Source of the DNA: Myxococcus stipitatus
Lineage (GTDB): Bacteria > Myxococcota > Myxococcia > Myxococcales > Myxococcaceae
Length of the DNA: 64,000 nt
Reading direction: 5' to 3'
NCBI RefSeq assembly: GCF_038561935.1
Contig: NZ_CP102770.1
Coordinates: 8,804,001-8,868,000 of the forward strand
In this document: piece by piece, positions 1-64,000 of the stretch
Position numbering within the stretch: the first letter of the stretch is position 1
Layout: every line of letters begins with the position of its first letter
The notes under the pieces: model-generated
Databases searched by the model: none
Seen by the model: only the letters and a program-made list of their open reading frames with translations
What the model was told of the DNA's origin: nothing
Program-made: the position numbers and the translations under genes

Positions 1-1262
1 GTGAGGACACCCCACCCAAGGACTGGTGCAAGGAGCACGCGGTCCCCGAGTCCATGTGCACGAAATGCCATCCGGCCCTTGTCGCGAAGTTCATCGCGGC
101 CGGTGACTACTGCCGCGAACACGGCTTGCCCGAGTCCGTCTGCCCCTCCTGTCATCCGGAGCGGGTGACGGCGGCGGGAGCCCAGCCGCCTGTCTTTCCC
201 GAGCCAGGGACGCGCGTCCGCCTCGCGTCATCCGAGACGGTCCAAGAGGCCGGCATCCAGACGCGTCGGGCGCGCAAGGTCCCCTTCGCGCGGACGTTGG
301 ACGTCGTCGGGCAGCTCGACTTCAACCAGAACCGGCTGGCGCAGCTGTCCGTGCGCAGCGAGGCGCTGGTGGTGGAGGTCCGCGTCGATGTCGGCGACGA
401 GGTGAAGACGGGCCAACCGCTCGTGCTCGTGGCCTCTGGCAGCGTCGGCGCGGACCAAGGGCGGCTCACCTCGGCGCAAGCTCGGTTGGGATTGGCCCGC
501 GCGGCGCTCGAGCGAGAGCAGAAGCTCGCCGCGAGTGGCATCACGGCGCGAAAGGATGTCGAAGCGGCGCAAGCGGAGGTCTCCTCCGCGGAGGCCGAAC
601 GCGACGCGGCCCGCGCGGCCCTCTCCGCCGCAGGCGCACCGACGAATGGGCAGCAGGGTACCTATGCGCTGTCAGCGCCCTTCGCGGGCACGGTGGTCGC
701 TCGCGATGCGCTCGCGGGGCGGCATGCCTCGGCGGGACAGCCGCTCATCCAGGTCGCGGACCTGAGCACCCTGTGGGCCCAGCTGGAGATACCCGAGGCA
801 GACGCGGCCCAGGTGCGCGCGGGCCAGCGCGTCACCCTCACCTTCGACACGCTGCCCGGGCAGCCGCATGTGGCGACACTCACGCGCGTCGGCGCCTCCG
901 TGGACCCGGCCTCGCGCACCGTTCGGGCTCGGGTGGAGTTGCCGAATCCGGACGGAGCCCTGAAGGCCGGGCTCTTCCTGCGAGCGAAGGTGGAGGTGGC
1001 CGCCGAGCACGCCGCGGTGATGGTTCCGCATCAGGCCATCCAGCGCGCCGAGGGCAGGACGCTCGTCTTCGTGAAGAAGCAGGAGGGACTCTACGAGCCC
1101 GTCGCGGTGAAGCTGGGCGCGGGGACTCGGGAAGAGGTCGAGGTCCTCGAGGGGCTCGCGGCGGGCACGGAGGTCGTCACCACGGGAGCCTTCCTGCTCA
1201 AGACGGAGATTCTCAAGGAGTCCATCGGCGCGGGCTGCTGTGAGACCGGGGAGAGCCGGTAA
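1..1262 (+). CDS. RND efflux periplasmic adaptor (CusB/CzcB, HlyD family), 5' truncated
   Basis: This is the membrane-fusion subunit of a heavy-metal RND pump, bridging the inner-membrane pump to an outer-membrane channel. The frame is open to base 3, so the true start lies upstream and the ATG at 54 is internal. The visible N-terminus holds two tandem Cys motifs of pattern WCxEHxxPESxCxxCHP (the second reads YC), about bases 27-165. Then come a barrel-sandwich half-motif (VRSEALVVEVRVDVGDEV), an Ala/Glu-rich helical hairpin, the second lipoyl half (LSAPFAGTVVARDALAG) and a beta-barrel domain. The C-terminus ends in CCETGESR. The stop is five bases before the pump start, so the two are surely co-transcribed. 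The Cys motifs are probably metal-binding (inference). The substrate metal cannot be read from the sequence. Confidence 0.9.
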   Translation, partial: EDTPPKDWCKEHAVPESMCTKCHPALVAKFIAAGDYCREHGLPESVCPSCHPERVTAAGAQPPVFPEPGTRVRLASSETVQEAGIQTRRARKVPFARTLDVVGQLDFNQNRLAQLSVRSEALVVEVRVDVGDEVKTGQPLVLVASGSVGADQGRLTSAQARLGLARAALEREQKLAASGITARKDVEAAQAEVSSAEAERDAARAALSAAGAPTNGQQGTYALSAPFAGTVVARDALAGRHASAGQPLIQVADLSTLWAQLEIPEADAAQVRAGQRVTLTFDTLPGQPHVATLTRVGASVDPASRTVRARVELPNPDGALKAGLFLRAKVEVAAEHAAVMVPHQAIQRAEGRTLVFVKKQEGLYEPVAVKLGAGTREEVEVLEGLAAGTEVVTTGAFLLKTEILKESIGAGCCETGESR

Positions 1263-1267
1263 CCGTC

Positions 1268-4200
1268 ATGCTGACTCGGCTCATTGATTGGTCCTTGTCA
1301 CACCGCTGGGCCGTGCTGCTGGGCACGGCGGCGCTGGTCGTCTCCGGGCTGCTCGCCTTCCGAGTCCTGCCCATCGACGCCATCCCGGACACCACTCCCG
1401 TGCAGGTGCAGGTGAACACGGTGGCGCCCGCGCTCACGCCCACCGAGGTGGAGCGGCAGCTCACCATCCCCATCGAGCAGGCACTCTCGGGGCTGCCTCG
1501 CGTCAGCGAGCTGCGCTCCATCTCCAAGTTCGGCCTGTCCCAAGTCACGCTCCAGTTCAGCGACGGCGTGGACCTGTGGTTCGCGAGGCAGCAGGTGTCC
1601 GAGCGACTGAGCCGAATCCAGACGCCCACCGGCATCGAGCCTCCCTCGCTGGGGCCCGTGGCCACGGGCCTGGGCGAGGTGTTCCACTACCTGGTCAAGA
1701 GCCGCACGCGGAGCCTGGAGGAGCTGCGCACCCTGCACGACGGGGTCATCGCGCCCCAGCTCCGCGCGGTGCCTGGGGTGGCGGAGGTGAATGCCTGGGG
1801 TGGCGAGGAGAAGCAGTGGCACGTCATCGTCGACCCTCGACGGCTTCAGCAGTTCAGCCTCGACCTGGGTGATGTCTACCGAGCCCTGGAGGAGAACAAC
1901 GCCAACGTCGGCGGTGGCGTGGTCGAGCGCGCCGGAGCCTCGAGCCTGGTGCTCGGCGTGGGAGTGCTCGATGGAGGCAAGTCCATCGAGGACGTGGTCG
2001 TCGCCGCGCGCCGAGGCGTGCCCGTGCGCATCCGCGATGTGGCGCGCGTCGAGGTGGGGCATGAAATCCGGAGGGGCGCCACCACGGCGGATGGAGAGGG
2101 CGAGGTCGTCCTCGGCCTGGGCTTCATGTTGGTGGGAGAGAACTCGCACACGGTGACGAAGGCGCTGGCGCTGCGTTTGGAGGAGCTCAGGCGGACCCTG
2201 CCCGAAGGTGTCACCGTGGAGCCGGTCTACGAGCGCACGGAGCTGGTGGAGCTGGTGCTGCGCACGGTGCGCACCAACCTCCTGGAGGGCGCGCTGCTGG
2301 TCATCGCGGTCCTCTTCCTCTTCCTGGGCAACTGGCGCGCGGGGCTCATCGTCGCGGCGGCCATTCCCTTGTCGATGCTGTTCGCCTTCAACGCGATGTT
2401 GCGCTTTGGCATCGCGGGGACACTCATGTCGCTGGGGGCCATCGACTTCGGGCTCGTGGTCGACTCCTCCGTCATCCTGGTGGAGAACGCGGAGAGGCGG
2501 CTGGCGGAGGCTCGGGATGGGCGCTCGCTGCTGGAGGTGGTGCGAGACGCCGCCATCGAGGTGCGCAAGCCCACGCTCTTCGGTGAGCTCATCATCATGG
2601 TGGTGTACCTGCCCATCCTCGCGTTGGAGGGCGTGGAGGGGAAGCTGTTCCGCCCCATGGCGCTCACGGTCATCTTCGCGCTGCTCGGGAGCGCGGTGCT
2701 GTCCATGACGCTGATGCCGGTGCTGGCGTCGTTCGCGCTGAAGCGAGGTGCGAAGCCGCACGCGGAGCCGCGCCTCGTGCGCTTCCTCCAGCGGTGCTAT
2801 CGGCCAGTGCTCGAGTGGGCGCTGGCCCATGCGCGCGTCACGCTTGGAGCCGCGGCGCTGCTCGTGTTGGGAGCGGCCTTCGCCGCCACGAGGCTGGGGA
2901 GCGAGTTCGTCCCGCGCCTCTCCGAAGGCACGCTCGTCATCAACACGGTGCGCCTGGCCGAAGTCTCTCTCTCGGAGTCGGTGCGCTACGGTGGACAGAT
3001 AGAGCGCGTGTTGCTGTCGCACTTTCCCGACGAGGCGCAGCGGGTCTGGACGCGCACGGGCACGGCGGAGGTGGCCACGGACCCGATGGGCATCGAGCTG
3101 TCGGATGTCTTCATCACGCTCAAGCCCCGGGAGCAGTGGAAGCGAGCGGAGACCCAGGAGGAGCTGGTTGGAGAGATGAAGGCGGAGCTGGCGGACCTGC
3201 CCGGCATGCGCATGGCGTTCCTCCAGCCCATCGAGATGCGGGTCAACGAGATGATTGCGGGCGTGCGCAGTGACGTCGGCATCAAGCTCTTCGGGGACGA
3301 CCTCGAGGTGCTCAAGGCGAAGGCACGCGAGGTGGAGGCGCTGGTGAAGGGCCTCCCGGGCGCGGCGGATGTCACGGTGGAGCAGGTGACGGGGCAGCCG
3401 GTGATGGAGGTGGTGGTCGACCGGAGTGCGGTGGCGCGACATGGCATTCCCGCGCGAGCGGTGCTCGACGTGGTGGAGGCCATGGGCACGCGCGTCGTCG
3501 GCGAGGTGCGCGAGGGCGAGCGCAGGTTCGACCTGGCAGTGCGGCTGCTGGAGGAGTACCGCGACGACCCGGCGAAGCTCGCGTCCATTCCAGTGACAGC
3601 CCCGAGCGGCGAGCGGATTCCCCTGGGGAGGCTGGTGACGATTCGCGAGGTCGTGGGCCCCACGACCATCCAGCGCGAGTGGGGAAAGCGCCGACTGGTG
3701 GTCCAGGCGAACGTGCGCGAGCGCGACCTCGGTGGTTTCGTGGACGAGCTGCGCCGCACGCTCGACACGCAGCTGGAGCTGCCGACGGGCTACTCCGTTC
3801 GGTATGGAGGACAGTTCGAGCACCTGGAGCGTGCCCGGGCGAGACTGCTCATCGTGGTGCCGGTGGCGTTGACACTCATCTTCCTGCTGCTCTACCTCAC
3901 GTATCACCGGGTCCTGGATGCGCTGCGCATCTTCGCGGGAGTCCCCTTCGCGCTCGTGGGGGGAGTCCTGGCGCTCCTGGTGCGGGGCTTGCCGTTCTCC
4001 ATCTCCGCCGCCGTGGGTTTCATCGCACTGTCCGGTGTGTCCGTCCTAGGGGACATGGTGCTCGTCTCTCGCGTGCGGGGACTGCTGGAGCGCGGCCTGT
4101 CCGTGGGGGAGGCCATTCGGGAAGCGGCCCTGACGCGGTTGCGGCCCGTGCTGATGACGGCGGCGGTGGCCGCCATCGGCTTCGTTCCCATGGCGCTGAA

Positions 4201-4396
4201 CACGGGAGTCGGTGCGGAGGTCCAACGGCCGCTCGCCACGGTCGTCATCGGAGGCGTCCTCTCCTCTACCCTGCTCACGCTCGTGGTGCTTCCCGTCCTC
4301 TACACGGTGTTCGGAGCGGGGCGGAGCACGTCCGAGAATGAGCCACCTGTCGCTTCGGCGGATGCAGCACCCGAGGAAGGGCGCGCGGTGGGATGA
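1268..4396 (+). CDS. Heavy-metal efflux RND pump, CusA/CzcA family
   Basis: This is an inner-membrane proton-driven metal exporter of 1042 residues, the usual family length. It starts MLTRLIDWSLSHRW and has the family motif LPIDAIPDTTPVQVQV. The proton-relay helix reads DFGLVVDSSVILVEN, placing D393, D399 and E406 with the same spacing as the essential D402/D408/E415 of CzcA. Two periplasmic porter regions and the second six-helix half (from about residue 865) are intact. It follows the adaptor gene by five bases. No outer-membrane channel gene is adjacent within the window; one could lie upstream of base 1. The metal (Cu/Ag versus Co/Zn/Cd) cannot be decided by eye. Confidence 0.93.
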   Translation: MLTRLIDWSLSHRWAVLLGTAALVVSGLLAFRVLPIDAIPDTTPVQVQVNTVAPALTPTEVERQLTIPIEQALSGLPRVSELRSISKFGLSQVTLQFSDGVDLWFARQQVSERLSRIQTPTGIEPPSLGPVATGLGEVFHYLVKSRTRSLEELRTLHDGVIAPQLRAVPGVAEVNAWGGEEKQWHVIVDPRRLQQFSLDLGDVYRALEENNANVGGGVVERAGASSLVLGVGVLDGGKSIEDVVVAARRGVPVRIRDVARVEVGHEIRRGATTADGEGEVVLGLGFMLVGENSHTVTKALALRLEELRRTLPEGVTVEPVYERTELVELVLRTVRTNLLEGALLVIAVLFLFLGNWRAGLIVAAAIPLSMLFAFNAMLRFGIAGTLMSLGAIDFGLVVDSSVILVENAERRLAEARDGRSLLEVVRDAAIEVRKPTLFGELIIMVVYLPILALEGVEGKLFRPMALTVIFALLGSAVLSMTLMPVLASFALKRGAKPHAEPRLVRFLQRCYRPVLEWALAHARVTLGAAALLVLGAAFAATRLGSEFVPRLSEGTLVINTVRLAEVSLSESVRYGGQIERVLLSHFPDEAQRVWTRTGTAEVATDPMGIELSDVFITLKPREQWKRAETQEELVGEMKAELADLPGMRMAFLQPIEMRVNEMIAGVRSDVGIKLFGDDLEVLKAKAREVEALVKGLPGAADVTVEQVTGQPVMEVVVDRSAVARHGIPARAVLDVVEAMGTRVVGEVREGERRFDLAVRLLEEYRDDPAKLASIPVTAPSGERIPLGRLVTIREVVGPTTIQREWGKRRLVVQANVRERDLGGFVDELRRTLDTQLELPTGYSVRYGGQFEHLERARARLLIVVPVALTLIFLLLYLTYHRVLDALRIFAGVPFALVGGVLALLVRGLPFSISAAVGFIALSGVSVLGDMVLVSRVRGLLERGLSVGEAIREAALTRLRPVLMTAAVAAIGFVPMALNTGVGAEVQRPLATVVIGGVLSSTLLTLVVLPVLYTVFGAGRSTSENEPPVASADAAPEEGRAVG

Positions 4397-4415
4397 GCGA
4401 TGCGCGGTCACTCAC

Positions 4416-6341
4416 TCAGGGCCGCAGCCGGAAGGGCACCTTGACCACGCGGTACACGGCGACGGGCTGCCCCTCCAGCATCGCCGGTTGATATCGCCAC
4501 GTGCGCACCGCGCGCAGCGCGGCGGAGGCGAAGGGCTCGTCACCTCGCATCACCGTGACGTCTCGGACCTCGCCCCGCGCCGTGACGACCAGCTTGAGGA
4601 CCACCATCCCTTCGCGTCCCGCCGCTCGCGCTTCCTGGGGGAACTCCGGCTGCTGATTCCCCACGAGCTCCACGGGCGGTTTCGCGTTCTCCGGCAGTTG
4701 GATGGGCTCGGCGGGAGCACTGCTCGAACGCGCCCCGACCGCCACCGGCCTGGTGGGCTCCACGGCGGCGGCGGGAGCCTCCAGCGGCGTGGGGGCACTC
4801 AGCGACGGTCCTGACTGCCACTCCGCCGGACCCGCCACCTCCGCGCCGGGAGATGACGCTCCTCCTCGGCCTCCTCGTTCGCGCTGCAGTCGCTGATTCA
4901 AGAGCACCTCGCCAGACCCACCCGCGAGCACCCGGTCCGAGCGATAGCCCTCCCGCACGAACGTCAGCTCCGCCGTGGCCAACCCCTTCGCATCCGGTGG
5001 CACCTCCAGCACGAAGGGCGTCGTGCCTCGCTCCACGCCCTTCCAGAAGACTCGCGCTCCCGAAGGTTGGCTGGAGACATGGAAGCGCACGGGCTGAGGC
5101 GGCTGCACCGCCGCCACCGTGGGCGGCGACTCGCGCACCGGCGCCGCCGATGGAACCGGTGTGACCCCTGTCTGCGCGGCCACCGGAGGAGAAGGAACAC
5201 GACGTGCACCGAGCAGATAGGCCCCGACTCCACAGGCGAGCAGCACGCCCAACATCAACCCCCAGCGACGGAAGCTCGGACGAGGCGACTCCGGACGAAG
5301 CACGGAGGACTCATCCAGGCTGATGTCCAACACCATCGTGCTCTGCCCCCCCCTGTTCGTGGACGGCGTCGACACGGCGAGCGGCCCGGTCAGCACTTCA
5401 CCCGGGCCCGTGTCCGCCGAACCCCCGCCTACGCCCCGCAGGGCCTCCAGGAGCGCATCCATGGACTCGTACCTGTGCGCGGGCTGCTTCTCCAGGCAGC
5501 GACGCACCACAGCCTCCACGGACTCGGGAACCGCCATCTCCGGACGCACCACTTGGAAGCGAGGGGGCGGCTCCTTCTGGTGCGCGAAGATGAGCTCCAG
5601 CGGGTCCTGCATCACGAAGGGCGGACGCCCCATGAGCATCTGGTACAGCAAAACTCCGAGTGCATAGACGTCACTGCGCGCATCCGCCAGGTTCCGCGCC
5701 TGCTCCGGCGCCATGTACATCGGCGACCCCAGGAACATCCCGCCCTGGGTGATTTCCGGCACCGCCGCGTCGCCACCACTCGCGCTCGCGCCCACCACGG
5801 CGAAGGACTTCACCAGCCCGAAGTCGAGCACCTTCACATGGTCGCGCCCCTCCTCCGCCAGCAGCATCACGTTCGCGGGCTTCAAATCCCGGTGCACCAC
5901 TCCCAGCCGATGCGCCTCGCGCAGCGACCGGCACACCTGCTGCGCAATCTCCACCGCGCGCGGCCAGGGCAGGGGCCCGGAGGCCAGGTGCTCCGCCAGC
6001 GTGCGCCCCTCCAGGTACTCCATCGCGATGTAGAACGTCCCATCCTCCGTCTTCCCGTAGTCGATGACGGTGACGGTGTTGGGATGGGTCAGCTTCGCCG
6101 TGATGCTCGCCTCCAGGAGGAAGCGCCGCTGGAACTCCGGGTCGCTCGCGGTGGGGAACGTGGGACTCATCACCTTGAGCGCCACCACCCGCTCCAACGG
6201 AAGCTGGAGCGCGCGATACACCCGGCCCATGCCCCCGGCGCCCACGGGCGACAGCACCCGGAAGCGCCCGTGGAGCACCTGGCCGAGCAGCGGGTCCACC
6301 AGCGAGTGAGGCGACGTCGACGGGCGCGGATCAGTCTGCAT
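4416..6341 (-). CDS. Ser/Thr protein kinase with PEGA and C-terminal TonB-like domain
   Basis: This is a Hanks-type transmembrane kinase of 641 residues from the ATG at 6341, which has an AGGTG ribosome site. A GTG at 6380 in frame would add 13 residues. The kinase domain has the Gly-rich loop GAGGMGRVY, catalytic Lys56, HRDLKPAN (HRD at 150-152), DFG at 173-175 and a SPMYMAPEQ activation segment. One membrane helix follows at about 360-378. A PEGA domain (about 418-484, with SSQPSGARVFWKG) and a Pro/Ala-rich stretch lead to a TonB C-terminal fold (about 562-641, with PEFPQEARAAGREGMVVLKL and AVRTWRYQPA). The kinase is thus cytoplasmic and the PEGA and TonB-like parts periplasmic. It converges on the RND pump gene and has no obvious operon partner. 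Substrates are unknown. Confidence 0.9.
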   Translation of the reverse strand: MQTDPRPSTSPHSLVDPLLGQVLHGRFRVLSPVGAGGMGRVYRALQLPLERVVALKVMSPTFPTASDPEFQRRFLLEASITAKLTHPNTVTVIDYGKTEDGTFYIAMEYLEGRTLAEHLASGPLPWPRAVEIAQQVCRSLREAHRLGVVHRDLKPANVMLLAEEGRDHVKVLDFGLVKSFAVVGASASGGDAAVPEITQGGMFLGSPMYMAPEQARNLADARSDVYALGVLLYQMLMGRPPFVMQDPLELIFAHQKEPPPRFQVVRPEMAVPESVEAVVRRCLEKQPAHRYESMDALLEALRGVGGGSADTGPGEVLTGPLAVSTPSTNRGGQSTMVLDISLDESSVLRPESPRPSFRRWGLMLGVLLACGVGAYLLGARRVPSPPVAAQTGVTPVPSAAPVRESPPTVAAVQPPQPVRFHVSSQPSGARVFWKGVERGTTPFVLEVPPDAKGLATAELTFVREGYRSDRVLAGGSGEVLLNQRLQRERGGRGGASSPGAEVAGPAEWQSGPSLSAPTPLEAPAAAVEPTRPVAVGARSSSAPAEPIQLPENAKPPVELVGNQQPEFPQEARAAGREGMVVLKLVVTARGEVRDVTVMRGDEPFASAALRAVRTWRYQPAMLEGQPVAVYRVVKVPFRLRP

Positions 6342-6443
6342 GGCGAGCACCTGCCGGAGACCGTCGCATGCGGTCGTCACGGCGGTGTGCCGGCCACATC
6401 ACGCCCCGGCCAACATCCCGTCACAAATCGGCGCGCCTCCGGG

Positions 6444-6475
6444 AGCACCGGCCCCGCGACGCACGGGCCGGTGCT
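6444..6475 (-). terminator. Strong hairpin after the polysaccharide lyase-like gene
   Basis: A perfect 11-bp inverted repeat (AGCACCGGCCC at 6444-6454 and GGGCCGGTGCT at 6465-6475, 10-base loop) lies 19 bases beyond the stop of the 6494-7492 gene on the minus strand. It sits between two minus-strand genes. No clear T run follows, so it may act as a hairpin-only terminator. Confidence 0.6.
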
Positions 6476-6493
6476 TCCCTCCACCACCAGGGA

Positions 6494-7492
6494 CTACGAG
6501 GAGCGGCGACGGCGAACCCGCGCCAGCCCCAAGAGTCCCAACAGCGTCAGCGCCGCGAGCGAGCCACCCGAGCTGTTGCAGCCCGAGCCCTCCGCGTCGC
6601 CTCCATCCGGGAGCACCTCCACCGGCGGCTTCAGCCCCCCCGTCCCCGCATCCGAGGCCACACCCGCGTCCGCTTGCGGCGGAGGCCCCGCATCCACGGG
6701 CTCCGGCACCACGGGCTCACCCGCGTCCGGCGAAGGCTCGGGAGTCCCCGCGTCCACCGGAGGCGTGCCCGCATCCGGCACCGTCGGCGTCTCCAGCACG
6801 TCCGCCAGCGTCGTCGCCTGGATGAAACCATCGTGATACACGACGCCGACCTGCTTCACGGTGTCACTGCGATACAGGCCCAGCTTCAAGTAGTTGCCCT
6901 GCCCCGCGTACATCGTCACCGCGCTGCGCTTCTGCAGCACCTTCTCCTTGTTGTGCCACAGCTCCACGAAGCCCGTGCTCGCCTTCGAGGACCACTTCAC
7001 GTGCAGGATGAACTCGTGCCACACGCCCCGCTGGAGCTTCGTGCGCCACGGAATCGTGTTGTCGTCGTTCAACACCATGCGGATCTCCTCACCTCGCACG
7101 TAGAACTCCAGCGGAGGTGAGCCGCAGCACCCGTCATGGTGCCACTGCGTGAAGAGCTGCCACGTATCCACGCTCGGAAAGTCCGGTGCGAACATCACGT
7201 TCCACCGATAGAAGTACTCGGAGCCTTCCTTCTCGCCCCCCTGGTACACCAGCTCGTTGCGGTTGCCGCTGGAGTTGATGGGGTCGTCCCCCTGTTTCAC
7301 GGTGACCTTCAGCGCGTACTTCCCCTGCGCCACCGGATTCGTCACCACCAGCAACCGGTCCGAGCTCACCATCTGCTCGCCCGAGTATTGCGAGCGGTTT
7401 CCCGTCTCGAAGTCACCTCTCCACACAATGCCTGCCAAAGCCAGGCTGGGAACCATCCACATCGCAAGCAAACCAGGGACGAAGACTCTCAA
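6494..7492 (-). CDS. Secreted polysaccharide lyase-like protein with MYXO-CTERM-like tail
   Basis: The 332-residue protein has a signal peptide (cleavage after about residue 20, SLALA). A beta-jelly-roll domain follows at about 21-230 (GDFETGNRSQYSG; NRNELVYQGG; YFYRWNVMFAPDF; WHEFILHVKWSS), resembling the heparin/glucuronan-lyase-like polysaccharide lyase superfamily. Next is a linker of repeated PDAG/VDAG units, typical of myxobacterial surface proteins. The end has a Gly-Cys motif, a hydrophobic helix and an Arg cluster (SGCNSSGG ... RVRRRRSS), the layout of MYXO-CTERM sorting tails processed by a myxosortase. It is probably surface-anchored and acts on an exopolysaccharide. The exact substrate and active-site residues were not assigned. 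Confidence 0.8.
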   Translation of the reverse strand: MRVFVPGLLAMWMVPSLALAGIVWRGDFETGNRSQYSGEQMVSSDRLLVVTNPVAQGKYALKVTVKQGDDPINSSGNRNELVYQGGEKEGSEYFYRWNVMFAPDFPSVDTWQLFTQWHHDGCCGSPPLEFYVRGEEIRMVLNDDNTIPWRTKLQRGVWHEFILHVKWSSKASTGFVELWHNKEKVLQKRSAVTMYAGQGNYLKLGLYRSDTVKQVGVVYHDGFIQATTLADVLETPTVPDAGTPPVDAGTPEPSPDAGEPVVPEPVDAGPPPQADAGVASDAGTGGLKPPVEVLPDGGDAEGSGCNSSGGSLAALTLLGLLGLARVRRRRSS

Positions 7493-7811
7493 TCACACCT
7501 GTCCTGTGAATGTTTGACAGCCAACGTTTGACACGCTGGAGCCCAAAGCATTCCACAGTTTCATTCCCGCTGCGTTTTCATCCCTCTCGCCTGACAACGG
7601 GGCAGGCATCCGAGCAAGAGACTGGATGTCTGATAAATCTTTCGCCAGGTGTGGGGGCCCTCCACCCGCCGGCCGGGCCGGTGAGTTCCCCTAATGACTC
7701 AGTGCGCCATCGGCGGATTCCTCGGCGCCGCGAGGTGCCTTCTGGAAGGTGGTGTGGTGTATGGTCCCCACCCCTTCCGGCGCTCCATCCTTGGGCGTCC
7801 CGGGTGCCCCC
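7493..7811. promoter_or_regulatory. Divergent intergenic region with a GTTTGACA direct repeat
   Basis: These 319 bases separate the divergent lyase-like gene and the AstA-type gene and should contain both promoters. The only structure seen is an exact 8-base direct repeat, GTTTGACA, at 7512-7519 and 7526-7533, 14 bases start to start. Each copy contains a -35-like TTGACA, but no convincing -10 follows at 16-18 bases. No ORF or RNA gene was recognised. Confidence 0.35.
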
Positions 7812-8837
7812 ATGCTTCTCCTGCGTGACGTCCAGAAGACCGACCTGGCCGGCCTCAAGCGGCTCGCCGCCGTGCTCAACACGGTGAACCTGCCGAACAA
7901 CGAGGAGACGCTCGAGAACATCATCGACAAGTCGGTGAAGAGCTTCGCCGGCAAGGTGAAGAACCCGCTCGAGCGCGAGTACCTCTTCGTCCTGGAGGAC
8001 GTGCGAAACAGCCTCATCATCGGCACGTCGATGATCATCGCCCAGCACGGCACGTACGAGGCGCCGCACATCTACTACGAGGTGAGCGAGCGGGAGCACT
8101 ACTCCGCCTCCCTGGAGCGCCACCTCCGGCACAAGGTCCTCTCCATCGCCTACAACTACGAGGGCCCCACGGAGATTGGTGGCCTCGTCGTCGACCCGCC
8201 CTACCGCGCCACGCCCGACAAGCCCGGCAAGCAGCTGTCGTACGTGCGCTTCCTCTTCATCGCCATGCACCGCCGGCTGTTCCGTCCGCGCGTGCTCGCG
8301 GAGCTGCTCCCGCCGCTGCTCCCGGACGGACGCAGCCTGCTGTGGGAGGCGTGCGGCAAGAAGTTCACCGGGCTGACTTACCTGGAGGCCGACCGCCTCA
8401 GCCGGCAGAACAAGGAGTTCATCAAGGAGCTCTTCCCCGCCTCGGACATCTACGCGTCCCTCTTCCCGGACCGCGTGCAGAAGGTGCTGGGCGAGGTGGG
8501 GCCGAACACGCGCGGCGTGCAGCGCATGCTGGAGCGCATCGGCTTCAAGTACGTGGAGCGCATCGACCCGTTCGACGGAGGCCCGCACTTCGAGGCCAAC
8601 ACGGGCGACGTGACGCTCATCCGCAAGTACCGCACGGTGAAGCTGGCGGAAGAGGACTTCGAGATGGAGGGGGACGACGTGCTCGTCGCCTTCGAGAAGG
8701 ACTCGGGCCGCAACCGCTTCCGCTCCGTGCGCTGCATGGCCCGGCTCGACAACCAGGTCATCTACCTGCCCGCCGCCGCGAAGGAAGCCCTGGGCGCGGA
8801 CGCGGGCGACCGGCTGTCCATCATCCCCTTCGAGTAA
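7812..8837 (+). CDS. astA: Arginine N-succinyltransferase family protein (AstA-like)
   Basis: The protein has 341 residues from the ATG at 7812; an in-frame upstream start at 7749 would only add low-quality residues. AstA transfers succinyl from succinyl-CoA to the alpha-amino group of arginine, the first step of the arginine succinyltransferase pathway. Family features are a GNAT-like N-terminus starting MLLLRDVQKTDL, the motif GLVVDPPYR with LSYVRFLFIAMHR, WEACGKKFTGLTYLEADRLS, and the signature RIDPFDGGPHFEA near the C-terminal third. No astB, astC, astD or astE gene is nearby. It may be a solitary pathway gene or a family member with another acceptor amine. It stands alone, converging on the transglutaminase-like gene. 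Confidence 0.85.
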   Translation: MLLLRDVQKTDLAGLKRLAAVLNTVNLPNNEETLENIIDKSVKSFAGKVKNPLEREYLFVLEDVRNSLIIGTSMIIAQHGTYEAPHIYYEVSEREHYSASLERHLRHKVLSIAYNYEGPTEIGGLVVDPPYRATPDKPGKQLSYVRFLFIAMHRRLFRPRVLAELLPPLLPDGRSLLWEACGKKFTGLTYLEADRLSRQNKEFIKELFPASDIYASLFPDRVQKVLGEVGPNTRGVQRMLERIGFKYVERIDPFDGGPHFEANTGDVTLIRKYRTVKLAEEDFEMEGDDVLVAFEKDSGRNRFRSVRCMARLDNQVIYLPAAAKEALGADAGDRLSIIPFE

Positions 8838-8849
8838 CCGGACCGAAGC

Positions 8850-9872
8850 TCACCGCTGGCGGACCACGCGGTGGGCTCCCCGCAGGAGCGCGAGCCACCG
8901 CGCCCCCGCCTCCAGCGCCGGGCCTCGCGCATCCGCGAGGGCCAGCGGCAGGTGCGTGTCCGGCCGCACCGCGTCCAGCGAGGTGGGGTCCAAATCCAGC
9001 GTGCCGCCCTCCACCAGCGCCACGCGCACCCACGCATGCGGCCTGGCGGGTCCGCCATCCACCACCAGGAGCCCGTGCACCAGGGCCACGCTCACGCCCT
9101 TCTTCCGAGCCTCCGCCGCGAAGCGCAGCGCGTGCGCCAGACATCCACCCGCCTCGCCTTCGCCCCCCTCGCGCCAGTCCGCGGCCCCAGGGCCCTTCTC
9201 CGGGAACGCCGCGTGGACACGCGCCGAGAGGGCCCGGGCCGCGCCACGTGTCCACGGCGTCATGCCCTCCAGCCGTGGCGGGACCTCTACGGCGGGCACC
9301 AGCGTCAGCGCCCCGTCCGTGCCCTCCACGGGGAGCCCCTGCGAGAAGAAGTCGGGCGGCGCGCGCAGGGGCTCTCCCGGGGACGCCACGGTGAAGCGGG
9401 ACTCGCCCACCTCCAGCACCTCCATGCGCCCACCCGCGCCGTAGCGGGCCCGGAAGGGGACGCCCAGCAGCGTGCCCTCCACCCAGGGGGCCGTCCCTCC
9501 GGTGACACAGTGGGGGCCCTCGCGACCGGACAGCTCCTCGCGCCCCGTCACGCAGCCTGGCGCGGGCGGGCCTCGCCACAGCCACAGCGCCTGGGGCACC
9601 ACCTTTCCCCCCGCGAGCCGACCCGAGGCATCCACCTCCAGCGTCACCTCGCGGCGCCGCTCTCCGTGGCTGGAGCCTCGGGTGTGCAGGTGCTGGCTCA
9701 GGTAGGAGAAGCGTCCGGCCTCGTGCGTCAGGCTCACCGTGCCCACGGGCACCCCTCGCCAGGAGAAGACGAAGCGCGCCGACTCCCCCCGGGGAGGGCC
9801 CTCTGTCCCCTTCCCTGGGCTCACGGGGCTGGCGGCGAGGGCGAGGACGAGGAGGGCGAGCGGGGAAGACAC
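8850..9872 (-). CDS. Secreted transglutaminase-like (Cys-His-Asp) protein
   Basis: The 340-residue protein starts at a GTG and has an N-terminal hydrophobic signal sequence (SSPLALLVLALAASP). The first half is a beta-rich region of unknown family (FVFSWRGVPVGTVSLT). The C-terminal third carries a transglutaminase-core pattern: Cys244 in GGCLAHALRFAAEARKKG, His279 in PHAWVRV and Asp295 in DLDPTSLD, in the order and rough spacing of the Cys-His-Asp triad. It is probably a periplasmic cysteine peptidase-like or amide-forming enzyme. It lies between a convergent astA gene and the divergent chemoreceptor gene. The substrate is unknown. Confidence 0.75.
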   Translation of the reverse strand: MSSPLALLVLALAASPVSPGKGTEGPPRGESARFVFSWRGVPVGTVSLTHEAGRFSYLSQHLHTRGSSHGERRREVTLEVDASGRLAGGKVVPQALWLWRGPPAPGCVTGREELSGREGPHCVTGGTAPWVEGTLLGVPFRARYGAGGRMEVLEVGESRFTVASPGEPLRAPPDFFSQGLPVEGTDGALTLVPAVEVPPRLEGMTPWTRGAARALSARVHAAFPEKGPGAADWREGGEGEAGGCLAHALRFAAEARKKGVSVALVHGLLVVDGGPARPHAWVRVALVEGGTLDLDPTSLDAVRPDTHLPLALADARGPALEAGARWLALLRGAHRVVRQR

Positions 9873-9937
9873 GAGGCCCCCAGTCTGCGGCGTTTTGAGG
9901 ACCGGCGCGAGAAGGCAGGGTAGCCTTCCCCACGTCC

Positions 9938-12900
9938 ATGGGCGCCAAACGGTACCTCTTCACGTTCGGCCTGCTGGCCGGTCTGCTCTCCGCGCTCGTG
10001 CTCGGGGGGGTCCTCGAGTTGAGCGGTCAGCCGCTGGAGGCCTCCTCCTGGACGGTGCTGGTGCTGGCCACGCCCGCGCTGTACCTGACGGGTGGCTATC
10101 TGGCGTGGTTCCGCTGGGCGGCGCTGCGGCGACTGGCCCGGCGTCGCGTCATGGCTCGGCTGGCGGAGGGAGACCTCACCACCTCTGGCGGGCCCACCTT
10201 CGAGGGACACGAGGATGTCCGCCGCCTCATCTTGTCGCTGCGCCGTGCGTTGTCGCAGGTGCAGCGGGTGACGGCCAACCTGCACCGCACCAGCAACGAC
10301 GTGAGCGAACAGGCCCTCAGCCTGCTCGAAGCGGCGCGCCGCCAGGGAGGCGCCGTGGAGCGCACGCTCCAGTCCGTCAGCGACATGGGCGGCAGCCTCC
10401 AGGTGGTGGGCAAGCGCGTGCACCAGCTCGAGGTGTTCGCCGTCGACACCACCGGCGCGCTGCTGGAGATGACGGAGCGGCTGGGACAAGTCGTCGGCGC
10501 GCTGTCGCAGGTCAACGACTTCGCCAACCACACCACCTCGCTGATGCAGGCCATGAGCGAGCGGCTGGCCAACATCGCCTCGTCGGGGGATGAGCTGGCG
10601 CGCTTCGCGAGCGAGGCCGAGGACTTCGTCGCCCTCGTCGAAGGCGGCATCGACTCCGTGCGCCGCCGCGCCAGCGAGACGAACCAGCTGGCGCTCGCGG
10701 TGACGGCCACGGCCGAGCGGGGCGAAGTGCTGGTGGCCGACAGCGTGAAGGGCATGTACCGGGTGGAGGAGACGGTCCGGAAGGCCGCGGAGCTGATGGG
10801 CACGCTGGGCTCCCGCTCCGCGGAGATTGGCCGCATCGTCGACGTCATCCAGGAGATTGCCGACCAGACCAACCTGCTCGCCCTCAACGCGGCCATCATC
10901 GCCGCCCAGGCGGGTGAGCACGGCCGGCCCTTCGGCGTGGTGGCCAACGAGATTCGCAACCTCGCCGAGCGCACCACGCGCTCCACGCGCGAAATCGGCG
11001 CCATGGTGTCCGGCATCCGCGACGCGGTGCTGACCGCGGTGACGCTGGTGCACGAAGGCCGCGAGCAGGCCACCACCGGCGTGGCGCTGGGAGACCGCGC
11101 CTCCGAGGCACTGGTGGAGATTCGCACCATCACCCAGCGCACCTTCAGCGCCGTGGAAGCCACGGTGACGGAGACGCAGCGGCTGGAGGCCCAGGGCGCC
11201 ACGGTGGTGGAGGCCAGCCGGCGGGTGGCTCGGCGCGTGGAGGACGTCACGCGCATGGCCATCGAGCAGTCCGGCCACGCCCGCGAGCTGGTGCGCCAGA
11301 CGATGGAGATGGCCCGCGTGGGGCATGGGGCCTCGCAGAAGGCGGAGGACCAGGCGCGCACGGGGCGCGACCTGTCCGAGGCCGTGGTGCGCCTGAGCGC
11401 GTCCATCGAGGAGCTGCGCACCGCCAACGCGGTGCTCATCAAGGCGGACTCGTCCATTCGCGAGGAGGTGGCGCAGGTGCGGGAGGACGCGCGCCGGGTC
11501 ATCCGCATCGGCGATGGGCTGACGCGCACGGTGAATCAGCTGGGCCACGAGGCGCTGGGGTTGGAGACGGAGGTGTTCCGCTTCCAGCTGCCGCGGCCTC
11601 GCGCGGGCGGCACGATGCGCGTGGTGCTGCACCAGGCGGCCTCGCTGCGAAACCGCCAGGCGGTGGACCCGCTGTTCAGCGTGGAGAACCAGCTCTCGGA
11701 GCTGACCGCGTGTGCCTTCTCGGGCCTCACGCGGCTGGAGGACGGCGGGCTGGAGCCGGACCTCGCCGAGCGCTGGGACGCGGACCCGTCCGCGCGCCGC
11801 TACCGCTTCTACCTGCGCCGAGGCGTCACCTTCCACGACGGGGCGCTGCTCACCGCGACGGACGTGAAGCGCCACCTGGAGCGGCTGATGGACCCGGCCG
11901 TGCGCTCACCGGACCGCAGCCTGCTCGAGGACGTGGAGGGCGCGGTCGAGTTCTCCTCGGGACTGGCGCGCGAGGTGTCCGGCATCGAGGTGCTCGACGA
12001 CTCGACGCTGGAGATTCGCCTGCGCGAGCCCAAGGCATTCTTCCCGCACTTGATGGCGCTGACGCCCACGGCGGTGGCGCGAGTGGATGCGGGGGGAAGG
12101 CTGGTGGGCACCGGCCCGTTCCGCGTCGTGTCGCTGGAGCCCGAGCGCGTGGTGCTGGAGCGCAATCCGTCCTACTGGCGCCCCACGGTGCCGCTGCTGG
12201 ACCGGCTGGAGTTCCAGTTGGTGGACTCGCGCGAGGAGGCCGTCACGAGGCTGCGCACGGGCGCGGCGGACCTGGTGTCCTTCCTCTCCGCGGAGCACGT
12301 GGAGGTGCCGGGGCTCGACTCCTTCCAGGTGCTGGCCAGCGCCGCGCCCTTCACCGCCTTCATCGCCCTCAACCTGCGCGAGACGCCGTACGACGACGTG
12401 CGCGTGCGCCGGGCCCTGCGCGCGGGCATGAACATCCAGGGCGCGGTGGAGCAGTTCCACCCAGGCGCCCGCGTGGCCCGCACCCTCACCCCGCCCGAGC
12501 TGCTGGGCGGCGCGGAGGTCCGAGGACTGCCGACCCCCGACGTGGCGATGGCGGAGCAGCTCCTGCGCGAGGTGGGCCTGCGTCGGCTGCGGCTCACGCT
12601 GCATCACCCCGCCGGGCGCGACACCTCCGCCGAGGACGCGGTCCTCTTCCGTCCCCTGTTGCAGGCGGGCCTGCTGGAGCTGCGGCATGTGGAGATGGCG
12701 CCGGAGGACTACGCGGTGCAACTGCGCGAGGGGAAGCTCCCGGCCTTCCATGCCCACTGGCTGGCGGACTTCCCGGACCCGGACACGTTCCTCTACTTCC
12801 TGCTGAACTCCGCCGCGCAGACCGTCTACCCGCTGAGCTATCGCAACGCGGAGCTGGACCGCATCACCGCGGAGGCGCGCGTGTCCATCGACCCGGAGCT

Positions 12901-13081
12901 GCGCCAGCAGCTCTACGTGCGCGCCGAGCACCTCTTCCACGACGACTGTCCGCTCATCCCGCTGTACCACGAGCGCATCCACGCGGCGGCCACGTCGTCG
13001 GTGCAGGGACTTCGGCTGCACCAGACGCCTCCACAGGTCCGCTACGAGGACCTCTGGGTGGACCCGAACACGGCCGCGTGA
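9938..13081 (+). CDS. Methyl-accepting chemotaxis protein fused to a family-5 solute-binding domain
   Basis: The protein has 1047 residues. Two membrane helices (about 6-27 and 36-54) are joined by only some eight residues, so there is no periplasmic sensor domain. Then come a HAMP-like segment and a long coiled-coil signalling region, whose hairpin tip EIADQTNLLALNAAIIAAQ begins at E306 and continues GEHGRPFGVVANEIRNLAE. This is the MCP contact region for CheA/CheW. From about residue 560 to the end is a complete SBP_bac_5 (oligopeptide/dipeptide-binding) fold: DPLF, GLTRLEDGGLEPDLAERW, FYLRRGVTFHDG, TGPFRVVS, NPSYWRP and DFPDPDTFLYFLL. By topology this domain is cytoplasmic. The cytoplasmic regulator SgrR is a known precedent for a cytoplasmic SBP_5 domain. 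No che or opp genes flank it. Confidence 0.88.
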   Translation: MGAKRYLFTFGLLAGLLSALVLGGVLELSGQPLEASSWTVLVLATPALYLTGGYLAWFRWAALRRLARRRVMARLAEGDLTTSGGPTFEGHEDVRRLILSLRRALSQVQRVTANLHRTSNDVSEQALSLLEAARRQGGAVERTLQSVSDMGGSLQVVGKRVHQLEVFAVDTTGALLEMTERLGQVVGALSQVNDFANHTTSLMQAMSERLANIASSGDELARFASEAEDFVALVEGGIDSVRRRASETNQLALAVTATAERGEVLVADSVKGMYRVEETVRKAAELMGTLGSRSAEIGRIVDVIQEIADQTNLLALNAAIIAAQAGEHGRPFGVVANEIRNLAERTTRSTREIGAMVSGIRDAVLTAVTLVHEGREQATTGVALGDRASEALVEIRTITQRTFSAVEATVTETQRLEAQGATVVEASRRVARRVEDVTRMAIEQSGHARELVRQTMEMARVGHGASQKAEDQARTGRDLSEAVVRLSASIEELRTANAVLIKADSSIREEVAQVREDARRVIRIGDGLTRTVNQLGHEALGLETEVFRFQLPRPRAGGTMRVVLHQAASLRNRQAVDPLFSVENQLSELTACAFSGLTRLEDGGLEPDLAERWDADPSARRYRFYLRRGVTFHDGALLTATDVKRHLERLMDPAVRSPDRSLLEDVEGAVEFSSGLAREVSGIEVLDDSTLEIRLREPKAFFPHLMALTPTAVARVDAGGRLVGTGPFRVVSLEPERVVLERNPSYWRPTVPLLDRLEFQLVDSREEAVTRLRTGAADLVSFLSAEHVEVPGLDSFQVLASAAPFTAFIALNLRETPYDDVRVRRALRAGMNIQGAVEQFHPGARVARTLTPPELLGGAEVRGLPTPDVAMAEQLLREVGLRRLRLTLHHPAGRDTSAEDAVLFRPLLQAGLLELRHVEMAPEDYAVQLREGKLPAFHAHWLADFPDPDTFLYFLLNSAAQTVYPLSYRNAELDRITAEARVSIDPELRQQLYVRAEHLFHDDCPLIPLYHERIHAAATSSVQGLRLHQTPPQVRYEDLWVDPNTAA

Positions 13082-13087
13082 AGTGAG

Positions 13088-15259
13088 TCACGGGGCCGGG
13101 ACCTCGCGCCGCGCTCCGTCCGAATGCGCGTGCCGTTGAGGCCAGCCGAGTGTCTCCACCTGGATGCCCGGCCCCAGGCCGTACGACTCCAGTCGCCACA
13201 CGCCCTCGCGCTCCACGACGACGAGCATCCGCCCCTCGAAGAACGCCGCGCCCGCCATCCGTGTCGGATACCCCGGCAGCGGACACATGCCCAGTCGCTC
13301 GCCTTGCGCGAAGAACTGCAGCCACACCTGCCGGCCCTCTGGCACCCACGCATCCGCGAGCACTCCCACCCAATCCCCCTGCAGCAACGCCGCGTCGTAC
13401 AGCGTGCCGGGCAGCGCCTCGAAGGGCAGCGCATCCACCTCCCACTCCGCGCGCCCCGTCGTCGAGTCCACCGCGCGGAGCACGGTGCGCTCCTCTTCCG
13501 GAGTACAGGGGAGTCCCCCCTCGCGCGCGCAGGACTGGGCGAACAGATAGCCCCAGGTCCCCGCCGCGGACAGCAGCGCGGGCTCCGCGTGGGGCGTCAG
13601 CGTGCGAGCCCCTCCATCCCAGTCCACGTCCACCTGTGCGCCGCCGTCCATGGAGACAAAGGCCCGCGCGCCCACCAGGAGCGCCCCTCTCGCGACCGCC
13701 AGCGAGGCGCTCCCGATGAGGGCACCGCCATCGTCACGCAGGGAGGTGAGGCGCAGCGAGGAGCCGCCATCCGGGTCGACGTCGGCGCGCTCCAAGCGAC
13801 CCTCCCCGGTGTATCGAATCGGTGTGCCCGCCGTGTCGAGCACGAGCCGAGCCTCTCCTCGCCACGGCTCGACGGGCCCCGCGTGGACGAGTGAGCCCGC
13901 GTCCTCTCGCCCCGCGAGCCAGACCCACCGGGCGCCTTCCGGCACGGGAGCGGCGGTGCCCCCATCCTCCTCCGAGCCGCCATCCAGCACGTGAGCCCAC
14001 GCCACCTGCGCGATGACGTCCCCCGTCTCCGTCAGCGCGACATGCCCCGCGCCCAGGTGCCCGACCCAGGGCCCCGCGTCCACGGGCGCACCGAGCGACT
14101 CCCACGTCGCCTCCCACTGACGCTCTCCCAGGCCCCGGGCGGCATAGGACTCCAGCCCCGAGGGCGCGAACACCACCACGCCCGCATCCGACACGGCCAG
14201 CAAGGTGCGCGGGCCTCCATCGGGATAGGGCGACTCGTAGCGCATCAGTCCCCGCGAGGTGAAAGAGACCAGCCGACATCCCGCGTCGCCGCCGCAGACC
14301 GAGGTGAACAGTCCGCCTTCCTGAACGAGCAGCGCGGGAGAACCCACGGGCTCCCCACCGAGCTCCTGGCTGAAGGTCGCCACGAGGTCTCCCGCGTCGG
14401 GCTTCTCGCACTCACCTCCCTGGCACGTGCCCTCCCCCTGACAGGCCGTCGCGGGGGCGCAGACGATGCCATCCGGGGGCGTCATCTCCTTGCAAGAGCC
14501 ATCGAAACACAACCGCGCCTTCTTGCAGCTCACGGGTCCACAGACGCTGAAGTCCCGAGCATCCTCTTCGCCACAGCCCAGGTCGCGGTCGCACACGCCC
14601 ACCTTGCAGGGGTTGCGCGGCACGGGACACACCACCGGCGAGCTCACACAGCCCAGGGTCTGCGAGCACGCGTCCACGGTGCACGGGTTGTCGTCATCAC
14701 AGGAGCGAGGAGCCCCCACGCACGCGCCCGACTCACAGCGTCCGTTCACCTGGCAGCGGCTGAGGGGGACACAGGAGACACCATCCGCGAGGGGCTGCTC
14801 CACACAGGTGCCGGAGGCGAGGTCGAAGCTCGCCGCGTGGCAGGGACTCGAAGGCGTGCACGTCAGCGGACGAACCCCCAGGCCCTTGAGCCGGACGGAG
14901 GTGGTGCCCCCCGGGCCCGTCAGCGTCAGCGTGCCCTCCACGGAGCCCACGCCCGCGAGATAGTCCACATCGACGACGGCGGTGCCTCCCCCGGGCACCG
15001 TCACCTCCGACGCCGTCACGATGAAGGGGGCGCCGGAAGCCACCGCCACCGAGACACTCGCGCGACCGGTGGCGAGCACCGTCACCTGCCGGCGTGTCAG
15101 CGTGCCTTCGAGGGCCCGGCCGAAATCGACCTCCTCATCCTGGGCGCGGAAGCCCTGGCGCGCACCGCCCACGTTGGAGTTGTCCCCGCAGCGGCAGCCC
15201 GCCGAGCACAGCGCGAGCACGGCGAACAACAGGGTCCCCGAGTGGATGCATGAGGCCAT
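13088..15259 (-). CDS. Cys-rich lipoprotein with propeller-like C-terminus
   Basis: This 723-residue protein of unrecognised function has a signal peptide and probable lipobox (CSAGC, Cys22). The N-terminal region (about 40-130) resembles an immunoglobulin-like choice-of-anchor or ASPM-SPD-2-Hydin domain (VDFGRALEGTLTRRQVTVL). Residues about 135-290 are Cys-rich repeats of the type CDDDNPCTVDACSQTLGC, common in myxobacterial surface proteins. The C-terminal 430 residues carry blade-like repeats resembling a PQQ/WD propeller, interrupted by DAG, DGG and EEDGG turns. It is probably an outer-membrane or surface lipoprotein. It stands alone, converging on the chemoreceptor gene. Confidence 0.75.
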   Translation of the reverse strand: MASCIHSGTLLFAVLALCSAGCRCGDNSNVGGARQGFRAQDEEVDFGRALEGTLTRRQVTVLATGRASVSVAVASGAPFIVTASEVTVPGGGTAVVDVDYLAGVGSVEGTLTLTGPGGTTSVRLKGLGVRPLTCTPSSPCHAASFDLASGTCVEQPLADGVSCVPLSRCQVNGRCESGACVGAPRSCDDDNPCTVDACSQTLGCVSSPVVCPVPRNPCKVGVCDRDLGCGEEDARDFSVCGPVSCKKARLCFDGSCKEMTPPDGIVCAPATACQGEGTCQGGECEKPDAGDLVATFSQELGGEPVGSPALLVQEGGLFTSVCGGDAGCRLVSFTSRGLMRYESPYPDGGPRTLLAVSDAGVVVFAPSGLESYAARGLGERQWEATWESLGAPVDAGPWVGHLGAGHVALTETGDVIAQVAWAHVLDGGSEEDGGTAAPVPEGARWVWLAGREDAGSLVHAGPVEPWRGEARLVLDTAGTPIRYTGEGRLERADVDPDGGSSLRLTSLRDDGGALIGSASLAVARGALLVGARAFVSMDGGAQVDVDWDGGARTLTPHAEPALLSAAGTWGYLFAQSCAREGGLPCTPEEERTVLRAVDSTTGRAEWEVDALPFEALPGTLYDAALLQGDWVGVLADAWVPEGRQVWLQFFAQGERLGMCPLPGYPTRMAGAAFFEGRMLVVVEREGVWRLESYGLGPGIQVETLGWPQRHAHSDGARREVPAP

Positions 15260-15327
15260 GACGAGAACTCAAGCGCGCCGGATTGGCCGCACGCAACGGC
15301 GCGCGGGAGCGGCGTCATCCCGAGAAC

Positions 15328-15948
15328 TCAGGGCCCTGGGGCGGGCGCACGTCGTCGAGCGAACATGCGCACCAACACCGCCACCACGCCCACCACCACG
15401 AGGCCCACGACGGCGTACTGGTAGCGACTGATGAGGGCGGTCAGCTTCTCGAGGTTGCCGCCCACCGCGGCCCCCAGCGCGAGCACCAGCCCCGTGTGTG
15501 CCATGGCGGACACCGCGCCCAGGCCCAGCGCATTCAGCCGAGGCATGCGCGCGGCGCCCGCGGCGACGAAGATGAGGCCTCGGATGCCGGGCAGGAAGCG
15601 GTTGATGACGAGGAGCCACGGACCGGTGCGGCGCATCCGGGACTGCACCTCCTGGAGGCGCGCGTGGGTGATGCCGAAGTAGCTGCGCTCGGGGTTGGCG
15701 TCGAAGCGCTGCGCCAGCCAGTGACCCACCTGGTAGTTGATGAAGGCACCGAGCACACTCCCCGCGACGACGACGAGGAAGACGAGCGCCCAGGGCTGGG
15801 TGCCTCGCACCGCGTACACGCCCCCGAGCAGCGTGATGGTGTCTCCGGGGAAAGGTGGGACGACGTACTCCAAGGCCGCCGCGACACCCAACACCAGCAA
15901 CCCCAGCGGCCCGAGCGCTCCGATGAGCTGGTCGATGTATTCCACCAT
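15328..15948 (-). CDS. DedA family (VTT/SNARE-associated) membrane protein
   Basis: The protein has 206 residues from the ATG at 15948 (MVEYIDQLIGALG); an in-frame start at 16152 would add 68 residues unlike the family. DedA proteins are inner-membrane proteins linked to undecaprenyl-phosphate or phospholipid flipping and envelope homeostasis. It shows the membrane-embedded EYVVPPFPGDTITLLGG, GAFINYQVGHWLAQRF, and the arginine-bearing motif NRFLPGIRGLIFVAAGAARM, followed by a hydrophobic C-terminal helix and the tail RRRAPAPGP. It is on the same strand as the Cys-rich lipoprotein gene but about 70 bases away, so co-transcription is uncertain. Confidence 0.88.
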   Translation of the reverse strand: MVEYIDQLIGALGPLGLLVLGVAAALEYVVPPFPGDTITLLGGVYAVRGTQPWALVFLVVVAGSVLGAFINYQVGHWLAQRFDANPERSYFGITHARLQEVQSRMRRTGPWLLVINRFLPGIRGLIFVAAGAARMPRLNALGLGAVSAMAHTGLVLALGAAVGGNLEKLTALISRYQYAVVGLVVVGVVAVLVRMFARRRAPAPGP

Positions 15949-16087
15949 CCGCGAGAACCCCCACCTCCGAGGACCAGGCACCTGACATAAGTCATGCCCC
16001 GTGGAGGGGAAAGCGCGGGGCGTGGTTGGTGAACAGAGCTGACGCGCACCGCCTTGTGGACGTCGGCTATGCTTCGACGCCATCACC

Positions 16088-16411
16088 ATGATTCTTCCGA
16101 CCCACTGGGACAAGCTCACCGCGACCCTGTTCGCCGTCGATTTCAACGGCAACCCCGAGGAGGCGTGGCGATTTCTCGCCTACCAGGGGCTCGTCGAGGA
16201 CACGCCGCAAGGGCTGAAGTTCTTCCAGGACTTCATCGAGCAGAACCGGGCGCAAGACGTGGGCACGGGACAGTCGCCGGTGGGCAACCTCGCCTCTGCG
16301 CTGCTGAGCGAGCGACTGGTGGTCCTCGAGTCGCTTCCGAAGGACCCGAGTGGGAGGTCGGCGAAGCGCTCCTTCCGCCTCTGGAGTCGGAGGAACGCCG
16401 TCGCCGCGTGA
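16088..16411 (+). CDS. Hypothetical small protein
   Basis: The 107-residue soluble protein is not recognised. It is acidic in its first half (EEAWRFLAYQGLVEDTPQGLKF) and basic at the C-terminus (SAKRSFRLWSRRNAVAA). It has no signal peptide, membrane helix or Cys. It could be a small regulatory or accessory protein. It converges on the unknown 388-residue gene with nine bases between the stops. Coding is supported by a continuous frame with GC-rich third positions. Confidence 0.55.
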   Translation: MILPTHWDKLTATLFAVDFNGNPEEAWRFLAYQGLVEDTPQGLKFFQDFIEQNRAQDVGTGQSPVGNLASALLSERLVVLESLPKDPSGRSAKRSFRLWSRRNAVAA

Positions 16412-16420
16412 GGCGGAGGT

Positions 16421-17587
16421 TCAGGGCTCGTCGCGCACGGCCAGCAGGGCCATCGACGTGCCGCCGGGGCGCAGACACACGAGCCCCAGGCGACGGGACG
16501 CGTTGCGAACCCGCTCGGCGGCGTCGAAGCGGTACCAGCCGCAGGCCTCCAGTCGGGCGCCGAAGGCCTTGGGGTCGAGCGGGCCGTCGAAGCCGCTGAG
16601 TCCGGCCAGCGTTCGCCACAATGCCAGACGTCCGTGTGCGGCGCCGAGAGCACCTTGCCAACCGCGAGCGCCAAAGACAGCCAGGCCAAAGAGCGAGGAC
16701 ACGACGTCTTCGAGCACGGCGCGGTTGCAGGTGACGAAGTCGGCGTCCTTGAACAGGTCCAGGTCCAGGTCGACGAGGACGGACTGGATGCTGTCCGCGG
16801 GAGCCTTGGGGAGTGAAGGGCGCAGCTTGAGGACACGCTGCTCGTATTGGCTGGGGGGACCGTCATCGCCGCGGGTCTCGATGACAGCGGCGAAGTGAGG
16901 AGGGACGGGCTCATCGCGCACGGCGACCTGGATGTTGGGGAGGGTCGGTGCGTCGTCATCGTCGTCGGAGGACATGCGCGACGAGAGCGAGGAGACGGTG
17001 GCGGAGAGGTCCTCGACGCCCAGGTCCAGGCCGAGGGAGGACTCCCAGGACGAGCGGGTCAGCGGGAGCTCCGCCAGCGGGTGTCCGCGTTGAACGACCT
17101 GGGCCCAGAAGTCGCGGACGTTGGGGTGTGACGCCAGCGAGGAGCCACGCAGGACGTACTCGTGGATGCCGCAGGCGAACAGCTCCGTGAGGTCATCGGG
17201 TCCACGGCGGTGGGCCAGCAGCTCGATGAAGGTGGAGGCGGGGCGGAAGGTGGCCAGGAGCGAGGCGAGGTCCTGGGCGCGGCGAGAGGCGGAGTGCAGT
17301 CCCTGGAAGCGGGCGTCGCGAGGCTGACGAGCGACCTCCAGCAGGGCCAGGGCGCTCTCGAAGTCCCGCCCCTGGGCGAGGACTTCCTCCAGGTGGTCGG
17401 ACACGGCATGGAGCCGCCAGCGGCGCTCAGCGGGCGTCGCCGGGTGGCGAGCCTCCAGCTCCGCCGCGAGCGCCACCAGCGCCTCGTGGTCGCCCTGCTC
17501 CCCCAGCTTGTCCACCTGGAAGAGCGCGTCCTTCACACCGGGCTGGGTGGTGACGGCCCCCAGGAGCGAACTCACCATCGAATTCAT
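16421..17587 (-). CDS. Hypothetical protein, helical-repeat-like N-terminus
   Basis: The 388-residue soluble protein is not assigned to a family. The first 200 residues look alpha-helical, like a TPR or armadillo solenoid (ALVALAAELEARH; SALALLEVARQPRDARFQGLHSASRRAQDLASLLATF). An acidic SSDDDDD stretch divides it from a C-terminal alpha/beta-like part (LRPSLPKAPADSIQSVLVDLDLDLFKDADF; GWYRFDAAERVRNASRRLGLVCLRPG). It has no signal peptide or membrane helix. It is probably a cytoplasmic protein of a myxobacterial paralogous family. Confidence 0.6.
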   Translation of the reverse strand: MNSMVSSLLGAVTTQPGVKDALFQVDKLGEQGDHEALVALAAELEARHPATPAERRWRLHAVSDHLEEVLAQGRDFESALALLEVARQPRDARFQGLHSASRRAQDLASLLATFRPASTFIELLAHRRGPDDLTELFACGIHEYVLRGSSLASHPNVRDFWAQVVQRGHPLAELPLTRSSWESSLGLDLGVEDLSATVSSLSSRMSSDDDDDAPTLPNIQVAVRDEPVPPHFAAVIETRGDDGPPSQYEQRVLKLRPSLPKAPADSIQSVLVDLDLDLFKDADFVTCNRAVLEDVVSSLFGLAVFGARGWQGALGAAHGRLALWRTLAGLSGFDGPLDPKAFGARLEACGWYRFDAAERVRNASRRLGLVCLRPGGTSMALLAVRDEP

Positions 17588-17832
17588 GGAAGCCGAGCTT
17601 ACACGGAGTAGCGGGGCGCATGTGCAAGGACCACGTCTGGGTGCGCCGTCCCGTCATGTCGGTCGTACATCGCGTGCGGTCAGGGGCGCCTGTTCCAGCA
17701 ACGTCCTCATGCTTCCTTCACAAACGACATACAGTCTGCCCTCGCGATAGCGGCGCCTGCTTTGCCGCGATAGACACACCATGAGCGACAAGAACCTGGG
17801 GGAGAGAAGACGGACGCCCACGAGGAAATCCT

Positions 17833-18308
17833 GTGCACATCATCGACCTGGACCCCATGGAGTTTCCCGGCATCAACTCCTCGAAGCTCCGCGCTGTCGG
17901 GTGGCTGGAGCGTGGATTTGATTACGCCCGAGGCGAGGTCTCCGTCAGCATCATGCAGTCCCTGGCGCGTCTCCTGAACTCGCCCTGGCAAGCCGTCATC
18001 TCCGCGGGCGTGCACAGATGCTCGCTGTGCCGATTCACGGGGGCCCAGGAGAGATCATTGTCGGCGACATCCCTGTCCGGATTGGCGTGGCGAACCTGTT
18101 CGTCCCTGGCGAAGACGGACTCATCTACGTCGCCCCCTCCTCGGTCATCCACTACATCGACGCGCATGAGTACGCGCCGCCCGAGGCATTCCAACGGGCC
18201 GTCCTCGAATGCCCTCCCATGCGCTCCATGGAGTACCTGAAGCGGATCAAGGGACTAAGACAGACATGGGCCTCCCGAAACTCCGCACCGTCGACGAAGA
18301 ACTCCTGA
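17833..18308 (+). pseudogene. Small Cys-motif protein gene broken by a one-base frameshift
   Basis: Translation from the GTG at 17833 (VHIIDLDPMEFPGINSSKL) reads sensibly to VHRCSLCRFTG and then becomes nonsense. The adjacent frame picks up as GGPGEIIVGDIPVRIGVANL and runs through PMRSMEYLKRIKG to the stop at 18306-18308. Adding one G to the five-G run at 18039-18043 joins the halves exactly (RFTGGPGEI). The restored product has about 158 residues with one CxxC motif and no signal peptide, of a type found in multiple copies in myxobacteria. It is either a genuine pseudogene or a homopolymer sequencing error. The next gene starts 17 bases downstream. Function unknown. Confidence 0.75.
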
Positions 18309-18325
18309 AGAAGGCCCCCTGAGCC

Positions 18326-19192
18326 ATGTCACGCGAATCCGTCCGCAGCCCCACCGTCTGCCCCGGCTGCGCCACGGCGCAGGAAACGCTCTACATCGCG
18401 ACGGCGATGAGGACCGGTGTCCGCTTCTCCGCCTCCTTCCGCTGCACCCAATGCGGCCATGCCTTCGAGAGTGACAACACCGGCATCCCCGAAGACGTGC
18501 AGCCACTCTTCATCGCGCAGCACGGGAGATGGGCGCTCCAGCTCATCGACACGGGCCCGCTGAAGGTCAAAGTCCTCCAGCGCGTCCGCGAACTCCTGAA
18601 CCTCGGAGTCCAGGAGGTAGGCGACTTGCTGAAGACCCTCCCGCGCACACTCGCCACGGGAACCCGCACAGAGATGGAATCACTCCTCATCGGCACACTG
18701 ACCGACTCCGGAGCCAGAGCCGTCATCAGCCCGGTCAAAGACAAACATCACACGCCGCCTCCCACCCCCAGAGGCCCCTGGAGACGGCTCAAGGCGGAAC
18801 TGGGCCGGGCGGACGCTTCTCACCTTCCCGTGAAGGACTTCGCCTCCCTGGGGCCCGCGGCCTTCGACTTCCTGATGAACCTCGTCGAGCAGCGCGACGG
18901 GAGCCCTCGGCAGATCAAGAACGCTCTCTGGATGGCGTCCACGATGCGCGGCTGGGGAGTCGCCCGAGTCCTCGTGGCGCTTCCCAGCCTCTGCACTCAC
19001 GAAGACTTCGAAGTCCGGAACGCGGCCCTTCGCATCCTGCTGGTTCGGCTGCTCCAAGCACCAGATGCCCCCGGAGAGCTCGCCGGGGAATACACGCTGC
19101 ACTCCTTCGACGACGCCATCCGAGCCGCACTGTCACTCGGGGTCGAGGAGAACACCGCCCGCCTCGCCCACGAGCACCTCGCCCGGCCGTAA
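18326..19192 (+). CDS. Zinc-ribbon protein with L7/L12-like domain and helical-repeat C-terminus
   Basis: The protein has 288 residues. A four-Cys zinc ribbon (C12, C15, C40, C43; CPGC and CTQC) opens it. Residues about 70-130 (ALQLIDTGPLKVKVLQRVRE and onward through LGVQEVGDLLKTLP to SGARAVI) follow the C-terminal fold of ribosomal protein L7/L12: strand, Gly-Pro-Lys, helix with REL, LGL-x-E, leading to a final GA-x-V strand. The last 130 residues are helical, HEAT-like (LMNLVEQ; LVALPSLCTHEDFEVRNAALRILLVRLLQ). The function is unknown. The L7/L12-like part suggests contact with a translation factor or protein partner (inference). It may be co-transcribed with the broken gene upstream. Confidence 0.65.
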   Translation: MSRESVRSPTVCPGCATAQETLYIATAMRTGVRFSASFRCTQCGHAFESDNTGIPEDVQPLFIAQHGRWALQLIDTGPLKVKVLQRVRELLNLGVQEVGDLLKTLPRTLATGTRTEMESLLIGTLTDSGARAVISPVKDKHHTPPPTPRGPWRRLKAELGRADASHLPVKDFASLGPAAFDFLMNLVEQRDGSPRQIKNALWMASTMRGWGVARVLVALPSLCTHEDFEVRNAALRILLVRLLQAPDAPGELAGEYTLHSFDDAIRAALSLGVEENTARLAHEHLARP

Positions 19193-19194
19193 CG

Positions 19195-20259
19195 TCACGA
19201 AGTCTGAGATGAAGGCGACGGCATCACCGTGCCGCCGTACTGCGTCGCCGCCAGCGTCCCGCACGCCGCCCCAATCTCCTTGCCCCCTGAATACCGCCGA
19301 GCCACCGGCGCCTTCAGAATCTGCAAGTAGTCCCGGAACGCGCTCAGCTCCTCCGCCGTCGGAGGCTGGTACTTCCCCGTCGGGTCCGTCACGTCGATGA
19401 GGTCGACCTTGATGGGAATCCCCTCGAAGGCCGTCTTCAGCGCCTCCGCGTCCTCCCGCTCCAGGTTGAACCCGCGAATCGCCACATAGGCAATCATCGC
19501 CCGCTCGCGACGCACCTGGCTGTACTCGCGAATCGCCTCAATCAACTCCGGCAGCGGATGCGTCTTCTCGATGGGCAGCACCTGCGCCCGCTTCTCCGCG
19601 ATGGCGCTCGTCACCGAGAACGCCAGCCGGTACGGAAGCCCCTCGCGCGTGTAGCGGCGGATCGCCGGCACATGCCCCGCCGTCGAGAACGTTATCGCCG
19701 TGCCCGCAATCGAGAAGCCCGCCGGATTCGACAGGATGCCCGCCGCCCTCACCGTCTCCTTGTAGTTGAGCAGCGGCTCGCCCATCCCCATGAACACCAC
19801 GCCCCGCACCGGCCGGTCCGCTTCCGCCCGAACCTGAAGCACCTGGTCCAGAATCTCCCAGGTCTGCAGGTTGCGTTTGAAACCCAACTTCCCCGTCATG
19901 CAGAAGTCGCACGCCAGCGCGCAGCCCACCTGGCTGGACACACAGACGACGTACTTCTCATCGAAGATGGGGATGCGCACCGCCTCCACCCGCCCACCCA
20001 GCGGCGAGTCGAAGAGGTACTTCACGAAGCCGTCGTCCGCCCGGCGCCGCTCCACGATTTGAAGGCTCGGCATCTCGCCGTGCGCCTTCAAGTGGTCCGC
20101 GACGCGACGCGGCACCTGCGGGGAGTTCGCCACCTCCTCCACGGAACCCTTCCCATGGGCGAAGACGGCGGCGAACACCTTGCGCACCGCGGTGGGCGAC
20201 GGGGAGAAAGGCGCGAGCGCCTCCTCCAATTCAGGCAGCGACAGTTGCTTCAGGTTCAC
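19195..20259 (-). CDS. rlmN: 23S rRNA (adenine(2503)-C(2))-methyltransferase RlmN
   Basis: RlmN is a radical-SAM enzyme methylating A2503 of 23S rRNA (and A37 of some tRNAs). The GTG at 20259 (VNLKQLSLPELEEAL) overlaps the stop of the anti-sigma gene as GTGA, giving 354 residues, near the usual length; a longer in-frame start at 20346 is internal to that gene. It shows the radical-SAM cluster CALACDFCMTGKLGF (CxxxCxxC), the motif GMGEPLLN, and the C-terminal catalytic Cys in GAACGTLAATQ. The overlap implies translational coupling to the anti-sigma factor, so rRNA modification may be expressed with this sigma system. Confidence 0.95.
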   Translation of the reverse strand: MNLKQLSLPELEEALAPFSPSPTAVRKVFAAVFAHGKGSVEEVANSPQVPRRVADHLKAHGEMPSLQIVERRRADDGFVKYLFDSPLGGRVEAVRIPIFDEKYVVCVSSQVGCALACDFCMTGKLGFKRNLQTWEILDQVLQVRAEADRPVRGVVFMGMGEPLLNYKETVRAAGILSNPAGFSIAGTAITFSTAGHVPAIRRYTREGLPYRLAFSVTSAIAEKRAQVLPIEKTHPLPELIEAIREYSQVRRERAMIAYVAIRGFNLEREDAEALKTAFEGIPIKVDLIDVTDPTGKYQPPTAEELSAFRDYLQILKAPVARRYSGGKEIGAACGTLAATQYGGTVMPSPSSQTS

Positions 20260-20495
20260 GAGGCGGACTTGATTTTGGAGCGAAGGAACTCGGTCAGCTT
20301 GTTGCTGACCTCCTTCGGCATCCTCGCCGCCATCGCGCGCTTGCACAAACTGGGCGTCGCCCGGTACGTGCGCAAGAACTCCTCACAGGGCGAGCACCCG
20401 GACAGGTGCTCCTGGAGGTGCTGCGCCTCCTCGGGCGACATCTCGCCGTCGAGGTATTCCAGCAGGAGGTTGATTGAGTCTTTACAGGTGTACAT
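20256..20495 (-). CDS. Zinc-finger anti-sigma factor (zf-HC2)
   Basis: The protein has 79 residues from the ATG at 20495, which has a GAGG ribosome site; an in-frame ATG at 20519 would add eight residues. The helical zinc motif is CKDSINLLLEYLDGEMSPEE followed by HLQEHLSGCSPCEEF, the HxxxCxxC anti-sigma (ZAS) pattern. There is no membrane helix, so it is a soluble anti-sigma that would bind the ECF factor encoded just upstream. Redox or zinc status could control release, as in RsrA-type proteins (family knowledge). Its stop overlaps the rlmN start. Confidence 0.88.
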   Translation of the reverse strand: MYTCKDSINLLLEYLDGEMSPEEAQHLQEHLSGCSPCEEFLRTYRATPSLCKRAMAARMPKEVSNKLTEFLRSKIKSAS

Positions 20496-20564
20496 CCGAA
20501 CCTCGGCTGGCAGCGACACGCCCTCGTCCTCGCATCCGAAGATGCGGTACCCCCCGTTCGCGTT

Positions 20565-21179
20565 TCACAGCCCTCGACTGTCCCGGTTGTAGAAGGCGTC
20601 AATGGCTTCACGGAGCGCGAGACGAGCCCGGTGCAAGCGACTCTTGATGGCGGGAATGGAATCCCCCGTCACCTCTGCAATCTGTTCGTAACTGAGGCCG
20701 TCCACGTCTTTCAAGAGGAAGACCTCACGATACCCCTCGGGCAGCCGGTCCGCCGCCTGGCGGATGGCATGGCCCAGCTCCGCGTCGAGCGCCTTCTCCT
20801 CCGCATCCCGGCTCCAGTCCTGCAGAGGGTAATCCGCCAGCGTGCCCCGGGCCGTGAATTCAGGCCCCTGGAGCTCCGCCTCCGCGGCCTGGGCCACCCG
20901 GCGGTGGCGCAGGCGCATGAGCGCATGGTTGGCGGCAATCCGGTGCACCCAGGAGCCGAAGGCCGCATCCCCGCGGAAATCCTTGAGATGTTGATAGGCC
21001 GACAGGAAGGTGTCCTGGGTGATTTCGGCGGCGTCCGCCTCCGAGCGCGTCATGCGCAGGGCAAGACCGTACACCTTGTCCTGGTGCGCTTCCACCAGCG
21101 CCTCGAAGGCGGACATGTCCCCGTCCTGCGCGCGGGCGAGGAGCAGGCGATCATCTTCCGTGGCGACCTCGTCGGACAT
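20565..21179 (-). CDS. ECF RNA polymerase sigma factor
   Basis: The protein has 204 residues from the ATG at 21179 (MSDEVATEDDRLLLARAQDG). The reading frame stays open far upstream through other genes, but homology begins here. Region 2 is FEALVEAHQDKVYGLALRMT with FLSAYQHLKDFRGDAAFGSWVHRIAANHALMRLRRR-like residues. Region 4 is LPEGYREVFLLKDVDGLSYE followed by GDSIPAIKSRLHRARLALRE. It is followed on the same strand by the zinc anti-sigma gene (70 bases) and rlmN. It also lies 35 bases after the DNA glycosylase gene, so a four-gene transcript is possible. Confidence 0.93.
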   Translation of the reverse strand: MSDEVATEDDRLLLARAQDGDMSAFEALVEAHQDKVYGLALRMTRSEADAAEITQDTFLSAYQHLKDFRGDAAFGSWVHRIAANHALMRLRHRRVAQAAEAELQGPEFTARGTLADYPLQDWSRDAEEKALDAELGHAIRQAADRLPEGYREVFLLKDVDGLSYEQIAEVTGDSIPAIKSRLHRARLALREAIDAFYNRDSRGL

Positions 21180-21214
21180 GGCGTGGCGCACCCAACCAGC
21201 CAGAAGCCCCTTCG

Positions 21215-21802
21215 TCAAGGACGCTTGCGAGCCCTGGGTGTCGGTCGCCTGCTGACATGTTGACTGTCCCCGACCCAGAACCGGAAGGGCTTCAGGGCCC
21301 ACTCCCCCGCGTAGTCCACCCCAATCCGAGGCCCCCGCTCCACCCGCGCCTCCTCCACCGCCTCCCCCGCCAGCAGGTGCAGCGCGTCCGTCCCCAGCTC
21401 CATCCGGTTGTGGGTGAGGGTCAGCCCCAGGGCCTTGCACAGCCGCCCCGGCCCATCCGTGCGCACCTCCGCCTCCAGCCCCTCCACCGGCTCCACCGCC
21501 CGAATCAGCACCGCCGCCCCCACCCCGGGCTCGTCCGTCACCACGTTGAAGCAGCAGTGCATCCCGTAGATGAAGTACACGTACGCCCGCCCCGCCGGGC
21601 CGAACATCACCTCGGTGCGCGCGGTGAGCCCCTTGGCCGCGTGGCACGCCAGGTCGTGCTCTCCGATGTACGCCTCGGTCTCGACGATGCGGCCCACCCG
21701 GCGCACGCCTTGCGCGTCCCGCACCACCAGGAGCGTGCCGAGCAGCTCCCTCGCCACCACCAGGGCCGGCCGGGCATAGAAAGAGGGGGGTAAGGGCGTC
21801 AT
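21215..21802 (-). CDS. mpg: DNA-3-methyladenine glycosylase (AAG/MPG family)
   Basis: This base-excision repair enzyme removes 3-methyladenine and related alkylated bases. It has 195 residues from the ATG at 21802 (MTPLPPSFYARPALVVARELLG), the usual family start and length. Motifs are RIVETEAYIGEHDLACHA with catalytic Glu, GPAGRAYVYFIYGMHCCFNV, GAAVLIRAVEP, GPGRLCKALGLT and a C-terminal RIGVDYAGEWALKPFRFWV. A 98-residue upstream open extension has no family support. It leads a minus-strand run with the ECF sigma gene 35 bases downstream. Confidence 0.94.
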   Translation of the reverse strand: MTPLPPSFYARPALVVARELLGTLLVVRDAQGVRRVGRIVETEAYIGEHDLACHAAKGLTARTEVMFGPAGRAYVYFIYGMHCCFNVVTDEPGVGAAVLIRAVEPVEGLEAEVRTDGPGRLCKALGLTLTHNRMELGTDALHLLAGEAVEEARVERGPRIGVDYAGEWALKPFRFWVGDSQHVSRRPTPRARKRP

Positions 21803-21935
21803 GAGGGGACTGTAGCGGAGCCCCCAGACATCCCCGGCGAAAGGTGCATCCGTCCACCAGCCAAACCCTCGCGCGCGATTCCTGGCGGGGGAGCAGTTCA
21901 CTCCGGGGCTGGGCTGGTGCAGATTGCGCCGCACC

Positions 21936-23486
21936 ATGTCCACCCCTGGCCGGCTGTCCGGTCTCCTGCTCCCGCTGTTCTCCCTCCGCGCCCCCACGGA
22001 TTTCGGCATCGGCGACCTTGGCGCGATGGAGGGGCTGTTCACCTGGATGAAGGCCGCCCGCCAGCGCCTGCTGATGCTGCTGCCGCTCTTGCCCACGGCG
22101 CCGGGGGACTCGAGCCCCTATGCCACGCGCTCCGCGTTCGGCCTCAACCCGCTCTTCATCGACCTGAGCGCGCTGCCGGAGTTCATCGCCTCCGGAGGAG
22201 AGGCCGCGCTCTCCGCCGAGGAGAAGCAGAAGCTCGCCGAGGCCCGCGCCGCGCCGCGCGTGCGCTACGACCTGGTCTTCCCGCTCAAGGACGCGGCCCT
22301 CGCGCGCGCCTTCGACACGTTCGAGGCCCGGCACTGGGCCCCCCAGTCCGAGCGCGCCCGCGCCTTCCGCCACTGGAGAGAGGCGCAGGGAGACTGGCTG
22401 GAGAACTACGCGCTCTTCACCGCCATCAGCGAGCAGGAGCAGCGCCGCGCGTGGTGGGAGTGGCCGGAGCCGCTGCGCACCCGCGAGCCCTCCGCCTTGC
22501 GCGCGAAGGCCGCGGAGCTGGAGCGGCGCGTGCGCTACCACGCCTGGCTCCAGTGGGTGGCGGAGCAGCAATGGGACGCGGTGCGCGAGAAGGCCCGCGC
22601 CCAGGGCGTGCTCCTGTGCGGCGACGAGCCCTTCATCATCGGCCAGGACAGCGCGGACTGCTGGGCCTACCCCACCATCCTCCGTCGCGACGCGCGGCTG
22701 GGCGTGCCGCCGGACGACTTCTCCGCCACGGGCCAGGACTGGGGCCTGCCCTACTTCGACTTCGCCGCGATGGAGAAGGACGACTACGCGTGGCTCAAGT
22801 CGCGCGCGAAGAAGGCGGCCAGCTACTACGACCTGCGCCGCGTGGACCACGCGGTGGGCTACTTCCGCCAGTGGATTCGCGACGAGCAGACGCCCACCGG
22901 GCGCTTCATCCCCCCGGATGAGGAGAGCCACCGGAGGCTGGGCCGCAAGCACTTCGAGCTGCTCTCGGAGGGCGCCGGCATCGTCGCCGAGGACCTGGGC
23001 GTCATCCCGCCCTTCGTGCGGAACATCCTCGCGGAGCTCAAGCTGCCCGGCTACCGGGTGATGCGCTGGGAGCGCGACGGCAACGACTACCGCCACCCGC
23101 ACCACTTCCCGCCCGTGTCGCTGGTGACGACGGGCACGCATGACACGGACACGATGGCCGAGTGGTGGGAGGGCGCCCGTGACGACGAGCGTCACGCCGC
23201 CGCGCGCGCGTGGCCGGAGATGCAGGGCGTGCCGGTGACGCGTGAGTTCACCCCCGAGGTCCACCGGGGCATGCTGGCCGCGGCGCTCAACTCGAGCAGC
23301 GACTTGTGCGTGCTGCCCTGGCAGGACGTGCTGGGGACCCGGGACCGCATCAACCTGCCGGGCTCCATGAGCGACTCGAACTGGGCCTATCGCATCAGCC
23401 AGGATGCGGGCGCGCTGCTGTCCGACTCGACGACGCGGGAGGCCGCCGAGAAGCTGGCCTGGCTCACCGCCTCCGCCCGGCGTTGA
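21936..23486 (+). CDS. malQ: 4-alpha-glucanotransferase (amylomaltase, GH77)
   Basis: MalQ transfers glucan chains between maltodextrins in cytoplasmic glycogen or maltodextrin metabolism. The start is the ATG at 21936 (MSTPGRLSGLLLPLFSLR); another at 21924 adds four residues, leaving 516. The GH77 features are DFGIGDLG, the aspartate nucleophile in RRVDHAVGYFRQW, acid/base Glu in GAGIVAEDLGVIPPF, and the third acid in TTGTHDTDTMAEWW. The C-terminus INLPGSMSDSNWAYR is typical. Another glucan-active gene (GH13) lies at 51.2 kb, but no glycogen operon surrounds it. Confidence 0.95.
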   Translation: MSTPGRLSGLLLPLFSLRAPTDFGIGDLGAMEGLFTWMKAARQRLLMLLPLLPTAPGDSSPYATRSAFGLNPLFIDLSALPEFIASGGEAALSAEEKQKLAEARAAPRVRYDLVFPLKDAALARAFDTFEARHWAPQSERARAFRHWREAQGDWLENYALFTAISEQEQRRAWWEWPEPLRTREPSALRAKAAELERRVRYHAWLQWVAEQQWDAVREKARAQGVLLCGDEPFIIGQDSADCWAYPTILRRDARLGVPPDDFSATGQDWGLPYFDFAAMEKDDYAWLKSRAKKAASYYDLRRVDHAVGYFRQWIRDEQTPTGRFIPPDEESHRRLGRKHFELLSEGAGIVAEDLGVIPPFVRNILAELKLPGYRVMRWERDGNDYRHPHHFPPVSLVTTGTHDTDTMAEWWEGARDDERHAAARAWPEMQGVPVTREFTPEVHRGMLAAALNSSSDLCVLPWQDVLGTRDRINLPGSMSDSNWAYRISQDAGALLSDSTTREAAEKLAWLTASARR

Positions 23487-23504
23487 GGGCGCGGCCCTGG
23501 GCTC

Positions 23505-23526
23505 GCCCGGGAGTCAGGTCCCGGGC
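23505..23526. terminator. Hairpin between convergent malQ and lipoprotein genes
   Basis: A perfect 8-bp inverted repeat, GCCCGGGA (23505-23512) and TCCCGGGC (23519-23526) with a six-base loop, lies between the two convergent stops. It could serve both strands. There is no strong T run. Confidence 0.5.
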
Positions 23527-23550
23527 GCCTGGGCGCCCCCCGAGCTCCGC

Positions 23551-23841
23551 TCAGTCGATGCACTTCACCTGGCCCGGGAGGCCGTCGAAGATGGCGCAGC
23601 GCCGATTGGAGTTGGCGCACTCCAGCCGCTCGCAGACGTCGTCGCTCACGCAGATGGGCGGAGAGCGGCCGAACTCCAGGAAGACCTCGGCGCAGAACTC
23701 GTCGGCCCGCTCGCAGCCGAAGGAGCCACAGTACGCGGCGTCCGCCAGGCTCTCGCCTTCCTTGAGCCGGACCACCTCGTCGTCGTCCACACCGCAGGCG
23801 GTGGCGAGTGCCGACATCACGCAGAACACCAAGATTCTCAT
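23551..23841 (-). CDS. Small Cys-rich lipoprotein
   Basis: The 96-residue protein starts at the ATG at 23841 (an in-frame ATG at 23859 adds six residues). The signal peptide ends in a lipobox, LATAC, with lipidated Cys16. The mature part has eight further Cys (CGSFGC, C in EFCAEVF, ICVSDDVC, LECANSNRRC, VKCID), probably forming disulfides. No family was recognised. It is divergent from the tamA-like gene. It is probably a periplasmic or outer-membrane lipoprotein. Confidence 0.72.
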   Translation of the reverse strand: MRILVFCVMSALATACGVDDDEVVRLKEGESLADAAYCGSFGCERADEFCAEVFLEFGRSPPICVSDDVCERLECANSNRRCAIFDGLPGQVKCID

Positions 23842-24022
23842 TCGCCGGGACAGGAGCATGGCCCCCAATCTGGCGCACCTTGGCCCGGCATGCACGCGCC
23901 CACGCGTTTCTGGCAAGGACCAGCCAACAGGAAGCGCCAAAGCACCGTCGGAATGCGACAATGCAAAAGGGCCGTGTGCCAGCGGACGCGTCCGTCGCTG
24001 GCCTTCCGGGTATGAACACTGC

Positions 24023-26158
24023 GTGGCTGCCGACCTGCTTCGACTCCTCCGCCTCGCCACTCTCGCCGCGCTCCTGAGCGTCGCGGCGTGTGCCACCACC
24101 TCCACGCCTCCGCCGGGGCCCAAGGTCTCCACCCTGGACATCCAGGGCACGGACCAGGTGAGCGAGGGAGACATCAAGGACCACATCCTCACGTCGGCGA
24201 CGCCGTGGTGGGCGTTCTGGCCCTTTGGCGGTCCGCACTACTTCGACCCCAACGCGTGGCAGGCGGACCTGCGCCGCATCGAGCGGTACTACCAGGCCCA
24301 GGGCTACTACCAGGCGGAGGTGGTGGACAGTCAGGTGAAGCCCCACGGCAAGGACACGGTGAGCCTCCAGGTCCAGGTCGACGAGGGCCAGCCCACGCGC
24401 ATCGCGGGCATCCAGCTGGAGGGGCTGCAGACGCTTCCGGAGCCCCACCGCCAGGAGCACCACGACCGGGTGAAGGCCATCCTCCCCTTCAAGGAAGGCG
24501 ACATCTTCCGAGAGGGCCCCTGGGAGGAATCCAAGACGCTGGTGCAGGAGCAACTGCGCGAGCTGGGCTACGCGGAAGCGGAGGTGTCCGGCGAGGTGCA
24601 GGTGGACGTGGACACGCGGCAGGCCCAGGTGCGGCTCACCGTGAAGCCCGGGCCTCGCTATCGCTTCGGCAACACCTTCGTCGCCACGGACGCCAACCCG
24701 CAAGTGCCCCCGCGCCGCATCATCGAGCAGGTGCAGGGCGCCCTGAAGAAGGGCGACTGGTACAGCGAGACGGCGCTGGCGGAGGCCCAGGCGCGCGTGT
24801 TCCGGATGGGCGTGTTCGGCGCGGTGAAGGTGAACCGCGGAGCCCCTGACCGCGAGACGGCGACGGTGCCCATCGTCGTGGACGTGCGGGAGGCGCCGTT
24901 CCGCTCGGTGCGGCTGGGTGGTGGTATCGGCGTGGACGCGGCCCGGCAGGAGGTGCGTGTGCTGGGCGAGTGGACCCACCGCAACTTCCTGGGCGGACTG
25001 CGCCGCGTCACCGTGCGGGGTCGCGCCGGTTACGCGTTCATCCCGAACATCGTCTCCACCACGAAGCAGGGCCCCGTGTTCGAGGTGACGGGCGAGTACG
25101 AGCAGCCGCGCTTCCTGTTCCGAGACGTGCGGCACCAGACGTCGCTCACCCTGGAGAAGGGCCTGGAGCAGGCCTACGACTTCTACGGCGGCAAGCTGCA
25201 GACGGGCGTCATCTGGCAGCCGCATCGCAACTTCTCCGTCTTCCCGTCCTACAACCTCCAGATCTACCAGCTGACGGGGCGCGTGAGCGCGGACTCGCGC
25301 GTGCCGCCCGTCGTCCTGGGCTGTGGTGACTCAGGGCAGGTGGGCTGCGAGGTGGCACTGAGCTTCCTCGAGCTGGCCTTCACGTGGGACCGGCGCAATG
25401 ACCCGGTGGCGCCTCGGGACGGCTACTACATCAGCCTCTCCGTGCAGAAGGGCGGCGGGCTGCTCCAGGGCGACTTCAACTACGTGCGGCTGCTGCCGGA
25501 CTTCCGCTTCTACCGCTCGTTCGGCGACGAGAAGCAGGTGGTGCTCGCGGGCAAGGTGCGGATGGGGACGCTCAATCCCGCGGGCAACTCGCAGAGCTCC
25601 ATCGTCACCCGCTTCTTCTCCGGTGGCGCCACGTCCATGCGCGGCTTCAACGGACAGCGGCTGTCCCCGCTCGCGGCGCTCGCGAAGCAGGAGGACACCG
25701 ACGGCGACGGCCAGCCGGACGTCGACGTCCAGACCTCCGAGTGGGACACCGTGCCCGTGGGAGGCAACAGCCTCTTCGAGACGTCGCTGGAGCTGCGCTA
25801 CCAGATCTCCACCAGCCTGATGCTCGCGGCGTTCTGGGACTCGGGGCTGGTGGGCGTGGAGGGCTTCGACTCGCGCTCCGCGCCGCGCCTGTTCGGTCCC
25901 GAGCACTACCACGCGGTGGGCCTGGGCCTGCGCTACATCACCGTCGTGGGCCCCATCCGCCTGGACATCGCGCGGCGGCTGAACATCGGCCAGGGCTTGC
26001 CTGTCGACAACCCGAACTACATCTATCCCACGTCCGGAGGCTGCTTCGGCATCGGCCGCAAGTGGAAGGCGGACGGGCCCACCTCTCGCGGTGCCACCTT
26101 CGCGGGCGCACCGGATGGGCAGTGCGCGCTTCAGCTCTCGATTGGAGAAGCGTTTTGA
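24023..26158 (+). CDS. tamA: Omp85-family outer-membrane protein (TamA/BamA-like) with lipobox
   Basis: The protein has 711 residues from the GTG at 24023 (VAADLLRLLRLATLAALLSV). The frame is open further upstream without family support, so the start is moderately certain. The signal peptide ends LSVAAC with Cys23 in lipobox position, unusual for an Omp85 protein. POTRA-like domains follow (VSTLDIQGTDQVSEGDIKDHI; YYQAQGYYQAEVVDSQV; QLRELGYAEAEVSGEV; RYRFGNTFVATD). The C-terminal beta-barrel includes FSGGATSMRGFNGQRLSPL, the conserved Omp85 loop-6 RGF motif, and ends in SIGEAF with a terminal Phe. The next gene is tamB, overlapping by TTGA. The pair would form a TAM-like complex for outer-membrane assembly or lipid transfer. 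Confidence 0.88.
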   Translation: MAADLLRLLRLATLAALLSVAACATTSTPPPGPKVSTLDIQGTDQVSEGDIKDHILTSATPWWAFWPFGGPHYFDPNAWQADLRRIERYYQAQGYYQAEVVDSQVKPHGKDTVSLQVQVDEGQPTRIAGIQLEGLQTLPEPHRQEHHDRVKAILPFKEGDIFREGPWEESKTLVQEQLRELGYAEAEVSGEVQVDVDTRQAQVRLTVKPGPRYRFGNTFVATDANPQVPPRRIIEQVQGALKKGDWYSETALAEAQARVFRMGVFGAVKVNRGAPDRETATVPIVVDVREAPFRSVRLGGGIGVDAARQEVRVLGEWTHRNFLGGLRRVTVRGRAGYAFIPNIVSTTKQGPVFEVTGEYEQPRFLFRDVRHQTSLTLEKGLEQAYDFYGGKLQTGVIWQPHRNFSVFPSYNLQIYQLTGRVSADSRVPPVVLGCGDSGQVGCEVALSFLELAFTWDRRNDPVAPRDGYYISLSVQKGGGLLQGDFNYVRLLPDFRFYRSFGDEKQVVLAGKVRMGTLNPAGNSQSSIVTRFFSGGATSMRGFNGQRLSPLAALAKQEDTDGDGQPDVDVQTSEWDTVPVGGNSLFETSLELRYQISTSLMLAAFWDSGLVGVEGFDSRSAPRLFGPEHYHAVGLGLRYITVVGPIRLDIARRLNIGQGLPVDNPNYIYPTSGGCFGIGRKWKADGPTSRGATFAGAPDGQCALQLSIGEAF

Positions 26159-29100
26159 GCCAGCGACGCTGGGGGCGACGACTGCTGTGGGGCCTGCTCG
26201 CCGGGGTGGGCCTGGTCGTGCTCGCGGTGGCGGGCGCGCTGCTGTGGGCGACGTCCGCGCCGGGTGAGCGCTGGCTGCTGCACAAGGGGCTGGGGCTGGC
26301 CAACGAGCAGTTCGCCGGGCGGCTGGAAGTCGGTGGGCTGGATGTGGACCTGCCGGGCGCCATCCTCACGGGCGTGAAGCTGTATGACCCGGAGGGCGAG
26401 CTGGTGGCGGAGATTGCCCGCGTGGAAGCACGCGTGCGACCCGGCGCGCTCCTGAGTCAGCACGTGGACCTCACGAGGGCCCGCGTGGAAGCCCCCCGCC
26501 TCTACCTGGCCCAGGACGAGCGAGGATTGAATCTCTCTCGCGCGCTCGCCGCGCGGGTCTCCAAACCCGAGGAGCCGCCCTCTCCGCGCGGGAAGCTCCG
26601 CGTGGACCTCCAGGAGCTGGTGCTCGAGGACGGCCACGTCGACTTCAAGCAGGAGCTGGACGACGACGGCGAGCGCCACGTGCGCCTGGAGGACTTCGAC
26701 GCCCGAGGCAGCGGGAGCTACGCCGTGGCGACGCGCGGCTTCACCGTGGCGCTGGAGTCCACCGGTGGGCTCGCCCTGCCCGTGAAGGGCCCGCTCCGGT
26801 TGAACGTGAAGGGCAGTGGCCAGGAGGACTCGCTCCAGGCCGACGTGAGCCTGGACCTCGCGGGGCTCGTGCTGGACGCGACGGCTTCGATGACGCTCCC
26901 GGCGGACACGGCTCCGGGAGAGCCTCCGGGCGTGTTGAAGGTGAACGCGGACGTGCGCCAGCTCACCGTGCCTCCGGACCTGACGCGCGGCTTCGTCCCC
27001 ACCTGGCCGCTGCGCGCGCCCGTGAGCCTCATGGGCAAGGTGGGGCTCGAAGGCGAGCGGGTGTTCGCGAACGTCCAAGGCAAGGCCGCGGAGGCGACCT
27101 TCGAGGTGAAGGGCGACGTGAACCTGGAGCGCCTGCGCACCGAGGGCCTCATCGTGAAGGCGCGCGGCGTGGACCTCTCCGCGCTGGTGGACTCGGGCCC
27201 CAAGACGAACCTCTCCGCGGACCTCATGGCGAAGGGGGGTGGCACGAGCCTGGAGACCCTCGACGGAGAGGTGGACCTGACGGTGTCTCCCTCGCGATAC
27301 CTGGGCCAGCCGCTGGGGCCCGTGGAGCTGAAGGCCTCCGCGAAGGACGGCCACTACACGCTGTCCCGTCTGCGCGTGCTGGTCCCCGGCGCGTCCCTCC
27401 ACGCGCAGGGCGATGGCACCACGAAGGCCCTTCGGGTGAAGGGCGGACTGACGGCGGGCGACCTCTCGCTGCTGTCCCAGGCCCTGACGCGACTCCTGCC
27501 CGGCACGTCCCCTCCCCTGGCGGGAAGCGGCACGCTGGAGTTCCGCGTGGAGGGCTCCGCGCGAGCGCCCGGCATCAACGCCCAGGGGACCTTCACCTCG
27601 CTGGCCTATGGCGACTTCGCGGTGAAGAACCTCACGCTCAACGCCGAGGTCCCCGACGTCACCCATCCCCTCTCCGCGGACGCGACGGTGGTGGTGGGGG
27701 AGCTGCGCGCCGGTGCCCGCCAGTTCCGGGACGTGTCCGCCAACTTCACCACGGAGGGGAGGAAGCTGGAGGCCAGCGTGCGCGCCCTGGGTGACACGAT
27801 GCTCGGCCTCACGCTGTCGGGACTGGTGGATGAAGACACCCACGGTCTGCAGCTCCAGGCGATGACCCTCTCGTGGCCGGAGGCCACCTGGAAGCTCCAG
27901 GCCCCCACCCACGTGCGACTCGACAGCGGCGAGGTGGCGGTGGAGCCCGCGCTCAAGCTGACGTCCGATGCGCAGGAAATCTCCGTGCTCGGCTCGCTCA
28001 TCGGAGAACAGCTCACCGCCCGCGTGGACCTGGAGGCCGTGGACCTGTCGCGGCTGCCTCGGCTGGCCGTCCCCGAGTCGCTCGGGCTGGGCGGCACGGT
28101 GTCGGGCTTCGTCACCGCGAAGGGCCGCCTGGCGCGCCCCGATGCCCAGGCGCAGGTGCGCTGGCGCGATGGCCGCGTGGCGGAGTACTCGGACATCCAG
28201 GTGTCGCTCGACGGGCGCTACGAGAAGGACCGCGCCACGGGGAAGCTGACGGCGTCGAATCCAGCGGCCCGCGTCTCCGCCGACTTCGATGTGCCGGTGC
28301 AGGGCGTGCTCAAGCGGCGCAGGGACACACTGGACCTCACCGTCCGGCTGGAGAACCTGGACGTCACCCAGGCCATGGCGCTGCTGAAGCGCACGGAGCC
28401 GGTGACGGGGACGGCCTCCGGCGAGCTGCGCATCCACGGCACCGCGAGAGACCCGCGGCTGACGCTTCGACTCAACGGCCAGGCGCTGAACTACACCGCG
28501 CCGCCTCCGGGCTTCTCGCTGAAGCAGCCGCTGGACCTGGAGCTGCACGCGGCGTCGGACGCACAGGACGGCACGCTCGACGCGCGCGTCGACGTGAAGG
28601 GCCTGGGCTCCCAGACGTACGTCGTCCTGCACACGCCCTTCACGCTGGGCGGGATGCTGGCGCACCCGCCCAAGGCCGATGACCTGCTGTCGGCCTCGGT
28701 GGACCTGGAGGCGCGCGTGGCGGACCTGCCCCTGGCCCAGTTCGAGGGCGTGGGCGGACTCGAGGAGCCGGGAGGCACCGTCTCCGCGCAGCTCTTCCTC
28801 ACCGGCTCCGCGATGGTGCCGCAGGCGCGCATGAGCGTGAAGGCCTCGGGCCTCACGGCGTATGGACTGCCGCCCGTGGATGGCCAGCTCGGCGTCGTGG
28901 GCGATGACCAGGATGTGCGCGTGACGCTGGCGGCGCAGCGCGAGGACAAGCCGCTGGTGCAACTGGACGTCACGCTGGAGGCCCCGCTGGGCGCGCTCCA
29001 GGACCAGGAGGTCTACGGACACATTCCCCTCCAGCTCAAGGGCCGGCTGGGCCCCATGCCGATTCAGCACCTGCCCGGCGTGGCGAAGGCGAGCGTGAAG

Positions 29101-30849
29101 AGCACGACGAACTCCCGCTCCGTCGCGCCCGAGTCCAAGAGCCTCCAGGGCGAGCTCGCGGTGGAGCTGACCGCGAGAGGAACGCTCGACACGCCCCACA
29201 TCGAGCTCACCGCGGGCGCGCAGAAGCTCGGCATGGGCGACCTGGCGCTCGGACAGGCGCGGGTGCAGTACGGCTATCAGAACGCCCGCTCCACCTTCGA
29301 CGTGCTGCTCTCCGCTCCGGCGGGAGGCACCCTGCACGTGGATGGAAACGTGGCGCTGGACGTGTCCCTGCCCGCGCTTCGCAAGGGCCTGGACACCGCG
29401 CGCGCGCCGCTGGACGTGACGCTCAACGCGCGCGACTTCGACCCGTCCTTCCTCTCCGGCGCGGTGGAGGTGGTGCGCGGCGTGGGCGGGATGATTCAAG
29501 CGGACGCGAAGCTCACCGGCACCGTCGCCGCGCCCATCTTCCGGGGCACGCTGCAATGGAAGGACGGCAAGCTCGCGCTGATGGGCATGGGCGAGTACCG
29601 CGACATCCAGCTCGACCTCGATGCGACGCAGGAGGCGCTGTCGGTGAAGAAGCTGGCCGTGAAGGCCGGCGGAGGCTCGCTCTGGCTGGAGGCGCCGCTG
29701 ACCGCCACGAGCACCCGGAATGGGGAGTACGAGCTGTCCAGCCCCGCGGAGAAGCCCTACCCGCTGCGCGCCCAGAACTTCCCCATCGTCTACGACGACC
29801 AGCTCATGGCGCTGTTGAGCATGCGCGCGAAGGTGGAGGGCACGCTGTCCAACCACCTGGTCAACCTGCGCAACGTCTCCATCCCCGAGGCCACCATCGA
29901 GCTGCCGGAGGTGAAGCGCAAGGACCTCCAGGCCATGGGGCGCCCCGACGATATCGTGCTCGTGCGGCGCGGCGTCCCGCTCGAGCGGCGCAAGCGCAAG
30001 CAACCCCAGCAGCCCTCTCCCGGCGAGCCCCAGCCGGAGACACCGCAGGCCCCGGCGACACCTCCGCCCGAGCAAGAGGCGACCGAGCCCGGCGACGAGT
30101 CCTCGCCCTCGCGCGCCTACTGGGTGAACGTGAATGCGCCGCGCAACCTCTGGGTGAAGGGCTCCGACGTCAACGTGGAGCTGGGGCTGTCCGAGGACTT
30201 CCGCATCGAATACACCGACCAGGCGCGCCTCTTCGGACAGGTGCGTGTGCTGCGCGGACGGGTGGACGTGCTGGGCCGGCGCTTCGATGTCCAGCGCGAC
30301 AGCATCGTGAGCTTCACCGGCCCGCCCGCCGTCCCCTACATCAACGTCACCGCCGAGCACCGCAACGAGACGGCCAACGTCACCGTGTTCGTCACCATCC
30401 GAGGCCAGGGGCGCGACTTCACGCTGAAGCCCACCAGCGAGCCGCCCATGCCCGAGTCCGAAATCTACACGCTGCTCGCCACCGGCCGGCGCACCCTGGA
30501 GCGAGGCTCCGGCGCATCCATGACGGCCAGCGCCCAGGCCGCGTCGGTGGTGGGCTCGCTCGTCGCCAACGAGGCTCGCAAGGCCCTGGCCGCCAAGCTT
30601 CCGCTGGATGTGCTCTCCATCGAAGCGGGGGGCTCGGGCATCGCCGGCACCAAGCTGGAGGTGGGCACGTACGTCACCGACAAGATTTATGTCGGCTACA
30701 CCGGACGCGTCGGCGCCAACGTGCAGCAGGGAGAGAACTCCAACGCGGTCCGATTCGAGTACCAGTTCGGACCGCGCTGGAGCCTGGAAGGTCAGTACGG
30801 CGACGCGCGCTCGGGCGGTCTCGACCTCATCTGGAGCAACGAGTACTGA
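26155..30849 (+). CDS. tamB: TamB-like translocation/assembly module protein
   Basis: The protein has 1564 residues, starting at a TTG (26155) that overlaps the tamA stop as TTGA, so translation is coupled. An N-terminal signal anchor (LLWGLLAGVGLVVLAVAGALL) is followed by an AsmA/TamB-type N-terminal part (GRLEVGGLDVDLPGAILTGV). A long repetitive beta-rich region fits a lipid-groove bridge across the periplasm. The DUF490/TamB C-terminal domain includes RVLRGRVDVLGRRFDVQRDS, TGRRTLERGSG and EYQFGPRWSLEGQYGD. A Pro/Glu-rich linker (about 1285-1320) interrupts the repeats just before the C-terminal domain. TamB proteins work with TamA in outer-membrane biogenesis and phospholipid transport (family knowledge). 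Confidence 0.92.
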   Translation: MSQRRWGRRLLWGLLAGVGLVVLAVAGALLWATSAPGERWLLHKGLGLANEQFAGRLEVGGLDVDLPGAILTGVKLYDPEGELVAEIARVEARVRPGALLSQHVDLTRARVEAPRLYLAQDERGLNLSRALAARVSKPEEPPSPRGKLRVDLQELVLEDGHVDFKQELDDDGERHVRLEDFDARGSGSYAVATRGFTVALESTGGLALPVKGPLRLNVKGSGQEDSLQADVSLDLAGLVLDATASMTLPADTAPGEPPGVLKVNADVRQLTVPPDLTRGFVPTWPLRAPVSLMGKVGLEGERVFANVQGKAAEATFEVKGDVNLERLRTEGLIVKARGVDLSALVDSGPKTNLSADLMAKGGGTSLETLDGEVDLTVSPSRYLGQPLGPVELKASAKDGHYTLSRLRVLVPGASLHAQGDGTTKALRVKGGLTAGDLSLLSQALTRLLPGTSPPLAGSGTLEFRVEGSARAPGINAQGTFTSLAYGDFAVKNLTLNAEVPDVTHPLSADATVVVGELRAGARQFRDVSANFTTEGRKLEASVRALGDTMLGLTLSGLVDEDTHGLQLQAMTLSWPEATWKLQAPTHVRLDSGEVAVEPALKLTSDAQEISVLGSLIGEQLTARVDLEAVDLSRLPRLAVPESLGLGGTVSGFVTAKGRLARPDAQAQVRWRDGRVAEYSDIQVSLDGRYEKDRATGKLTASNPAARVSADFDVPVQGVLKRRRDTLDLTVRLENLDVTQAMALLKRTEPVTGTASGELRIHGTARDPRLTLRLNGQALNYTAPPPGFSLKQPLDLELHAASDAQDGTLDARVDVKGLGSQTYVVLHTPFTLGGMLAHPPKADDLLSASVDLEARVADLPLAQFEGVGGLEEPGGTVSAQLFLTGSAMVPQARMSVKASGLTAYGLPPVDGQLGVVGDDQDVRVTLAAQREDKPLVQLDVTLEAPLGALQDQEVYGHIPLQLKGRLGPMPIQHLPGVAKASVKSTTNSRSVAPESKSLQGELAVELTARGTLDTPHIELTAGAQKLGMGDLALGQARVQYGYQNARSTFDVLLSAPAGGTLHVDGNVALDVSLPALRKGLDTARAPLDVTLNARDFDPSFLSGAVEVVRGVGGMIQADAKLTGTVAAPIFRGTLQWKDGKLALMGMGEYRDIQLDLDATQEALSVKKLAVKAGGGSLWLEAPLTATSTRNGEYELSSPAEKPYPLRAQNFPIVYDDQLMALLSMRAKVEGTLSNHLVNLRNVSIPEATIELPEVKRKDLQAMGRPDDIVLVRRGVPLERRKRKQPQQPSPGEPQPETPQAPATPPPEQEATEPGDESSPSRAYWVNVNAPRNLWVKGSDVNVELGLSEDFRIEYTDQARLFGQVRVLRGRVDVLGRRFDVQRDSIVSFTGPPAVPYINVTAEHRNETANVTVFVTIRGQGRDFTLKPTSEPPMPESEIYTLLATGRRTLERGSGASMTASAQAASVVGSLVANEARKALAAKLPLDVLSIEAGGSGIAGTKLEVGTYVTDKIYVGYTGRVGANVQQGENSNAVRFEYQFGPRWSLEGQYGDARSGGLDLIWSNEY

Positions 30850-30856
30850 GCGCGGG

Positions 30857-31909
30857 CTACAGCCAGTACATCTCGAAGCACGCGCCCACCGGACCCGCGC
30901 CGCTGTTGGGTGCCATGGGCGCGCTCACCCACGCGCCGCCCACGCCGCACTGACTCCACTGCTGGTCGGAGGAGGACTGCACACACGTGCGCGCGGGCAC
31001 CGAGCGGCCCAGCGTGGCGGAGGAGCACCACGGCCACTCCTGCGTGCAGGTGGTGGGCTTCGTCGTGCTGCCCGCGGTGAAGGTGCCGCCCACGCACTGA
31101 CGCCACATCGCGTCCGAGGAGCTCTGCACACAGCCCAGGTCCGGCACCGTCGTGCCCGCCGTCTCCGACACACAGCCCGTCGTCGGCCCGCCCCAGTTGA
31201 AGCCGCCCGAGGCGTAGCGGTTGTAGATGACCGCCACCAGCGACGAGCCCCCCACCGTGGTGCGGCCACACTGCGTCGCGTACGCGCCCACCCACGGCGT
31301 ATACGTGTACAGCGCCGCGGTGGCCTTGTTCACCGGCTTCACCGAGCACGGGTCCAGCGTCGCCTTCGTCGTCCCCACCTTCCAGCCCGAGACGGTGGGC
31401 CGCCCCGCGTCCAGGTCCGTGAAGTAGCCGCGCAGCTTCTTCGCCGAACACTCAATCTGCTTCCCGAAGCCGACGTACTGCGCATCACAGCCGCTGCTGT
31501 CCGGACAGCCACAGCCCGTCGCCTTCGACAGGTTGTTGGAGGTGCCGCTCTGCACCAGGCTCGACTCCACCTGGATGCGCGCCAGCATGTACAGCGGGCT
31601 GATGCCATACGCCTTCGAGCGCTCCACGATGAGCGCCGCCGCCGTCTTGTTGCTGAACGCCGGGTCCTTGTACGTCGCCAGATACGAGCCCTGCTGCGTC
31701 AGGAACGCCTGCACCTGCTCGGTGGTGATCCACTGGTGGCCCAGCAGGTTCGAGTCCTCCAGGAGCCGATGCATGTCGTACTTCACCGTCGCTTCCTGAA
31801 GCACCTGTCCGGTGAGCTCGTCGATGACCTCACCTTGCCCTTCATCGACGGGACCACAACCAACCGCCAGCACCACCGGCACCACGAGACACCACAGTCG
31901 CAGCTTCAT
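30857..31909 (-). CDS. Lysozyme-like/glucosaminidase-like lipoprotein
   Basis: The protein has 350 residues from the ATG at 31909; an in-frame start at 31987 would precede the signal peptide. The lipobox is VLAVGC, Cys18. Residues about 40-250 include AFLTQQGSYLATY, AAALIVERSKAYGISPLYML and ARIQVESSLVQSG, resembling lysozyme-like or endo-glucosaminidase folds with a candidate catalytic Glu in QVESS. A Cys cluster (TGCGCPDSSGC) follows. Near the C-terminus two copies of CVQSSSDxxWxQC each occur with a following Gly-rich turn. It is probably a periplasmic or surface murein-active protein; the exact enzyme class is unproven. It converges on tamB. Confidence 0.68.
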   Translation of the reverse strand: MKLRLWCLVVPVVLAVGCGPVDEGQGEVIDELTGQVLQEATVKYDMHRLLEDSNLLGHQWITTEQVQAFLTQQGSYLATYKDPAFSNKTAAALIVERSKAYGISPLYMLARIQVESSLVQSGTSNNLSKATGCGCPDSSGCDAQYVGFGKQIECSAKKLRGYFTDLDAGRPTVSGWKVGTTKATLDPCSVKPVNKATAALYTYTPWVGAYATQCGRTTVGGSSLVAVIYNRYASGGFNWGGPTTGCVSETAGTTVPDLGCVQSSSDAMWRQCVGGTFTAGSTTKPTTCTQEWPWCSSATLGRSVPARTCVQSSSDQQWSQCGVGGAWVSAPMAPNSGAGPVGACFEMYWL

Positions 31910-32013
31910 CACGACCTCGGGGGGATGCGCCGCGCCCATCGAGCAGCCCAGGCCACCCCTCGGGCTCGGCTGGGGGGGAACCGCCACGTCTATCCGGCTC
32001 GAATGTCACGATT

Positions 32014-32026
32014 CAAGAATTTCTTG
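32014..32026. promoter_or_regulatory. Candidate operator palindrome in a divergent AT-rich promoter region
   Basis: CAAGAA-T-TTCTTG (6-1-6 perfect inverted repeat) sits in the most AT-rich stretch (about 32000-32065) of the region between the divergent lysozyme-like (starts 31909) and TIM-barrel-like (starts 32160) lipoprotein genes. This fits a regulator site or promoter-spacer element. No specific regulator is assigned. Confidence 0.4.
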
Positions 32027-32159
32027 TTTTCAATGACTGGCGGATTATTTCCAGACAATTGAATGACACACTGCGAGACGCCGGCAGTGGAGGCCGCGGG
32101 CCTGGAGACATGTGTGCCTTGAGCCTCACGGGGACAGGCGCGCTAGCCTTTGGCTCACC

Positions 32160-33491
32160 ATGCGCGAGCCCGCCCCCACGCGGCTGATGTGGCTTCTCCC
32201 TCTCACGATGTCTCTGTTCATCCTGGGCGGCTGCCCCGGCTCGGGCGGAGAGAACCCTCCTCCCGAGGGTGACGGAGGCACGAACACGCCGGATGGCGGT
32301 GGCACCGGAAACCCCGATGGAGGCCCCACCGGCACCACCTGCCTGAGCGAGCCATTGCTCACGTCGCTGGGGAAGAACCGGCTCCTCGTGGGCGCGCAGA
32401 TGGAGGACCGCACGGCGGCGAGCGTCCCGTTCGATATGCGCTACCTGTACGTCGCGAGTGGACTGGTCGACTCGGCGAACGTGTGCACGTCGTGCACGAC
32501 GGGATGCTCCACGAAGGGCACGTCCTGCGCGGGCGGCGGGTGCATGTGGTGGGGCTGCTGGCAGGACACCTCGCAGCCGCCGGGTGACTACGTGCGCGGC
32601 TTCGTGTCCCGGGCGGGCGACCGCCAGCAGATTCCCTTCATCACCTACTACCAACAGCTCCTGAGCAGCGGGAAGGCCGAGGGCGAGCAGCAGCTCCAGT
32701 CGCTCAACGACGTGGCCCTGATGCGGCGCTACTTCGGGGACTGGCGCTTCACGCTGCAGCAGGTGGGCAACGCTCGCGCGCTGCTCCACATCGAGCCGGA
32801 CCTGTGGGGCTACCTCCAGTTCTTCTCCCAGGGCAATCCGCGCACGGTGCCCGCGCAGGTGGCCAGCGCCAACCCCACGGACTGCGCGGGGATGGCGAAC
32901 GATGCGTCGGGGCTGAGCCGGTGCATGATTGCGATGGCTCGCAAGTACGCGCCCAACGCGAAGGTGGGTCTGCACGCGAGCCCCTGGGCCACGCGCATCG
33001 ACGTCTACACGAACACGAACACGTCCTTCGACGTGAATGGCGAGGCGCGGAAGGTGGCGGACTTCCTCCTCGCGCTGGGCGCGGCGGACACCGACTTCGT
33101 GGTGGTGGAGGCGTCGGACCGCGACGCGGGCTACTACGAGCAGCGGCAGAGCGAGAACACGTGGTGGGACACGGGGAACACCACCCTGCCCCACTTCCAC
33201 CAGGCCTTCGGCTGGGCCCGCGCCATCTCCGAGCGGCTCAACAAGCCGAACTTCTGGTGGCAGCTCCCGGTCGGCAACATGAGCCTGCCGAACAGCGACA
33301 CGAAGTGGCGGGACAACCGCGTGGACTACTTCTTCACGCACACCGCCGAGGTCGCCGCCTCCCACGCTGCGGGCTTCTCCTTCGGCGCGGGCAACGACGA
33401 GCAGACCACGCCGGAGACGGACAACGGCAACCTGGCCAACCACGTGCGTGCGTACAGGAACGCCGGCGGCCAGGTGCCTTGCGCGCGGTAG
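32160..33491 (+). CDS. Secreted lipoprotein, possible TIM-barrel glycosidase-like
   Basis: The protein has 443 residues from the ATG at 32160; an earlier in-frame start at 32112 precedes the signal peptide. The lipobox is ILGGC, Cys25. A Gly/Asp/Pro-rich linker (about 26-60, PDGGGTGNPDGG) joins a domain with four close Cys (VCTSCTTGCSTKGTSC). The rest reads like a (beta/alpha)8 barrel: LLVGAQM; VRGFVSRAG; LLHIEPDLWGYLQF; KVGLHASPWATRI; DFVVVEASDRDAGYYE; FWWQLPVGNM. A conserved Glu in HIEPD and another in VVEAS could be catalytic (inference). The family is not identified. It stands alone, followed by a terminator. Confidence 0.66.
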   Translation: MREPAPTRLMWLLPLTMSLFILGGCPGSGGENPPPEGDGGTNTPDGGGTGNPDGGPTGTTCLSEPLLTSLGKNRLLVGAQMEDRTAASVPFDMRYLYVASGLVDSANVCTSCTTGCSTKGTSCAGGGCMWWGCWQDTSQPPGDYVRGFVSRAGDRQQIPFITYYQQLLSSGKAEGEQQLQSLNDVALMRRYFGDWRFTLQQVGNARALLHIEPDLWGYLQFFSQGNPRTVPAQVASANPTDCAGMANDASGLSRCMIAMARKYAPNAKVGLHASPWATRIDVYTNTNTSFDVNGEARKVADFLLALGAADTDFVVVEASDRDAGYYEQRQSENTWWDTGNTTLPHFHQAFGWARAISERLNKPNFWWQLPVGNMSLPNSDTKWRDNRVDYFFTHTAEVAASHAAGFSFGAGNDEQTTPETDNGNLANHVRAYRNAGGQVPCAR

Positions 33492-33510
33492 CCGTCACGG
33501 ACATCGGGTG

Positions 33511-33533
33511 ACACCGGAGACAACCTCCGGTGT
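33511..33533 (+). terminator. Intrinsic-type hairpin after the 32160-33491 gene
   Basis: A perfect 9-bp stem, ACACCGGAG (33511-33519) and CTCCGGTGT (33525-33533), with loop ACAAC is followed by TTCACCT. It begins 20 bases after the stop. Confidence 0.65.
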
Positions 33534-33578
33534 TTCACCTCCTCGGACGCCTCGGGATGGAGCGTCCGGGGAGGCCCC

Positions 33579-34043
33579 ATGTCTGTCGTTCGTTCCACGC
33601 CACCCGCGCGCGCTCTCTCGGCGGGGGTCATCGCGCTCGCGCTGGGCACGTTGATGTGCGGCGACGGACTCCCGTGGCTGAACACCCACGACGCGCCGCT
33701 CGGCGACTACGAGGTGTCCGCGGAATGGCCCGTGCTCCCCCAGGGCTATGTGCTCGGGGAAGTGACGGGGGTCGCGGTGGACTCGAAGGACCGAGTCTTC
33801 ATCTTCCACCGCGCGGACAAGCAGTGGGACAACGACTCGGTCATCACCCTCCCCACCGTGCTCGTGATGGACGGGGACAGCGGCGAGGTCATCGCCACCT
33901 GGGGCGCGAACCTGTTCAAGGTGCCCCATGGGCTGTCCATCGACGCGGAGGACAACGTGTGGCTCACGGATGTGAAGCTCAATCGCGTCTACAAGTTCTC
34001 GCCAGAGGGGCAGCTGCTGCTTCAGGTCGGGGAGGACTCTTGA
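33579..34043 (+). CDS. N-terminal half of an NHL/PAL-type beta-propeller
   Basis: The 154-residue protein has an N-terminal hydrophobic signal (ALSAGVIALALGTLMC, weak lipobox). It then begins a six-bladed NHL propeller as in peptidyl-alpha-hydroxyglycine amidating-lyase-like proteins: GYVLGEVTGVAVDSKDRVFI, then PTVLVMDGDSGEVIATWG, then FKVPHGLSIDAEDNVWLTDV and RVYKFSPEGQLLLQVGE. It stops where the family normally continues (into FNQPTDVAVAP-type blades). The next gene overlaps by TTGA and supplies just those blades. Alone it holds about two and a half to three blades. The two products probably assemble, or the pair is a recently split gene. Confidence 0.7.
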   Translation: MSVVRSTPPARALSAGVIALALGTLMCGDGLPWLNTHDAPLGDYEVSAEWPVLPQGYVLGEVTGVAVDSKDRVFIFHRADKQWDNDSVITLPTVLVMDGDSGEVIATWGANLFKVPHGLSIDAEDNVWLTDVKLNRVYKFSPEGQLLLQVGEDS

Positions 34044-34510
34044 GCCGGCGATTGCTCCCTGGGTTCGGGGTGATGCTCGTGGCGTCGTGGCTTGGCGGAT
34101 GCTCTGACTCGCCGCTCGTGTTCGACCAGCCCACGGATGTGGCCGTCGCACCCAATGGCGACTTCTACGTGGCGGATGGCTACGGCCACACACGCGTGGC
34201 GCGGTTCCGCGCGGATGGGACGTTCCTGACGCAGTGGAAGGGACCTGAACTTGGCCGCCCCTGGGGCCTCAGCATGGGACGGGATGGCTTCTTGTATGTG
34301 ATTGATGGTGGGGACCAGAGCGCGGACCACCCTCGGGCCCGGGCCCTGAAGCTCGACCTGGAGGGGAACGTCGTCGCGCGCTGGGGGCGCCATGGGCGCG
34401 AGGCGGGCCAGTTCGACTGGGGCCATGACATCGCCGTGGACAGCCGAGGCCAGGTCTACGTCGTCGACATCCGAGGCCGCCGGGTGCAGAAGTTCCGCCC
34501 CGTGGAGTGA
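34040..34510 (+). CDS. C-terminal half of the split NHL propeller, separate lipoprotein
   Basis: The 156-residue protein starts at a TTG (34040) overlapping the previous stop (TTGA). It opens with its own signal peptide and lipobox (FGVMLVASWLGGC, Cys21). Then follow NHL blades FDQPTDVAVAPNGDFYVADG, TRVARFRADGTFLTQWKGPE, WGLSMGRDGFLYVIDGGDQ and the final blade FDWGHDIAVDSRGQVYVVDI with RRVQKF. This is where a full-length propeller would continue after the upstream gene product. The signal peptide shows it is not a simple in-frame stop but a separately exported chain. Confidence 0.7.
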   Translation: MSRRLLPGFGVMLVASWLGGCSDSPLVFDQPTDVAVAPNGDFYVADGYGHTRVARFRADGTFLTQWKGPELGRPWGLSMGRDGFLYVIDGGDQSADHPRARALKLDLEGNVVARWGRHGREAGQFDWGHDIAVDSRGQVYVVDIRGRRVQKFRPVE

Positions 34511-34516
34511 GCGCGG

Positions 34517-36208
34517 TCAGAACAGGCGTGAGTAGGTGGGCCGGGCCTCGGGCCTGGGGCTCCAGCGCCTTCCATCGCGGGGCAGCCACAGCAGGTGGAG
34601 TCGGGCGGCGGGGCCTTCGTAGCGGACGCGGTGCTCGCCTTGGGTCAGCGTGAGCTCGGGCTGTGTCACTCGCGCTCCGTCGATGAAGAGGGTGCCCGTG
34701 TCGAGCACGGACGCGGGCTCGACGAAGTAGCGGCCCTCCCTCACCGCGAGGAAGCGGTCCTCCAGCACGGCGCCGGGGGTGACGTCATAGCGCTGGCCCC
34801 ACAGGAAGAGGTCTCCGTCGTAGGGCTGGTAGTACGTGTCGAGGAAGCGCCTCAACGCGGGCGGCAACCCCGATGTCCTCAGGTCATCCACGCGGAGGAC
34901 ACAGCCTCGGGCGAGCAGGGCTTCGGGAATCTCTCGCGACAGCTGGTCCGGGATGGCGCCTCGCAGATAGGCGTCCGTGTAGAAGTAGAAGTGCGCGTGA
35001 GGCCGGCTCACGTACCCGCCCGAGTTGTCGTACGCCACGTCCTCGGGCCCCGTGAGGGTGGCGATGCTCGCGAGGACCTCTCGCTGGCGGGTGTTGCCGT
35101 CTCCGTCCAGCAAGGACTCCAGGCGGGTCCACTGCCAGCACAGCATGACGCCCAGGGCCACGCGGGCCAGGACCCGCGCAGGCATCGAGCGCCACCCGCT
35201 CGTCAGCACCACCGCGCCACGCGCCATGAACGGCGCGAGCACGCCCAGGAAGGGCAGCAGGCTGTACGGGAACGGCGCGCGCTGGAGTGCATAGGAGCCG
35301 AACGTCGCGCCCACCGCGAGCATCAGCGGCAGGTCCGAATCTCCCCAGCGCCCCGCCCCCTCCCGCCACCACGCGCGCACGGAGCTCACGAGTCCCAGCG
35401 CGGCCAGCACGAAGAGCCAGGGCTGCTCGCGGACGATGGGCACCGCGTAGTCGCGCCACGAGAAGCCGGGATAGTGGCGCTGATGCTCGGCGGCCCACAC
35501 GAAGCACCACTGCCACCAGGCGGACCAGGAGCCCGTCACCGTGAGGTACGCGGCCACACCCGCGAGCCCCACGCTCGCGCCCGCGAGGAAGGCCGCGGGA
35601 CGCTCCACGTGCGCGGGACTTCGGCCTCGCCTCACGAGGAGGTCCACCGCGAGCACGAGCCCGACGATGCCGCCGTAGAACAGCACCTTCTGCGAGGCCC
35701 AGATGGCCGCGGAGAACAGCAGGCCCGCGAGGAAGCTCCACCGCCGTGTGCCCGGACGCACCGACAGCGCGGCGAGGGCTCCGAGGAACAGCGCGGTCGA
35801 CAGCGCGTCGGGACGTATCTCCGTGGCGAAGCGTGTGAAGGGCGTCAGCGACAGGAGCAGGATGGGCGCAAGCCACATCGCGGCCGGGCCCTGGCGACGA
35901 TTGAGGACCGCGACCGAGACACAGGTCCCCGCGAGCGGAACGAGCATCGCGGCACGCAGCGCCAGCACGGTGCGCGGGTCATCGCCGAGCAGCCAGAACA
36001 GCGGCGCGAGTGCCTGGTAGACGAGGGGGAGGTGGACCTCGAAGAAGTCGCGGTAGGGCACCTGTCCCTTCGCCACCAGCCAGGCGGCGTGGGCGTACTG
36101 GAACTCGTCGATGCTGAAGCCCTTGTGCAGCGCCAGCCGCGCGGCCTGGATGGCGAGCGCGAGGAGCACCAAGGCCAGCCCCACCAACCCCCAACGTGCG
36201 TACCTCAT
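34517..36208 (-). CDS. GT39/ArnT-like membrane glycosyltransferase
   Basis: This 563-residue polytopic membrane protein resembles PMT/ArnT-type (GT-C) transferases that use polyprenyl-phosphate sugars. The first periplasmic loop has the catalytic acidic motif SIDEFQYAHAAWLVAKG with QVPYRDFFEVHLPLVYQ, and FATEIRPDALSTALF is the second family motif. About ten hydrophobic helices are visible up to residue 345, then a soluble C-terminal domain of some 200 residues (ASIATLTGPEDVAYDNSGGY; LDTGTLFIDG). It probably glycosylates an envelope lipid or protein; the acceptor is unknown. No polysaccharide gene cluster flanks it. It converges on the split propeller. Confidence 0.85.
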   Translation of the reverse strand: MRYARWGLVGLALVLLALAIQAARLALHKGFSIDEFQYAHAAWLVAKGQVPYRDFFEVHLPLVYQALAPLFWLLGDDPRTVLALRAAMLVPLAGTCVSVAVLNRRQGPAAMWLAPILLLSLTPFTRFATEIRPDALSTALFLGALAALSVRPGTRRWSFLAGLLFSAAIWASQKVLFYGGIVGLVLAVDLLVRRGRSPAHVERPAAFLAGASVGLAGVAAYLTVTGSWSAWWQWCFVWAAEHQRHYPGFSWRDYAVPIVREQPWLFVLAALGLVSSVRAWWREGAGRWGDSDLPLMLAVGATFGSYALQRAPFPYSLLPFLGVLAPFMARGAVVLTSGWRSMPARVLARVALGVMLCWQWTRLESLLDGDGNTRQREVLASIATLTGPEDVAYDNSGGYVSRPHAHFYFYTDAYLRGAIPDQLSREIPEALLARGCVLRVDDLRTSGLPPALRRFLDTYYQPYDGDLFLWGQRYDVTPGAVLEDRFLAVREGRYFVEPASVLDTGTLFIDGARVTQPELTLTQGEHRVRYEGPAARLHLLWLPRDGRRWSPRPEARPTYSRLF

Positions 36209-36370
36209 CGGCCGCCCTCATACCGCGAAACGCCAAGGACTCAGGGGTTCCCCTCGGGGTGTCGCTGACCCGCTGAGGTCTCAGAAATTCTGACCGGAAA
36301 GAATTATTCTGACCCAGTTGCGCATTTGGCTCTTCCCACGTATTACTTGGTTACCCTGTGAGCTTCATAG

Positions 36371-36428
36371 GGCGCGGGTCGCCCCATCCATCGTGATGAC
36401 CCCTCCAAGACGGGGGCGGCCCGTACCA
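36371..36428. repeat. Hairpin repeat element, copy 1
   Basis: A 58-base element near-identical to copy 2 at 36515-36572. Its arms CGGGTCGCCCC (36375-36385) and GGGGCGGCCCG (36413-36423) pair over 11 bp with one G-U type mismatch. The loop contains ATCCATCGTGATGAC, shared exactly with copy 2. It could be a REP-like element, a structured RNA or a regulatory site. Confidence 0.75.
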
Positions 36429-36514
36429 CAGCTCACTGGATCCATCGCCAGCGCGAGCAGTACCGCGCGGACTCCGCATCTCGATCATTCATCTGGCCTG
36501 GTTTCGTGTCGTTC

Positions 36515-36572
36515 GGCGCGGGCCGCCCCATCCATCGTGATGACCCTCCAAGGCTGGGGGCGGCCCGTTCCA
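36515..36572. repeat. Hairpin repeat element, copy 2
   Basis: The second copy starts 144 bases after the first. Its arms CGGGCCGCCCC (36519-36529) and GGGGCGGCCCG (36557-36567) are perfectly complementary over 11 bp around a 27-base loop. The T-to-C difference in the left arm relative to copy 1 keeps pairing, suggesting selection on structure. It lies about 100 bases upstream of the SitA-like start. Confidence 0.75.
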
Positions 36573-36673
36573 CTGAGCGTCGAAACGAGCACCCGAGACA
36601 GGTGCCAGCTCGTCACTTCGTGATCTGGCCCGTGGCCACGACTCCACGCAGGCCAACACACCGGAGGACTGGG

Positions 36674-38029
36674 ATGAGTCCGCGCGGGGTCTTCTGGCTG
36701 GTGCTGGCACTTGCCATGACGGGCTGTTCAACCCCGCGGCTCGTGCGGCTGGACACGGGGCAGGGTCCACCGCTGATCCACACACCATTCACGGAGGACG
36801 ACGCCGACCCTTTCGAACTGGACGACGATGAATTCGAAGAGGTCATGGGAGTACTCGCCCAGGACGTTCGACCCTTCGCCCATCCGTTGCGAGAGGCCCG
36901 CGAGCTCTTCGGTGTCCCGCAGAGAAGCGGTGTGTACCTGTACCAGCATCGCGGCCCCCGGCTCATTCGCCAAGACGAGGAGAAGGCTCCGGACGGCCCA
37001 CGCCTGCTGGAGTCCTACTCGGATGACGACCTGACACGCGCCTATGGCCGTTGGTGCGAGCGCAAGTCCCAGCCCGGTGATTGCCTGCGACTGCTGGCTG
37101 AAGGCCCTCTGCTGGCCAGCGACGGCAAGTACTCGCTGGCCATGGCCATCGCCATGGACTCGGTCTGGGAAGAGACAGCCGAAGCATTGGAGGACATGGC
37201 CGACCCGCAAGCGCTGCTCGCGACCGTGAGTGCCGCCGTCAGTATGTACCTTCTCCTCTGGTCGCTGCCCGAACCCGTGAGCAAAGGACTGGCCGCCCTC
37301 CTCACGGCGACAGCCATCGCCTATCTGGGTGTGGACACGGTCTGGACCCTCTTGGACGGGTGGATCGCGCTGGTTCGCCAGGTGGACCAGGCCACCACCT
37401 TCAAGCAGCTCAGCGCTGCGGGCGAGACGTATGGCGAAGTCCTCGGAGAAAACGCGGCGCGCATCTTCGTCATGCTGGCCACGGCCGCCATCGGGAGCAC
37501 CGCGGGACTGGCATCCAAGGCCTCTCGGTTGCCGGGCTCGGCACAGGCCGCGCTCTCCGTGGAGACTCAGGCGGGTTACCAGTACGTGGCCCTTGGAAGC
37601 GTGCAGTCTGTGGCACTGGCTGCCGAGGGCTTCACCGTCGCACTCGCACCCAACGCGGTCGCCATGGCGAGCCGAGGGGTGCGCAGCGGGAACTCCAGGA
37701 GACGGAGCCAGGAACATCATCTGGCGACGGACAAGAACAGTGTCGCCGCGACTCGCGGAGGCCCCTGGACTCCTGCGTTCAGGAAACTCTTCAGGAAGGC
37801 CGGGATGGAGCTGAAGGACCCCGAGAACATCGTGGCCGTTCCAGGCCACAAAGGCCCTCATCCGAAGGAGTATCACCAGGCGGTCTTCGAGAGACTCCGG
37901 GATGCGACGAGGACGTGTCGTACCGTGGTCGAGTGCCGCCAATCGCTGACGGCTGCGCTTCGTGAACTGGCGGAGGAAGTCACCACGAAGGGAACCAGAC
38001 TCCACAAGCTCGTGACCCAGGGCAAATGA
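36674..38029 (+). CDS. SitA5-like polymorphic toxin lipoprotein with AHH-type nuclease C-terminus
   Basis: The protein has 451 residues from the ATG at 36674 (GGGATG context). The lipobox is LAMTGC, Cys18, then the Sit-type leader TPRLVRLDTGQGPPLIHTPF and an acidic segment (FELDDDEFEEVM). In M. xanthus, SitA lipoproteins pass to kin through TraA/TraB outer-membrane exchange and kill cells lacking immunity (established). Helical, partly membrane-like segments (MYLLLWSLPEP; LAALLTATAIAYLGV) precede the toxin tip. That tip reads EHHLATDKN (E347-H348-H349), GPWTPAFRKLFRKAGMELKD, VPGHKGPHPKEYHQAVFERL (H396, H401), an AHH/HNH-like nuclease pattern. The immunity gene starts 17 bases after the stop. 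Confidence 0.85.
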   Translation: MSPRGVFWLVLALAMTGCSTPRLVRLDTGQGPPLIHTPFTEDDADPFELDDDEFEEVMGVLAQDVRPFAHPLREARELFGVPQRSGVYLYQHRGPRLIRQDEEKAPDGPRLLESYSDDDLTRAYGRWCERKSQPGDCLRLLAEGPLLASDGKYSLAMAIAMDSVWEETAEALEDMADPQALLATVSAAVSMYLLLWSLPEPVSKGLAALLTATAIAYLGVDTVWTLLDGWIALVRQVDQATTFKQLSAAGETYGEVLGENAARIFVMLATAAIGSTAGLASKASRLPGSAQAALSVETQAGYQYVALGSVQSVALAAEGFTVALAPNAVAMASRGVRSGNSRRRSQEHHLATDKNSVAATRGGPWTPAFRKLFRKAGMELKDPENIVAVPGHKGPHPKEYHQAVFERLRDATRTCRTVVECRQSLTAALRELAEEVTTKGTRLHKLVTQGK

Positions 38030-38046
38030 GCTAGAGAGAGCCCACC

Positions 38047-38616
38047 ATGACCAAGCGCTACTTCAGGCTTCAAGAGGACATGCAACCCGGGAACTGGAAC
38101 CTGGGAGATCCTCTCGATGAGCAAGGTCATGAGGTGACGGATCCCTATGTCTTCACGGCCGGACGGCCTGTTCGCGTAGAGGGTCGCCTGACGATTCCCG
38201 TGGATGAGCCCGGACGACGGCTGGACTTCTGCACGGCCGGAATCGGCGCGGCCCCCATCGTTCATGTCCGAATCGCAACCCTCTTCATGGAGCTGGCCCC
38301 CAACGACGTGCAGCTCATCCCCGTCGACCTCCACGGCCACCCCGACCAGTACCTCCTCCTGGTCGCCACGAAGCGCATCCGCTGCATCGACGACAAGGCG
38401 TCCGAGGAAGTGCGCTACTGGAAGCCAGAGCATGGCCAGCCCGAGCGGGTTGGCGACTACAAATCGGTGATGGGGTTGCGCATCGACGCCTCGAAGGTGG
38501 GCGACGCCCAGGTCTTCCGCACGGAAGGCTGGGACATCGCACTCATCGTGTCCGAGGACATCAAGCAGGCACTGGAACGCACCCAGGCGACTGGCATGGA
38601 GTTCACTCAAGTGTAG
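38047..38616 (+). CDS. Imm11-family immunity protein
   Basis: The 189-residue soluble protein reads MTKRYFRLQEDMQPGNWNLG with RPVRVEGRLTIPVDEPGRRL, FCTAGIGAAPIVHVRIATLF and QLIPVDLHGHPDQYLLLVAT, and ends FRTEGWDIALIVSEDIKQAL. This is the layout of the Imm11 (DUF1629-type) immunity proteins found beside myxobacterial polymorphic toxins. It has no signal peptide, consistent with neutralising a cytoplasmic nuclease. It lies immediately downstream of the SitA-like gene and converges on the VWA operon end. Confidence 0.87.
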   Translation: MTKRYFRLQEDMQPGNWNLGDPLDEQGHEVTDPYVFTAGRPVRVEGRLTIPVDEPGRRLDFCTAGIGAAPIVHVRIATLFMELAPNDVQLIPVDLHGHPDQYLLLVATKRIRCIDDKASEEVRYWKPEHGQPERVGDYKSVMGLRIDASKVGDAQVFRTEGWDIALIVSEDIKQALERTQATGMEFTQV

Positions 38617-38636
38617 CCGCTCCTGTGCCCCTCCTC

Positions 38637-41387
38637 CTATCGGTCCAACCGTCGACGCGAGCGCGCACGCGCGGCGTCCAGCGCGGAGTCCACCCCGCCC
38701 TCTCGTGGCTTGGCGTCGCCCTCGCTCGCGGGACTCGGCGCCGCTCCTGTTGATGTGGACGCTGGAGTTCCCGGGGCCTTTGCTTCCACACGCACTGGCA
38801 CAGCAGCGGGCGTGAGGGGTATCCCCGGAACCGTCGTGCGCGCCACCGCACGCGGCCTTGGCGCGGAGAGGAACCGACGCACGGCCACCTCCGCCAACAA
38901 CAGGGCCACGGCCAGCGACACCAACCAGGGGCCCAGCGCGCGATGGCCCTCGGACTCGGGGGCCTCCGCGAAGAAGCCCGTCATCGACAGGCGCTCCACG
39001 CCTCCGCCCACCGCCGCGACGGAGCGCAGCAAAGCGAGTCCTTCCTTCGGACTCCCTGGCTCGAACTCCGGGGAGTAGGGCAGCGCCACAGGAGGTGCTC
39101 GCAGGGCTCTCGTGCCCACTCGCACCACCGGATGCCACGTACCACTGCCATCCAGCGGGACTTCCGCCACCAGCCGGTCCTCATCCTCCCAGCGCATCGG
39201 GTGCTCCACCGGCACGGACTTCCCATCCCCCGCGAGCAAGGCCAACGTGGGCAACGTGCCCGGCAACGGCGCCTCCGGCGGCAGGTCCAGCGTCACGCGC
39301 AGCACATGCCCGCGCCGCTCCGAGCGCACCACCGCGTCACCGAGCGGAGAGGACCCCGCCATCGACCAGCGAACCATCGCCTCCAGCGCCGCCCTCAACG
39401 AGCCCCACTGACGCAGCTCCCCCGTGAAGGGACCATCCACCTCCGCCGTGAACGCCACCGTGCGCCCCGCGCCCCGCGTCCACATCGCCAACACCGGCGC
39501 CGCATGCGTATCGAGCGTGCGCAACGCCACGTTCGCCTGTGGCCTCAAGTACGTGAGGTTGTAGCCGCCCACCTGCGGCAGTCCCTCGGACGGCAGCCGC
39601 CCCAGGAGCGGCAGGTCCGGCGCACCTTCCATCGACACAGGCTCATCGATGAACGTGGCCCGGGCAATCGCCAGCGTCTCCTGACTGAAGACGCGCGGCA
39701 GGCTCATCGCGTCCTCCGCGAAGTAGACGCGGCCTCCCCCTCGCCGAGCGACCTCCCTCAACAGGTCCGCGTCCGAGTCCTTGGGCGTCCCCAACCCAAT
39801 CACCGACACCGTCACGGACTCGCGTTGCAGCGCGGCCAGCGTCGCCCGGTAGTCATCGGGCTCCTCGGAGTCGGACGCGTCGGCGAAGAGCAGCACGTGC
39901 CGCGTGGGCTTCTCACTCTTCAGGATCTGCTTCCGACCCGAGCGCAGCGCCTCGCCCACGTAGATGCCGCCACCACCACTGAAGCCTCGCGACACCTTGT
40001 CGTAGGGCAGCCCCTCCTGCACCGAGCTGAGCGGGAAGATTTCGTGCGTCTCCGTGTCCACCATGTGCACGGAGGCCTCGTCCTCGGGATTCAGCAGCGC
40101 GAGCGCCCCGACAACCCCCTCCGCCGCCAGCTCCATCTTCGTGCGCCCATCCGCCACGTTCGCGCCCATCGAGCACGAGCAGTCCATGAGGATGCTCATC
40201 GCGATGGACGCTCGCCGCTGCTCCTCGCGCATCTCCAAGGACACCGGCAACAACGGCTCCACGGGCGAACGCCGGTAGCCACCTTCACCGAAGCTCTCCC
40301 GCCCTCCCGTCATCACCAGACCGCCCCCCGCCTGCTCCACGTACGACGCGAGCGCATTGAGCCCCGGCTCCCCCAGCGTGTTCGCGTCCACGTTCTCCAG
40401 CACGACGGCCCCCACGCCATCCAACTCATCCAGCGAGAGCCGGAAGGGCGCGCGGACCTCCACCAACATGCCCGCCGCGGAGAGCGCCTGCGCGAGTGTG
40501 CCCTTCGGCTGATTCGTCAGCAGCAGCACCCGCCGAGGCCCCTCGACGCGGAGCACCGCGAGCCCCCGGTCGTTCTCCGGCACGCCGTCACCCGGCGTCT
40601 CGATGACGAGCTGGTAGCGCACGAGCCCTGGCTCCTCGACCAGGTCCCTCAAAGGCAACACATTGGCCCCCGGCTGGAAGTGGTAGGGCCCCTTCACCAA
40701 CACGCGGCCATTGCGCTCCAGGCGCACCGTCCCCGTGACGGCCGCCGAGGACTGCACCGTCGCCGAGAACTGAAAGGGCTCCTTCGCCCCCACGCTGGCC
40801 GGGACGTCCAGCGAGACCACGGCCACATCGAGCGGGGGCTCGGGGCGCGAGAGCTGACGCCAGTCCACGGCGATGCCTCGGGCCGCGAGCCTGCGCGCGG
40901 CGCCTCGCGCGTCCGTCCCCGTGGCCCTTCCATCCGAGAACACGAGCACGCGTCCCGTGCGCTCCCGAGGAATGAGCGCATTCGCCGCATCCAGCGCGGA
41001 GGACAGGTCCGAGGCCTCCGTGTCCACCGTGCGCGTGAAGCCTCCAAAGCCTCCCGCCGAGGACAAGGGCTGCTCCACCCGAGCCTCTCGACCGAACGCG
41101 ATGACCCCCACCCGGTCCCCTGGACCTCGCTCCCGCTCCAGATGCGAGATGAGCTCCTGGGCCGTCCGCTCCACATCCCGAGGCATCGACGCGGAGCGGT
41201 CCACCACGACCACCACGTCACTGCCCGCGTCCTTCCTCCGCAGCCCCGGCCCCGAGAGCGCCCCCACCGCGAGCACCAACAGCGCCCCCCGCAACCACAT
41301 GGGCGGGCCGGGCCGGCGGCCGTACTTCCAGAGAAAGAGCCCCAACGGCAGCAACAGCAGCCACGCCTGAGGGAGGGAGAAGGTCAT
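38637..41387 (-). CDS. Membrane protein with two VWA domains (Bat-like), last gene of the MoxR operon
   Basis: The protein has 916 residues. Membrane helices flank the N-terminus (about 5-20 and 31-47). The first VWA MIDAS is DRSAS (D63-S65-S67), and a glutamine-amidotransferase-like region (about 285-380, VEGPRRVLLLTNQ; GGGLVMTGGRESFGEGGY) lies between. The second VWA begins MDCSCSMG (D402-S404-S406). A membrane helix follows near residue 840 (WLVSLAVALLLAEVAVRRFL), then an Ala/Pro/Arg-rich tail. The start ATG overlaps the preceding stop as ATGA. VWA proteins of this type are clients or partners of MoxR ATPases in envelope processes (family knowledge). Confidence 0.85.
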   Translation of the reverse strand: MTFSLPQAWLLLLPLGLFLWKYGRRPGPPMWLRGALLVLAVGALSGPGLRRKDAGSDVVVVVDRSASMPRDVERTAQELISHLERERGPGDRVGVIAFGREARVEQPLSSAGGFGGFTRTVDTEASDLSSALDAANALIPRERTGRVLVFSDGRATGTDARGAARRLAARGIAVDWRQLSRPEPPLDVAVVSLDVPASVGAKEPFQFSATVQSSAAVTGTVRLERNGRVLVKGPYHFQPGANVLPLRDLVEEPGLVRYQLVIETPGDGVPENDRGLAVLRVEGPRRVLLLTNQPKGTLAQALSAAGMLVEVRAPFRLSLDELDGVGAVVLENVDANTLGEPGLNALASYVEQAGGGLVMTGGRESFGEGGYRRSPVEPLLPVSLEMREEQRRASIAMSILMDCSCSMGANVADGRTKMELAAEGVVGALALLNPEDEASVHMVDTETHEIFPLSSVQEGLPYDKVSRGFSGGGGIYVGEALRSGRKQILKSEKPTRHVLLFADASDSEEPDDYRATLAALQRESVTVSVIGLGTPKDSDADLLREVARRGGGRVYFAEDAMSLPRVFSQETLAIARATFIDEPVSMEGAPDLPLLGRLPSEGLPQVGGYNLTYLRPQANVALRTLDTHAAPVLAMWTRGAGRTVAFTAEVDGPFTGELRQWGSLRAALEAMVRWSMAGSSPLGDAVVRSERRGHVLRVTLDLPPEAPLPGTLPTLALLAGDGKSVPVEHPMRWEDEDRLVAEVPLDGSGTWHPVVRVGTRALRAPPVALPYSPEFEPGSPKEGLALLRSVAAVGGGVERLSMTGFFAEAPESEGHRALGPWLVSLAVALLLAEVAVRRFLSAPRPRAVARTTVPGIPLTPAAVPVRVEAKAPGTPASTSTGAAPSPASEGDAKPREGGVDSALDAARARSRRRLDR

Positions 41388-43114
41388 GACGCCCGCCTCG
41401 TGACGTAGAAGTCGCCCACCAGCGCCAGGAGCAGAATCACCAGCGGCCAGCGCGCCCGGTCCGAGGTCTTCGTGCGCTCGTCCTCCGCACCCGCCTCGCG
41501 CGCGGCGACGTCGACACTCCCACGTCCTCGCAGCTCCGACTCACGCGCGTCCAGCGACAGGACCTCCGCCGTGTCCACCGCGTCTCCGTCCCGCTCCAAG
41601 ACATAGCGCCCGAGCACCATCGGAGGGGGCAGGCTCACCGCTCCCGCGCCGAAGACCGGCCTGTTCCCCTCCGGCCCCACCAGCGCGTAGCGCTTCCCCG
41701 GCAGCGTCACCACCTGGAGCGGCTCGCCCAGGGTGAGCTGTCGACGCGCGAAGCCCTCTCGCGAGCGGCGTGCCTCTCGCACCAGGTTGCTCATCAACAC
41801 GGGCCATGCGGACACGCGCTGCACATTCGAGCGCGCCAGGTCCACGTTGAGATGGATGCGGCCCTCGTCGTCCTCGGACACCAGCACCGCGTCTCCCGCC
41901 GTGACGATGGGGCGCCCGGGAGGGTTCTCCCCCGCCGACCAGCGCACTCCCGCGAGCTGCACGTCGTCCAGCAGCGGATGCCCCTTGTCCGTGAAGAACG
42001 GCCCGACGAAGGTCCGCAGCTTGCCCGTGGACCCCAGCGTCACCTTCGCATCCGTTCCACGCGGACCGATGAGCAACGGCTCCCCTGTCTCCGCGCCTCG
42101 CACCATCTCCGGGGAGGCCTTGAGGAAGCGCTCCACCGCGTCGCGCTCGAGCCCTCCCAAGCCCTGCGCCAGGCTCACCGCGACAGGCCGCGCGGGCGAG
42201 GCCCTCAGCAATGCACGGCCATCGTCGGGGAGCGCATCGTCCGGGAGGGAGACCTCGACATCTCCCGCGTTCTGGAAGGTGAAGCGCACCGTGGTGGCCT
42301 CGGCTCCAGTGAGGGCCACCTGCTCCACGCGCTCCGTCCCTTGCTTCGCGTCCGGCCCCGGAAGCGCGCGCATCCGGACCGAGACGGATTCAGGCCCCGC
42401 GCCAAAGCGGGCCACGCGCAACGTCACCGTCGCCGTGCCGCCTTCGTCCTTTCGCAGCGCGGAGATGAGCGCGACGTTGTCGTGAGGCGCGCCCAGCGCC
42501 GTCCACCGCACCAGCCCCGGCAACACCAGGCCCTCCGTCGGAGCCGCATCCGTGAAGAAGGCGACCTGCGCGCCCGGACCCGCGAGCTCCTGGGCCCACA
42601 ACAACGTGGGCAGCGGGTCGTGGTCCGCGCCTCGCGCCTCGAAGGACTCCAGCGCCGCCAGGGCGCGAGACGGCTCCGCCTCCGGCCCCGCGAGCACGCG
42701 CGGAGAGGCACCCGACGCCAGCAACGTCACGTGGGTCGCGGAAGCCTGCTCGACGCGTCGGGCCACCTCGCGGCGCGCGAGCTCCAGCACCGTGACGCCC
42801 TCCGGCCCTCGCGCGGACATGGACAGGCTCCCGTCCACCACGAGCACCAGATGGCGGACCTGGGCCTTCTCGCCCAGCCGGATGTCCGCCAGGTACAGCG
42901 CCGCCGCGATGAGCGCCAACACCTCCAGCAGCAGCGACACCTCGCGCGTGAAGCGCTCCCAGCGAGGCCCCGCCTCCGCACGAGGCCGAGGCGTGCGCCA
43001 CAGGAACAGCGCGCTCACCACCACCGGCTTCTGCTTGCGCCGCAGGAAGTACGCCGCCACCAGCGGCACCAGAGCGCCCAGCGCCAACAAGCCCCACGGG
43101 AAGCCGAAGCTCAC
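41384..43114 (-). CDS. BatA-type membrane VWA protein
   Basis: The protein has 576 residues from a GTG that overlaps the DUF58 gene stop as GTGA. The N-terminal hydrophobic helix and RRKQKPVVVSALFLW match the aerotolerance BatA leader, and a second helix lies at 60-76. The VWA MIDAS is DGSLS (D94-S96-S98). A further domain follows, and a C-terminal membrane helix (WPLVILLLALVGDFYVTRR) ends the chain. It sits between the DUF58 and two-VWA genes, both by four-base overlaps, implying stoichiometric synthesis. Confidence 0.85.
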   Translation of the reverse strand: MSFGFPWGLLALGALVPLVAAYFLRRKQKPVVVSALFLWRTPRPRAEAGPRWERFTREVSLLLEVLALIAAALYLADIRLGEKAQVRHLVLVVDGSLSMSARGPEGVTVLELARREVARRVEQASATHVTLLASGASPRVLAGPEAEPSRALAALESFEARGADHDPLPTLLWAQELAGPGAQVAFFTDAAPTEGLVLPGLVRWTALGAPHDNVALISALRKDEGGTATVTLRVARFGAGPESVSVRMRALPGPDAKQGTERVEQVALTGAEATTVRFTFQNAGDVEVSLPDDALPDDGRALLRASPARPVAVSLAQGLGGLERDAVERFLKASPEMVRGAETGEPLLIGPRGTDAKVTLGSTGKLRTFVGPFFTDKGHPLLDDVQLAGVRWSAGENPPGRPIVTAGDAVLVSEDDEGRIHLNVDLARSNVQRVSAWPVLMSNLVREARRSREGFARRQLTLGEPLQVVTLPGKRYALVGPEGNRPVFGAGAVSLPPPMVLGRYVLERDGDAVDTAEVLSLDARESELRGRGSVDVAAREAGAEDERTKTSDRARWPLVILLLALVGDFYVTRRAS

Positions 43115-43971
43115 GCTCCACCTCCCGCGACAAAGAGCGGACGCAGCGGCCCCATCACCAACGACGCCAGCGGCTGCGTGGCCTCGGCCGTGAGCAGCAG
43201 CCCGCGGGCACGCGACGCCGCCGCCCTCAGCTGACGCTGATGTTCCCCGAAGCGCCGTGCATACGCGGCCAGCACCTCCTCCGTCAGCAGCTCCTCCAGC
43301 GCCGCCCCACTCTCCGAATCCACCAACCGGGCCCCCTCCCCTCCCGACGGCTCCACGTCCTCCGCGTCCAGCACCTGCACCAGGAAGACCCCCGCCGCCC
43401 CTCGCGACAACCGCGCCGCCAGCGCCGACAGGTCCGCCTCGAACAGGAAGTCGCTCACCACCACGCGCAGCCCGCAGGGCCTCGGCGGCGGCAGCCGCGC
43501 CAGCGCCGACGCCAGGTCATCCCGCGCGTCGAACTCCAGCCGCCGCAGCATCGTCCGACACGCGGGCCCCTGCGTCCGCTCCGGCCGCGAGCCCGTCACC
43601 ATCAACGTGGGACTCAGCCCCTGCCGCGCCCCCACTTCACACGTCAGCAGCGCCACCTCGCGCGCGCACGCGGCCTTGCGCGGCGACAGCGCCATGGAGC
43701 GCGACCCATCCAGCACCACCTCCACCCGAGGAGATACCTCCTCCTGACGCACCCGCAGGATGAGCTCATCGGTCCGCGCCACCGCGTTCCAGTCGAGCTG
43801 CCGCAGGTCATCTCCCGGCTGATACGTCCGGAAGTCATGCAGCTCCAGCGAGCCACCCACGGACGTGGCGCGGACCTCCCCCACGCGGCCACGGTGAGGA
43901 CCTCGCGGCAGCGCCAGGGCCAGCCCCGGCACCAGCCGCCCCACCGCGGCTTCGTCCCAGGCCTCGCTCAC
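43111..43971 (-). CDS. DUF58 domain protein
   Basis: The protein has 286 residues from the GTG at 43971, which overlaps the ABC permease stop as GTGA; a longer GTG at 43986 adds five residues. The DUF58 signature is clear: LHDFRTYQPGDDLRQLDWNA followed by RTDELILRVRQEE, and a VWA-like core with LDGSRSM. DUF58 proteins accompany MoxR ATPases in nearly all MoxR operons (established). It has no membrane helix. It ends in the overlap with the BatA-type gene. Confidence 0.88.
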   Translation of the reverse strand: MSEAWDEAAVGRLVPGLALALPRGPHRGRVGEVRATSVGGSLELHDFRTYQPGDDLRQLDWNAVARTDELILRVRQEEVSPRVEVVLDGSRSMALSPRKAACAREVALLTCEVGARQGLSPTLMVTGSRPERTQGPACRTMLRRLEFDARDDLASALARLPPPRPCGLRVVVSDFLFEADLSALAARLSRGAAGVFLVQVLDAEDVEPSGGEGARLVDSESGAALEELLTEEVLAAYARRFGEHQRQLRAAASRARGLLLTAEATQPLASLVMGPLRPLFVAGGGA

Positions 43972-45479
43972 GACCGATGCGCCCACTTCTCACGCGCACT
44001 CAGGACCCGGTCCGCCAGGAAGGCCATGATGAGCGACACCGCCACCACGATGCCCACCTGCCGCCACGACATGAGCGTATGGCTCACCCCATCCTCGTAG
44101 TCCGTGGAGCTGAAGAGGTTCATCCCCACCACCGGGTTCAGGAGGTTGAGGTCCACATGCGCCGTATCGACCCCCAGGAACGCCGCCACCAGCGGCGGCA
44201 CTCCCGACCCCAGGCCCACCAGCAGCACAATCAACACCCGCACCGACGCCGGCGACGAGAACCGGTCCGAGCTCCCCATGCGTCCCACCACAATCCCCAG
44301 TGACAGGTAGAGCAGGACATACGCCGGCATCACCACCGTCAGCATGCGGCCGATGAGGGTCTTCGTGAGCCCGTCATCCCACGCCCACTCAATCCCCAGC
44401 CACACCGCGCACCAGCCCACCAGCAGCAGCACCGTCAACCGGAAGCCTCGCAAGGCCCCGGGTCGGAACAGGGAATAGAACCGGGTGGCGGGACGCAGCG
44501 CGCGAGCCTGGCCATCCACATCCGTCGCCACGAAGAGGCACACGAGCCCCAGGTGCAGGGCGCCGATGACGCCGAAAATCCCCGCCACATCGGGCTCGAA
44601 GCCGGAGTCCCACCAGAGCAACAGGCCGCCCACCAGCGCCACCACCAACTGCCCCACCACCGCGCGCCGAGGCCCTCGCGTGTAGTTCTCCGTGGAGAGC
44701 GACAGCCGGGACGCGGCCACCTCGAACAGCAGCCACCCCTCCGCGAGCATCCACACCAGCCCGGTGCCCACCGACCGCGTCAGCTCCTTCAGCTGCAGGA
44801 GGCGGCTGCCCGACTCCAGCCACACCCCCGTGCTGATCATCACCGAGCCCCAGCCCACGGCCAGCGCGCCCAGCACCACGAAGTGAATCAACGCTCGGCC
44901 CATCCGACTGTCCGCCAACGTCGCGGCGCACACCGCCACCACCGTCAGGAACAACAGCCACGCGCCCCCCAACCCCAGCACCAGCAGGATGGTCGGAAGT
45001 GAAATCCCGTTGAGGTAGTAACTGAACAACAGGAACGGCCCCACCGCCGAGGCATACAGTCCCGCCTGCACCAGGAAGGACGTCATCTTGCCACGCAGGA
45101 TCTTCCGAGGCCCCAGGCCCGTCAGCACCAGCAGCACCCACGTCTCGTCCTCGCGCTCACGCGCCAGCGAGCGATACGCGCTGTACGGGATGACGATGAA
45201 GTGCACCACCGACAAGCAGGTGAAGTACGCGAGGAAGAAGCCCTGGCCGTGCTGCGTGAAGGCCGCGTCACGCGTCTCGACGAACGCGATGAGCGACAGC
45301 ACGACACACGCGGCCAGCATCAACCCGAAGCACACCCAGAACACCCGGGTGCGCAGGCCCTGACGGACCTCCTTCACCACCAGCGGGTTGAGCCGGTCTC
45401 CCCACTTCTCCTGAAAGGAGCTGGCGCCGGGGGACTGCTCCTCCGCGCGCTCCGCCACCACCACCGCGGGCGAGTTCAT
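43968..45479 (-). CDS. ABC transporter permease (ABC-2-like)
   Basis: The protein has 503 residues from the ATG at 45479, overlapping the ATPase stop as ATGA. It has about twelve hydrophobic helices. The N-terminal NPLVVKEVRQGLRTRVFWVC is the typical ABC-2 permease entry, followed by HFIVIPYSAYRSLARERED, where the Arg/Glu-rich EREDETWVLLVLTGLGPRKI motif sits at the coupling helix. It ends in a short basic tail (SAREKWAHRS). With its ATPase it would form an exporter of unknown substrate inside the MoxR operon. Confidence 0.87.
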   Translation of the reverse strand: MNSPAVVVAERAEEQSPGASSFQEKWGDRLNPLVVKEVRQGLRTRVFWVCFGLMLAACVVLSLIAFVETRDAAFTQHGQGFFLAYFTCLSVVHFIVIPYSAYRSLAREREDETWVLLVLTGLGPRKILRGKMTSFLVQAGLYASAVGPFLLFSYYLNGISLPTILLVLGLGGAWLLFLTVVAVCAATLADSRMGRALIHFVVLGALAVGWGSVMISTGVWLESGSRLLQLKELTRSVGTGLVWMLAEGWLLFEVAASRLSLSTENYTRGPRRAVVGQLVVALVGGLLLWWDSGFEPDVAGIFGVIGALHLGLVCLFVATDVDGQARALRPATRFYSLFRPGALRGFRLTVLLLVGWCAVWLGIEWAWDDGLTKTLIGRMLTVVMPAYVLLYLSLGIVVGRMGSSDRFSSPASVRVLIVLLVGLGSGVPPLVAAFLGVDTAHVDLNLLNPVVGMNLFSSTDYEDGVSHTLMSWRQVGIVVAVSLIMAFLADRVLSAREKWAHRS

Positions 45480-46456
45480 GCCAACCTCCCCTTCGTCACC
45501 GTCATGAACGCGTCCTCGAGGTTGCGCTCCCTCGGACCAAAGGCACACACCGGCAGGCCCGCCGTCACCAGCACCGCCAGGAGCGCCGCCGCCACCTCGG
45601 GCGGCTTCACCTCCGCTCCCGGCTCCAGCGCCAGGCTCACGCGCAGCGAGTCAGCCTCTCGCGAGACTCGCACCACGCGGGGCTGCTCCAACAACAGCCG
45701 CTCCGCGCGCGACCACGCCGCCTCCGCGTCCGCGCCCACCGCGAGCCGCACCGACAGCTCCAGCTCGGCGACGCTGGTGCCCTGCTGGAGGATGTCCCCC
45801 ACCTTGCCCGTGGCGAGCAGGCGCCCCTGCTCGATGATGGCGCAGGTGTCACAGATTTCCGCCAGCTCCGTGAGGATGTGGCTGGAGATGATGACCGCCT
45901 TGCCCTGGTCCGCCAGCGCGCGCAGCAGCTCGCGCAGCTCGATGCGGGCGCGCGGGTCCAGGCCGTCCGCGGGCTCATCCAGGAGCAACAGCTTCGGGTC
46001 GTGCAGCAGCGTGCGCCCCAGCGCCACGCGCTGCCGCATGCCCTTCGACAGCGCCGTGGTGAGCTTGTCCGCCAGCGGCCCCAGCCCCGTGAAGCCCATC
46101 ACCGAGTCCACGCGCTGGCGCCGCTTCGCGCCCGTCAGGCCATACGCCCGCGCGAAGAAGTCCAGGAACTCGTAGACGGTGACGTCGTCGTAGGTGCCGT
46201 ACCGGTCCGGCATGTAGCCGATGAGCGGACGCACCCGGTCGGGCGTGTCCACCAGCGAGTGCCCGCCGAGCAGCACCTCGCCCGACGTGGGCGAGTCCAG
46301 CGTGGCCAGGATGCGCAGCGTGGTGCTCTTGCCCGCGCCGTTGGGGCCGATGAAGCCCAGGATGCTCCCGGCCTCCAGCTGGAACGTCACGTCATCCACC
46401 GCCCGCAGCGCGCCGTAGTCACGCCGCAACCCCTTCACCTCCAACAACGCACTCAT
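45476..46456 (-). CDS. ABC transporter ATPase (ABC-2/GldA-type)
   Basis: The protein has 326 residues from the ATG at 46456, overlapping the previous stop as ATGA. The frame is open much further upstream inside another gene. Walker A is GPNGAGKST (Lys43), the signature LSKGMRQRV, Walker B LLLLDEPADGLDP, with a switch His in ISSHI. The C-terminal about 100 residues form an extra regulatory domain of the kind seen in gliding and copper ABC-2 exporters. Coupled to the permease gene downstream. Confidence 0.93.
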   Translation of the reverse strand: MSALLEVKGLRRDYGALRAVDDVTFQLEAGSILGFIGPNGAGKSTTLRILATLDSPTSGEVLLGGHSLVDTPDRVRPLIGYMPDRYGTYDDVTVYEFLDFFARAYGLTGAKRRQRVDSVMGFTGLGPLADKLTTALSKGMRQRVALGRTLLHDPKLLLLDEPADGLDPRARIELRELLRALADQGKAVIISSHILTELAEICDTCAIIEQGRLLATGKVGDILQQGTSVAELELSVRLAVGADAEAAWSRAERLLLEQPRVVRVSREADSLRVSLALEPGAEVKPPEVAAALLAVLVTAGLPVCAFGPRERNLEDAFMTVTKGRLA

Positions 46457-48231
46457 GGCCGCACCTCGCCGCGAATCAGATGCGCGGCGCCATTCAGCTG
46501 CGCGGGCAGGCTGCTGCTGGGCATGGGACCGGGCCCGCCCACCCTCGCGATGAACTCCCCTTCCACCAGGTCCGCGCGGAAGGGCTGCACCACGCCCCAG
46601 AGTCGCTGCCGGATTCCGGCATCGAACGCGCGGTCCACCAGGGCACCCGCCACGGTGTCCTCCTCCGGCTCCGCTTCGGGCGTGCCCGTCCCCTCCTCGC
46701 CCTCCCTCAGCGCGGGCACCCGCCACAGCGTGCCCCCCATCCGCACGAACCCTTCCTCCAGCGGCGCGCCCAGCGCGTTCTGCACGCGCAGCGAATCGTC
46801 CTCGAGCTTCGCCACCAACCGGGTCCTCGAGGAAACCACCGCGACCTCGCCCCACTCGCGATAGGTGCGTGACGGCACGAAGCCGCTGCCCATCGTGAGC
46901 CCGCCCGTCCAGTCCATGTCCGCCAGCTCCCCCGCGCTCTCGATGGGCGGCAGCATCACGGTCGACACCGGCAACTTCAGCGGCTCCGGGGACAGGTTCG
47001 CGTACCAGGCGCCCAGCCCCACCGTCGCCGCGCGTGACCTGGCGCCATCCAGCCACGTCAGGCTGTAGCGCGCGGTGTGCACGGCGAAGCCATCCACCAA
47101 CACGGACCAGGCGATGATGGCCAGGCACGTCACCGCCGAGACCACCGGCACCGCGAGCAGGACCGCCAGGGGCCCTCGGCGCTTCGCCAGCATCCAGGCC
47201 CCGGGCCCCGCCAGCAGCGCGAAGGCGCTGATGAGCAGCAGGAAGCGCCCCAGCGGCGCACGCGCGCTCGTCAGCAGCGGCACCAGGTCCGAGTTCATCG
47301 ACATGTGGGGCTGGATGCCCACGGGATTCACCAGGCCCACGGGGTCCGAGGGGTCACGCCTCAAGACCTCGCGCAGCAGCCCCTGGCACTCGAGCGCCTG
47401 GCCCTTGCAGCTCACCACGGAGCCAAAGCCGTAGGGCGCCGTGGCGGAGGACCCCGCCTTCCAGAGCGGCAGGTACGTCTCCAGGCCCCGCACGGGACGC
47501 GTGATGACGAGCCGCCCGCCCGCCATGACATACGACTCGAGCGCGGCCCACACCTCCGCGGGTACCTTCGAGGCCTCACTGGCCAGCACCACCGCGCGGA
47601 AGCCCGTGTAGAGGGCCAGGTCGCGCGGAGCATCCACGAGGTCGTCGATGAAGCGCGCGGAGAAGAGGCTGTCGGCCGCCTCTTCGTGCTTCGGGATGTC
47701 CACGGCGGACTCGAAGGCCTTCGGCGTCCCCAGCACCAACACCGGCTCGGAGCGGTCGCTGTCCGGGTAGAGCGTGTCGACGATGGGGCCCAAGCCCTGG
47801 GCTTCGATGGTGAGCTGACCGGAGTACCAGGAGACCGGCAGGGGCAACCACACGACGACCCGCTGACGGGCGCCCACCTCCACGCGGCGCTCGATGGTGT
47901 GCGAGACCTCCCCAGAGGAGGGCTGGAACGACAGGCGGACCGGGAGTGCCTTGGGCCCCTGGTTGTGCAGCACCACGTCCACGGCCCAGTACCCTTGCGG
48001 CGGCCTCAAGGCGTCACGGCGCATCGTGACACGCAGCAGGCCCCGCGAATGAGAGAGCGTCGAGCCGGTCGCGTCGCGATAGCCCGTCACCTCCGGGACG
48101 GCCGCCGCGGCGGAATCGGCGGCCTCGGCGGCGGCATCCACGGCTTCGACGGCCACGGCTTCCACGGGGGCGGTCGGCGGAGGCGAGGTGCCCAGCAGCA
48201 GCCACAGCGACAGCATCGCGACGCTAGTCAC
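46453..48231 (-). CDS. Large membrane protein of the MoxR/ABC operon
   Basis: The protein has 592 residues from a GTG at 48231 with a GAGGTG ribosome site; an ATG at 48216 lacks one. An N-terminal hydrophobic signal (MLSLWLLLGTSPPP) leads to an Ala/Glu-rich stretch, then a periplasmic part with beta-sandwich features (LRVTMRRDALRPPQGYWAVD; FQPSSGEVSHTIERRV) and a Rossmann-like segment (GFRAVVLASEASKVPAEVWA; GGRLVITRPVRGLETYLP). Two membrane helices (about 375-393 and 405-425) precede a C-terminal domain. It overlaps both neighbours. It is comparable in position, not clearly in sequence, to accessory periplasmic components of GldG-type exporters. Confidence 0.7.
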   Translation of the reverse strand: MTSVAMLSLWLLLGTSPPPTAPVEAVAVEAVDAAAEAADSAAAAVPEVTGYRDATGSTLSHSRGLLRVTMRRDALRPPQGYWAVDVVLHNQGPKALPVRLSFQPSSGEVSHTIERRVEVGARQRVVVWLPLPVSWYSGQLTIEAQGLGPIVDTLYPDSDRSEPVLVLGTPKAFESAVDIPKHEEAADSLFSARFIDDLVDAPRDLALYTGFRAVVLASEASKVPAEVWAALESYVMAGGRLVITRPVRGLETYLPLWKAGSSATAPYGFGSVVSCKGQALECQGLLREVLRRDPSDPVGLVNPVGIQPHMSMNSDLVPLLTSARAPLGRFLLLISAFALLAGPGAWMLAKRRGPLAVLLAVPVVSAVTCLAIIAWSVLVDGFAVHTARYSLTWLDGARSRAATVGLGAWYANLSPEPLKLPVSTVMLPPIESAGELADMDWTGGLTMGSGFVPSRTYREWGEVAVVSSRTRLVAKLEDDSLRVQNALGAPLEEGFVRMGGTLWRVPALREGEEGTGTPEAEPEEDTVAGALVDRAFDAGIRQRLWGVVQPFRADLVEGEFIARVGGPGPMPSSSLPAQLNGAAHLIRGEVRP

Positions 48232-49222
48232 GCGGCACCTCGGGCACGGCCTGGAGGAGCGCGCGCACCACGTCCGGAGAGGCCACCTTCTCCAGCGACG
48301 CCTCGTACGCCAGCACCAGCCGGTGGTTGAGCACGGCCGGCGCGGTGGCCACCACGTCATCGAAGCCCACGTTGGGACGGCCTCCCAGGAGGGCCCGTGC
48401 ACGCCCCGCCGCCGCGAGCGCGAGCGCCGCGCGAGGGCTCGCGCCATAGCGCACGAAGCGGCGGACGGCGTCCGGCGCGGAGGCCTGGCGCGGGTCGGTG
48501 GCCTCCACCAGCCGGCCGATGAAGTCCGCCACCGGACCGGGCAGGTGGACCCGGTCGGACGCGGCGAACAAGCGCGCGAGCCCTTCGGCGTCCAGCACCG
48601 GCGACAGCTCCGGCGGCGCGCCTCGAACGCGCGTGGTGAGCAGCGTGCGCAGCGTCTTGGCGCCCACGGGCGGAACCTGGATGCGGAAGAGGAAGCGGTC
48701 CAGCTGCGCCTCGGGCAGCGGGTAGGTGCCCTCCAGCTCGATGGGGTTCTGCGTGGCCAGCACGAAGAACGGGTCCGGCAGCGGACGCGTCTGGCCGAGC
48801 ACCGTCACGCGCCGCTCCTGCATGGCCTCCAGCAGCGCCGCCTGCGTCTTGGGGCTGGAGCGGTTGATTTCGTCCGCCAGCACGAGGCTCGCGAAGAGCG
48901 GGCCCTCGCGGAAGACGAAGTCCCGGCGGCCTTCTCCCTCCAGCACGTAGGTGCCGGTGATGTCGCCGGGCAGCAGGTCCGGGGTGAACTGGATGCGACG
49001 GAAGGGCAGCGCGAGCAGCCGCGCCAACGACTTGCACAGCTCCGTCTTGCCCAGACCCGGCAGGCCCTCCAGGAGCACGTGTCCGCGCGCGAGCACCGCG
49101 ACGACGACCTGCTCGACGACCGACTCCTGGTCCAACAGCACCGTATTGAGGTGCTCCTTGAGCCGGGATGCGACCTCCGCCGCCCCCTGGGCCTCGGCGG
49201 GACTGAGAAGCTCCGCTGCCAC
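48224..49222 (-). CDS. moxR: MoxR-family AAA+ ATPase
   Basis: The protein has 332 residues from the GTG at 49222, chosen for its AGGGGAG ribosome site and 19-base gap to the upstream stop; a longer start at 49255 would overlap. Walker A is GLPGLGKTE (Lys59), then LARLLALPFRRIQFTPDLLP, Walker B LVLADEINRSSPKTQAAL, sensor 1 LATQNPIELEGTYPLPEAQL and DRFLFRI. MoxR ATPases act as chaperones for VWA proteins (family knowledge), here those at the end of the operon. Confidence 0.95.
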   Translation of the reverse strand: MAAELLSPAEAQGAAEVASRLKEHLNTVLLDQESVVEQVVVAVLARGHVLLEGLPGLGKTELCKSLARLLALPFRRIQFTPDLLPGDITGTYVLEGEGRRDFVFREGPLFASLVLADEINRSSPKTQAALLEAMQERRVTVLGQTRPLPDPFFVLATQNPIELEGTYPLPEAQLDRFLFRIQVPPVGAKTLRTLLTTRVRGAPPELSPVLDAEGLARLFAASDRVHLPGPVADFIGRLVEATDPRQASAPDAVRRFVRYGASPRAALALAAAGRARALLGGRPNVGFDDVVATAPAVLNHRLVLAYEASLEKVASPDVVRALLQAVPEVPRD

Positions 49223-49241
49223 GTGTGTCTCCCCTTCCAAG

Positions 49242-50894
49242 CTACTTGCCACCAAAGTACCGCTTCACCAGCTCCCGGTTGCGCGGCAACAACGGCTGCG
49301 CTCCCGGCCCCTCTGTCGCCTCGCCCTGGGCACTCGTTCCCCGCGAGCCTCCGGCCCCCATCGTGCCCGAGCTTCGCAGCGGGTCCGCCGCCTGAAGTCC
49401 CCAGAGCTCGCCGGCCTCTCCCCCCTGCCCCTCCGGAAGCGGCTCGAACGCCAACCGCTCCGGGTCCATCTCCGCGCCCCCACCAAACACAAGCGGGTTG
49501 TGTCCGCCACCTTCCGAGCCCGTCCCCACCTCGTTGGAGCCCGTGCGGTTCTCGACCGCTCGGCTCGCGTGCCCTTGTCCCGAGCGCCTGCCGCGCTGGC
49601 CCCCCTGTCCCTCGGAGCGGCCCTGCCCCTCTCCCTGTCCCTCGCCTGGCTGACCTGGGCCCTGCTGACCCTGCTGGCCCTGGCCTCGCGAGCCCTGACG
49701 CGCGCCACGTGAGCCTTGCTGTTGCCCGCGAGGCCCCGACCGCCGCGAGCTCGCCTGGGCGTTCTCGCCCTGCCGTGAGTCGAAGGGCTGCGACAGCGAT
49801 TGGCGCCGCCGCTCCAAGGACTGGCGCAGGTCCGAAATCTGGTCCACCGAGCCGGAGGATTGAGCACGCGCCTGGGCCCGCTGCGCCGAGGACTCGCCCG
49901 ACTCCGAACCCTCGCGCGAGCCCGCGTTCGCTTGCCCCTGCGTGCCTTCGCGCGCACCCGTGTTCGCCTGCCCCTGCGTGCCTTCGCGCGACGCCGACTG
50001 CGTGCCGGAGTTCGACTCACCCGACTGTCCCTCCGAGCCTTCACGTGAGCCCGGGTTCGACGCCGCCGCCTGCTCTTCCGTTCCCGACTGAGCGTCATCC
50101 AGTGCCATCAGCGCGCGCTCCAGCGCCTCGCGCTCACGCGACACGGACTCGGCGCCTCCGGCCGCGCCCAGCGCATCCTCCAGGTCGCGCGCGGCCTCGG
50201 CGGCCTGGGACAGCTGCGCGGCGGCTTCGGCGGCACGTTCCGCCAGCCGCTGCTCCATCGAGTCCGCGGCCTCCCAATCCCCTGAGTCGAAGCGCCCCGC
50301 GGCCACCTCTTCGGCCAGCCGACGCAGCTCGTCCTCCACCGCCTCGCCCAAGGGCTCCTCGCGCGCCAGGGCCTCCGCTTGCGCCCGCACCGCGTCCACC
50401 TTCGCCGCCGCGGCGGCATGAACGGGGCGCGAGCCTCGCGGCGCGGGGAGCGGCAACAGGAAGCCCACGAGCAGGAACAGCAGCGCGCCCACGAGCGCCG
50501 CCACCGGACGTCGCCACGGCAGCTCCGGGAGCTTCACCTCCTGGGCGAGCTGGTTGACGGTGAGCTCCCACTCGCCCACGGGGCGCTCCATGCGCGTGAG
50601 GAGCAACCCGCCTGCCTTCGCCGAGCGGTCCGCGAGCACGGCGGCATACTCCAGCGAGACACCGCTCGCGCGAGCACGCACCCACCACCACGCGAGCCCC
50701 GCGAGGACGAGCGGAGGAAGCGCCCAGACCATGTGCCCACGAAGGAGCATCCGCGCCAGCACGCACGCGGTGACGGTGGCCCAGGCCGGAGCCAGCCCCG
50801 CCTCGGTCCAGGCCAGGGCATTGAGGCGTCGGCGCACGCGCCGCACTGGAGCGAGCACCAAGGCCTGGAGACGACGTTCTTCGCTGGCGGCCAT
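49242..50894 (-). CDS. Membrane protein with coiled coil and Gln/Gly/Arg low-complexity domain
   Basis: The 550-residue protein is the first gene of the operon, from the ATG at 50894 (MAASEERRLQALVLAPVRRV). It has two to three membrane helices (about 40-70 and 131-149). An Ala/Glu-rich coiled coil (about 160-270) follows, then some 190 residues of low complexity built from GQG, SREGS, REGTQGQAN and RRSGQ units, in which SREG/REG repeats recur about every 10-16 residues. The C-terminus (RLAFEPLPEG; LVKRYFGGK) is again ordered. It is not recognised as a family; similar membrane/low-complexity proteins occur beside MoxR-VWA genes, so it is probably part of the same complex. Confidence 0.72.
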   Translation of the reverse strand: MAASEERRLQALVLAPVRRVRRRLNALAWTEAGLAPAWATVTACVLARMLLRGHMVWALPPLVLAGLAWWWVRARASGVSLEYAAVLADRSAKAGGLLLTRMERPVGEWELTVNQLAQEVKLPELPWRRPVAALVGALLFLLVGFLLPLPAPRGSRPVHAAAAAKVDAVRAQAEALAREEPLGEAVEDELRRLAEEVAAGRFDSGDWEAADSMEQRLAERAAEAAAQLSQAAEAARDLEDALGAAGGAESVSREREALERALMALDDAQSGTEEQAAASNPGSREGSEGQSGESNSGTQSASREGTQGQANTGAREGTQGQANAGSREGSESGESSAQRAQARAQSSGSVDQISDLRQSLERRRQSLSQPFDSRQGENAQASSRRSGPRGQQQGSRGARQGSRGQGQQGQQGPGQPGEGQGEGQGRSEGQGGQRGRRSGQGHASRAVENRTGSNEVGTGSEGGGHNPLVFGGGAEMDPERLAFEPLPEGQGGEAGELWGLQAADPLRSSGTMGAGGSRGTSAQGEATEGPGAQPLLPRNRELVKRYFGGK

Positions 50895-51175
50895 GACGTG
50901 GGGTTCGGTCGAGCCCCTGGTGAGTCCACGGGGCGGCGAAGGACCAGTGTCGAACACTCGGGCGACGGCCACAAGCCGCTCGGTGCGACCTGTCGAAAAG
51001 CCCCGCCTGGCGGCTCGCGTGTCTCGCTGAACGGTCGCCTGCCTCTCGCGTGCGAGCCCCGCCTGCTCACTGCCATGAACTGAACGCGCATGCTCGGGAA
51101 CCAGGTTGCCCTGGATGCCCTTCCACTGTCGGAATGGCGCACAGGGAGTGACGTCCGCGTTCCGGGGGGGACACC
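50895..51175. promoter_or_regulatory. Divergent promoter region of the MoxR operon and GH13 gene
   Basis: These 281 bases separate the eight-gene minus-strand operon from the GH13 gene. The palindrome AGTGT-CGA-ACACT lies at 50946-50958, about 52 bases upstream of the operon's first start, a possible operator. The GH13 start is preceded by a strong GGGGGG ribosome site. No recognisable -10/-35 was identified. Confidence 0.4.
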
Positions 51176-53143
51176 ATGTCGATGCGAGAGACGAAGCAGG
51201 CCGAGCCACGCCATCCGCGCAAGGACTTCAGCGAGACCGCGTGCAAGGCGCGGAGCAACGAGGTGGTGCAGCGCACCGCGCGCTCGCGTGCCGCGCCGGA
51301 GCTCTTCGGCCCCGCCGACCAGCTCCAAGTCCCCGACTTCCTCACCGCCTTCGTCCCGCTGGAGCCCATGCCGGAGCCGTCCTGGCGCCCGGGCATGGGC
51401 GCGATTCCCTACGACGGCGGCACCACCTTCCGGGTCTGGGCCCCCTATGCGCAGCGCGTGCAGGTGGTGGGTGACTTCAGCCACTGGCACGCGGTGGAGC
51501 TCGCCCGCGAGCCGTCGGGCAACTTCTCGCGAGACATCGCCAGCGCGGGCAATGGGCAGCAATACCAGTTCATCATCCAGGGTCGCTATGGCGACTGGCG
51601 CTGGCGCAATGACCCGCGCGCCTCCGACGTGACGCACTCCACGGGCAACAGCGTCATCCTGGACCACCGCGACTTCGTCTGGCGCTACGACAGCTTCTTC
51701 CAGATGCCGGCGCCGCACGAAGCCGTCATCTACGAGCTGCACATCGGCACGTTCAACGACTCGCCAGGATGGGGGCCGGGCCATTGGCTGAGCGCCATCG
51801 ACAAGCTCGACTACCTGCGGGAGCTGGGCGTCAACCTGGTGGAGCTGATGCCCTCGGCCGAGTTCGCCGGTGACTTCTCCTGGGGCTACAACCCCACCTT
51901 CCCCTTCGCGCCGGAGAGCGCGTACGGCACGCCCAACGACTTGAAGCGCTTCGTGGACGAGGCCCACCGCCGAGGCATCGGCGTCATCATGGACGTCGTC
52001 TACAACCACCTGGGCCCCAGTGACCTGCCGCACTGGGATTTCGACGGGGAGACGCTGGGCCGGGGCGGCGTGTACTTCTATCCGGACTGGCGCGCGAGCA
52101 CGCCGTGGGGTGACACGCGCCCGGACTACGGCCGCTCCGAGGTGCGCGACTACCTGCGGGACAACGCGCTCATGTGGCTGCGCGAGTACCACATGGACGG
52201 GCTGCGCGTGGACGCCACGAAGGAGATTCGCACCGCCAGCGGCGTGGACAATCCCGCGGGCTGGGAGCTCCTGCGCTCGCTCACCGAGGCGGTGAAGCGC
52301 GAGTTCCCGTGGAAGCTCCTCATCGCCGAGGACATGGCGGCCGACCCCGCCGTCACCCACCCGCAGGGAGCGGGCTTCGACGCGCAGTGGGACGCGGCCT
52401 TCGTGCACCCGATGCGCGCCGCGCTCATCGCGCCCTTCGACGAGTGGCGCGATTTGAACGCCGTTCGCGACGCGCTGACCTTCCGCTACAACGGCCGGAG
52501 CACGCAGCGCATCGTCTACACGGAGAGCCACGACGAGGTGGCCAACGGCCGCAGCCGGCTGCCGACCGAGGTCTCCCCGTACAACCCCGGCGACGTGCTC
52601 GCGAAGAAGAAGGCCCTGCTGGGCGCGGTGCTGACGCTCACCGCGCCGGGCATTCCCATGCTCTTCATGGGGCAGGAGTTCCTGGAGGACGGACACTTCG
52701 ACGACGGCGAGCCGCTCGACTGGAGCAAGGCCGGGTGGTTCGGCGGAATCCTCCAGGCCCACCGGGACCTCATCCGGCTGCGCCGCAACTGGCACGACAC
52801 CACCGCGGGCCTGCGCGGCGAGCACGTCCACGTCTTCCACCTCAACCACGACGACAAGGTGCTGGCCTTCCATCGCTGGGAGAACGGCGGACCGGGCGAC
52901 GACGTGGTGGTCATCGTGAACCTGGGCCACCGCGCGTTCTCCGGGTACGCGCTGGGCCTGCCCTCGGATGGCCCGTGGCGGGTGCGCTTCAACGGGGACT
53001 GGCAGGGCTACTCGCCGGACTTCAGCGGCACCTCCGTCCAGGATGTCTGGGGCGAATGGAGCGGACGGGATGGCATGCCCGCGAGCGGCCAGTTATCTCT
53101 TGGGGCCTACAGCGCGGTCATCCTCTCGAAGGACCGCGGCTGA
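51176..53143 (+). CDS. GH13 family alpha-glucan enzyme (branching-enzyme-like)
   Basis: The protein has 655 residues. An N-terminal extension (about 1-60) without signal peptide precedes a CBM48-like domain (TTFRVWAPYAQRVQVVGDFS; YQFIIQGRYGDWRW) and the catalytic barrel with D346 (GLRVDATKEI), E385 (LIAEDM) and D453 (ESHDE). The region-I motif is MDVVYNHLGPSD. This is closest by eye to non-canonical glycogen branching or alpha-1,4-glucan hydrolases. The C-terminal beta-domain (HVFHLNHDDKVLAFHRWENG; VVIVNLG; AYSAVIL) is complete. It is cytoplasmic and its exact activity is open. malQ at 22 kb could act in the same glucan metabolism. Confidence 0.9.
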   Translation: MSMRETKQAEPRHPRKDFSETACKARSNEVVQRTARSRAAPELFGPADQLQVPDFLTAFVPLEPMPEPSWRPGMGAIPYDGGTTFRVWAPYAQRVQVVGDFSHWHAVELAREPSGNFSRDIASAGNGQQYQFIIQGRYGDWRWRNDPRASDVTHSTGNSVILDHRDFVWRYDSFFQMPAPHEAVIYELHIGTFNDSPGWGPGHWLSAIDKLDYLRELGVNLVELMPSAEFAGDFSWGYNPTFPFAPESAYGTPNDLKRFVDEAHRRGIGVIMDVVYNHLGPSDLPHWDFDGETLGRGGVYFYPDWRASTPWGDTRPDYGRSEVRDYLRDNALMWLREYHMDGLRVDATKEIRTASGVDNPAGWELLRSLTEAVKREFPWKLLIAEDMAADPAVTHPQGAGFDAQWDAAFVHPMRAALIAPFDEWRDLNAVRDALTFRYNGRSTQRIVYTESHDEVANGRSRLPTEVSPYNPGDVLAKKKALLGAVLTLTAPGIPMLFMGQEFLEDGHFDDGEPLDWSKAGWFGGILQAHRDLIRLRRNWHDTTAGLRGEHVHVFHLNHDDKVLAFHRWENGGPGDDVVVIVNLGHRAFSGYALGLPSDGPWRVRFNGDWQGYSPDFSGTSVQDVWGEWSGRDGMPASGQLSLGAYSAVILSKDRG

Positions 53144-53155
53144 CCTGGCACGCCC

Positions 53156-53983
53156 ATGCTGCTCGCCCGCCCCGCCGACCTCGCGCCCCGCGCCCCCTGG
53201 CCCGACATGCCGCTGGTGGTGTGGCCCGCGGCGCTCGCGCTCTGGGGCCCGGGCGAGACATCGTCGAAGCACGCGCACCATGCGATTCACCTGATGTTCC
53301 GGCGGGAGGGCACGCTGTCGGTCCGCGCGGGCTCGGCGAAGACGGACACGCGCGCCGCGGGCGTGCTCGTGGGGCCGGACGTCACCCACACCGTGGATGC
53401 ACGCGGAGGCGAGGTGCTCCTGCTCTTCGTCGAGCCGGAGAGCCAGGACGGCCTCCGGCTGCGGGCCTCGCTCACGGGCGAAGTCCGCCTCTTCGATGAA
53501 GCCGAGCGCGACACCCTGCTCGCCAGCCTTCCCCGTGAGGGGCCGCTGCCCCACGCGGCCATGGGCCCATGGATGGAGTCCACGCTCGCGGCCCTGGCGG
53601 GCTCCACCGTGGCGACGCCGCCCCCCATGCATCCGCGCGTGCGCAAGCTGCTGCGCCACCTGCGCGCGGAGCCCGCACCGGAGGACACGTCGCTGGAGTC
53701 GCTGTCGCAGGTTGCGGGGCTGTCCTCGGGGCGGCTGATGCATGTCTTCACCGAGTCCACCGGGGTCCCGCTGCGCCCCTACCTGCTCTGGCTGAAGCTC
53801 CAGCGCGCGGCGGGGGCCATCGCCGCGGGGCGCTCGCTGGGAGAGGCCGCCCATGCCGCGGGCTTCTCCGACGCGGCGCACCTCACGCGCACCTTCCAGC
53901 GCATGTTCGGCACCGCGCCCTCGCTGCTTCAACGTCGCAGCCAGTTCGTTCAAGCCCAGGCACGCACCTCCGAAGCATCTTGA
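53156..53983 (+). CDS. AraC-family transcriptional regulator
   Basis: The protein has 275 residues. An N-terminal cupin-like effector domain (SSKHAHHAIHLMFRREGTLS; GVLVGPDVTHTVDA) is followed by an AraC helix-turn-helix pair (LESLSQVAGLSSGRLMHVFT; YLLWLKLQRAAGAIAAGRSL; EAAHAAGFSDAAHLTRTFQR with MFGTAPS). The cupin His pattern may bind a ligand or metal. It lies just before DoxX and aldo/keto reductase genes on the same strand, so it probably controls them. It begins 13 bases after the GH13 stop. Confidence 0.9.
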   Translation: MLLARPADLAPRAPWPDMPLVVWPAALALWGPGETSSKHAHHAIHLMFRREGTLSVRAGSAKTDTRAAGVLVGPDVTHTVDARGGEVLLLFVEPESQDGLRLRASLTGEVRLFDEAERDTLLASLPREGPLPHAAMGPWMESTLAALAGSTVATPPPMHPRVRKLLRHLRAEPAPEDTSLESLSQVAGLSSGRLMHVFTESTGVPLRPYLLWLKLQRAAGAIAAGRSLGEAAHAAGFSDAAHLTRTFQRMFGTAPSLLQRRSQFVQAQARTSEAS

Positions 53984-54038
53984 GCCCTGTCAGCGTCGGA
54001 GGGGATGGACCCTTCCGACCCGCTCGAGGTCCTTCGTC

Positions 54039-54521
54039 ATGTCCTTCGCGCTCGTCCTCCTCGGCCTCTTCCTGGTGCTCCACCTTCCCCCGCTGCGCCG
54101 CCGTCCCTCGCTCTCCACGCCGGTCCTTCGGGCCGCGATGGCCACGGGGCTCTTCTTCATCGGCGCGGGCGTCATGCACTTCGTCATGCCCGCGCGCTAC
54201 GACGCCCTGATTCCTCCGCAGCTCCCGTGGCCGCGCTTCTGGACGCTGTTGTCGGGCGCGCTCGAGGTCGCGGGCGGCGTGGGGATGCTGTCCGTCAAGA
54301 CGCGGAAGCTCGCGGCGGTGGGGCTCATCGGGCTGCTCCTGGCCATCCTCCCGGCCAACATCCATGAGGCGATGGCGAACCAGGCGTCCCATGTCCTGCC
54401 CTTCCCGGACTGGTACTTCTGGGTGCGCATCCCCTTCCAGCTCGTCTACGTCGCGTGGGTGACGTGGGCTGGTGGACTGTGGCCGGCCAGAACGCGTGCG
54501 AGCGAGCCCGTCCCTGGTTAG
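54039..54521 (+). CDS. DoxX-family membrane protein
   Basis: The protein has 160 residues from the ATG at 54039 with a GAGG-type site. Four hydrophobic helices (MSFALVLLGLFLVLHLPP; RAAMATGLFFIGAGVMHFVM; FWTLLSGALEVAGGVGMLSV; AVGLIGLLLAILPANIHEAM) and the family motif GVMHFVMPARY with ALEVAGGVGML are typical of DoxX-type proteins. DoxX relatives pair with redox or detoxification proteins (family knowledge). It lies between the AraC regulator and an aldo/keto reductase gene. Confidence 0.85.
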   Translation: MSFALVLLGLFLVLHLPPLRRRPSLSTPVLRAAMATGLFFIGAGVMHFVMPARYDALIPPQLPWPRFWTLLSGALEVAGGVGMLSVKTRKLAAVGLIGLLLAILPANIHEAMANQASHVLPFPDWYFWVRIPFQLVYVAWVTWAGGLWPARTRASEPVPG

Positions 54522-54533
54522 GCTCGCCGCCCC

Positions 54534-55529
54534 ATGCACTTCCGTCATCTTGGCCGCAGCGGCCTGGCAGTCAGTGAGATTTCCTTCGGCAACTGGCTCA
54601 CCCACGGCTCGCAGGTCGAGGAGGAGGCGGCGCTCGCGTGCGTGAAGGCCGCGCTGGACGTGGGCATCACCACGTTCGACACGGCGGATGTCTATGCGGG
54701 CACCCGCGCGGAGGCCGTGCTGGGACGCGCGCTGAAGGGCCAGCGCCGCGCGGGCTATGAGCTGTTCACCAAGGTGTACTGGCCCACGGGCCCGGGGAAG
54801 AACGACACGGGCCTGTCGCGCAAGCACATCATGGAGTCCATCCACGGCTCGCTCACGCGGCTCCAGACGGACTACGTGGACCTGTATCAGGCGCACCGCT
54901 TCGACACGGCCACGCCGCTGGAGGAGACGATGCTCGCGTTCGCGGACATCGTCCGGCAGGGCAAGGCCCTCTACATCGGCGTCTCCGAGTGGACGGCCGA
55001 CCAGATTCGACTGGGCGCGGCGATGGCTCGGGAGCTGCGCATCCCGTTCATCTCCAGCCAGCCGCAGTACTCCATGCTCTGGCGCGTCATCGAGGCGCAG
55101 GTCATCCCCGCGTCGCTCGAGGAGGGGCTCGGGCAGATTGTGTGGTCGCCCATGGCGATGGGCGTGCTCACCGGCAAGTACCTCCCGGGCAAGCCGCCTC
55201 CCGCGGGCAGCCGCGCCACGGACCCGTCGGGCTCGCGCTTCATCGCGCGGTTCATGAAGGAGGACGTGCTCACGCGCGTGCAGCAACTGCGTCCGCTCGC
55301 GGAGTCCGCGGGACTCACCATGGCGCAGCTCGCGGTCGCCTGGGTGTTGCAGAACAAGGGCGTCTCCTCCGCCATCATCGGCGCCTCGCGTCCGGAGCAG
55401 GTGCTGGACACCGCGAAGGCCGCGGGCGTGAAGCTGGAGCCGGAGCTGATGCGCCGCATCGACGAGGTGCTGGGCCCCGTCGTCGAGCGCGACCCCGCGC
55501 TCACCGAGACGCCCGACCGGAAGCTCTAG
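54534..55529 (+). CDS. Aldo/keto reductase
   Basis: The protein has 331 residues and the complete NADPH-dependent (beta/alpha)8 family pattern. The catalytic tetrad is D49 and Y54 (FDTADVYAG), K80 (LFTKVYW) and H121 (LYQAHRFD). Further motifs are LQTDYVDLYQ, the GKALYIGVSEW strand, and IIGASRPEQ in the cofactor site. By its layout (HIMESIHGSLTRLQTDY; SPMAMGVLTGKYL) it resembles the YghZ/potassium-channel beta-subunit-like branch. It may detoxify aldehydes. It starts 12 bases after the DoxX stop and is probably in the same transcript. Confidence 0.92.
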   Translation: MHFRHLGRSGLAVSEISFGNWLTHGSQVEEEAALACVKAALDVGITTFDTADVYAGTRAEAVLGRALKGQRRAGYELFTKVYWPTGPGKNDTGLSRKHIMESIHGSLTRLQTDYVDLYQAHRFDTATPLEETMLAFADIVRQGKALYIGVSEWTADQIRLGAAMARELRIPFISSQPQYSMLWRVIEAQVIPASLEEGLGQIVWSPMAMGVLTGKYLPGKPPPAGSRATDPSGSRFIARFMKEDVLTRVQQLRPLAESAGLTMAQLAVAWVLQNKGVSSAIIGASRPEQVLDTAKAAGVKLEPELMRRIDEVLGPVVERDPALTETPDRKL

Positions 55530-55607
55530 AGGCCCACCGGGCTCGCGCCGCGCACACAGGTGTCGCGGGTCCGCCTATACTCACCGCTCCCTCACCGGAG
55601 GTGGCGT

Positions 55608-55898
55608 GTGCGTTGGTTCGTGGTCATCGCCGTGCTGTTCTCATCGAGTGCGTTCGCGCAGTCCCCTGAGTGCAAGGCCGCGAAGAAGGAGTACGCCGAG
55701 AAGGAGGAGCAGCTCTCCACGCTGCGCGAGGCCCGCAAGGACATGCGCGCGGTGCTCACCACGGCGAAGAAGGGCCGTGCGCACAGCAAGGCGATGGACG
55801 CGTTGGAGAAGGCGGACGATGCCCTGGAGGATGCGGTCAAGCGGGCGACGTCGGAGCAGGCCCAGAGGGACAAGCTGACGCGGGAGATCTGCAAGTAA
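55608..55898 (+). CDS. Small secreted coiled-coil protein
   Basis: The protein has 96 residues from the GTG at 55608, which has a GGAGGT ribosome site; a longer start at 55560 precedes the signal peptide. The signal peptide ends SAFAQ. The mature part is highly charged and helical (KAAKKEYAEKEEQLSTLREA), with one Cys near each end (PEC and EICK), possibly a disulfide. No family recognised. The next gene, also envelope-associated, starts 31 bases downstream. Confidence 0.7.
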   Translation: MRWFVVIAVLFSSSAFAQSPECKAAKKEYAEKEEQLSTLREARKDMRAVLTTAKKGRAHSKAMDALEKADDALEDAVKRATSEQAQRDKLTREICK

Positions 55899-55929
55899 CG
55901 CGTTTCCACCGCGACCTCGGGGGCCGAGC

Positions 55930-56427
55930 ATGAACCATGACGAGTCCACCCCCACCGAGGGACGCGCGGCGAGGCCCTGGCTCCTCGCCGCGGGGGCGGT
56001 CCTGGCCCTGGCATCGGGCGCGGTCTACGTGGGCACGCTGAAGGGTGGCTTCCTGTCGGCGTCGGACGTGGGAGGTCTGCCCGAGCTCGCCGCGATTCAA
56101 GCGCAGCTCCGGCCGCTGGACGCGTGTGCGTTCAGCTACCGGCGCCTGGACAGCAAGGGCAAGCGCCCGTTCCCGGACGCCGTCATCGTCCACGACTGCG
56201 CCGGTTCCGGCCGCGTCGTCGCGGTCAAGGTCCCCACGACCTGGGAGGCCCAAGGCGTCACGTTCGAGATGAAGCGCGCTTCACCTTCGGAGCCGTTTCA
56301 AGTCCTCATCGAGAAGGACGCGACGCTCACGCCGGCGCTCAAGGCCGCGATGGAGCACTTCGCCCCCATCATCGCCGCCAAGCTCCCGGAGCAGCAGCGA
56401 GCCACACGCGCCGCCACCAGCGAGTGA
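55930..56427 (+). CDS. Hypothetical single-pass membrane protein
   Basis: The 165-residue protein starts MNHDESTPTEGRAARPW. One helix (about 17-37, LLAAGAVLALASGAVYVG) anchors a periplasmic domain with two Cys (DACAFSYRRL and VHDCAGSG) and the segment RVVAVKVPTTWEAQGVTFEM. No family recognised. It is close behind the small coiled-coil gene, so the two may be co-expressed. Confidence 0.65.
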   Translation: MNHDESTPTEGRAARPWLLAAGAVLALASGAVYVGTLKGGFLSASDVGGLPELAAIQAQLRPLDACAFSYRRLDSKGKRPFPDAVIVHDCAGSGRVVAVKVPTTWEAQGVTFEMKRASPSEPFQVLIEKDATLTPALKAAMEHFAPIIAAKLPEQQRATRAATSE

Positions 56428-56599
56428 CGACGCGCCCGGCCCTCGAGCGTAGCGGCTCTGTCGCTGCCTCAACGGTTGCCATGCAACAGCGACGTCGTCT
56501 CGCGCCACCTGTCCAACGGGCCACATCTCCCAGCACGCCTGGACGCGTGAATTCCTCACGGTGGTTAGCTGCCTCGCCCACACCCCTCCGAGGAACATC

Positions 56600-57850
56600 A
56601 TGCGTTCGAGTCAGATTCTGTCGACCTTCGCCTGCGCCCTCTGGCTGTCCTTCGCGGCGACGGCACACGCCCAGGACGCCACCCAGCCCGCACCCGGGAA
56701 CGAGAGCGAAGAGGCCGCCCCCACCTCCCTCGGCTCCCCCTTCCCACCCGCGTTTCCCGGCCAGACGAACGGCCCCGTCGTCACCTCCACCACGCGCTAC
56801 CAGGTCACCCAGATTGCCGCGGGCTTCAATCGCCCCTGGGCCATCGCCTTCCTGCCGGATGGGCGCATGCTGGTGACGGAGAAGCCCACCGGGAAGCTCT
56901 ACATCGTCACGCAGCAAGGCGCGAAGTCGGCCCCCGTCGCGGGCCTCCCCGCCGTGGATGGACGCGACCAGGGCGGCCTGCTCGACGTCGAGGTGGCCCC
57001 CGACTTCGCCACCACCCGCCTCATCTACTGGACCTATTACGAGCCCCGCTCGAACGGCAACGGACTCGCCGTCGGCCGAGGCCGGCTCCTGGACGGCGCC
57101 CAGCCTCGCATCGACAGCCTGCGCATCATCTTCCGCATGAAGCCCACGCTCGACTCGACGATGCACGCGGGCGGGCGACTGGTGTTCCATCCCGACGGCA
57201 CGCTGTTCGTCACGCTGGGCGAGCGCTCCATCCTCCCCGGCCGCGTCCAGGCCCGTCAGCTCAACAGCCACTTCGGCAAGATTGTCCGCATCAACCCGGA
57301 CGGCTCCGTGCCCGCGAACAACCCGTTCGTGAACCGCACGGGCGCCCGCCCCGAAATCTACTCCCTGGGCCACCGCAACATCCTGGCCGCCGCGCTGGAT
57401 GGACAGGGCCGCCTGTGGGAGGTCGAGATGGGCCCGCTGGGCGGTGACGAGCTCAACCTCGTCGCCGCGGGCAAGGACTACGGCTGGCCCACCATCGGCT
57501 ACGGCACCGAGTACTCCGGCGCCCCCATCCACCAGAGCGGCCAGGGCCCCGGCATGGAGCAACCCGTTTACTTCTGGAACCCAGTGATTTCTCCGTCCGG
57601 GATGACCATCTACTCCGGCAACCTGTTCCCCGAATGGAAGGGCAACTTCTTCATCGGCGGCCTGTCGAGCCACGCGCTCGTGCGACTCGTCATCGCGAAT
57701 GACCGCGTCGTCGGCGAAGAGCGGCTCAAGCCCGCGGGGAACGGACGGGTCCGCGAGGTCGTCCAAGGTCCCGAAGGTGCCCTCTACCTGCTCACCGATG
57801 ACCCCAATGGCCGACTGCTCAAGATGACGCCCCAGGGCGCCACCCCGTAG
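56600..57850 (+). CDS. PQQ-dependent soluble aldose sugar dehydrogenase-like protein
   Basis: The protein has 416 residues from the ATG at 56600 with a GAGGA ribosome site. A signal peptide ends ATAHA. A six-bladed propeller of the Asd/GdhB family follows: FNRPWAIAFLPDGRMLVTEK, GLLDVEVAPDF, LDSTMHAGGRLVFHPDGTLF with the catalytic-region His, PEIYSLGHRNILAAAL, LWEVEMGPLGGDELNLVAAG and YGWPTIGYG. Such enzymes oxidise aldoses in the periplasm using PQQ. No PQQ biosynthesis genes are nearby. It is followed by a strong terminator. Confidence 0.92.
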   Translation: MRSSQILSTFACALWLSFAATAHAQDATQPAPGNESEEAAPTSLGSPFPPAFPGQTNGPVVTSTTRYQVTQIAAGFNRPWAIAFLPDGRMLVTEKPTGKLYIVTQQGAKSAPVAGLPAVDGRDQGGLLDVEVAPDFATTRLIYWTYYEPRSNGNGLAVGRGRLLDGAQPRIDSLRIIFRMKPTLDSTMHAGGRLVFHPDGTLFVTLGERSILPGRVQARQLNSHFGKIVRINPDGSVPANNPFVNRTGARPEIYSLGHRNILAAALDGQGRLWEVEMGPLGGDELNLVAAGKDYGWPTIGYGTEYSGAPIHQSGQGPGMEQPVYFWNPVISPSGMTIYSGNLFPEWKGNFFIGGLSSHALVRLVIANDRVVGEERLKPAGNGRVREVVQGPEGALYLLTDDPNGRLLKMTPQGATP

Positions 57851-57871
57851 CGCCCCACCCCTCCGAGGGCG

Positions 57872-57902
57872 ACGGCCGGACGACCCTTGTGTCTCCGGCC
57901 GT
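57872..57902 (+). terminator. Hairpin terminator after the sugar dehydrogenase gene
   Basis: A perfect 9-bp stem, ACGGCCGGA (57872-57880) and TCCGGCCGT (57894-57902), with a 13-base loop begins 22 bases after the stop and is followed by TCCCCCCT. It separates this gene from exbB. Confidence 0.65.
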
Positions 57903-58036
57903 TCCCCCCTGCCCAGGAAGCACACAACCCGGCCGTTCCATTTGACTTTCAGGGCGGACGGAACAACAGATGGGCGCGCGAGTTGGCCGCCGGGTGGCTC
58001 CCACCCGACACCCCACTTCCACCCAGGCTTCCCTTC

Positions 58037-58726
58037 ATGACGCTTCCCATCCTCCTGGCCCAGACAGGGCAACCCGAGCTCGGCTGGCTCAGCAGCAAGC
58101 TGCTCGGCGTCACGCTCACCTCCGCCGAATGGGTCCTCTGGATTCTCGTCGTCCTGTCCGTGCTCTCCATCGCCATCATGCTGGAGCGCACGGTGTACTT
58201 CGCGCGGCACCGTCTTCCGGACTCGGAGTCGCTCGCGGTGCGGCTGGCCCGGGGTGACTTCGAGGCGGCGCGCAAGGCGGTGGAGGGCCGCACCGGCATG
58301 GAGGCCGCCGTCATCCGCGAGGCCCTCGCGTCCACCTCGCAGGGCGCGGACACCGTGGAGCAGGTGATTGCCTCCACCATGGCGCGCGAGCGTCCCCAGT
58401 ACGAGCGCTTCCTGTCGTTCCTCGGCACGCTGGGCAACAACGCCCCGTTCATCGGCCTGTTCGGCACGGTGCTCGGCATCATCAAGGCGTTCCATGACCT
58501 GGGCGCCGCCAACGTGAAGGGCGCGGCCATCCAGCAGACCGTCATGGCGGGCATCTCCGAGGCGCTCGTCGCCACCGCCGTGGGCCTGGCCGTCGCGATT
58601 CCCGCCGTCGTCGCCTTCAACATCTTCAACCGCCAGCTCAAGACGCTCACCAGCCGCGCCAACGCCCTGGGCCACGCCCTGGTCGGCAGCCTGCGCGCCG
58701 AGGGCCGCACGCCGGAGGGCCGCTAG
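58037..58726 (+). CDS. exbB: ExbB/TolQ/MotA-type proton channel protein
   Basis: The 229-residue protein starts MTLPILLAQTGQPELG. Three membrane segments (about 35-53, 130-155 and 180-200) surround the family motif LSFLGTLGNNAPFIGLFGTV with LGIIKAF, and AGISEALVATAVGLAVAIPA. This is the proton-channel subunit that energises TonB. It is followed by exbD three bases later and tonB, forming one energising operon. Confidence 0.93.
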   Translation: MTLPILLAQTGQPELGWLSSKLLGVTLTSAEWVLWILVVLSVLSIAIMLERTVYFARHRLPDSESLAVRLARGDFEAARKAVEGRTGMEAAVIREALASTSQGADTVEQVIASTMARERPQYERFLSFLGTLGNNAPFIGLFGTVLGIIKAFHDLGAANVKGAAIQQTVMAGISEALVATAVGLAVAIPAVVAFNIFNRQLKTLTSRANALGHALVGSLRAEGRTPEGR

Positions 58727-58729
58727 TCC

Positions 58730-59164
58730 ATGGCCGGAGGCGCGCAGGACAACGAAGAGGAAATCACGGGCATCAACGTCACGCCGCTCGTGGACATCGT
58801 GCTGGTGCTCCTCATCATCTTCATGGTGACCGCCAACTTCATCGTCCGCGAGACGGTGGAGGTGGACCTGCCCCGCGCGGCCAACGGCGGCGAGACGGTG
58901 CAGGGCCTGGTCAACGTGGTGCTCGACAAGGAGGGGAAGCTCTACTTCGACGGCGCCCACGTGACGGACGCGGAGCTGACGCGGAAGGTGGCCGAGGCCG
59001 TCGCCAAGGACAAGGACACCCGCGCCATCATCAGCGCCGACCAGAGCATCGCGTACGGACAGGTGATGCGGCTCATCGACACGGTGAAGGGCCAGGGCAT
59101 CGCCAAGTTCGCGCTCAACATCGAGAAGGACGTGGCCCCCGCGGCCGCGCCCGCCACCCCCTGA
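58730..59164 (+). CDS. exbD: ExbD/TolR family protein
   Basis: The protein has 144 residues. A short N-terminal cytoplasmic tail leads into one helix carrying the essential acidic residue (PLVDIVLVLLIIFMV, Asp22). The periplasmic domain (VEVDLPRAANGGETVQGLVN; AIISADQSIAYGQVMRLIDT) is typical. An Ala/Pro-rich end (APAAAPATP) closes it. It starts three bases after the exbB stop. Confidence 0.94.
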   Translation: MAGGAQDNEEEITGINVTPLVDIVLVLLIIFMVTANFIVRETVEVDLPRAANGGETVQGLVNVVLDKEGKLYFDGAHVTDAELTRKVAEAVAKDKDTRAIISADQSIAYGQVMRLIDTVKGQGIAKFALNIEKDVAPAAAPATP

Positions 59165-59179
59165 CGCAAGGCCCGGTCC

Positions 59180-59983
59180 ATGAGCCAGGCGGTCCTCGAC
59201 GACAACTCCGTCCTCCCCCGCAGGGACAGCGCCTCGCGGGTGGTGGTCATCTTCACGCTCGTGTCGCTCGCGCTGCACGGCGTGGGCTTCTGGTGGCTCA
59301 GCCGCATCGCGGAGCGCCCGCGCCCCGTCGCGCAGCGCCCCGTGGAGCTGGTCATGGTGGAGGTGACGAAGCCGCCTCCGCCTCCACCGCCCGAGGAGAA
59401 GAAGGAGGAGCCCAAGCCTCCGCCGCCCAAGCCCAAGCCGGTGAAGCCCCCGCCCATCAAGGTGGCCGAGGCGCCCAAGCCCGTGCCGCCTCCGCCGGAG
59501 CAGGCGCCGCCGCCGCCCAACGAGCCGCCTCCGCCCACGCCCCAGGCCAAGCCGCCGCCGCTCGTGGTGGGCATGACGATGTCCTCCACCACCAGCGCCG
59601 GCTCCTTCGCCGCGCCCGTGGGCAACACCGCCTACGGCCAGGTCGCCGCCACCGCGAAGGACCCCAAGGAGGTGAAGGCGTACTCCGCGCCCAGGTACAC
59701 GCCCATCTACCAGGTGGACTCGGAGCCCACCGTGGCCTCCGAGGTGAAGATTCCCTACCCGGAGGAGGCGCGGCGCGCGGGCATCGAGGGCACGGTGACG
59801 CTGTCCATCACCATCGACCATGAGGGACGCGTGGTCGCCGTCAAGGTGCTCTCCGGCCCTGGCTACGGACTCAACGAAGCCGCGCGAGACGCCATCAAGC
59901 GCTTCCGCTTCAAGCCCGCCATCAAGGGCGGCGAGGCCGTCTCCACGGAGATGAAGTACTCGTACACGTTCCTCTTGGACTGA
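59180..59983 (+). CDS. tonB: TonB energy-transducer protein
   Basis: The protein has 267 residues. A single N-terminal helix (about 21-40, VVVIFTLVSLALHGVGFWWL) with the His typical of TonB precedes a very Pro/Lys/Glu-rich periplasmic spacer (about 62-125, PPPPPPPEEKKEEPKPPPPK). The C-terminal TonB fold has VKIPYPEEARRAGIEGTVTL, IDHEGRVVAVKVLSG and AIKRFRFKPAIKGGEAV. It transmits proton energy from ExbBD to outer-membrane receptors. No TonB-dependent receptor gene lies in the window. It converges on marR across a terminator. Confidence 0.95.
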   Translation: MSQAVLDDNSVLPRRDSASRVVVIFTLVSLALHGVGFWWLSRIAERPRPVAQRPVELVMVEVTKPPPPPPPEEKKEEPKPPPPKPKPVKPPPIKVAEAPKPVPPPPEQAPPPPNEPPPPTPQAKPPPLVVGMTMSSTTSAGSFAAPVGNTAYGQVAATAKDPKEVKAYSAPRYTPIYQVDSEPTVASEVKIPYPEEARRAGIEGTVTLSITIDHEGRVVAVKVLSGPGYGLNEAARDAIKRFRFKPAIKGGEAVSTEMKYSYTFLLD

Positions 59984-59991
59984 GGGGACGC

Positions 59992-60012
59992 CGGGGCCCG
60001 CTCGGGGCCCCG
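59992..60012. terminator. Bidirectional hairpin between convergent tonB and marR
   Basis: An 8-bp stem, CGGGGCCC (59992-59999) and GGGCCCCG (60005-60012), with a five-base loop lies between the two stops (59983 and 60023). Confidence 0.6.
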
Positions 60013-60022
60013 CGCACGGCGC

Positions 60023-60508
60023 TCACTGCGGGCGCAGCGCGCGGCGCATGATGTCGCGCAGCGCGCGCAAATCCTCGTCCGCCAGCGCGGCGATGAGCTC
60101 CGGGGGCTCCGCCATGCGCTCCAGCAGCCGCTCGCGCAGCGTCGCGCCCGCCTCCGTCAGCACCAGCATCTTCACGCGCCGGTCCTGCTCGCTGCTGCGG
60201 CGCTCCACCAGCCCGCGCGCCTCCATCCGGTCCACCAGGCCCGTCACATTGGACGCGTCACAGGACAGATAGTTGGCCAGCGTACTCATCGCCAGCGGGC
60301 CTTCGCCCAGCTGACGCACCACGTGCGCCTGCACCGGGGACAGCTCGAACTCGGCCGCCAGGGCGGGGAAGTTGCGCATGTGCGCGCTCATCAACTCGAA
60401 CAAGAGCGCCCAGGCCTGTTTGGACAGGGCTTCCTCAGGTTCCTGGGCGTCCAGCCCGGAGTGCGGTGACTTCCCCCGTCGCCCCAGATTCTCGCTGCTC
60501 GAGCTCAT
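60023..60508 (-). CDS. MarR-family transcriptional regulator
   Basis: The protein has 161 residues from the ATG at 60508 (GGGGGC ribosome site); a longer start at 60535 adds nine. The winged helix is LSPVQAHVVRQLGEGPLAMS, TLANYLSCDASNVTGLVDRM, EARGLVERRSSEQDRRVKML, with helices at both ends for dimerisation. It is divergent from the TolC-family gene with an AT-rich inverted repeat between them, so it probably represses tolC and itself. One Cys sits in the recognition helix region (YLSCDASN), possibly redox-relevant. Confidence 0.93.
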   Translation of the reverse strand: MSSSSENLGRRGKSPHSGLDAQEPEEALSKQAWALLFELMSAHMRNFPALAAEFELSPVQAHVVRQLGEGPLAMSTLANYLSCDASNVTGLVDRMEARGLVERRSSEQDRRVKMLVLTEAGATLRERLLERMAEPPELIAALADEDLRALRDIMRRALRPQ

Positions 60509-60540
60509 GCCCCCATCGTAATTCGCCCCAGGCACCTAAA

Positions 60541-60572
60541 CAATTGACTTCATCAAATATTGAGGGTTACTA
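60541..60572 (+). promoter_or_regulatory. Predicted tolC promoter with overlapping MarR operator
   Basis: TTGACT (60544-60549) and TTACTA (60567-60572) are separated by exactly 17 bases, a good sigma-70-like promoter pointing at the TolC-family gene. The -35 overlaps an inverted repeat TTGA-N5-TCAA (60544-60556) in an AT-rich stretch, suiting a MarR-type repressor. It implies an approximately 250-base leader before the start at 60831. The rest of 60573-60830 shows nothing clear. Confidence 0.55.
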
Positions 60573-60830
60573 CATTCCGGAGCTTCCAAAATGGACCGAC
60601 ATGGCCTATGTCGTGCCGGCCCCTAAAGCAGGACCGTGAGACGTGATGCGGCGGCGGATGACCTTCATAAGAGCCGGTTCGGCGCGGCGCGCTGAATTCC
60701 TGACGTTGTTCACGCGGCCCGGCATGACGCCTGGTCCCGCGCGCGAGAGACACAACCCGTAGCAAGTCGTCCATCGAGGACGGACTGGGGCTCGCGCCGG
60801 CGCGGACCCCACGAGGAGGCAGAGGCGGTT

Positions 60831-62258
60831 ATGAGTTCACTTCTGGCGTTGACCCTGGCGGCCACCCTGGCCGCGGCACCGCCCCCCGTACTGACCCTGC
60901 AGGACGCACTCACCCAGGCCCGCAAGGAGAACCTGGACCTGAAGGCGGCCCAAGCTCGGCTGCGGCAGGCGGACACCGCGTCTCGCAAGGCGTGGTCTGG
61001 CTATCTGCCCACCATCACCGTGGGCGGCGCCATCGTCCGCAACTCCAACGCGGCCGTCATTCCGCCGGGCCCGCTCGGTCCCGAGCCCGTCGTCATCCAG
61101 CCGCTCGTCCAGCGGTCGTTCCAGGCCGAGGCCCGCCAGGCCATCATCGCCCCCCAGCTCTGGGCCGCCATCCAGGCCGCCTACAAGAGCGAGCGCGTGG
61201 CGGAGCTCACGGTGGAGCAGGCGCGCCGTGAAATCCTCTTCGGCGTGGCGCAGGCGTACTACGGCGCCGCGGCGCAGGCCCAGGCCGTGACGGTGCAGGA
61301 GCGGCTGGTGGAGCTCAACGGCGCTCGCGCCAAGGACACCAAGGTGCGCTTCGACGCGGGCACCGTGACGCGCGTGGCGCTGCTGCGCGCCGAGCAGGAC
61401 CTGTCCCGCGCCGAGCAGGACCTCATCCGCGCCCGCAACGCGCTGGCGTCCGCCAAGCTGGTGCTGGCCACGCTGCTGAACGTGGACAGCGGCGACTTCG
61501 AGGTGGCCCCGCCGCCCGAGCCGCAGGTGCCGGTGCAGACGGAGACGGAGCAGCTGGTGCAGCGCTCGCTGGAGCAGCGCGCGGACGTGGCCGCCGCCCG
61601 GGAGTCGACGGAGCTGGCGCGCATCAACAAGCGCGGCGTGTGGTTCAGCTACCTGCCCACGCTCGGCGTCACCGCCACCTACCGCATCGCCAACGCGGCG
61701 GGCTTCCAGGGCAGCAACGACATCTGGCTGGTCACCTTCGGCGCCAGCTGGACGATCTGGGACGGCGGTCTGCGCGAGGCCAACCTCACGGAGGCGTCCG
61801 CGAAAATCGTCGAGGCCCAGGCCAACGCCCGCAAGGCGGAGCTGACGGCGCGCGAGGAAGTGCAGCGCTCGCAGCTGGATTTGCAGAGCGCCCTGGCCAA
61901 CCGCCTCAAGGCGGAGCAGACGGTGGAGCTGGCGCGTGAGTCCCAGCGCCTCACCGACGTCTCCTTCAAGGCCGGCGTGGCGACGTACCTGGAGGTCGCC
62001 GACGCCAACACCGCGCTGACGAACGCGGAAATCGGTCTGGTGGCGGAGCGCCTCCAGGCCTCCGTCGCCGCGCTGCGCCTGCTGCGCTCGGTGGGCGCGT
62101 TCGAGGCGCGTCCGCTGGGTTCGGACCTGAAGGAAGAGGACGTGGCGGCACCGGTGGCGCAGCCGCTCCCCGGCGCCACGGAGCAGCACCCGCTGCAGCC
62201 CGCGACGCAGGAGCAGCCGGCCCCATCGGAGCAGCCGCAGCCCGCGCCCCAGCAGTAG
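60831..62258 (+). CDS. TolC-family outer-membrane efflux protein
   Basis: The protein has 475 residues. A signal peptide (about 1-17, LALTLAATLAAAPP) leads to two repeats of the TolC alpha-barrel pattern: LTLQDALTQARKENLDLKAA with SGYLPTITVGG, and ARESTELARINKRGVWFSYLP with LGVTATYR. The C-terminal half-barrel includes AGVATYLEVADANTALTNAE. A long Pro/Gln/Ala tail (PQPAPQQ) ends it. It is an outer-membrane channel for an RND, MFS or type I exporter. No adaptor or pump gene is adjacent. The divergent marR gene probably controls it. Confidence 0.93.
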   Translation: MSSLLALTLAATLAAAPPPVLTLQDALTQARKENLDLKAAQARLRQADTASRKAWSGYLPTITVGGAIVRNSNAAVIPPGPLGPEPVVIQPLVQRSFQAEARQAIIAPQLWAAIQAAYKSERVAELTVEQARREILFGVAQAYYGAAAQAQAVTVQERLVELNGARAKDTKVRFDAGTVTRVALLRAEQDLSRAEQDLIRARNALASAKLVLATLLNVDSGDFEVAPPPEPQVPVQTETEQLVQRSLEQRADVAAARESTELARINKRGVWFSYLPTLGVTATYRIANAAGFQGSNDIWLVTFGASWTIWDGGLREANLTEASAKIVEAQANARKAELTAREEVQRSQLDLQSALANRLKAEQTVELARESQRLTDVSFKAGVATYLEVADANTALTNAEIGLVAERLQASVAALRLLRSVGAFEARPLGSDLKEEDVAAPVAQPLPGATEQHPLQPATQEQPAPSEQPQPAPQQ

Positions 62259-62271
62259 TGAGGTGACACCT

Positions 62272-62300
62272 GCCCGGCGCTCCCACTTCGAGCGCCGGGC
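62272..62300 (+). terminator. Hairpin terminator after tolC-like gene
   Basis: A perfect 10-bp stem, GCCCGGCGCT (62272-62281) and AGCGCCGGGC (62291-62300), with loop CCCACTTCG, lies 14 bases after the stop. Confidence 0.65.
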
Positions 62301-62405
62301 CAGGCGCCTCCCAGGCTGGTGGCCCCTGGCGCTTGTGAGGGCCCTTCACCGGTCCCACCCTCGGAAGGAAGGCAGCAGTACCCCCTTTTTTCCGAGGAGG
62401 TCACC

Positions 62406-62618
62406 ATGGCGGCAGGACAGTGGGGCAACTGCAAGGGTTGCCGCTACTTCAGCAGCAACAATCCCAACCCCAGCGACAACGAGACGCAGCGCTGCATGCA
62501 GGCGGACTTGAAGGCGTTCGACCTGAAGGTCTCTGGCGCGAGCGGTTGCAATGCGTTCGAGGCCCGCGCGGGCACCGGACAAAAGCCCTACCAGGAGCCC
62601 GCTCAGCCGGCGCACTGA
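62406..62618 (+). CDS. Small four-Cys protein
   Basis: The protein has 70 residues from the ATG at 62406 with an exceptionally strong GAGGAGG ribosome site. It reads MAAGQWGNCKGCRYFSSNNP, with Cys at 9, 12, 30 and 48, a possible zinc or iron-sulfur site. It has no signal peptide or helix. No family recognised. It is monocistronic, ending before a terminator. The strong site suggests high expression. Confidence 0.7.
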   Translation: MAAGQWGNCKGCRYFSSNNPNPSDNETQRCMQADLKAFDLKVSGASGCNAFEARAGTGQKPYQEPAQPAH

Positions 62619-62645
62619 CGCCGACCACGCGGACACCCGTCGGGA

Positions 62646-62672
62646 CTTCGTGGAGCAGCGGGCTCCACGAAG
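62646..62672. terminator. Hairpin between convergent genes
   Basis: A perfect 10-bp stem, CTTCGTGGAG (62646-62655) and CTCCACGAAG (62663-62672), with a seven-base loop sits between the small Cys-protein stop and the ICMT-like gene stop. Probably bidirectional. Confidence 0.65.
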
Positions 62673-62687
62673 CAAGACGGCCTTCCC

Positions 62688-63326
62688 TCAAGAAGCCACG
62701 ACGTCACGCGCCCCCAGGCGGCCCACGCCGGGGATGAAGCGGCCCACCCGGCCCGCGTAGTCGCAATACGCCTCCCCATGCAGCGCGAGCAGGTGCTCCT
62801 CCTCCAGCCGGACCTGGAGCGAGACGAGCAGCACGTAGTCGGCCCACGCCATCCACGTCCACGCGCCAGGCGTCACGACGGCGATGCCCGTCACCACCCA
62901 CAACATGCCCGCGAAGATGGGATTGCGGACGACGGAGAACAGCCCGTCCGTCACCAGCGCGGTGTGCTCCCGGTCGATGCCGATGCGCCACGACGCGCCC
63001 ATCTGCACCTGCGCCACCAGCACCACGCCGAGCCCCGCCGCCACCGCGCCCCACCCCATCCACCGCACCGGCTCCGGCACCGGCCACACGCCCAACGCGG
63101 CCGAGCCCAGCGCCGCGTACAGCACGCTCCACACCGTCACGCCCAGGATGAACACGCCCATGCACACGCCGATGACGCGCTGGAACGCGTTGGCACGGCG
63201 GTGGAAGACGAAGGCCTCCCGGCCCGTGCGCCGGCGCAGCCGCACCGTGGGCAGCACCAGGGCGAAGAGGAGGAAGACGACGGCGCTGACGGGCAGCGCG
63301 ATGCGGTGGAAGGTTTCGGCGTCCAT
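62688..63326 (-). CDS. Isoprenylcysteine carboxyl methyltransferase-like (ICMT/PEMT) membrane protein
   Basis: The 212-residue protein has five or so membrane helices. The C-terminal family motif is VVRNPIFAGMLWVVTGIAVV and VRLEEEHLLALHGEAYCDYA with GRVGRFIPG, typical of ICMT/NnrU-type small-molecule methyltransferases. The methyl acceptor in bacteria is generally unknown. It lies 93 bases downstream of a Cys-rich ECF sigma gene on the same strand and may be one of its targets. Confidence 0.86.
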   Translation of the reverse strand: MDAETFHRIALPVSAVVFLLFALVLPTVRLRRRTGREAFVFHRRANAFQRVIGVCMGVFILGVTVWSVLYAALGSAALGVWPVPEPVRWMGWGAVAAGLGVVLVAQVQMGASWRIGIDREHTALVTDGLFSVVRNPIFAGMLWVVTGIAVVTPGAWTWMAWADYVLLVSLQVRLEEEHLLALHGEAYCDYAGRVGRFIPGVGRLGARDVVAS

Positions 63327-63419
63327 GCGAGAGCCTCGGCGGCGGGAGCGGCCTCGAGCCGCTCGGTCGGCAGGTGGACGCCTGGGCGCGGAGCGGCATT
63401 ACACCCGCGCCCTCGCGGC

Positions 63420-63992
63420 TCAGCTCTCCGGGGTGACTCGCGGACGACCCGGCTCACCGCAGGCGCAGTCGACACAGCCGTGGGTGCAGCAGGAGCCACA
63501 CAGCTCGATGAGGCGCTTGCCCAAAGCCTGCCGCGCCCGGTGCAGCCGGACGGCGGCGTTGTTGGCGGTGAGCCCCTCCTCGCGGGCGAAGACGGAGACG
63601 GGGGTCCCCTCCAGGTCCACGCGGCGGATGGCCTCCGAGTACTCGGGCTTGAGCGTGTCCGTCAGCTCCGCCACGCACGCGCACACCGACGTCTCCAGCG
63701 CGTCCGTGTCCTCGGTCGTCCTGGGCGCCTCGGCGTCCTCCGCGGCCAGGAGGCGCGACTCGCGCTGGGCCTTGCGGTGCCGGTCCACGAGGATGTTGCG
63801 CAGGAGCCGGTAGAACCACGCCACCGCGCTCTCCTCGTCCCGCAGGCCCTCGCTCTTCTCCAGGCCCTTCACCAGGGCGAGCTGGAGGACCTCCTCGGCT
63901 TCCTCGGGGCTGCCCACGCGCGGGGCCAGGAACGCGAGGAAGCGTCTGCGCTCGGCCACCAGAATCTCGACGACGCGGGCATCCAGGCTCAT
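63420..63992 (-). CDS. ECF sigma factor with Cys-rich C-terminal domain (CorE-like)
   Basis: The protein has 190 residues. Region 2 (LAPRVGSPEEAEEVLQLALV; ESAVAWFYRLLRNILVDRHR) and region 4 (LTDTLKPEYSEAIRRVDLEG; EEGLTANNAAVRLHRARQAL) are both present. The linker has a CxC motif (C104, C106), and the tail is CGSCCTHGCVDCAC (C165, C168, C169, C173, C176, C178). CorE-group sigma factors of M. xanthus sense copper or cadmium/zinc directly through a linker CxC and a C-terminal Cys-rich domain, without an anti-sigma (as I recall it). No anti-sigma gene is visible here; the region upstream is outside the window. Confidence 0.88.
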   Translation of the reverse strand: MSLDARVVEILVAERRRFLAFLAPRVGSPEEAEEVLQLALVKGLEKSEGLRDEESAVAWFYRLLRNILVDRHRKAQRESRLLAAEDAEAPRTTEDTDALETSVCACVAELTDTLKPEYSEAIRRVDLEGTPVSVFAREEGLTANNAAVRLHRARQALGKRLIELCGSCCTHGCVDCACGEPGRPRVTPES

Positions 63993-64000
63993 GGCCCGTC

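Follow-up and report, generated by a model that had tools for sequence, protein, structure and literature searches.

A gene within the 64,000-nucleotide stretch of the Myxococcus stipitatus genome analysed here (the window) raises the question of how a chemoreceptor comes to carry a solute-binding domain at its C-terminus, and on which side of the membrane that domain works. The gene (9938-13081, + strand) is an open frame without a stop that encodes 1047 amino acids, and its start, MGAKRYLF, is common to nearly all frames extracted from the same genus, L035 being the exception. A Pfam search placed the protein among the methyl-accepting chemotaxis proteins (MCPs) by an MCPsignal match at residues 252-417 (E 5.9e-32; 111.3 bits against a cut-off of 34.6), and matched SBP_bac_5 at residues 605-960 (E 1.7e-61; profile positions 2-365 of 368; 208.8 bits against a cut-off of 32.4). 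The open frame and the domain search thus confirmed the initial annotation of a single 1047-codon frame joining an MCP to a complete C-terminal SBP_bac_5 domain. Both domains were also matched in all 43 aligned relatives (MCPsignal at E 0.001). Judged by its sequence, the gene encodes the orthologue of Myxococcus xanthus McpK, that is, a chemoreceptor anchored in the inner membrane that has no sensor domain in the periplasm; the gene is referred to below as mcpK.

Behind the membrane segment, a HAMP-like connector (about residues 60-115; 10115-10282, + strand) was recognised by eye on the alignment from its AEGDLT motif; Pfam HAMP had no match in the window's McpK, this connector included. The antiparallel MCP hairpin follows at about residues 116-549 (10283-11584, + strand), as delimited by the MCPsignal match, the model helices and the tip segment. 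Its helices in the predicted model are 91-185/220-324 and 326-431/458-546, with low-confidence breaks at 194-223 and 437-459 that leave the hairpin model uncertain. A single stretch, residues 487-496, comes near to the methylation consensus. The complete SBP_5 fold occupies about residues 555-1043 (11600-13066, + strand) according to Pfam, Foldseek and VIA-align.

The joint between hairpin and binding domain was located by alignment at residues 546-557 (11573-11608, + strand) and comprises, in order, the end of the MCP C-arm, VFRFQLPRPRAG and the start of the SBP domain. F549, L551, P552, G557 and G558 are invariant there in 29 aligned proteins, and F549, G557 and G558 also in an alignment of 43 proteins that includes Acidobacteriota. 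Matches to mcpK were found in 88 of the 96 genomes of the family, six of them fragmented or partial (G005, G008, G013, G058, G088 and G095; that of G013 carries one marked TGA). It had been considered that a frame error near base 11600 might join two separate genes, and in one genome, G058, the joint is indeed split, by an 11-bp deletion in the linker. In the other 87 of the 88 matching genomes, however, one in-frame match crosses the joint, and its residues are invariant even in Acidobacteriota. The joint is conserved across genomes and there is therefore no frame error in the window's gene; a fusion of two genes by a sequencing frameshift was ruled out on this ground and retains practically no probability.

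Two membrane helices were placed by hydropathy at about residues 8-28 (9959-10021, + strand) and 38-58 (10049-10111, + strand), corresponding to model helices 2-28 and 35-76. The two-helix receptor initially described is upheld, while the gap between the helices, put at about eight residues, is six in the model. The mean number of Lys plus Arg over the 43 relatives is 2.09 in residues 1-7, 0.26 in residues 28-38 and 5.58 in residues 59-76, a positive-inside pattern. The two N-terminal helices, the charge pattern and the model together support the predicted cytoplasmic location of both the signalling tip and the SBP domain, as had been claimed, and the conserved joint and a conserved OppA-like motif lend further support. 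The SBP_5 domain is internal, is preceded only by the N-terminal helix pair and has neither signal peptide nor lipobox; because the domain lacks an export signal of its own, the protein is counted among the MCPs, with SBP_5 as an added domain, rather than among the SBPs.

A third membrane helix would instead place the SBP domain in the periplasm, like ordinary SBPs, and three TMHMM helices are given for M. xanthus McpK in the available text of Moine et al. (2014, PMC3945109). Some members do have a hydrophobic stretch at residues 353-371: beyond residue 90, a 19-residue mean hydropathy above 1.6 was found in 4 of the 43 relatives, each time at this position, and the M. xanthus row peaks there at 1.43. 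This stretch, however, is part of the MCP hairpin and begins shortly after the tip, within model helix 326-431, and none of the four falls between hairpin and binding domain. A helix crossing the membrane here would also leave the conserved C-arm without a partner. From the hydropathy of the 43 relatives and the model, the third helix, a possibility raised at the outset, was judged unlikely, and we give a periplasmic SBP domain very little credence.

The model of the SBP domain aligned to OppA, DppA, GbpA and MppA (Foldseek and VIA-align) over the two-lobed fold, the best structural match being GbpA 3m8u (VIA-align; Z 35.5, rmsd 2.7, 465 residues); the VIA-align matches span residues 552-1044 only, with the hairpin outside their reach. 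Profile alignment to Arg413, Trp416 and Asp419 of OppA revealed an R-x-x-W-x-A-D motif at residues 938-944 (12749-12769, + strand). In alignment A1, which holds the window's protein and 28 other frames chosen for spread, Arg is present in 27, Trp in 29 and Asp in 28 of 29 proteins. The counts are 42, 43 and 42 of 43 in alignment A3, which holds the window's protein and 42 of 46 full-length frames, with no fragments and with the near-duplicates L084, L085, L091 and L101 dropped; L072 and L074 are present in A1 and absent from A3. The window's own copy reads HAHWLAD, His replacing the conserved Arg938, and the exceptions elsewhere are a Tyr at 938 in L072 and an Asn at 944 in L054. Within the cytoplasm, the probable ligand of the SBP_5 domain would be a small peptide or a peptide-like metabolite. 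It could alternatively have ceased to bind a ligand and serve as a dimer-stabilising or partner-docking module of a receptor that reads another input, and the His at 938 would be in line with this. We consider such a loss improbable, given that the Arg/Trp/Asp motif is retained in relatives at 21-23% overall identity and that the model shows the full two-lobed fold.

The signalling tip (residues 309-346; 10862-10975, + strand; defined by alignments) reads AAIIAAQAGE. The Ile for the usual Glu is as first reported (I321), and it is paired with a Gln for the usual Arg (Q324), which is visible in the motif first reported but was passed over there, so that both usual MCP residues are absent while much of the remaining tip is conserved. 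The pair is conserved among relatives and not private to the window's copy, and among the 19 MCPs of the genome it occurs only in McpK and in one McpJ-like receptor. The same two receptors have 193 (549 minus 356) and 195 residues after the tip segment, respectively, compared with 127 in the Dif-cluster receptor and 110-123 in the other 16, and they are sisters in a tree of 24 hairpins (97/91). The I/Q tip, the arm length and the tree position shared with the McpJ-like receptor point to Che8, not to Dif or Frz, and the suggested signalling to Frz was thus not supported.

The Che8 cluster of this genome (C1:6.62 Mb) encodes CheA, two CheW, CheR, CheB and CheY and contains no MCP gene. Its che genes are the same as those of M. 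xanthus che8, for which the available text of Moine et al. (2014, PMC3945109) lists no MCP. A McpJ-like match was present in 90 of the 92 genomes with McpK vs 21 of the 55 other genomes of the class. In 13 hand-picked genomes, a sample confounded by ancestry, a CheA8-like protein (at least 58% identity) occurred in 9 of 10 McpJ-positive and 0 of 3 McpJ-negative genomes. Its bearers include four McpJ-positive genomes without McpK, which ties McpJ, not McpK, to Che8; the draft genome G146 has McpK and McpJ matches, yet its CheA match reaches only 39%. As a working view, McpK may accordingly share arrays with the McpJ-like receptor, and these mixed arrays would signal to the Che8 kinase.

A published proposal has McpK serving Dif (Moine et al. 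2014, PMC3945109, section 8), so that the same cytoplasmic sensor would signal through Dif with DifA. In the parts of that study available to us, McpK and DifA belong to length class 44H and every other M. xanthus MCP to 40H, McpK, DifA, McpB, McpJ and Mcp7 share one phylogenetic group, and McpK is absent from the receptors of the two-hybrid section. The Dif-cluster receptor, however, differs in its much shorter post-tip arm and keeps the usual tip Glu and Arg, and it is the McpJ-like receptor that stands as the sister of McpK; a grouping of McpK with Dif alone was marginally rejected (p-AU 0.047), the Dif-cluster row being a long branch. Signalling through Dif therefore appears unlikely to us, though worth keeping in mind, and both tip and arm length cast doubt on the published assignment.

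The surroundings of mcpK were also surveyed. The divergent neighbour (8850-9872, - strand) is transglutaminase-like (Pfam PF13471, just below cut-off) and not a che gene, and a gene of the arginine N-succinyltransferase (AstA) family (Pfam PF04958) lies at 7749-8837 (+ strand). Relatives of the two were found near mcpK in 22 and 19 of 35 loci, respectively, in fetched stretches of which some were shortened by contig ends. The AstA gene is on the same strand as mcpK, yet the opposite-strand transglutaminase-like gene stands between them, and nothing was therefore read into their shared orientation. No che or opp domain was detected in the 15 neighbouring frames scanned (54 to 23264), and none of the genome's other MCP or CheW matches lies within the window.

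Across the class, mcpK matches were found in 92 of 147 genomes, four of them outside the family. The MCP-SBP fusion had been described as unusual, which holds at large but not within the family, where it is widespread and already named McpK. An MCP-SBP_5 fusion is met again in Acidobacteriota, where its tip is eroded; the gene pair upstream of it is suggestive of amino-acid metabolism only. Some Acidobacteriota kinase-AAA proteins end in SBP_5 (two SBP_5 domains), and a BTAD-AAA-SBP_5 protein is present in an Anaerolineae MAG. Among the 5000 matches listed from a plasmid collection, none had a single place covering 80% of the query, and the best row was two joined pieces with no annotated feature. 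A Bosea plasmid match was a plain ABC substrate-binding protein and was discarded.

Taken together, we favour, with a probability of roughly 0.6, a reading in which the McpK orthologue is a peptide sensor with a cytoplasmic SBP_5 domain at the hairpin base, clustered with the McpJ-like receptor in mixed arrays and signalling to Che8. The OppA/DppA-type domain joins the MCP C-arm where that arm naturally ends, which puts it in the cytoplasm near the membrane, at the base of the hairpin; there it would bind a small peptide or peptide-like metabolite. Closure of its two lobes would shift the C-arm against the connector, and this shift would alter kinase control at the tip, the mixed arrays acting on a Che8 kinase whose cluster has no receptor gene of its own. 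McpK, a conserved sensor of myxobacteria, probably reports on peptides inside the cell. More speculatively, and with rather less confidence, cytoplasmic SBP_5 domains might be a class of peptide sensors of the cell interior that has arisen repeatedly, coupled to MCPs in Myxococcota and Acidobacteriota, to Ser/Thr kinases in Acidobacteriota and to a transcription factor in Anaerolineae. McpK might thereby let the Che8 array of myxobacteria read the cytoplasmic peptide pool, for example peptides from digested prey, and the Acidobacteriota receptor may have shed its Che contact surface and signal by another route.

M. xanthus McpK (MXAN_6456) is already in print as a protein of 1048 aa with an MCP domain at 246-463, encoded outside the che operons, and the available text gives its 'Bacterial extracellular solute-binding proteins domain' as a table entry and says nothing of a ligand or of a position in the cytoplasm (Moine et al. 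2014, PMC3945109). Among the papers listed by a literature search, with most subscription journals outside it, none was seen to describe a cytoplasmic SBP_5 domain of McpK. The present analysis adds the OppA-like motif, the I/Q tip pair, the pointer to McpJ and Che8 and the recurrence in Acidobacteriota. The protein of M. xanthus AM003 (L113) has 1048 aa, both domains and 81% identity to the window's McpK, and by its length and domains it is probably the MXAN_6456 orthologue; ligand, array and phenotype are thus testable in this model predator. The McpJ-like receptor of the genome (C1:8.20 Mb; L157/L178) resembles McpK in tip, arm and tree position but, unlike it, has a Pfam HAMP domain and ends at the MCP C-arm (RRFRV) without an SBP domain; M. 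xanthus McpJ is listed with 723 aa, HAMP and 2 TM (Moine et al. 2014, PMC3945109).

The Acidobacteriota kinase-AAA-SBP_5 and Anaerolineae BTAD-AAA-SBP_5 proteins, whose location was judged by hydropathy alone, share with McpK a C-terminal SBP_5 domain on a signalling protein, and differ in having a kinase or transcription-factor output in place of an MCP. SgrR carries a solute-binding domain as well, and the SBP_5 fold is thus employed inside the cell. The SgrR model matched McpK weakly and partially (residues 588-654, E 1.1e-9, far below cut-off), and SgrR, described as activating sgrS upon sugar-phosphate stress, is a soluble DNA-binding regulator, whereas McpK is an MCP. With OppA, DppA, GbpA and MppA, McpK has the whole fold and the positions of OppA Arg413, Trp416 and Asp419 in common; those proteins are periplasmic, whereas the SBP_5 domain of McpK is predicted to be cytoplasmic and is fused to an MCP. 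Chemoreceptors with cytoplasmic sensors are known, of the PAS and zinc-binding types; a complete Venus-flytrap domain for peptides, placed where the hairpin has its C-terminal base, would represent a different way of driving a receptor.

The gene for McpK, the probable orthologue of M. xanthus McpK (MXAN_6456), occupies window positions 9938-13081 on the forward strand as a stop-free frame of 1047 residues, in which Pfam matched an MCPsignal domain at residues 252-417 and an SBP_bac_5 domain at residues 605-960, the latter covering almost the entire profile. The fusion of a chemoreceptor with a solute-binding domain in one frame, as proposed in the initial annotation, was therefore upheld, and both families were likewise matched in 43/43 aligned relatives. 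A frame error joining two genes near base 11600 had been named as the alternative, but a single match spanned residue 555 in 87 of the 88 family genomes with a McpK match, and the joint residues F549, L551, P552, G557 and G558 were invariant in 29 aligned proteins, F549, G557 and G558 also across 43 proteins including those of Acidobacteriota; the joint is thus no artefact of reading frame. Among the 88, matches were partial or fragmented in six, and the sole copy broken at the joint, that of G058, carried an 11-bp deletion. This linker deletion (L070, around 8354) separates the frames of the two domains and is either a draft error or real.

The distribution across myxobacteria, which had been left to be established, proved broad. 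At 1e-60 or better, a match was present in 88/96 family genomes (80/83 of those of good quality) and absent at this cut-off from eight (G010, G048, G052, G083-G086 and G093), G083-G086 being genomes of 2.1-3.9 Mb. Across the class the count was 92/147, the four genomes outside the family having a full-length match at 46% (G137), matches at 37% from residue 67 onward (G134) and 36% from residue 52 onward (G145), and two contig pieces (G146). Four genomes of genus g3 (G002, G003, G005 and G006) had two McpK-type matches each, both partial in G005. Other window genes include a 654-residue reverse-strand frame (4416-6380) with a Ser/Thr kinase domain (41-310) and a C-terminal TonB_C domain (577-652), and a 723-residue Cys-rich protein (13088-15259, reverse strand) matching the Dictyostelium repeat Dicty_CTDC, a relative of which lay within the fetched stretch at 11/35 loci.

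An AlphaFold2 model of McpK from a 43-row alignment (mean pLDDT 79.2, pTM 0.57) displayed two N-terminal helices, at 2-28 and 35-76, then a long antiparallel hairpin whose turn falls near residue 325, and a separate, well-predicted domain from about residue 555, most ten-residue blocks of which scored 82-94 (lowest 65). Confidence fell below 50 at 194-223 and 437-459, roughly equidistant from the tip. The C-terminal part of the model resembled GbpA, OppA, MppA and DppA (Z 34-35.5 over 462-489 residues), Foldseek giving the same outcome, while the MCP part had sequence matches to 13 distinct chains of solved chemoreceptors (at 1e-5). In the 43 relatives, mean Lys+Arg was 2.09 at residues 1-7, 0.26 at 28-38 and 5.58 at 59-76, an in-out-in pattern, and beyond residue 90 a stretch above 1.6 hydropathy occurred in only 4/43 rows, always at 353-371, inside the hairpin. 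On these grounds the tip and the binding domain are both predicted to be cytoplasmic, as first suggested. Since the hairpin of the MCP fold runs back to the membrane, the binding domain should lie at its base, adjoining the connector, which is HAMP-like by eye and had no match to Pfam HAMP.

A profile of 11 relatives aligned to OppA (1b05, printed chain numbering) placed OppA Arg413, Trp416 and Asp419 at McpK residues 938, 941 and 944; in OppA, Asp419 anchors the amino terminus of the peptide and Arg413 binds a carboxylate group. Arg, Trp and Asp were found at these positions in 27/29, 29/29 and 28/29 rows of the McpK-type alignment and in 42/43, 43/43 and 42/43 of the wider one. Residue 938 is Tyr in L072 and residue 944 is Asn in L054/L108. 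Because residue 938 is His in the window's McpK, ligand binding by this copy cannot be taken for granted from its sequence.

A genome-collection scan with the C-terminal half covered the best 80 loci, with 519 relatives above threshold. Among these 80, four Acidobacteriota loci encoded an MCP followed by SBP_5, joined as in McpK, at 21-23% overall identity, with tips lacking AGE and adjacent residues; the N-terminal hydropathy profile was double-peaked in L121, L122 and L125, that of L128 had a single peak above 1.6, and L126 was a fragment. Directly upstream on the same strand lay 370- and 432-codon frames, alanine dehydrogenase-like and CoA-transferase-like in domain scans of L121 and L128, the three-gene rows spanning L121 1005-6668, L122 143-5806, L125 967-6647 and L128 983-6665. 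Also among the best 80, Pkinase-AAA frames of Acidobacteriota or Blastocatellia (L130, L134, L146 and L147; L130 and L147 from one genome) carried two SBP_5 domains, with hydropathy above 1.6 nowhere in L130 and L146 and once each in L134 and L147. L140 and L141 were fragments with two SBP_5 domains, and L155, from an Anaerolineae MAG, was BTAD-AAA-SBP_5. As MCP, Pkinase-AAA and BTAD-AAA proteins all carry it, a C-terminal SBP_5 recurs attached to differing outputs.

The tip Ile noted initially in place of Glu was confirmed and is paired with Gln for Arg in 27/29 and 38/43 rows of the two alignments, the rows without the pair being L073 (L119 in the larger), L074 and the four Acidobacteriota rows. 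Of the 19 MCPs of this genome, the pair occurs in two, McpK and a McpJ-like receptor at C1:8.20 Mb, the remaining 17 retaining the Glu. After the reference tip segment the McpJ-like receptor has 195 residues, the Dif-cluster receptor 127 and the other 16 MCPs 110-123, each taken through to the last codon of its frame with any tail included; McpK has 193, obtained as F549 minus 356. We infer the first name from tip, length (a 722-codon frame against 723 aa for McpJ), HAMP and tree, and the second from a position adjoining CheA and CheW. In a tree of 24 hairpins (these 19 and five other McpK relatives), the six McpK rows grouped with the McpJ-like row at 97/91 and the Dif-cluster row formed a long branch; forcing McpK with the latter alone lowered the log-likelihood by 7.95 units and was rejected by a narrow margin (p-AU 0.047).

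A che8-type cluster at C1:6.62 Mb (L176 3704-12347, reverse strand) encodes CheY, CheB, CheR, two CheW, CheA and a receiver protein together with a 690-aa HEAT-repeat protein located between CheW and CheR; it contains no MCP gene. A McpJ-like match occurred in 90/92 McpK genomes of the class versus 21/55 others, counts uncorrected for ancestry. In a 13-genome set, likewise uncorrected, a CheA8-like protein (58-76%) was found in 9/10 McpJ-positive versus 0/3 McpJ-negative genomes, in 5/6 genomes with McpK and also in 4/4 McpJ-positive genomes without it.

McpK is ordinary insofar as it is a widespread and already named gene, the 1048-aa protein of M. xanthus AM003 being 81% identical to the window copy. 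The available part of Moine et al. 2014 (PMC3945109) describes MXAN_6456 as 1048 aa, outside any che operon, with an MCP signal at 246-463, a 'Bacterial extracellular solute-binding proteins domain' and a TMHMM count of 3. The same part lists for M. xanthus che8 the che genes of the C1:6.62 Mb cluster and no MCP, and links McpJ, Mcp7 and McpB to Che7 and Che8. McpK is in neither its defect-free deletions nor its S-motility mutants, so that a fruiting defect of the mcpK deletion, which the available text does not itself mention, would follow by exclusion; McpK is also missing from its two-hybrid section. The literature searched held no discussion of the cytoplasmic SBP_5 topology. The interest of McpK thus lies in a well-supported topology and in a published partner proposal at odds with its features: the available text places McpK with DifA in class 44H and proposes that both serve Dif (PMC3945109), and tip, arm length and tree suggest a different putative signalling partner.
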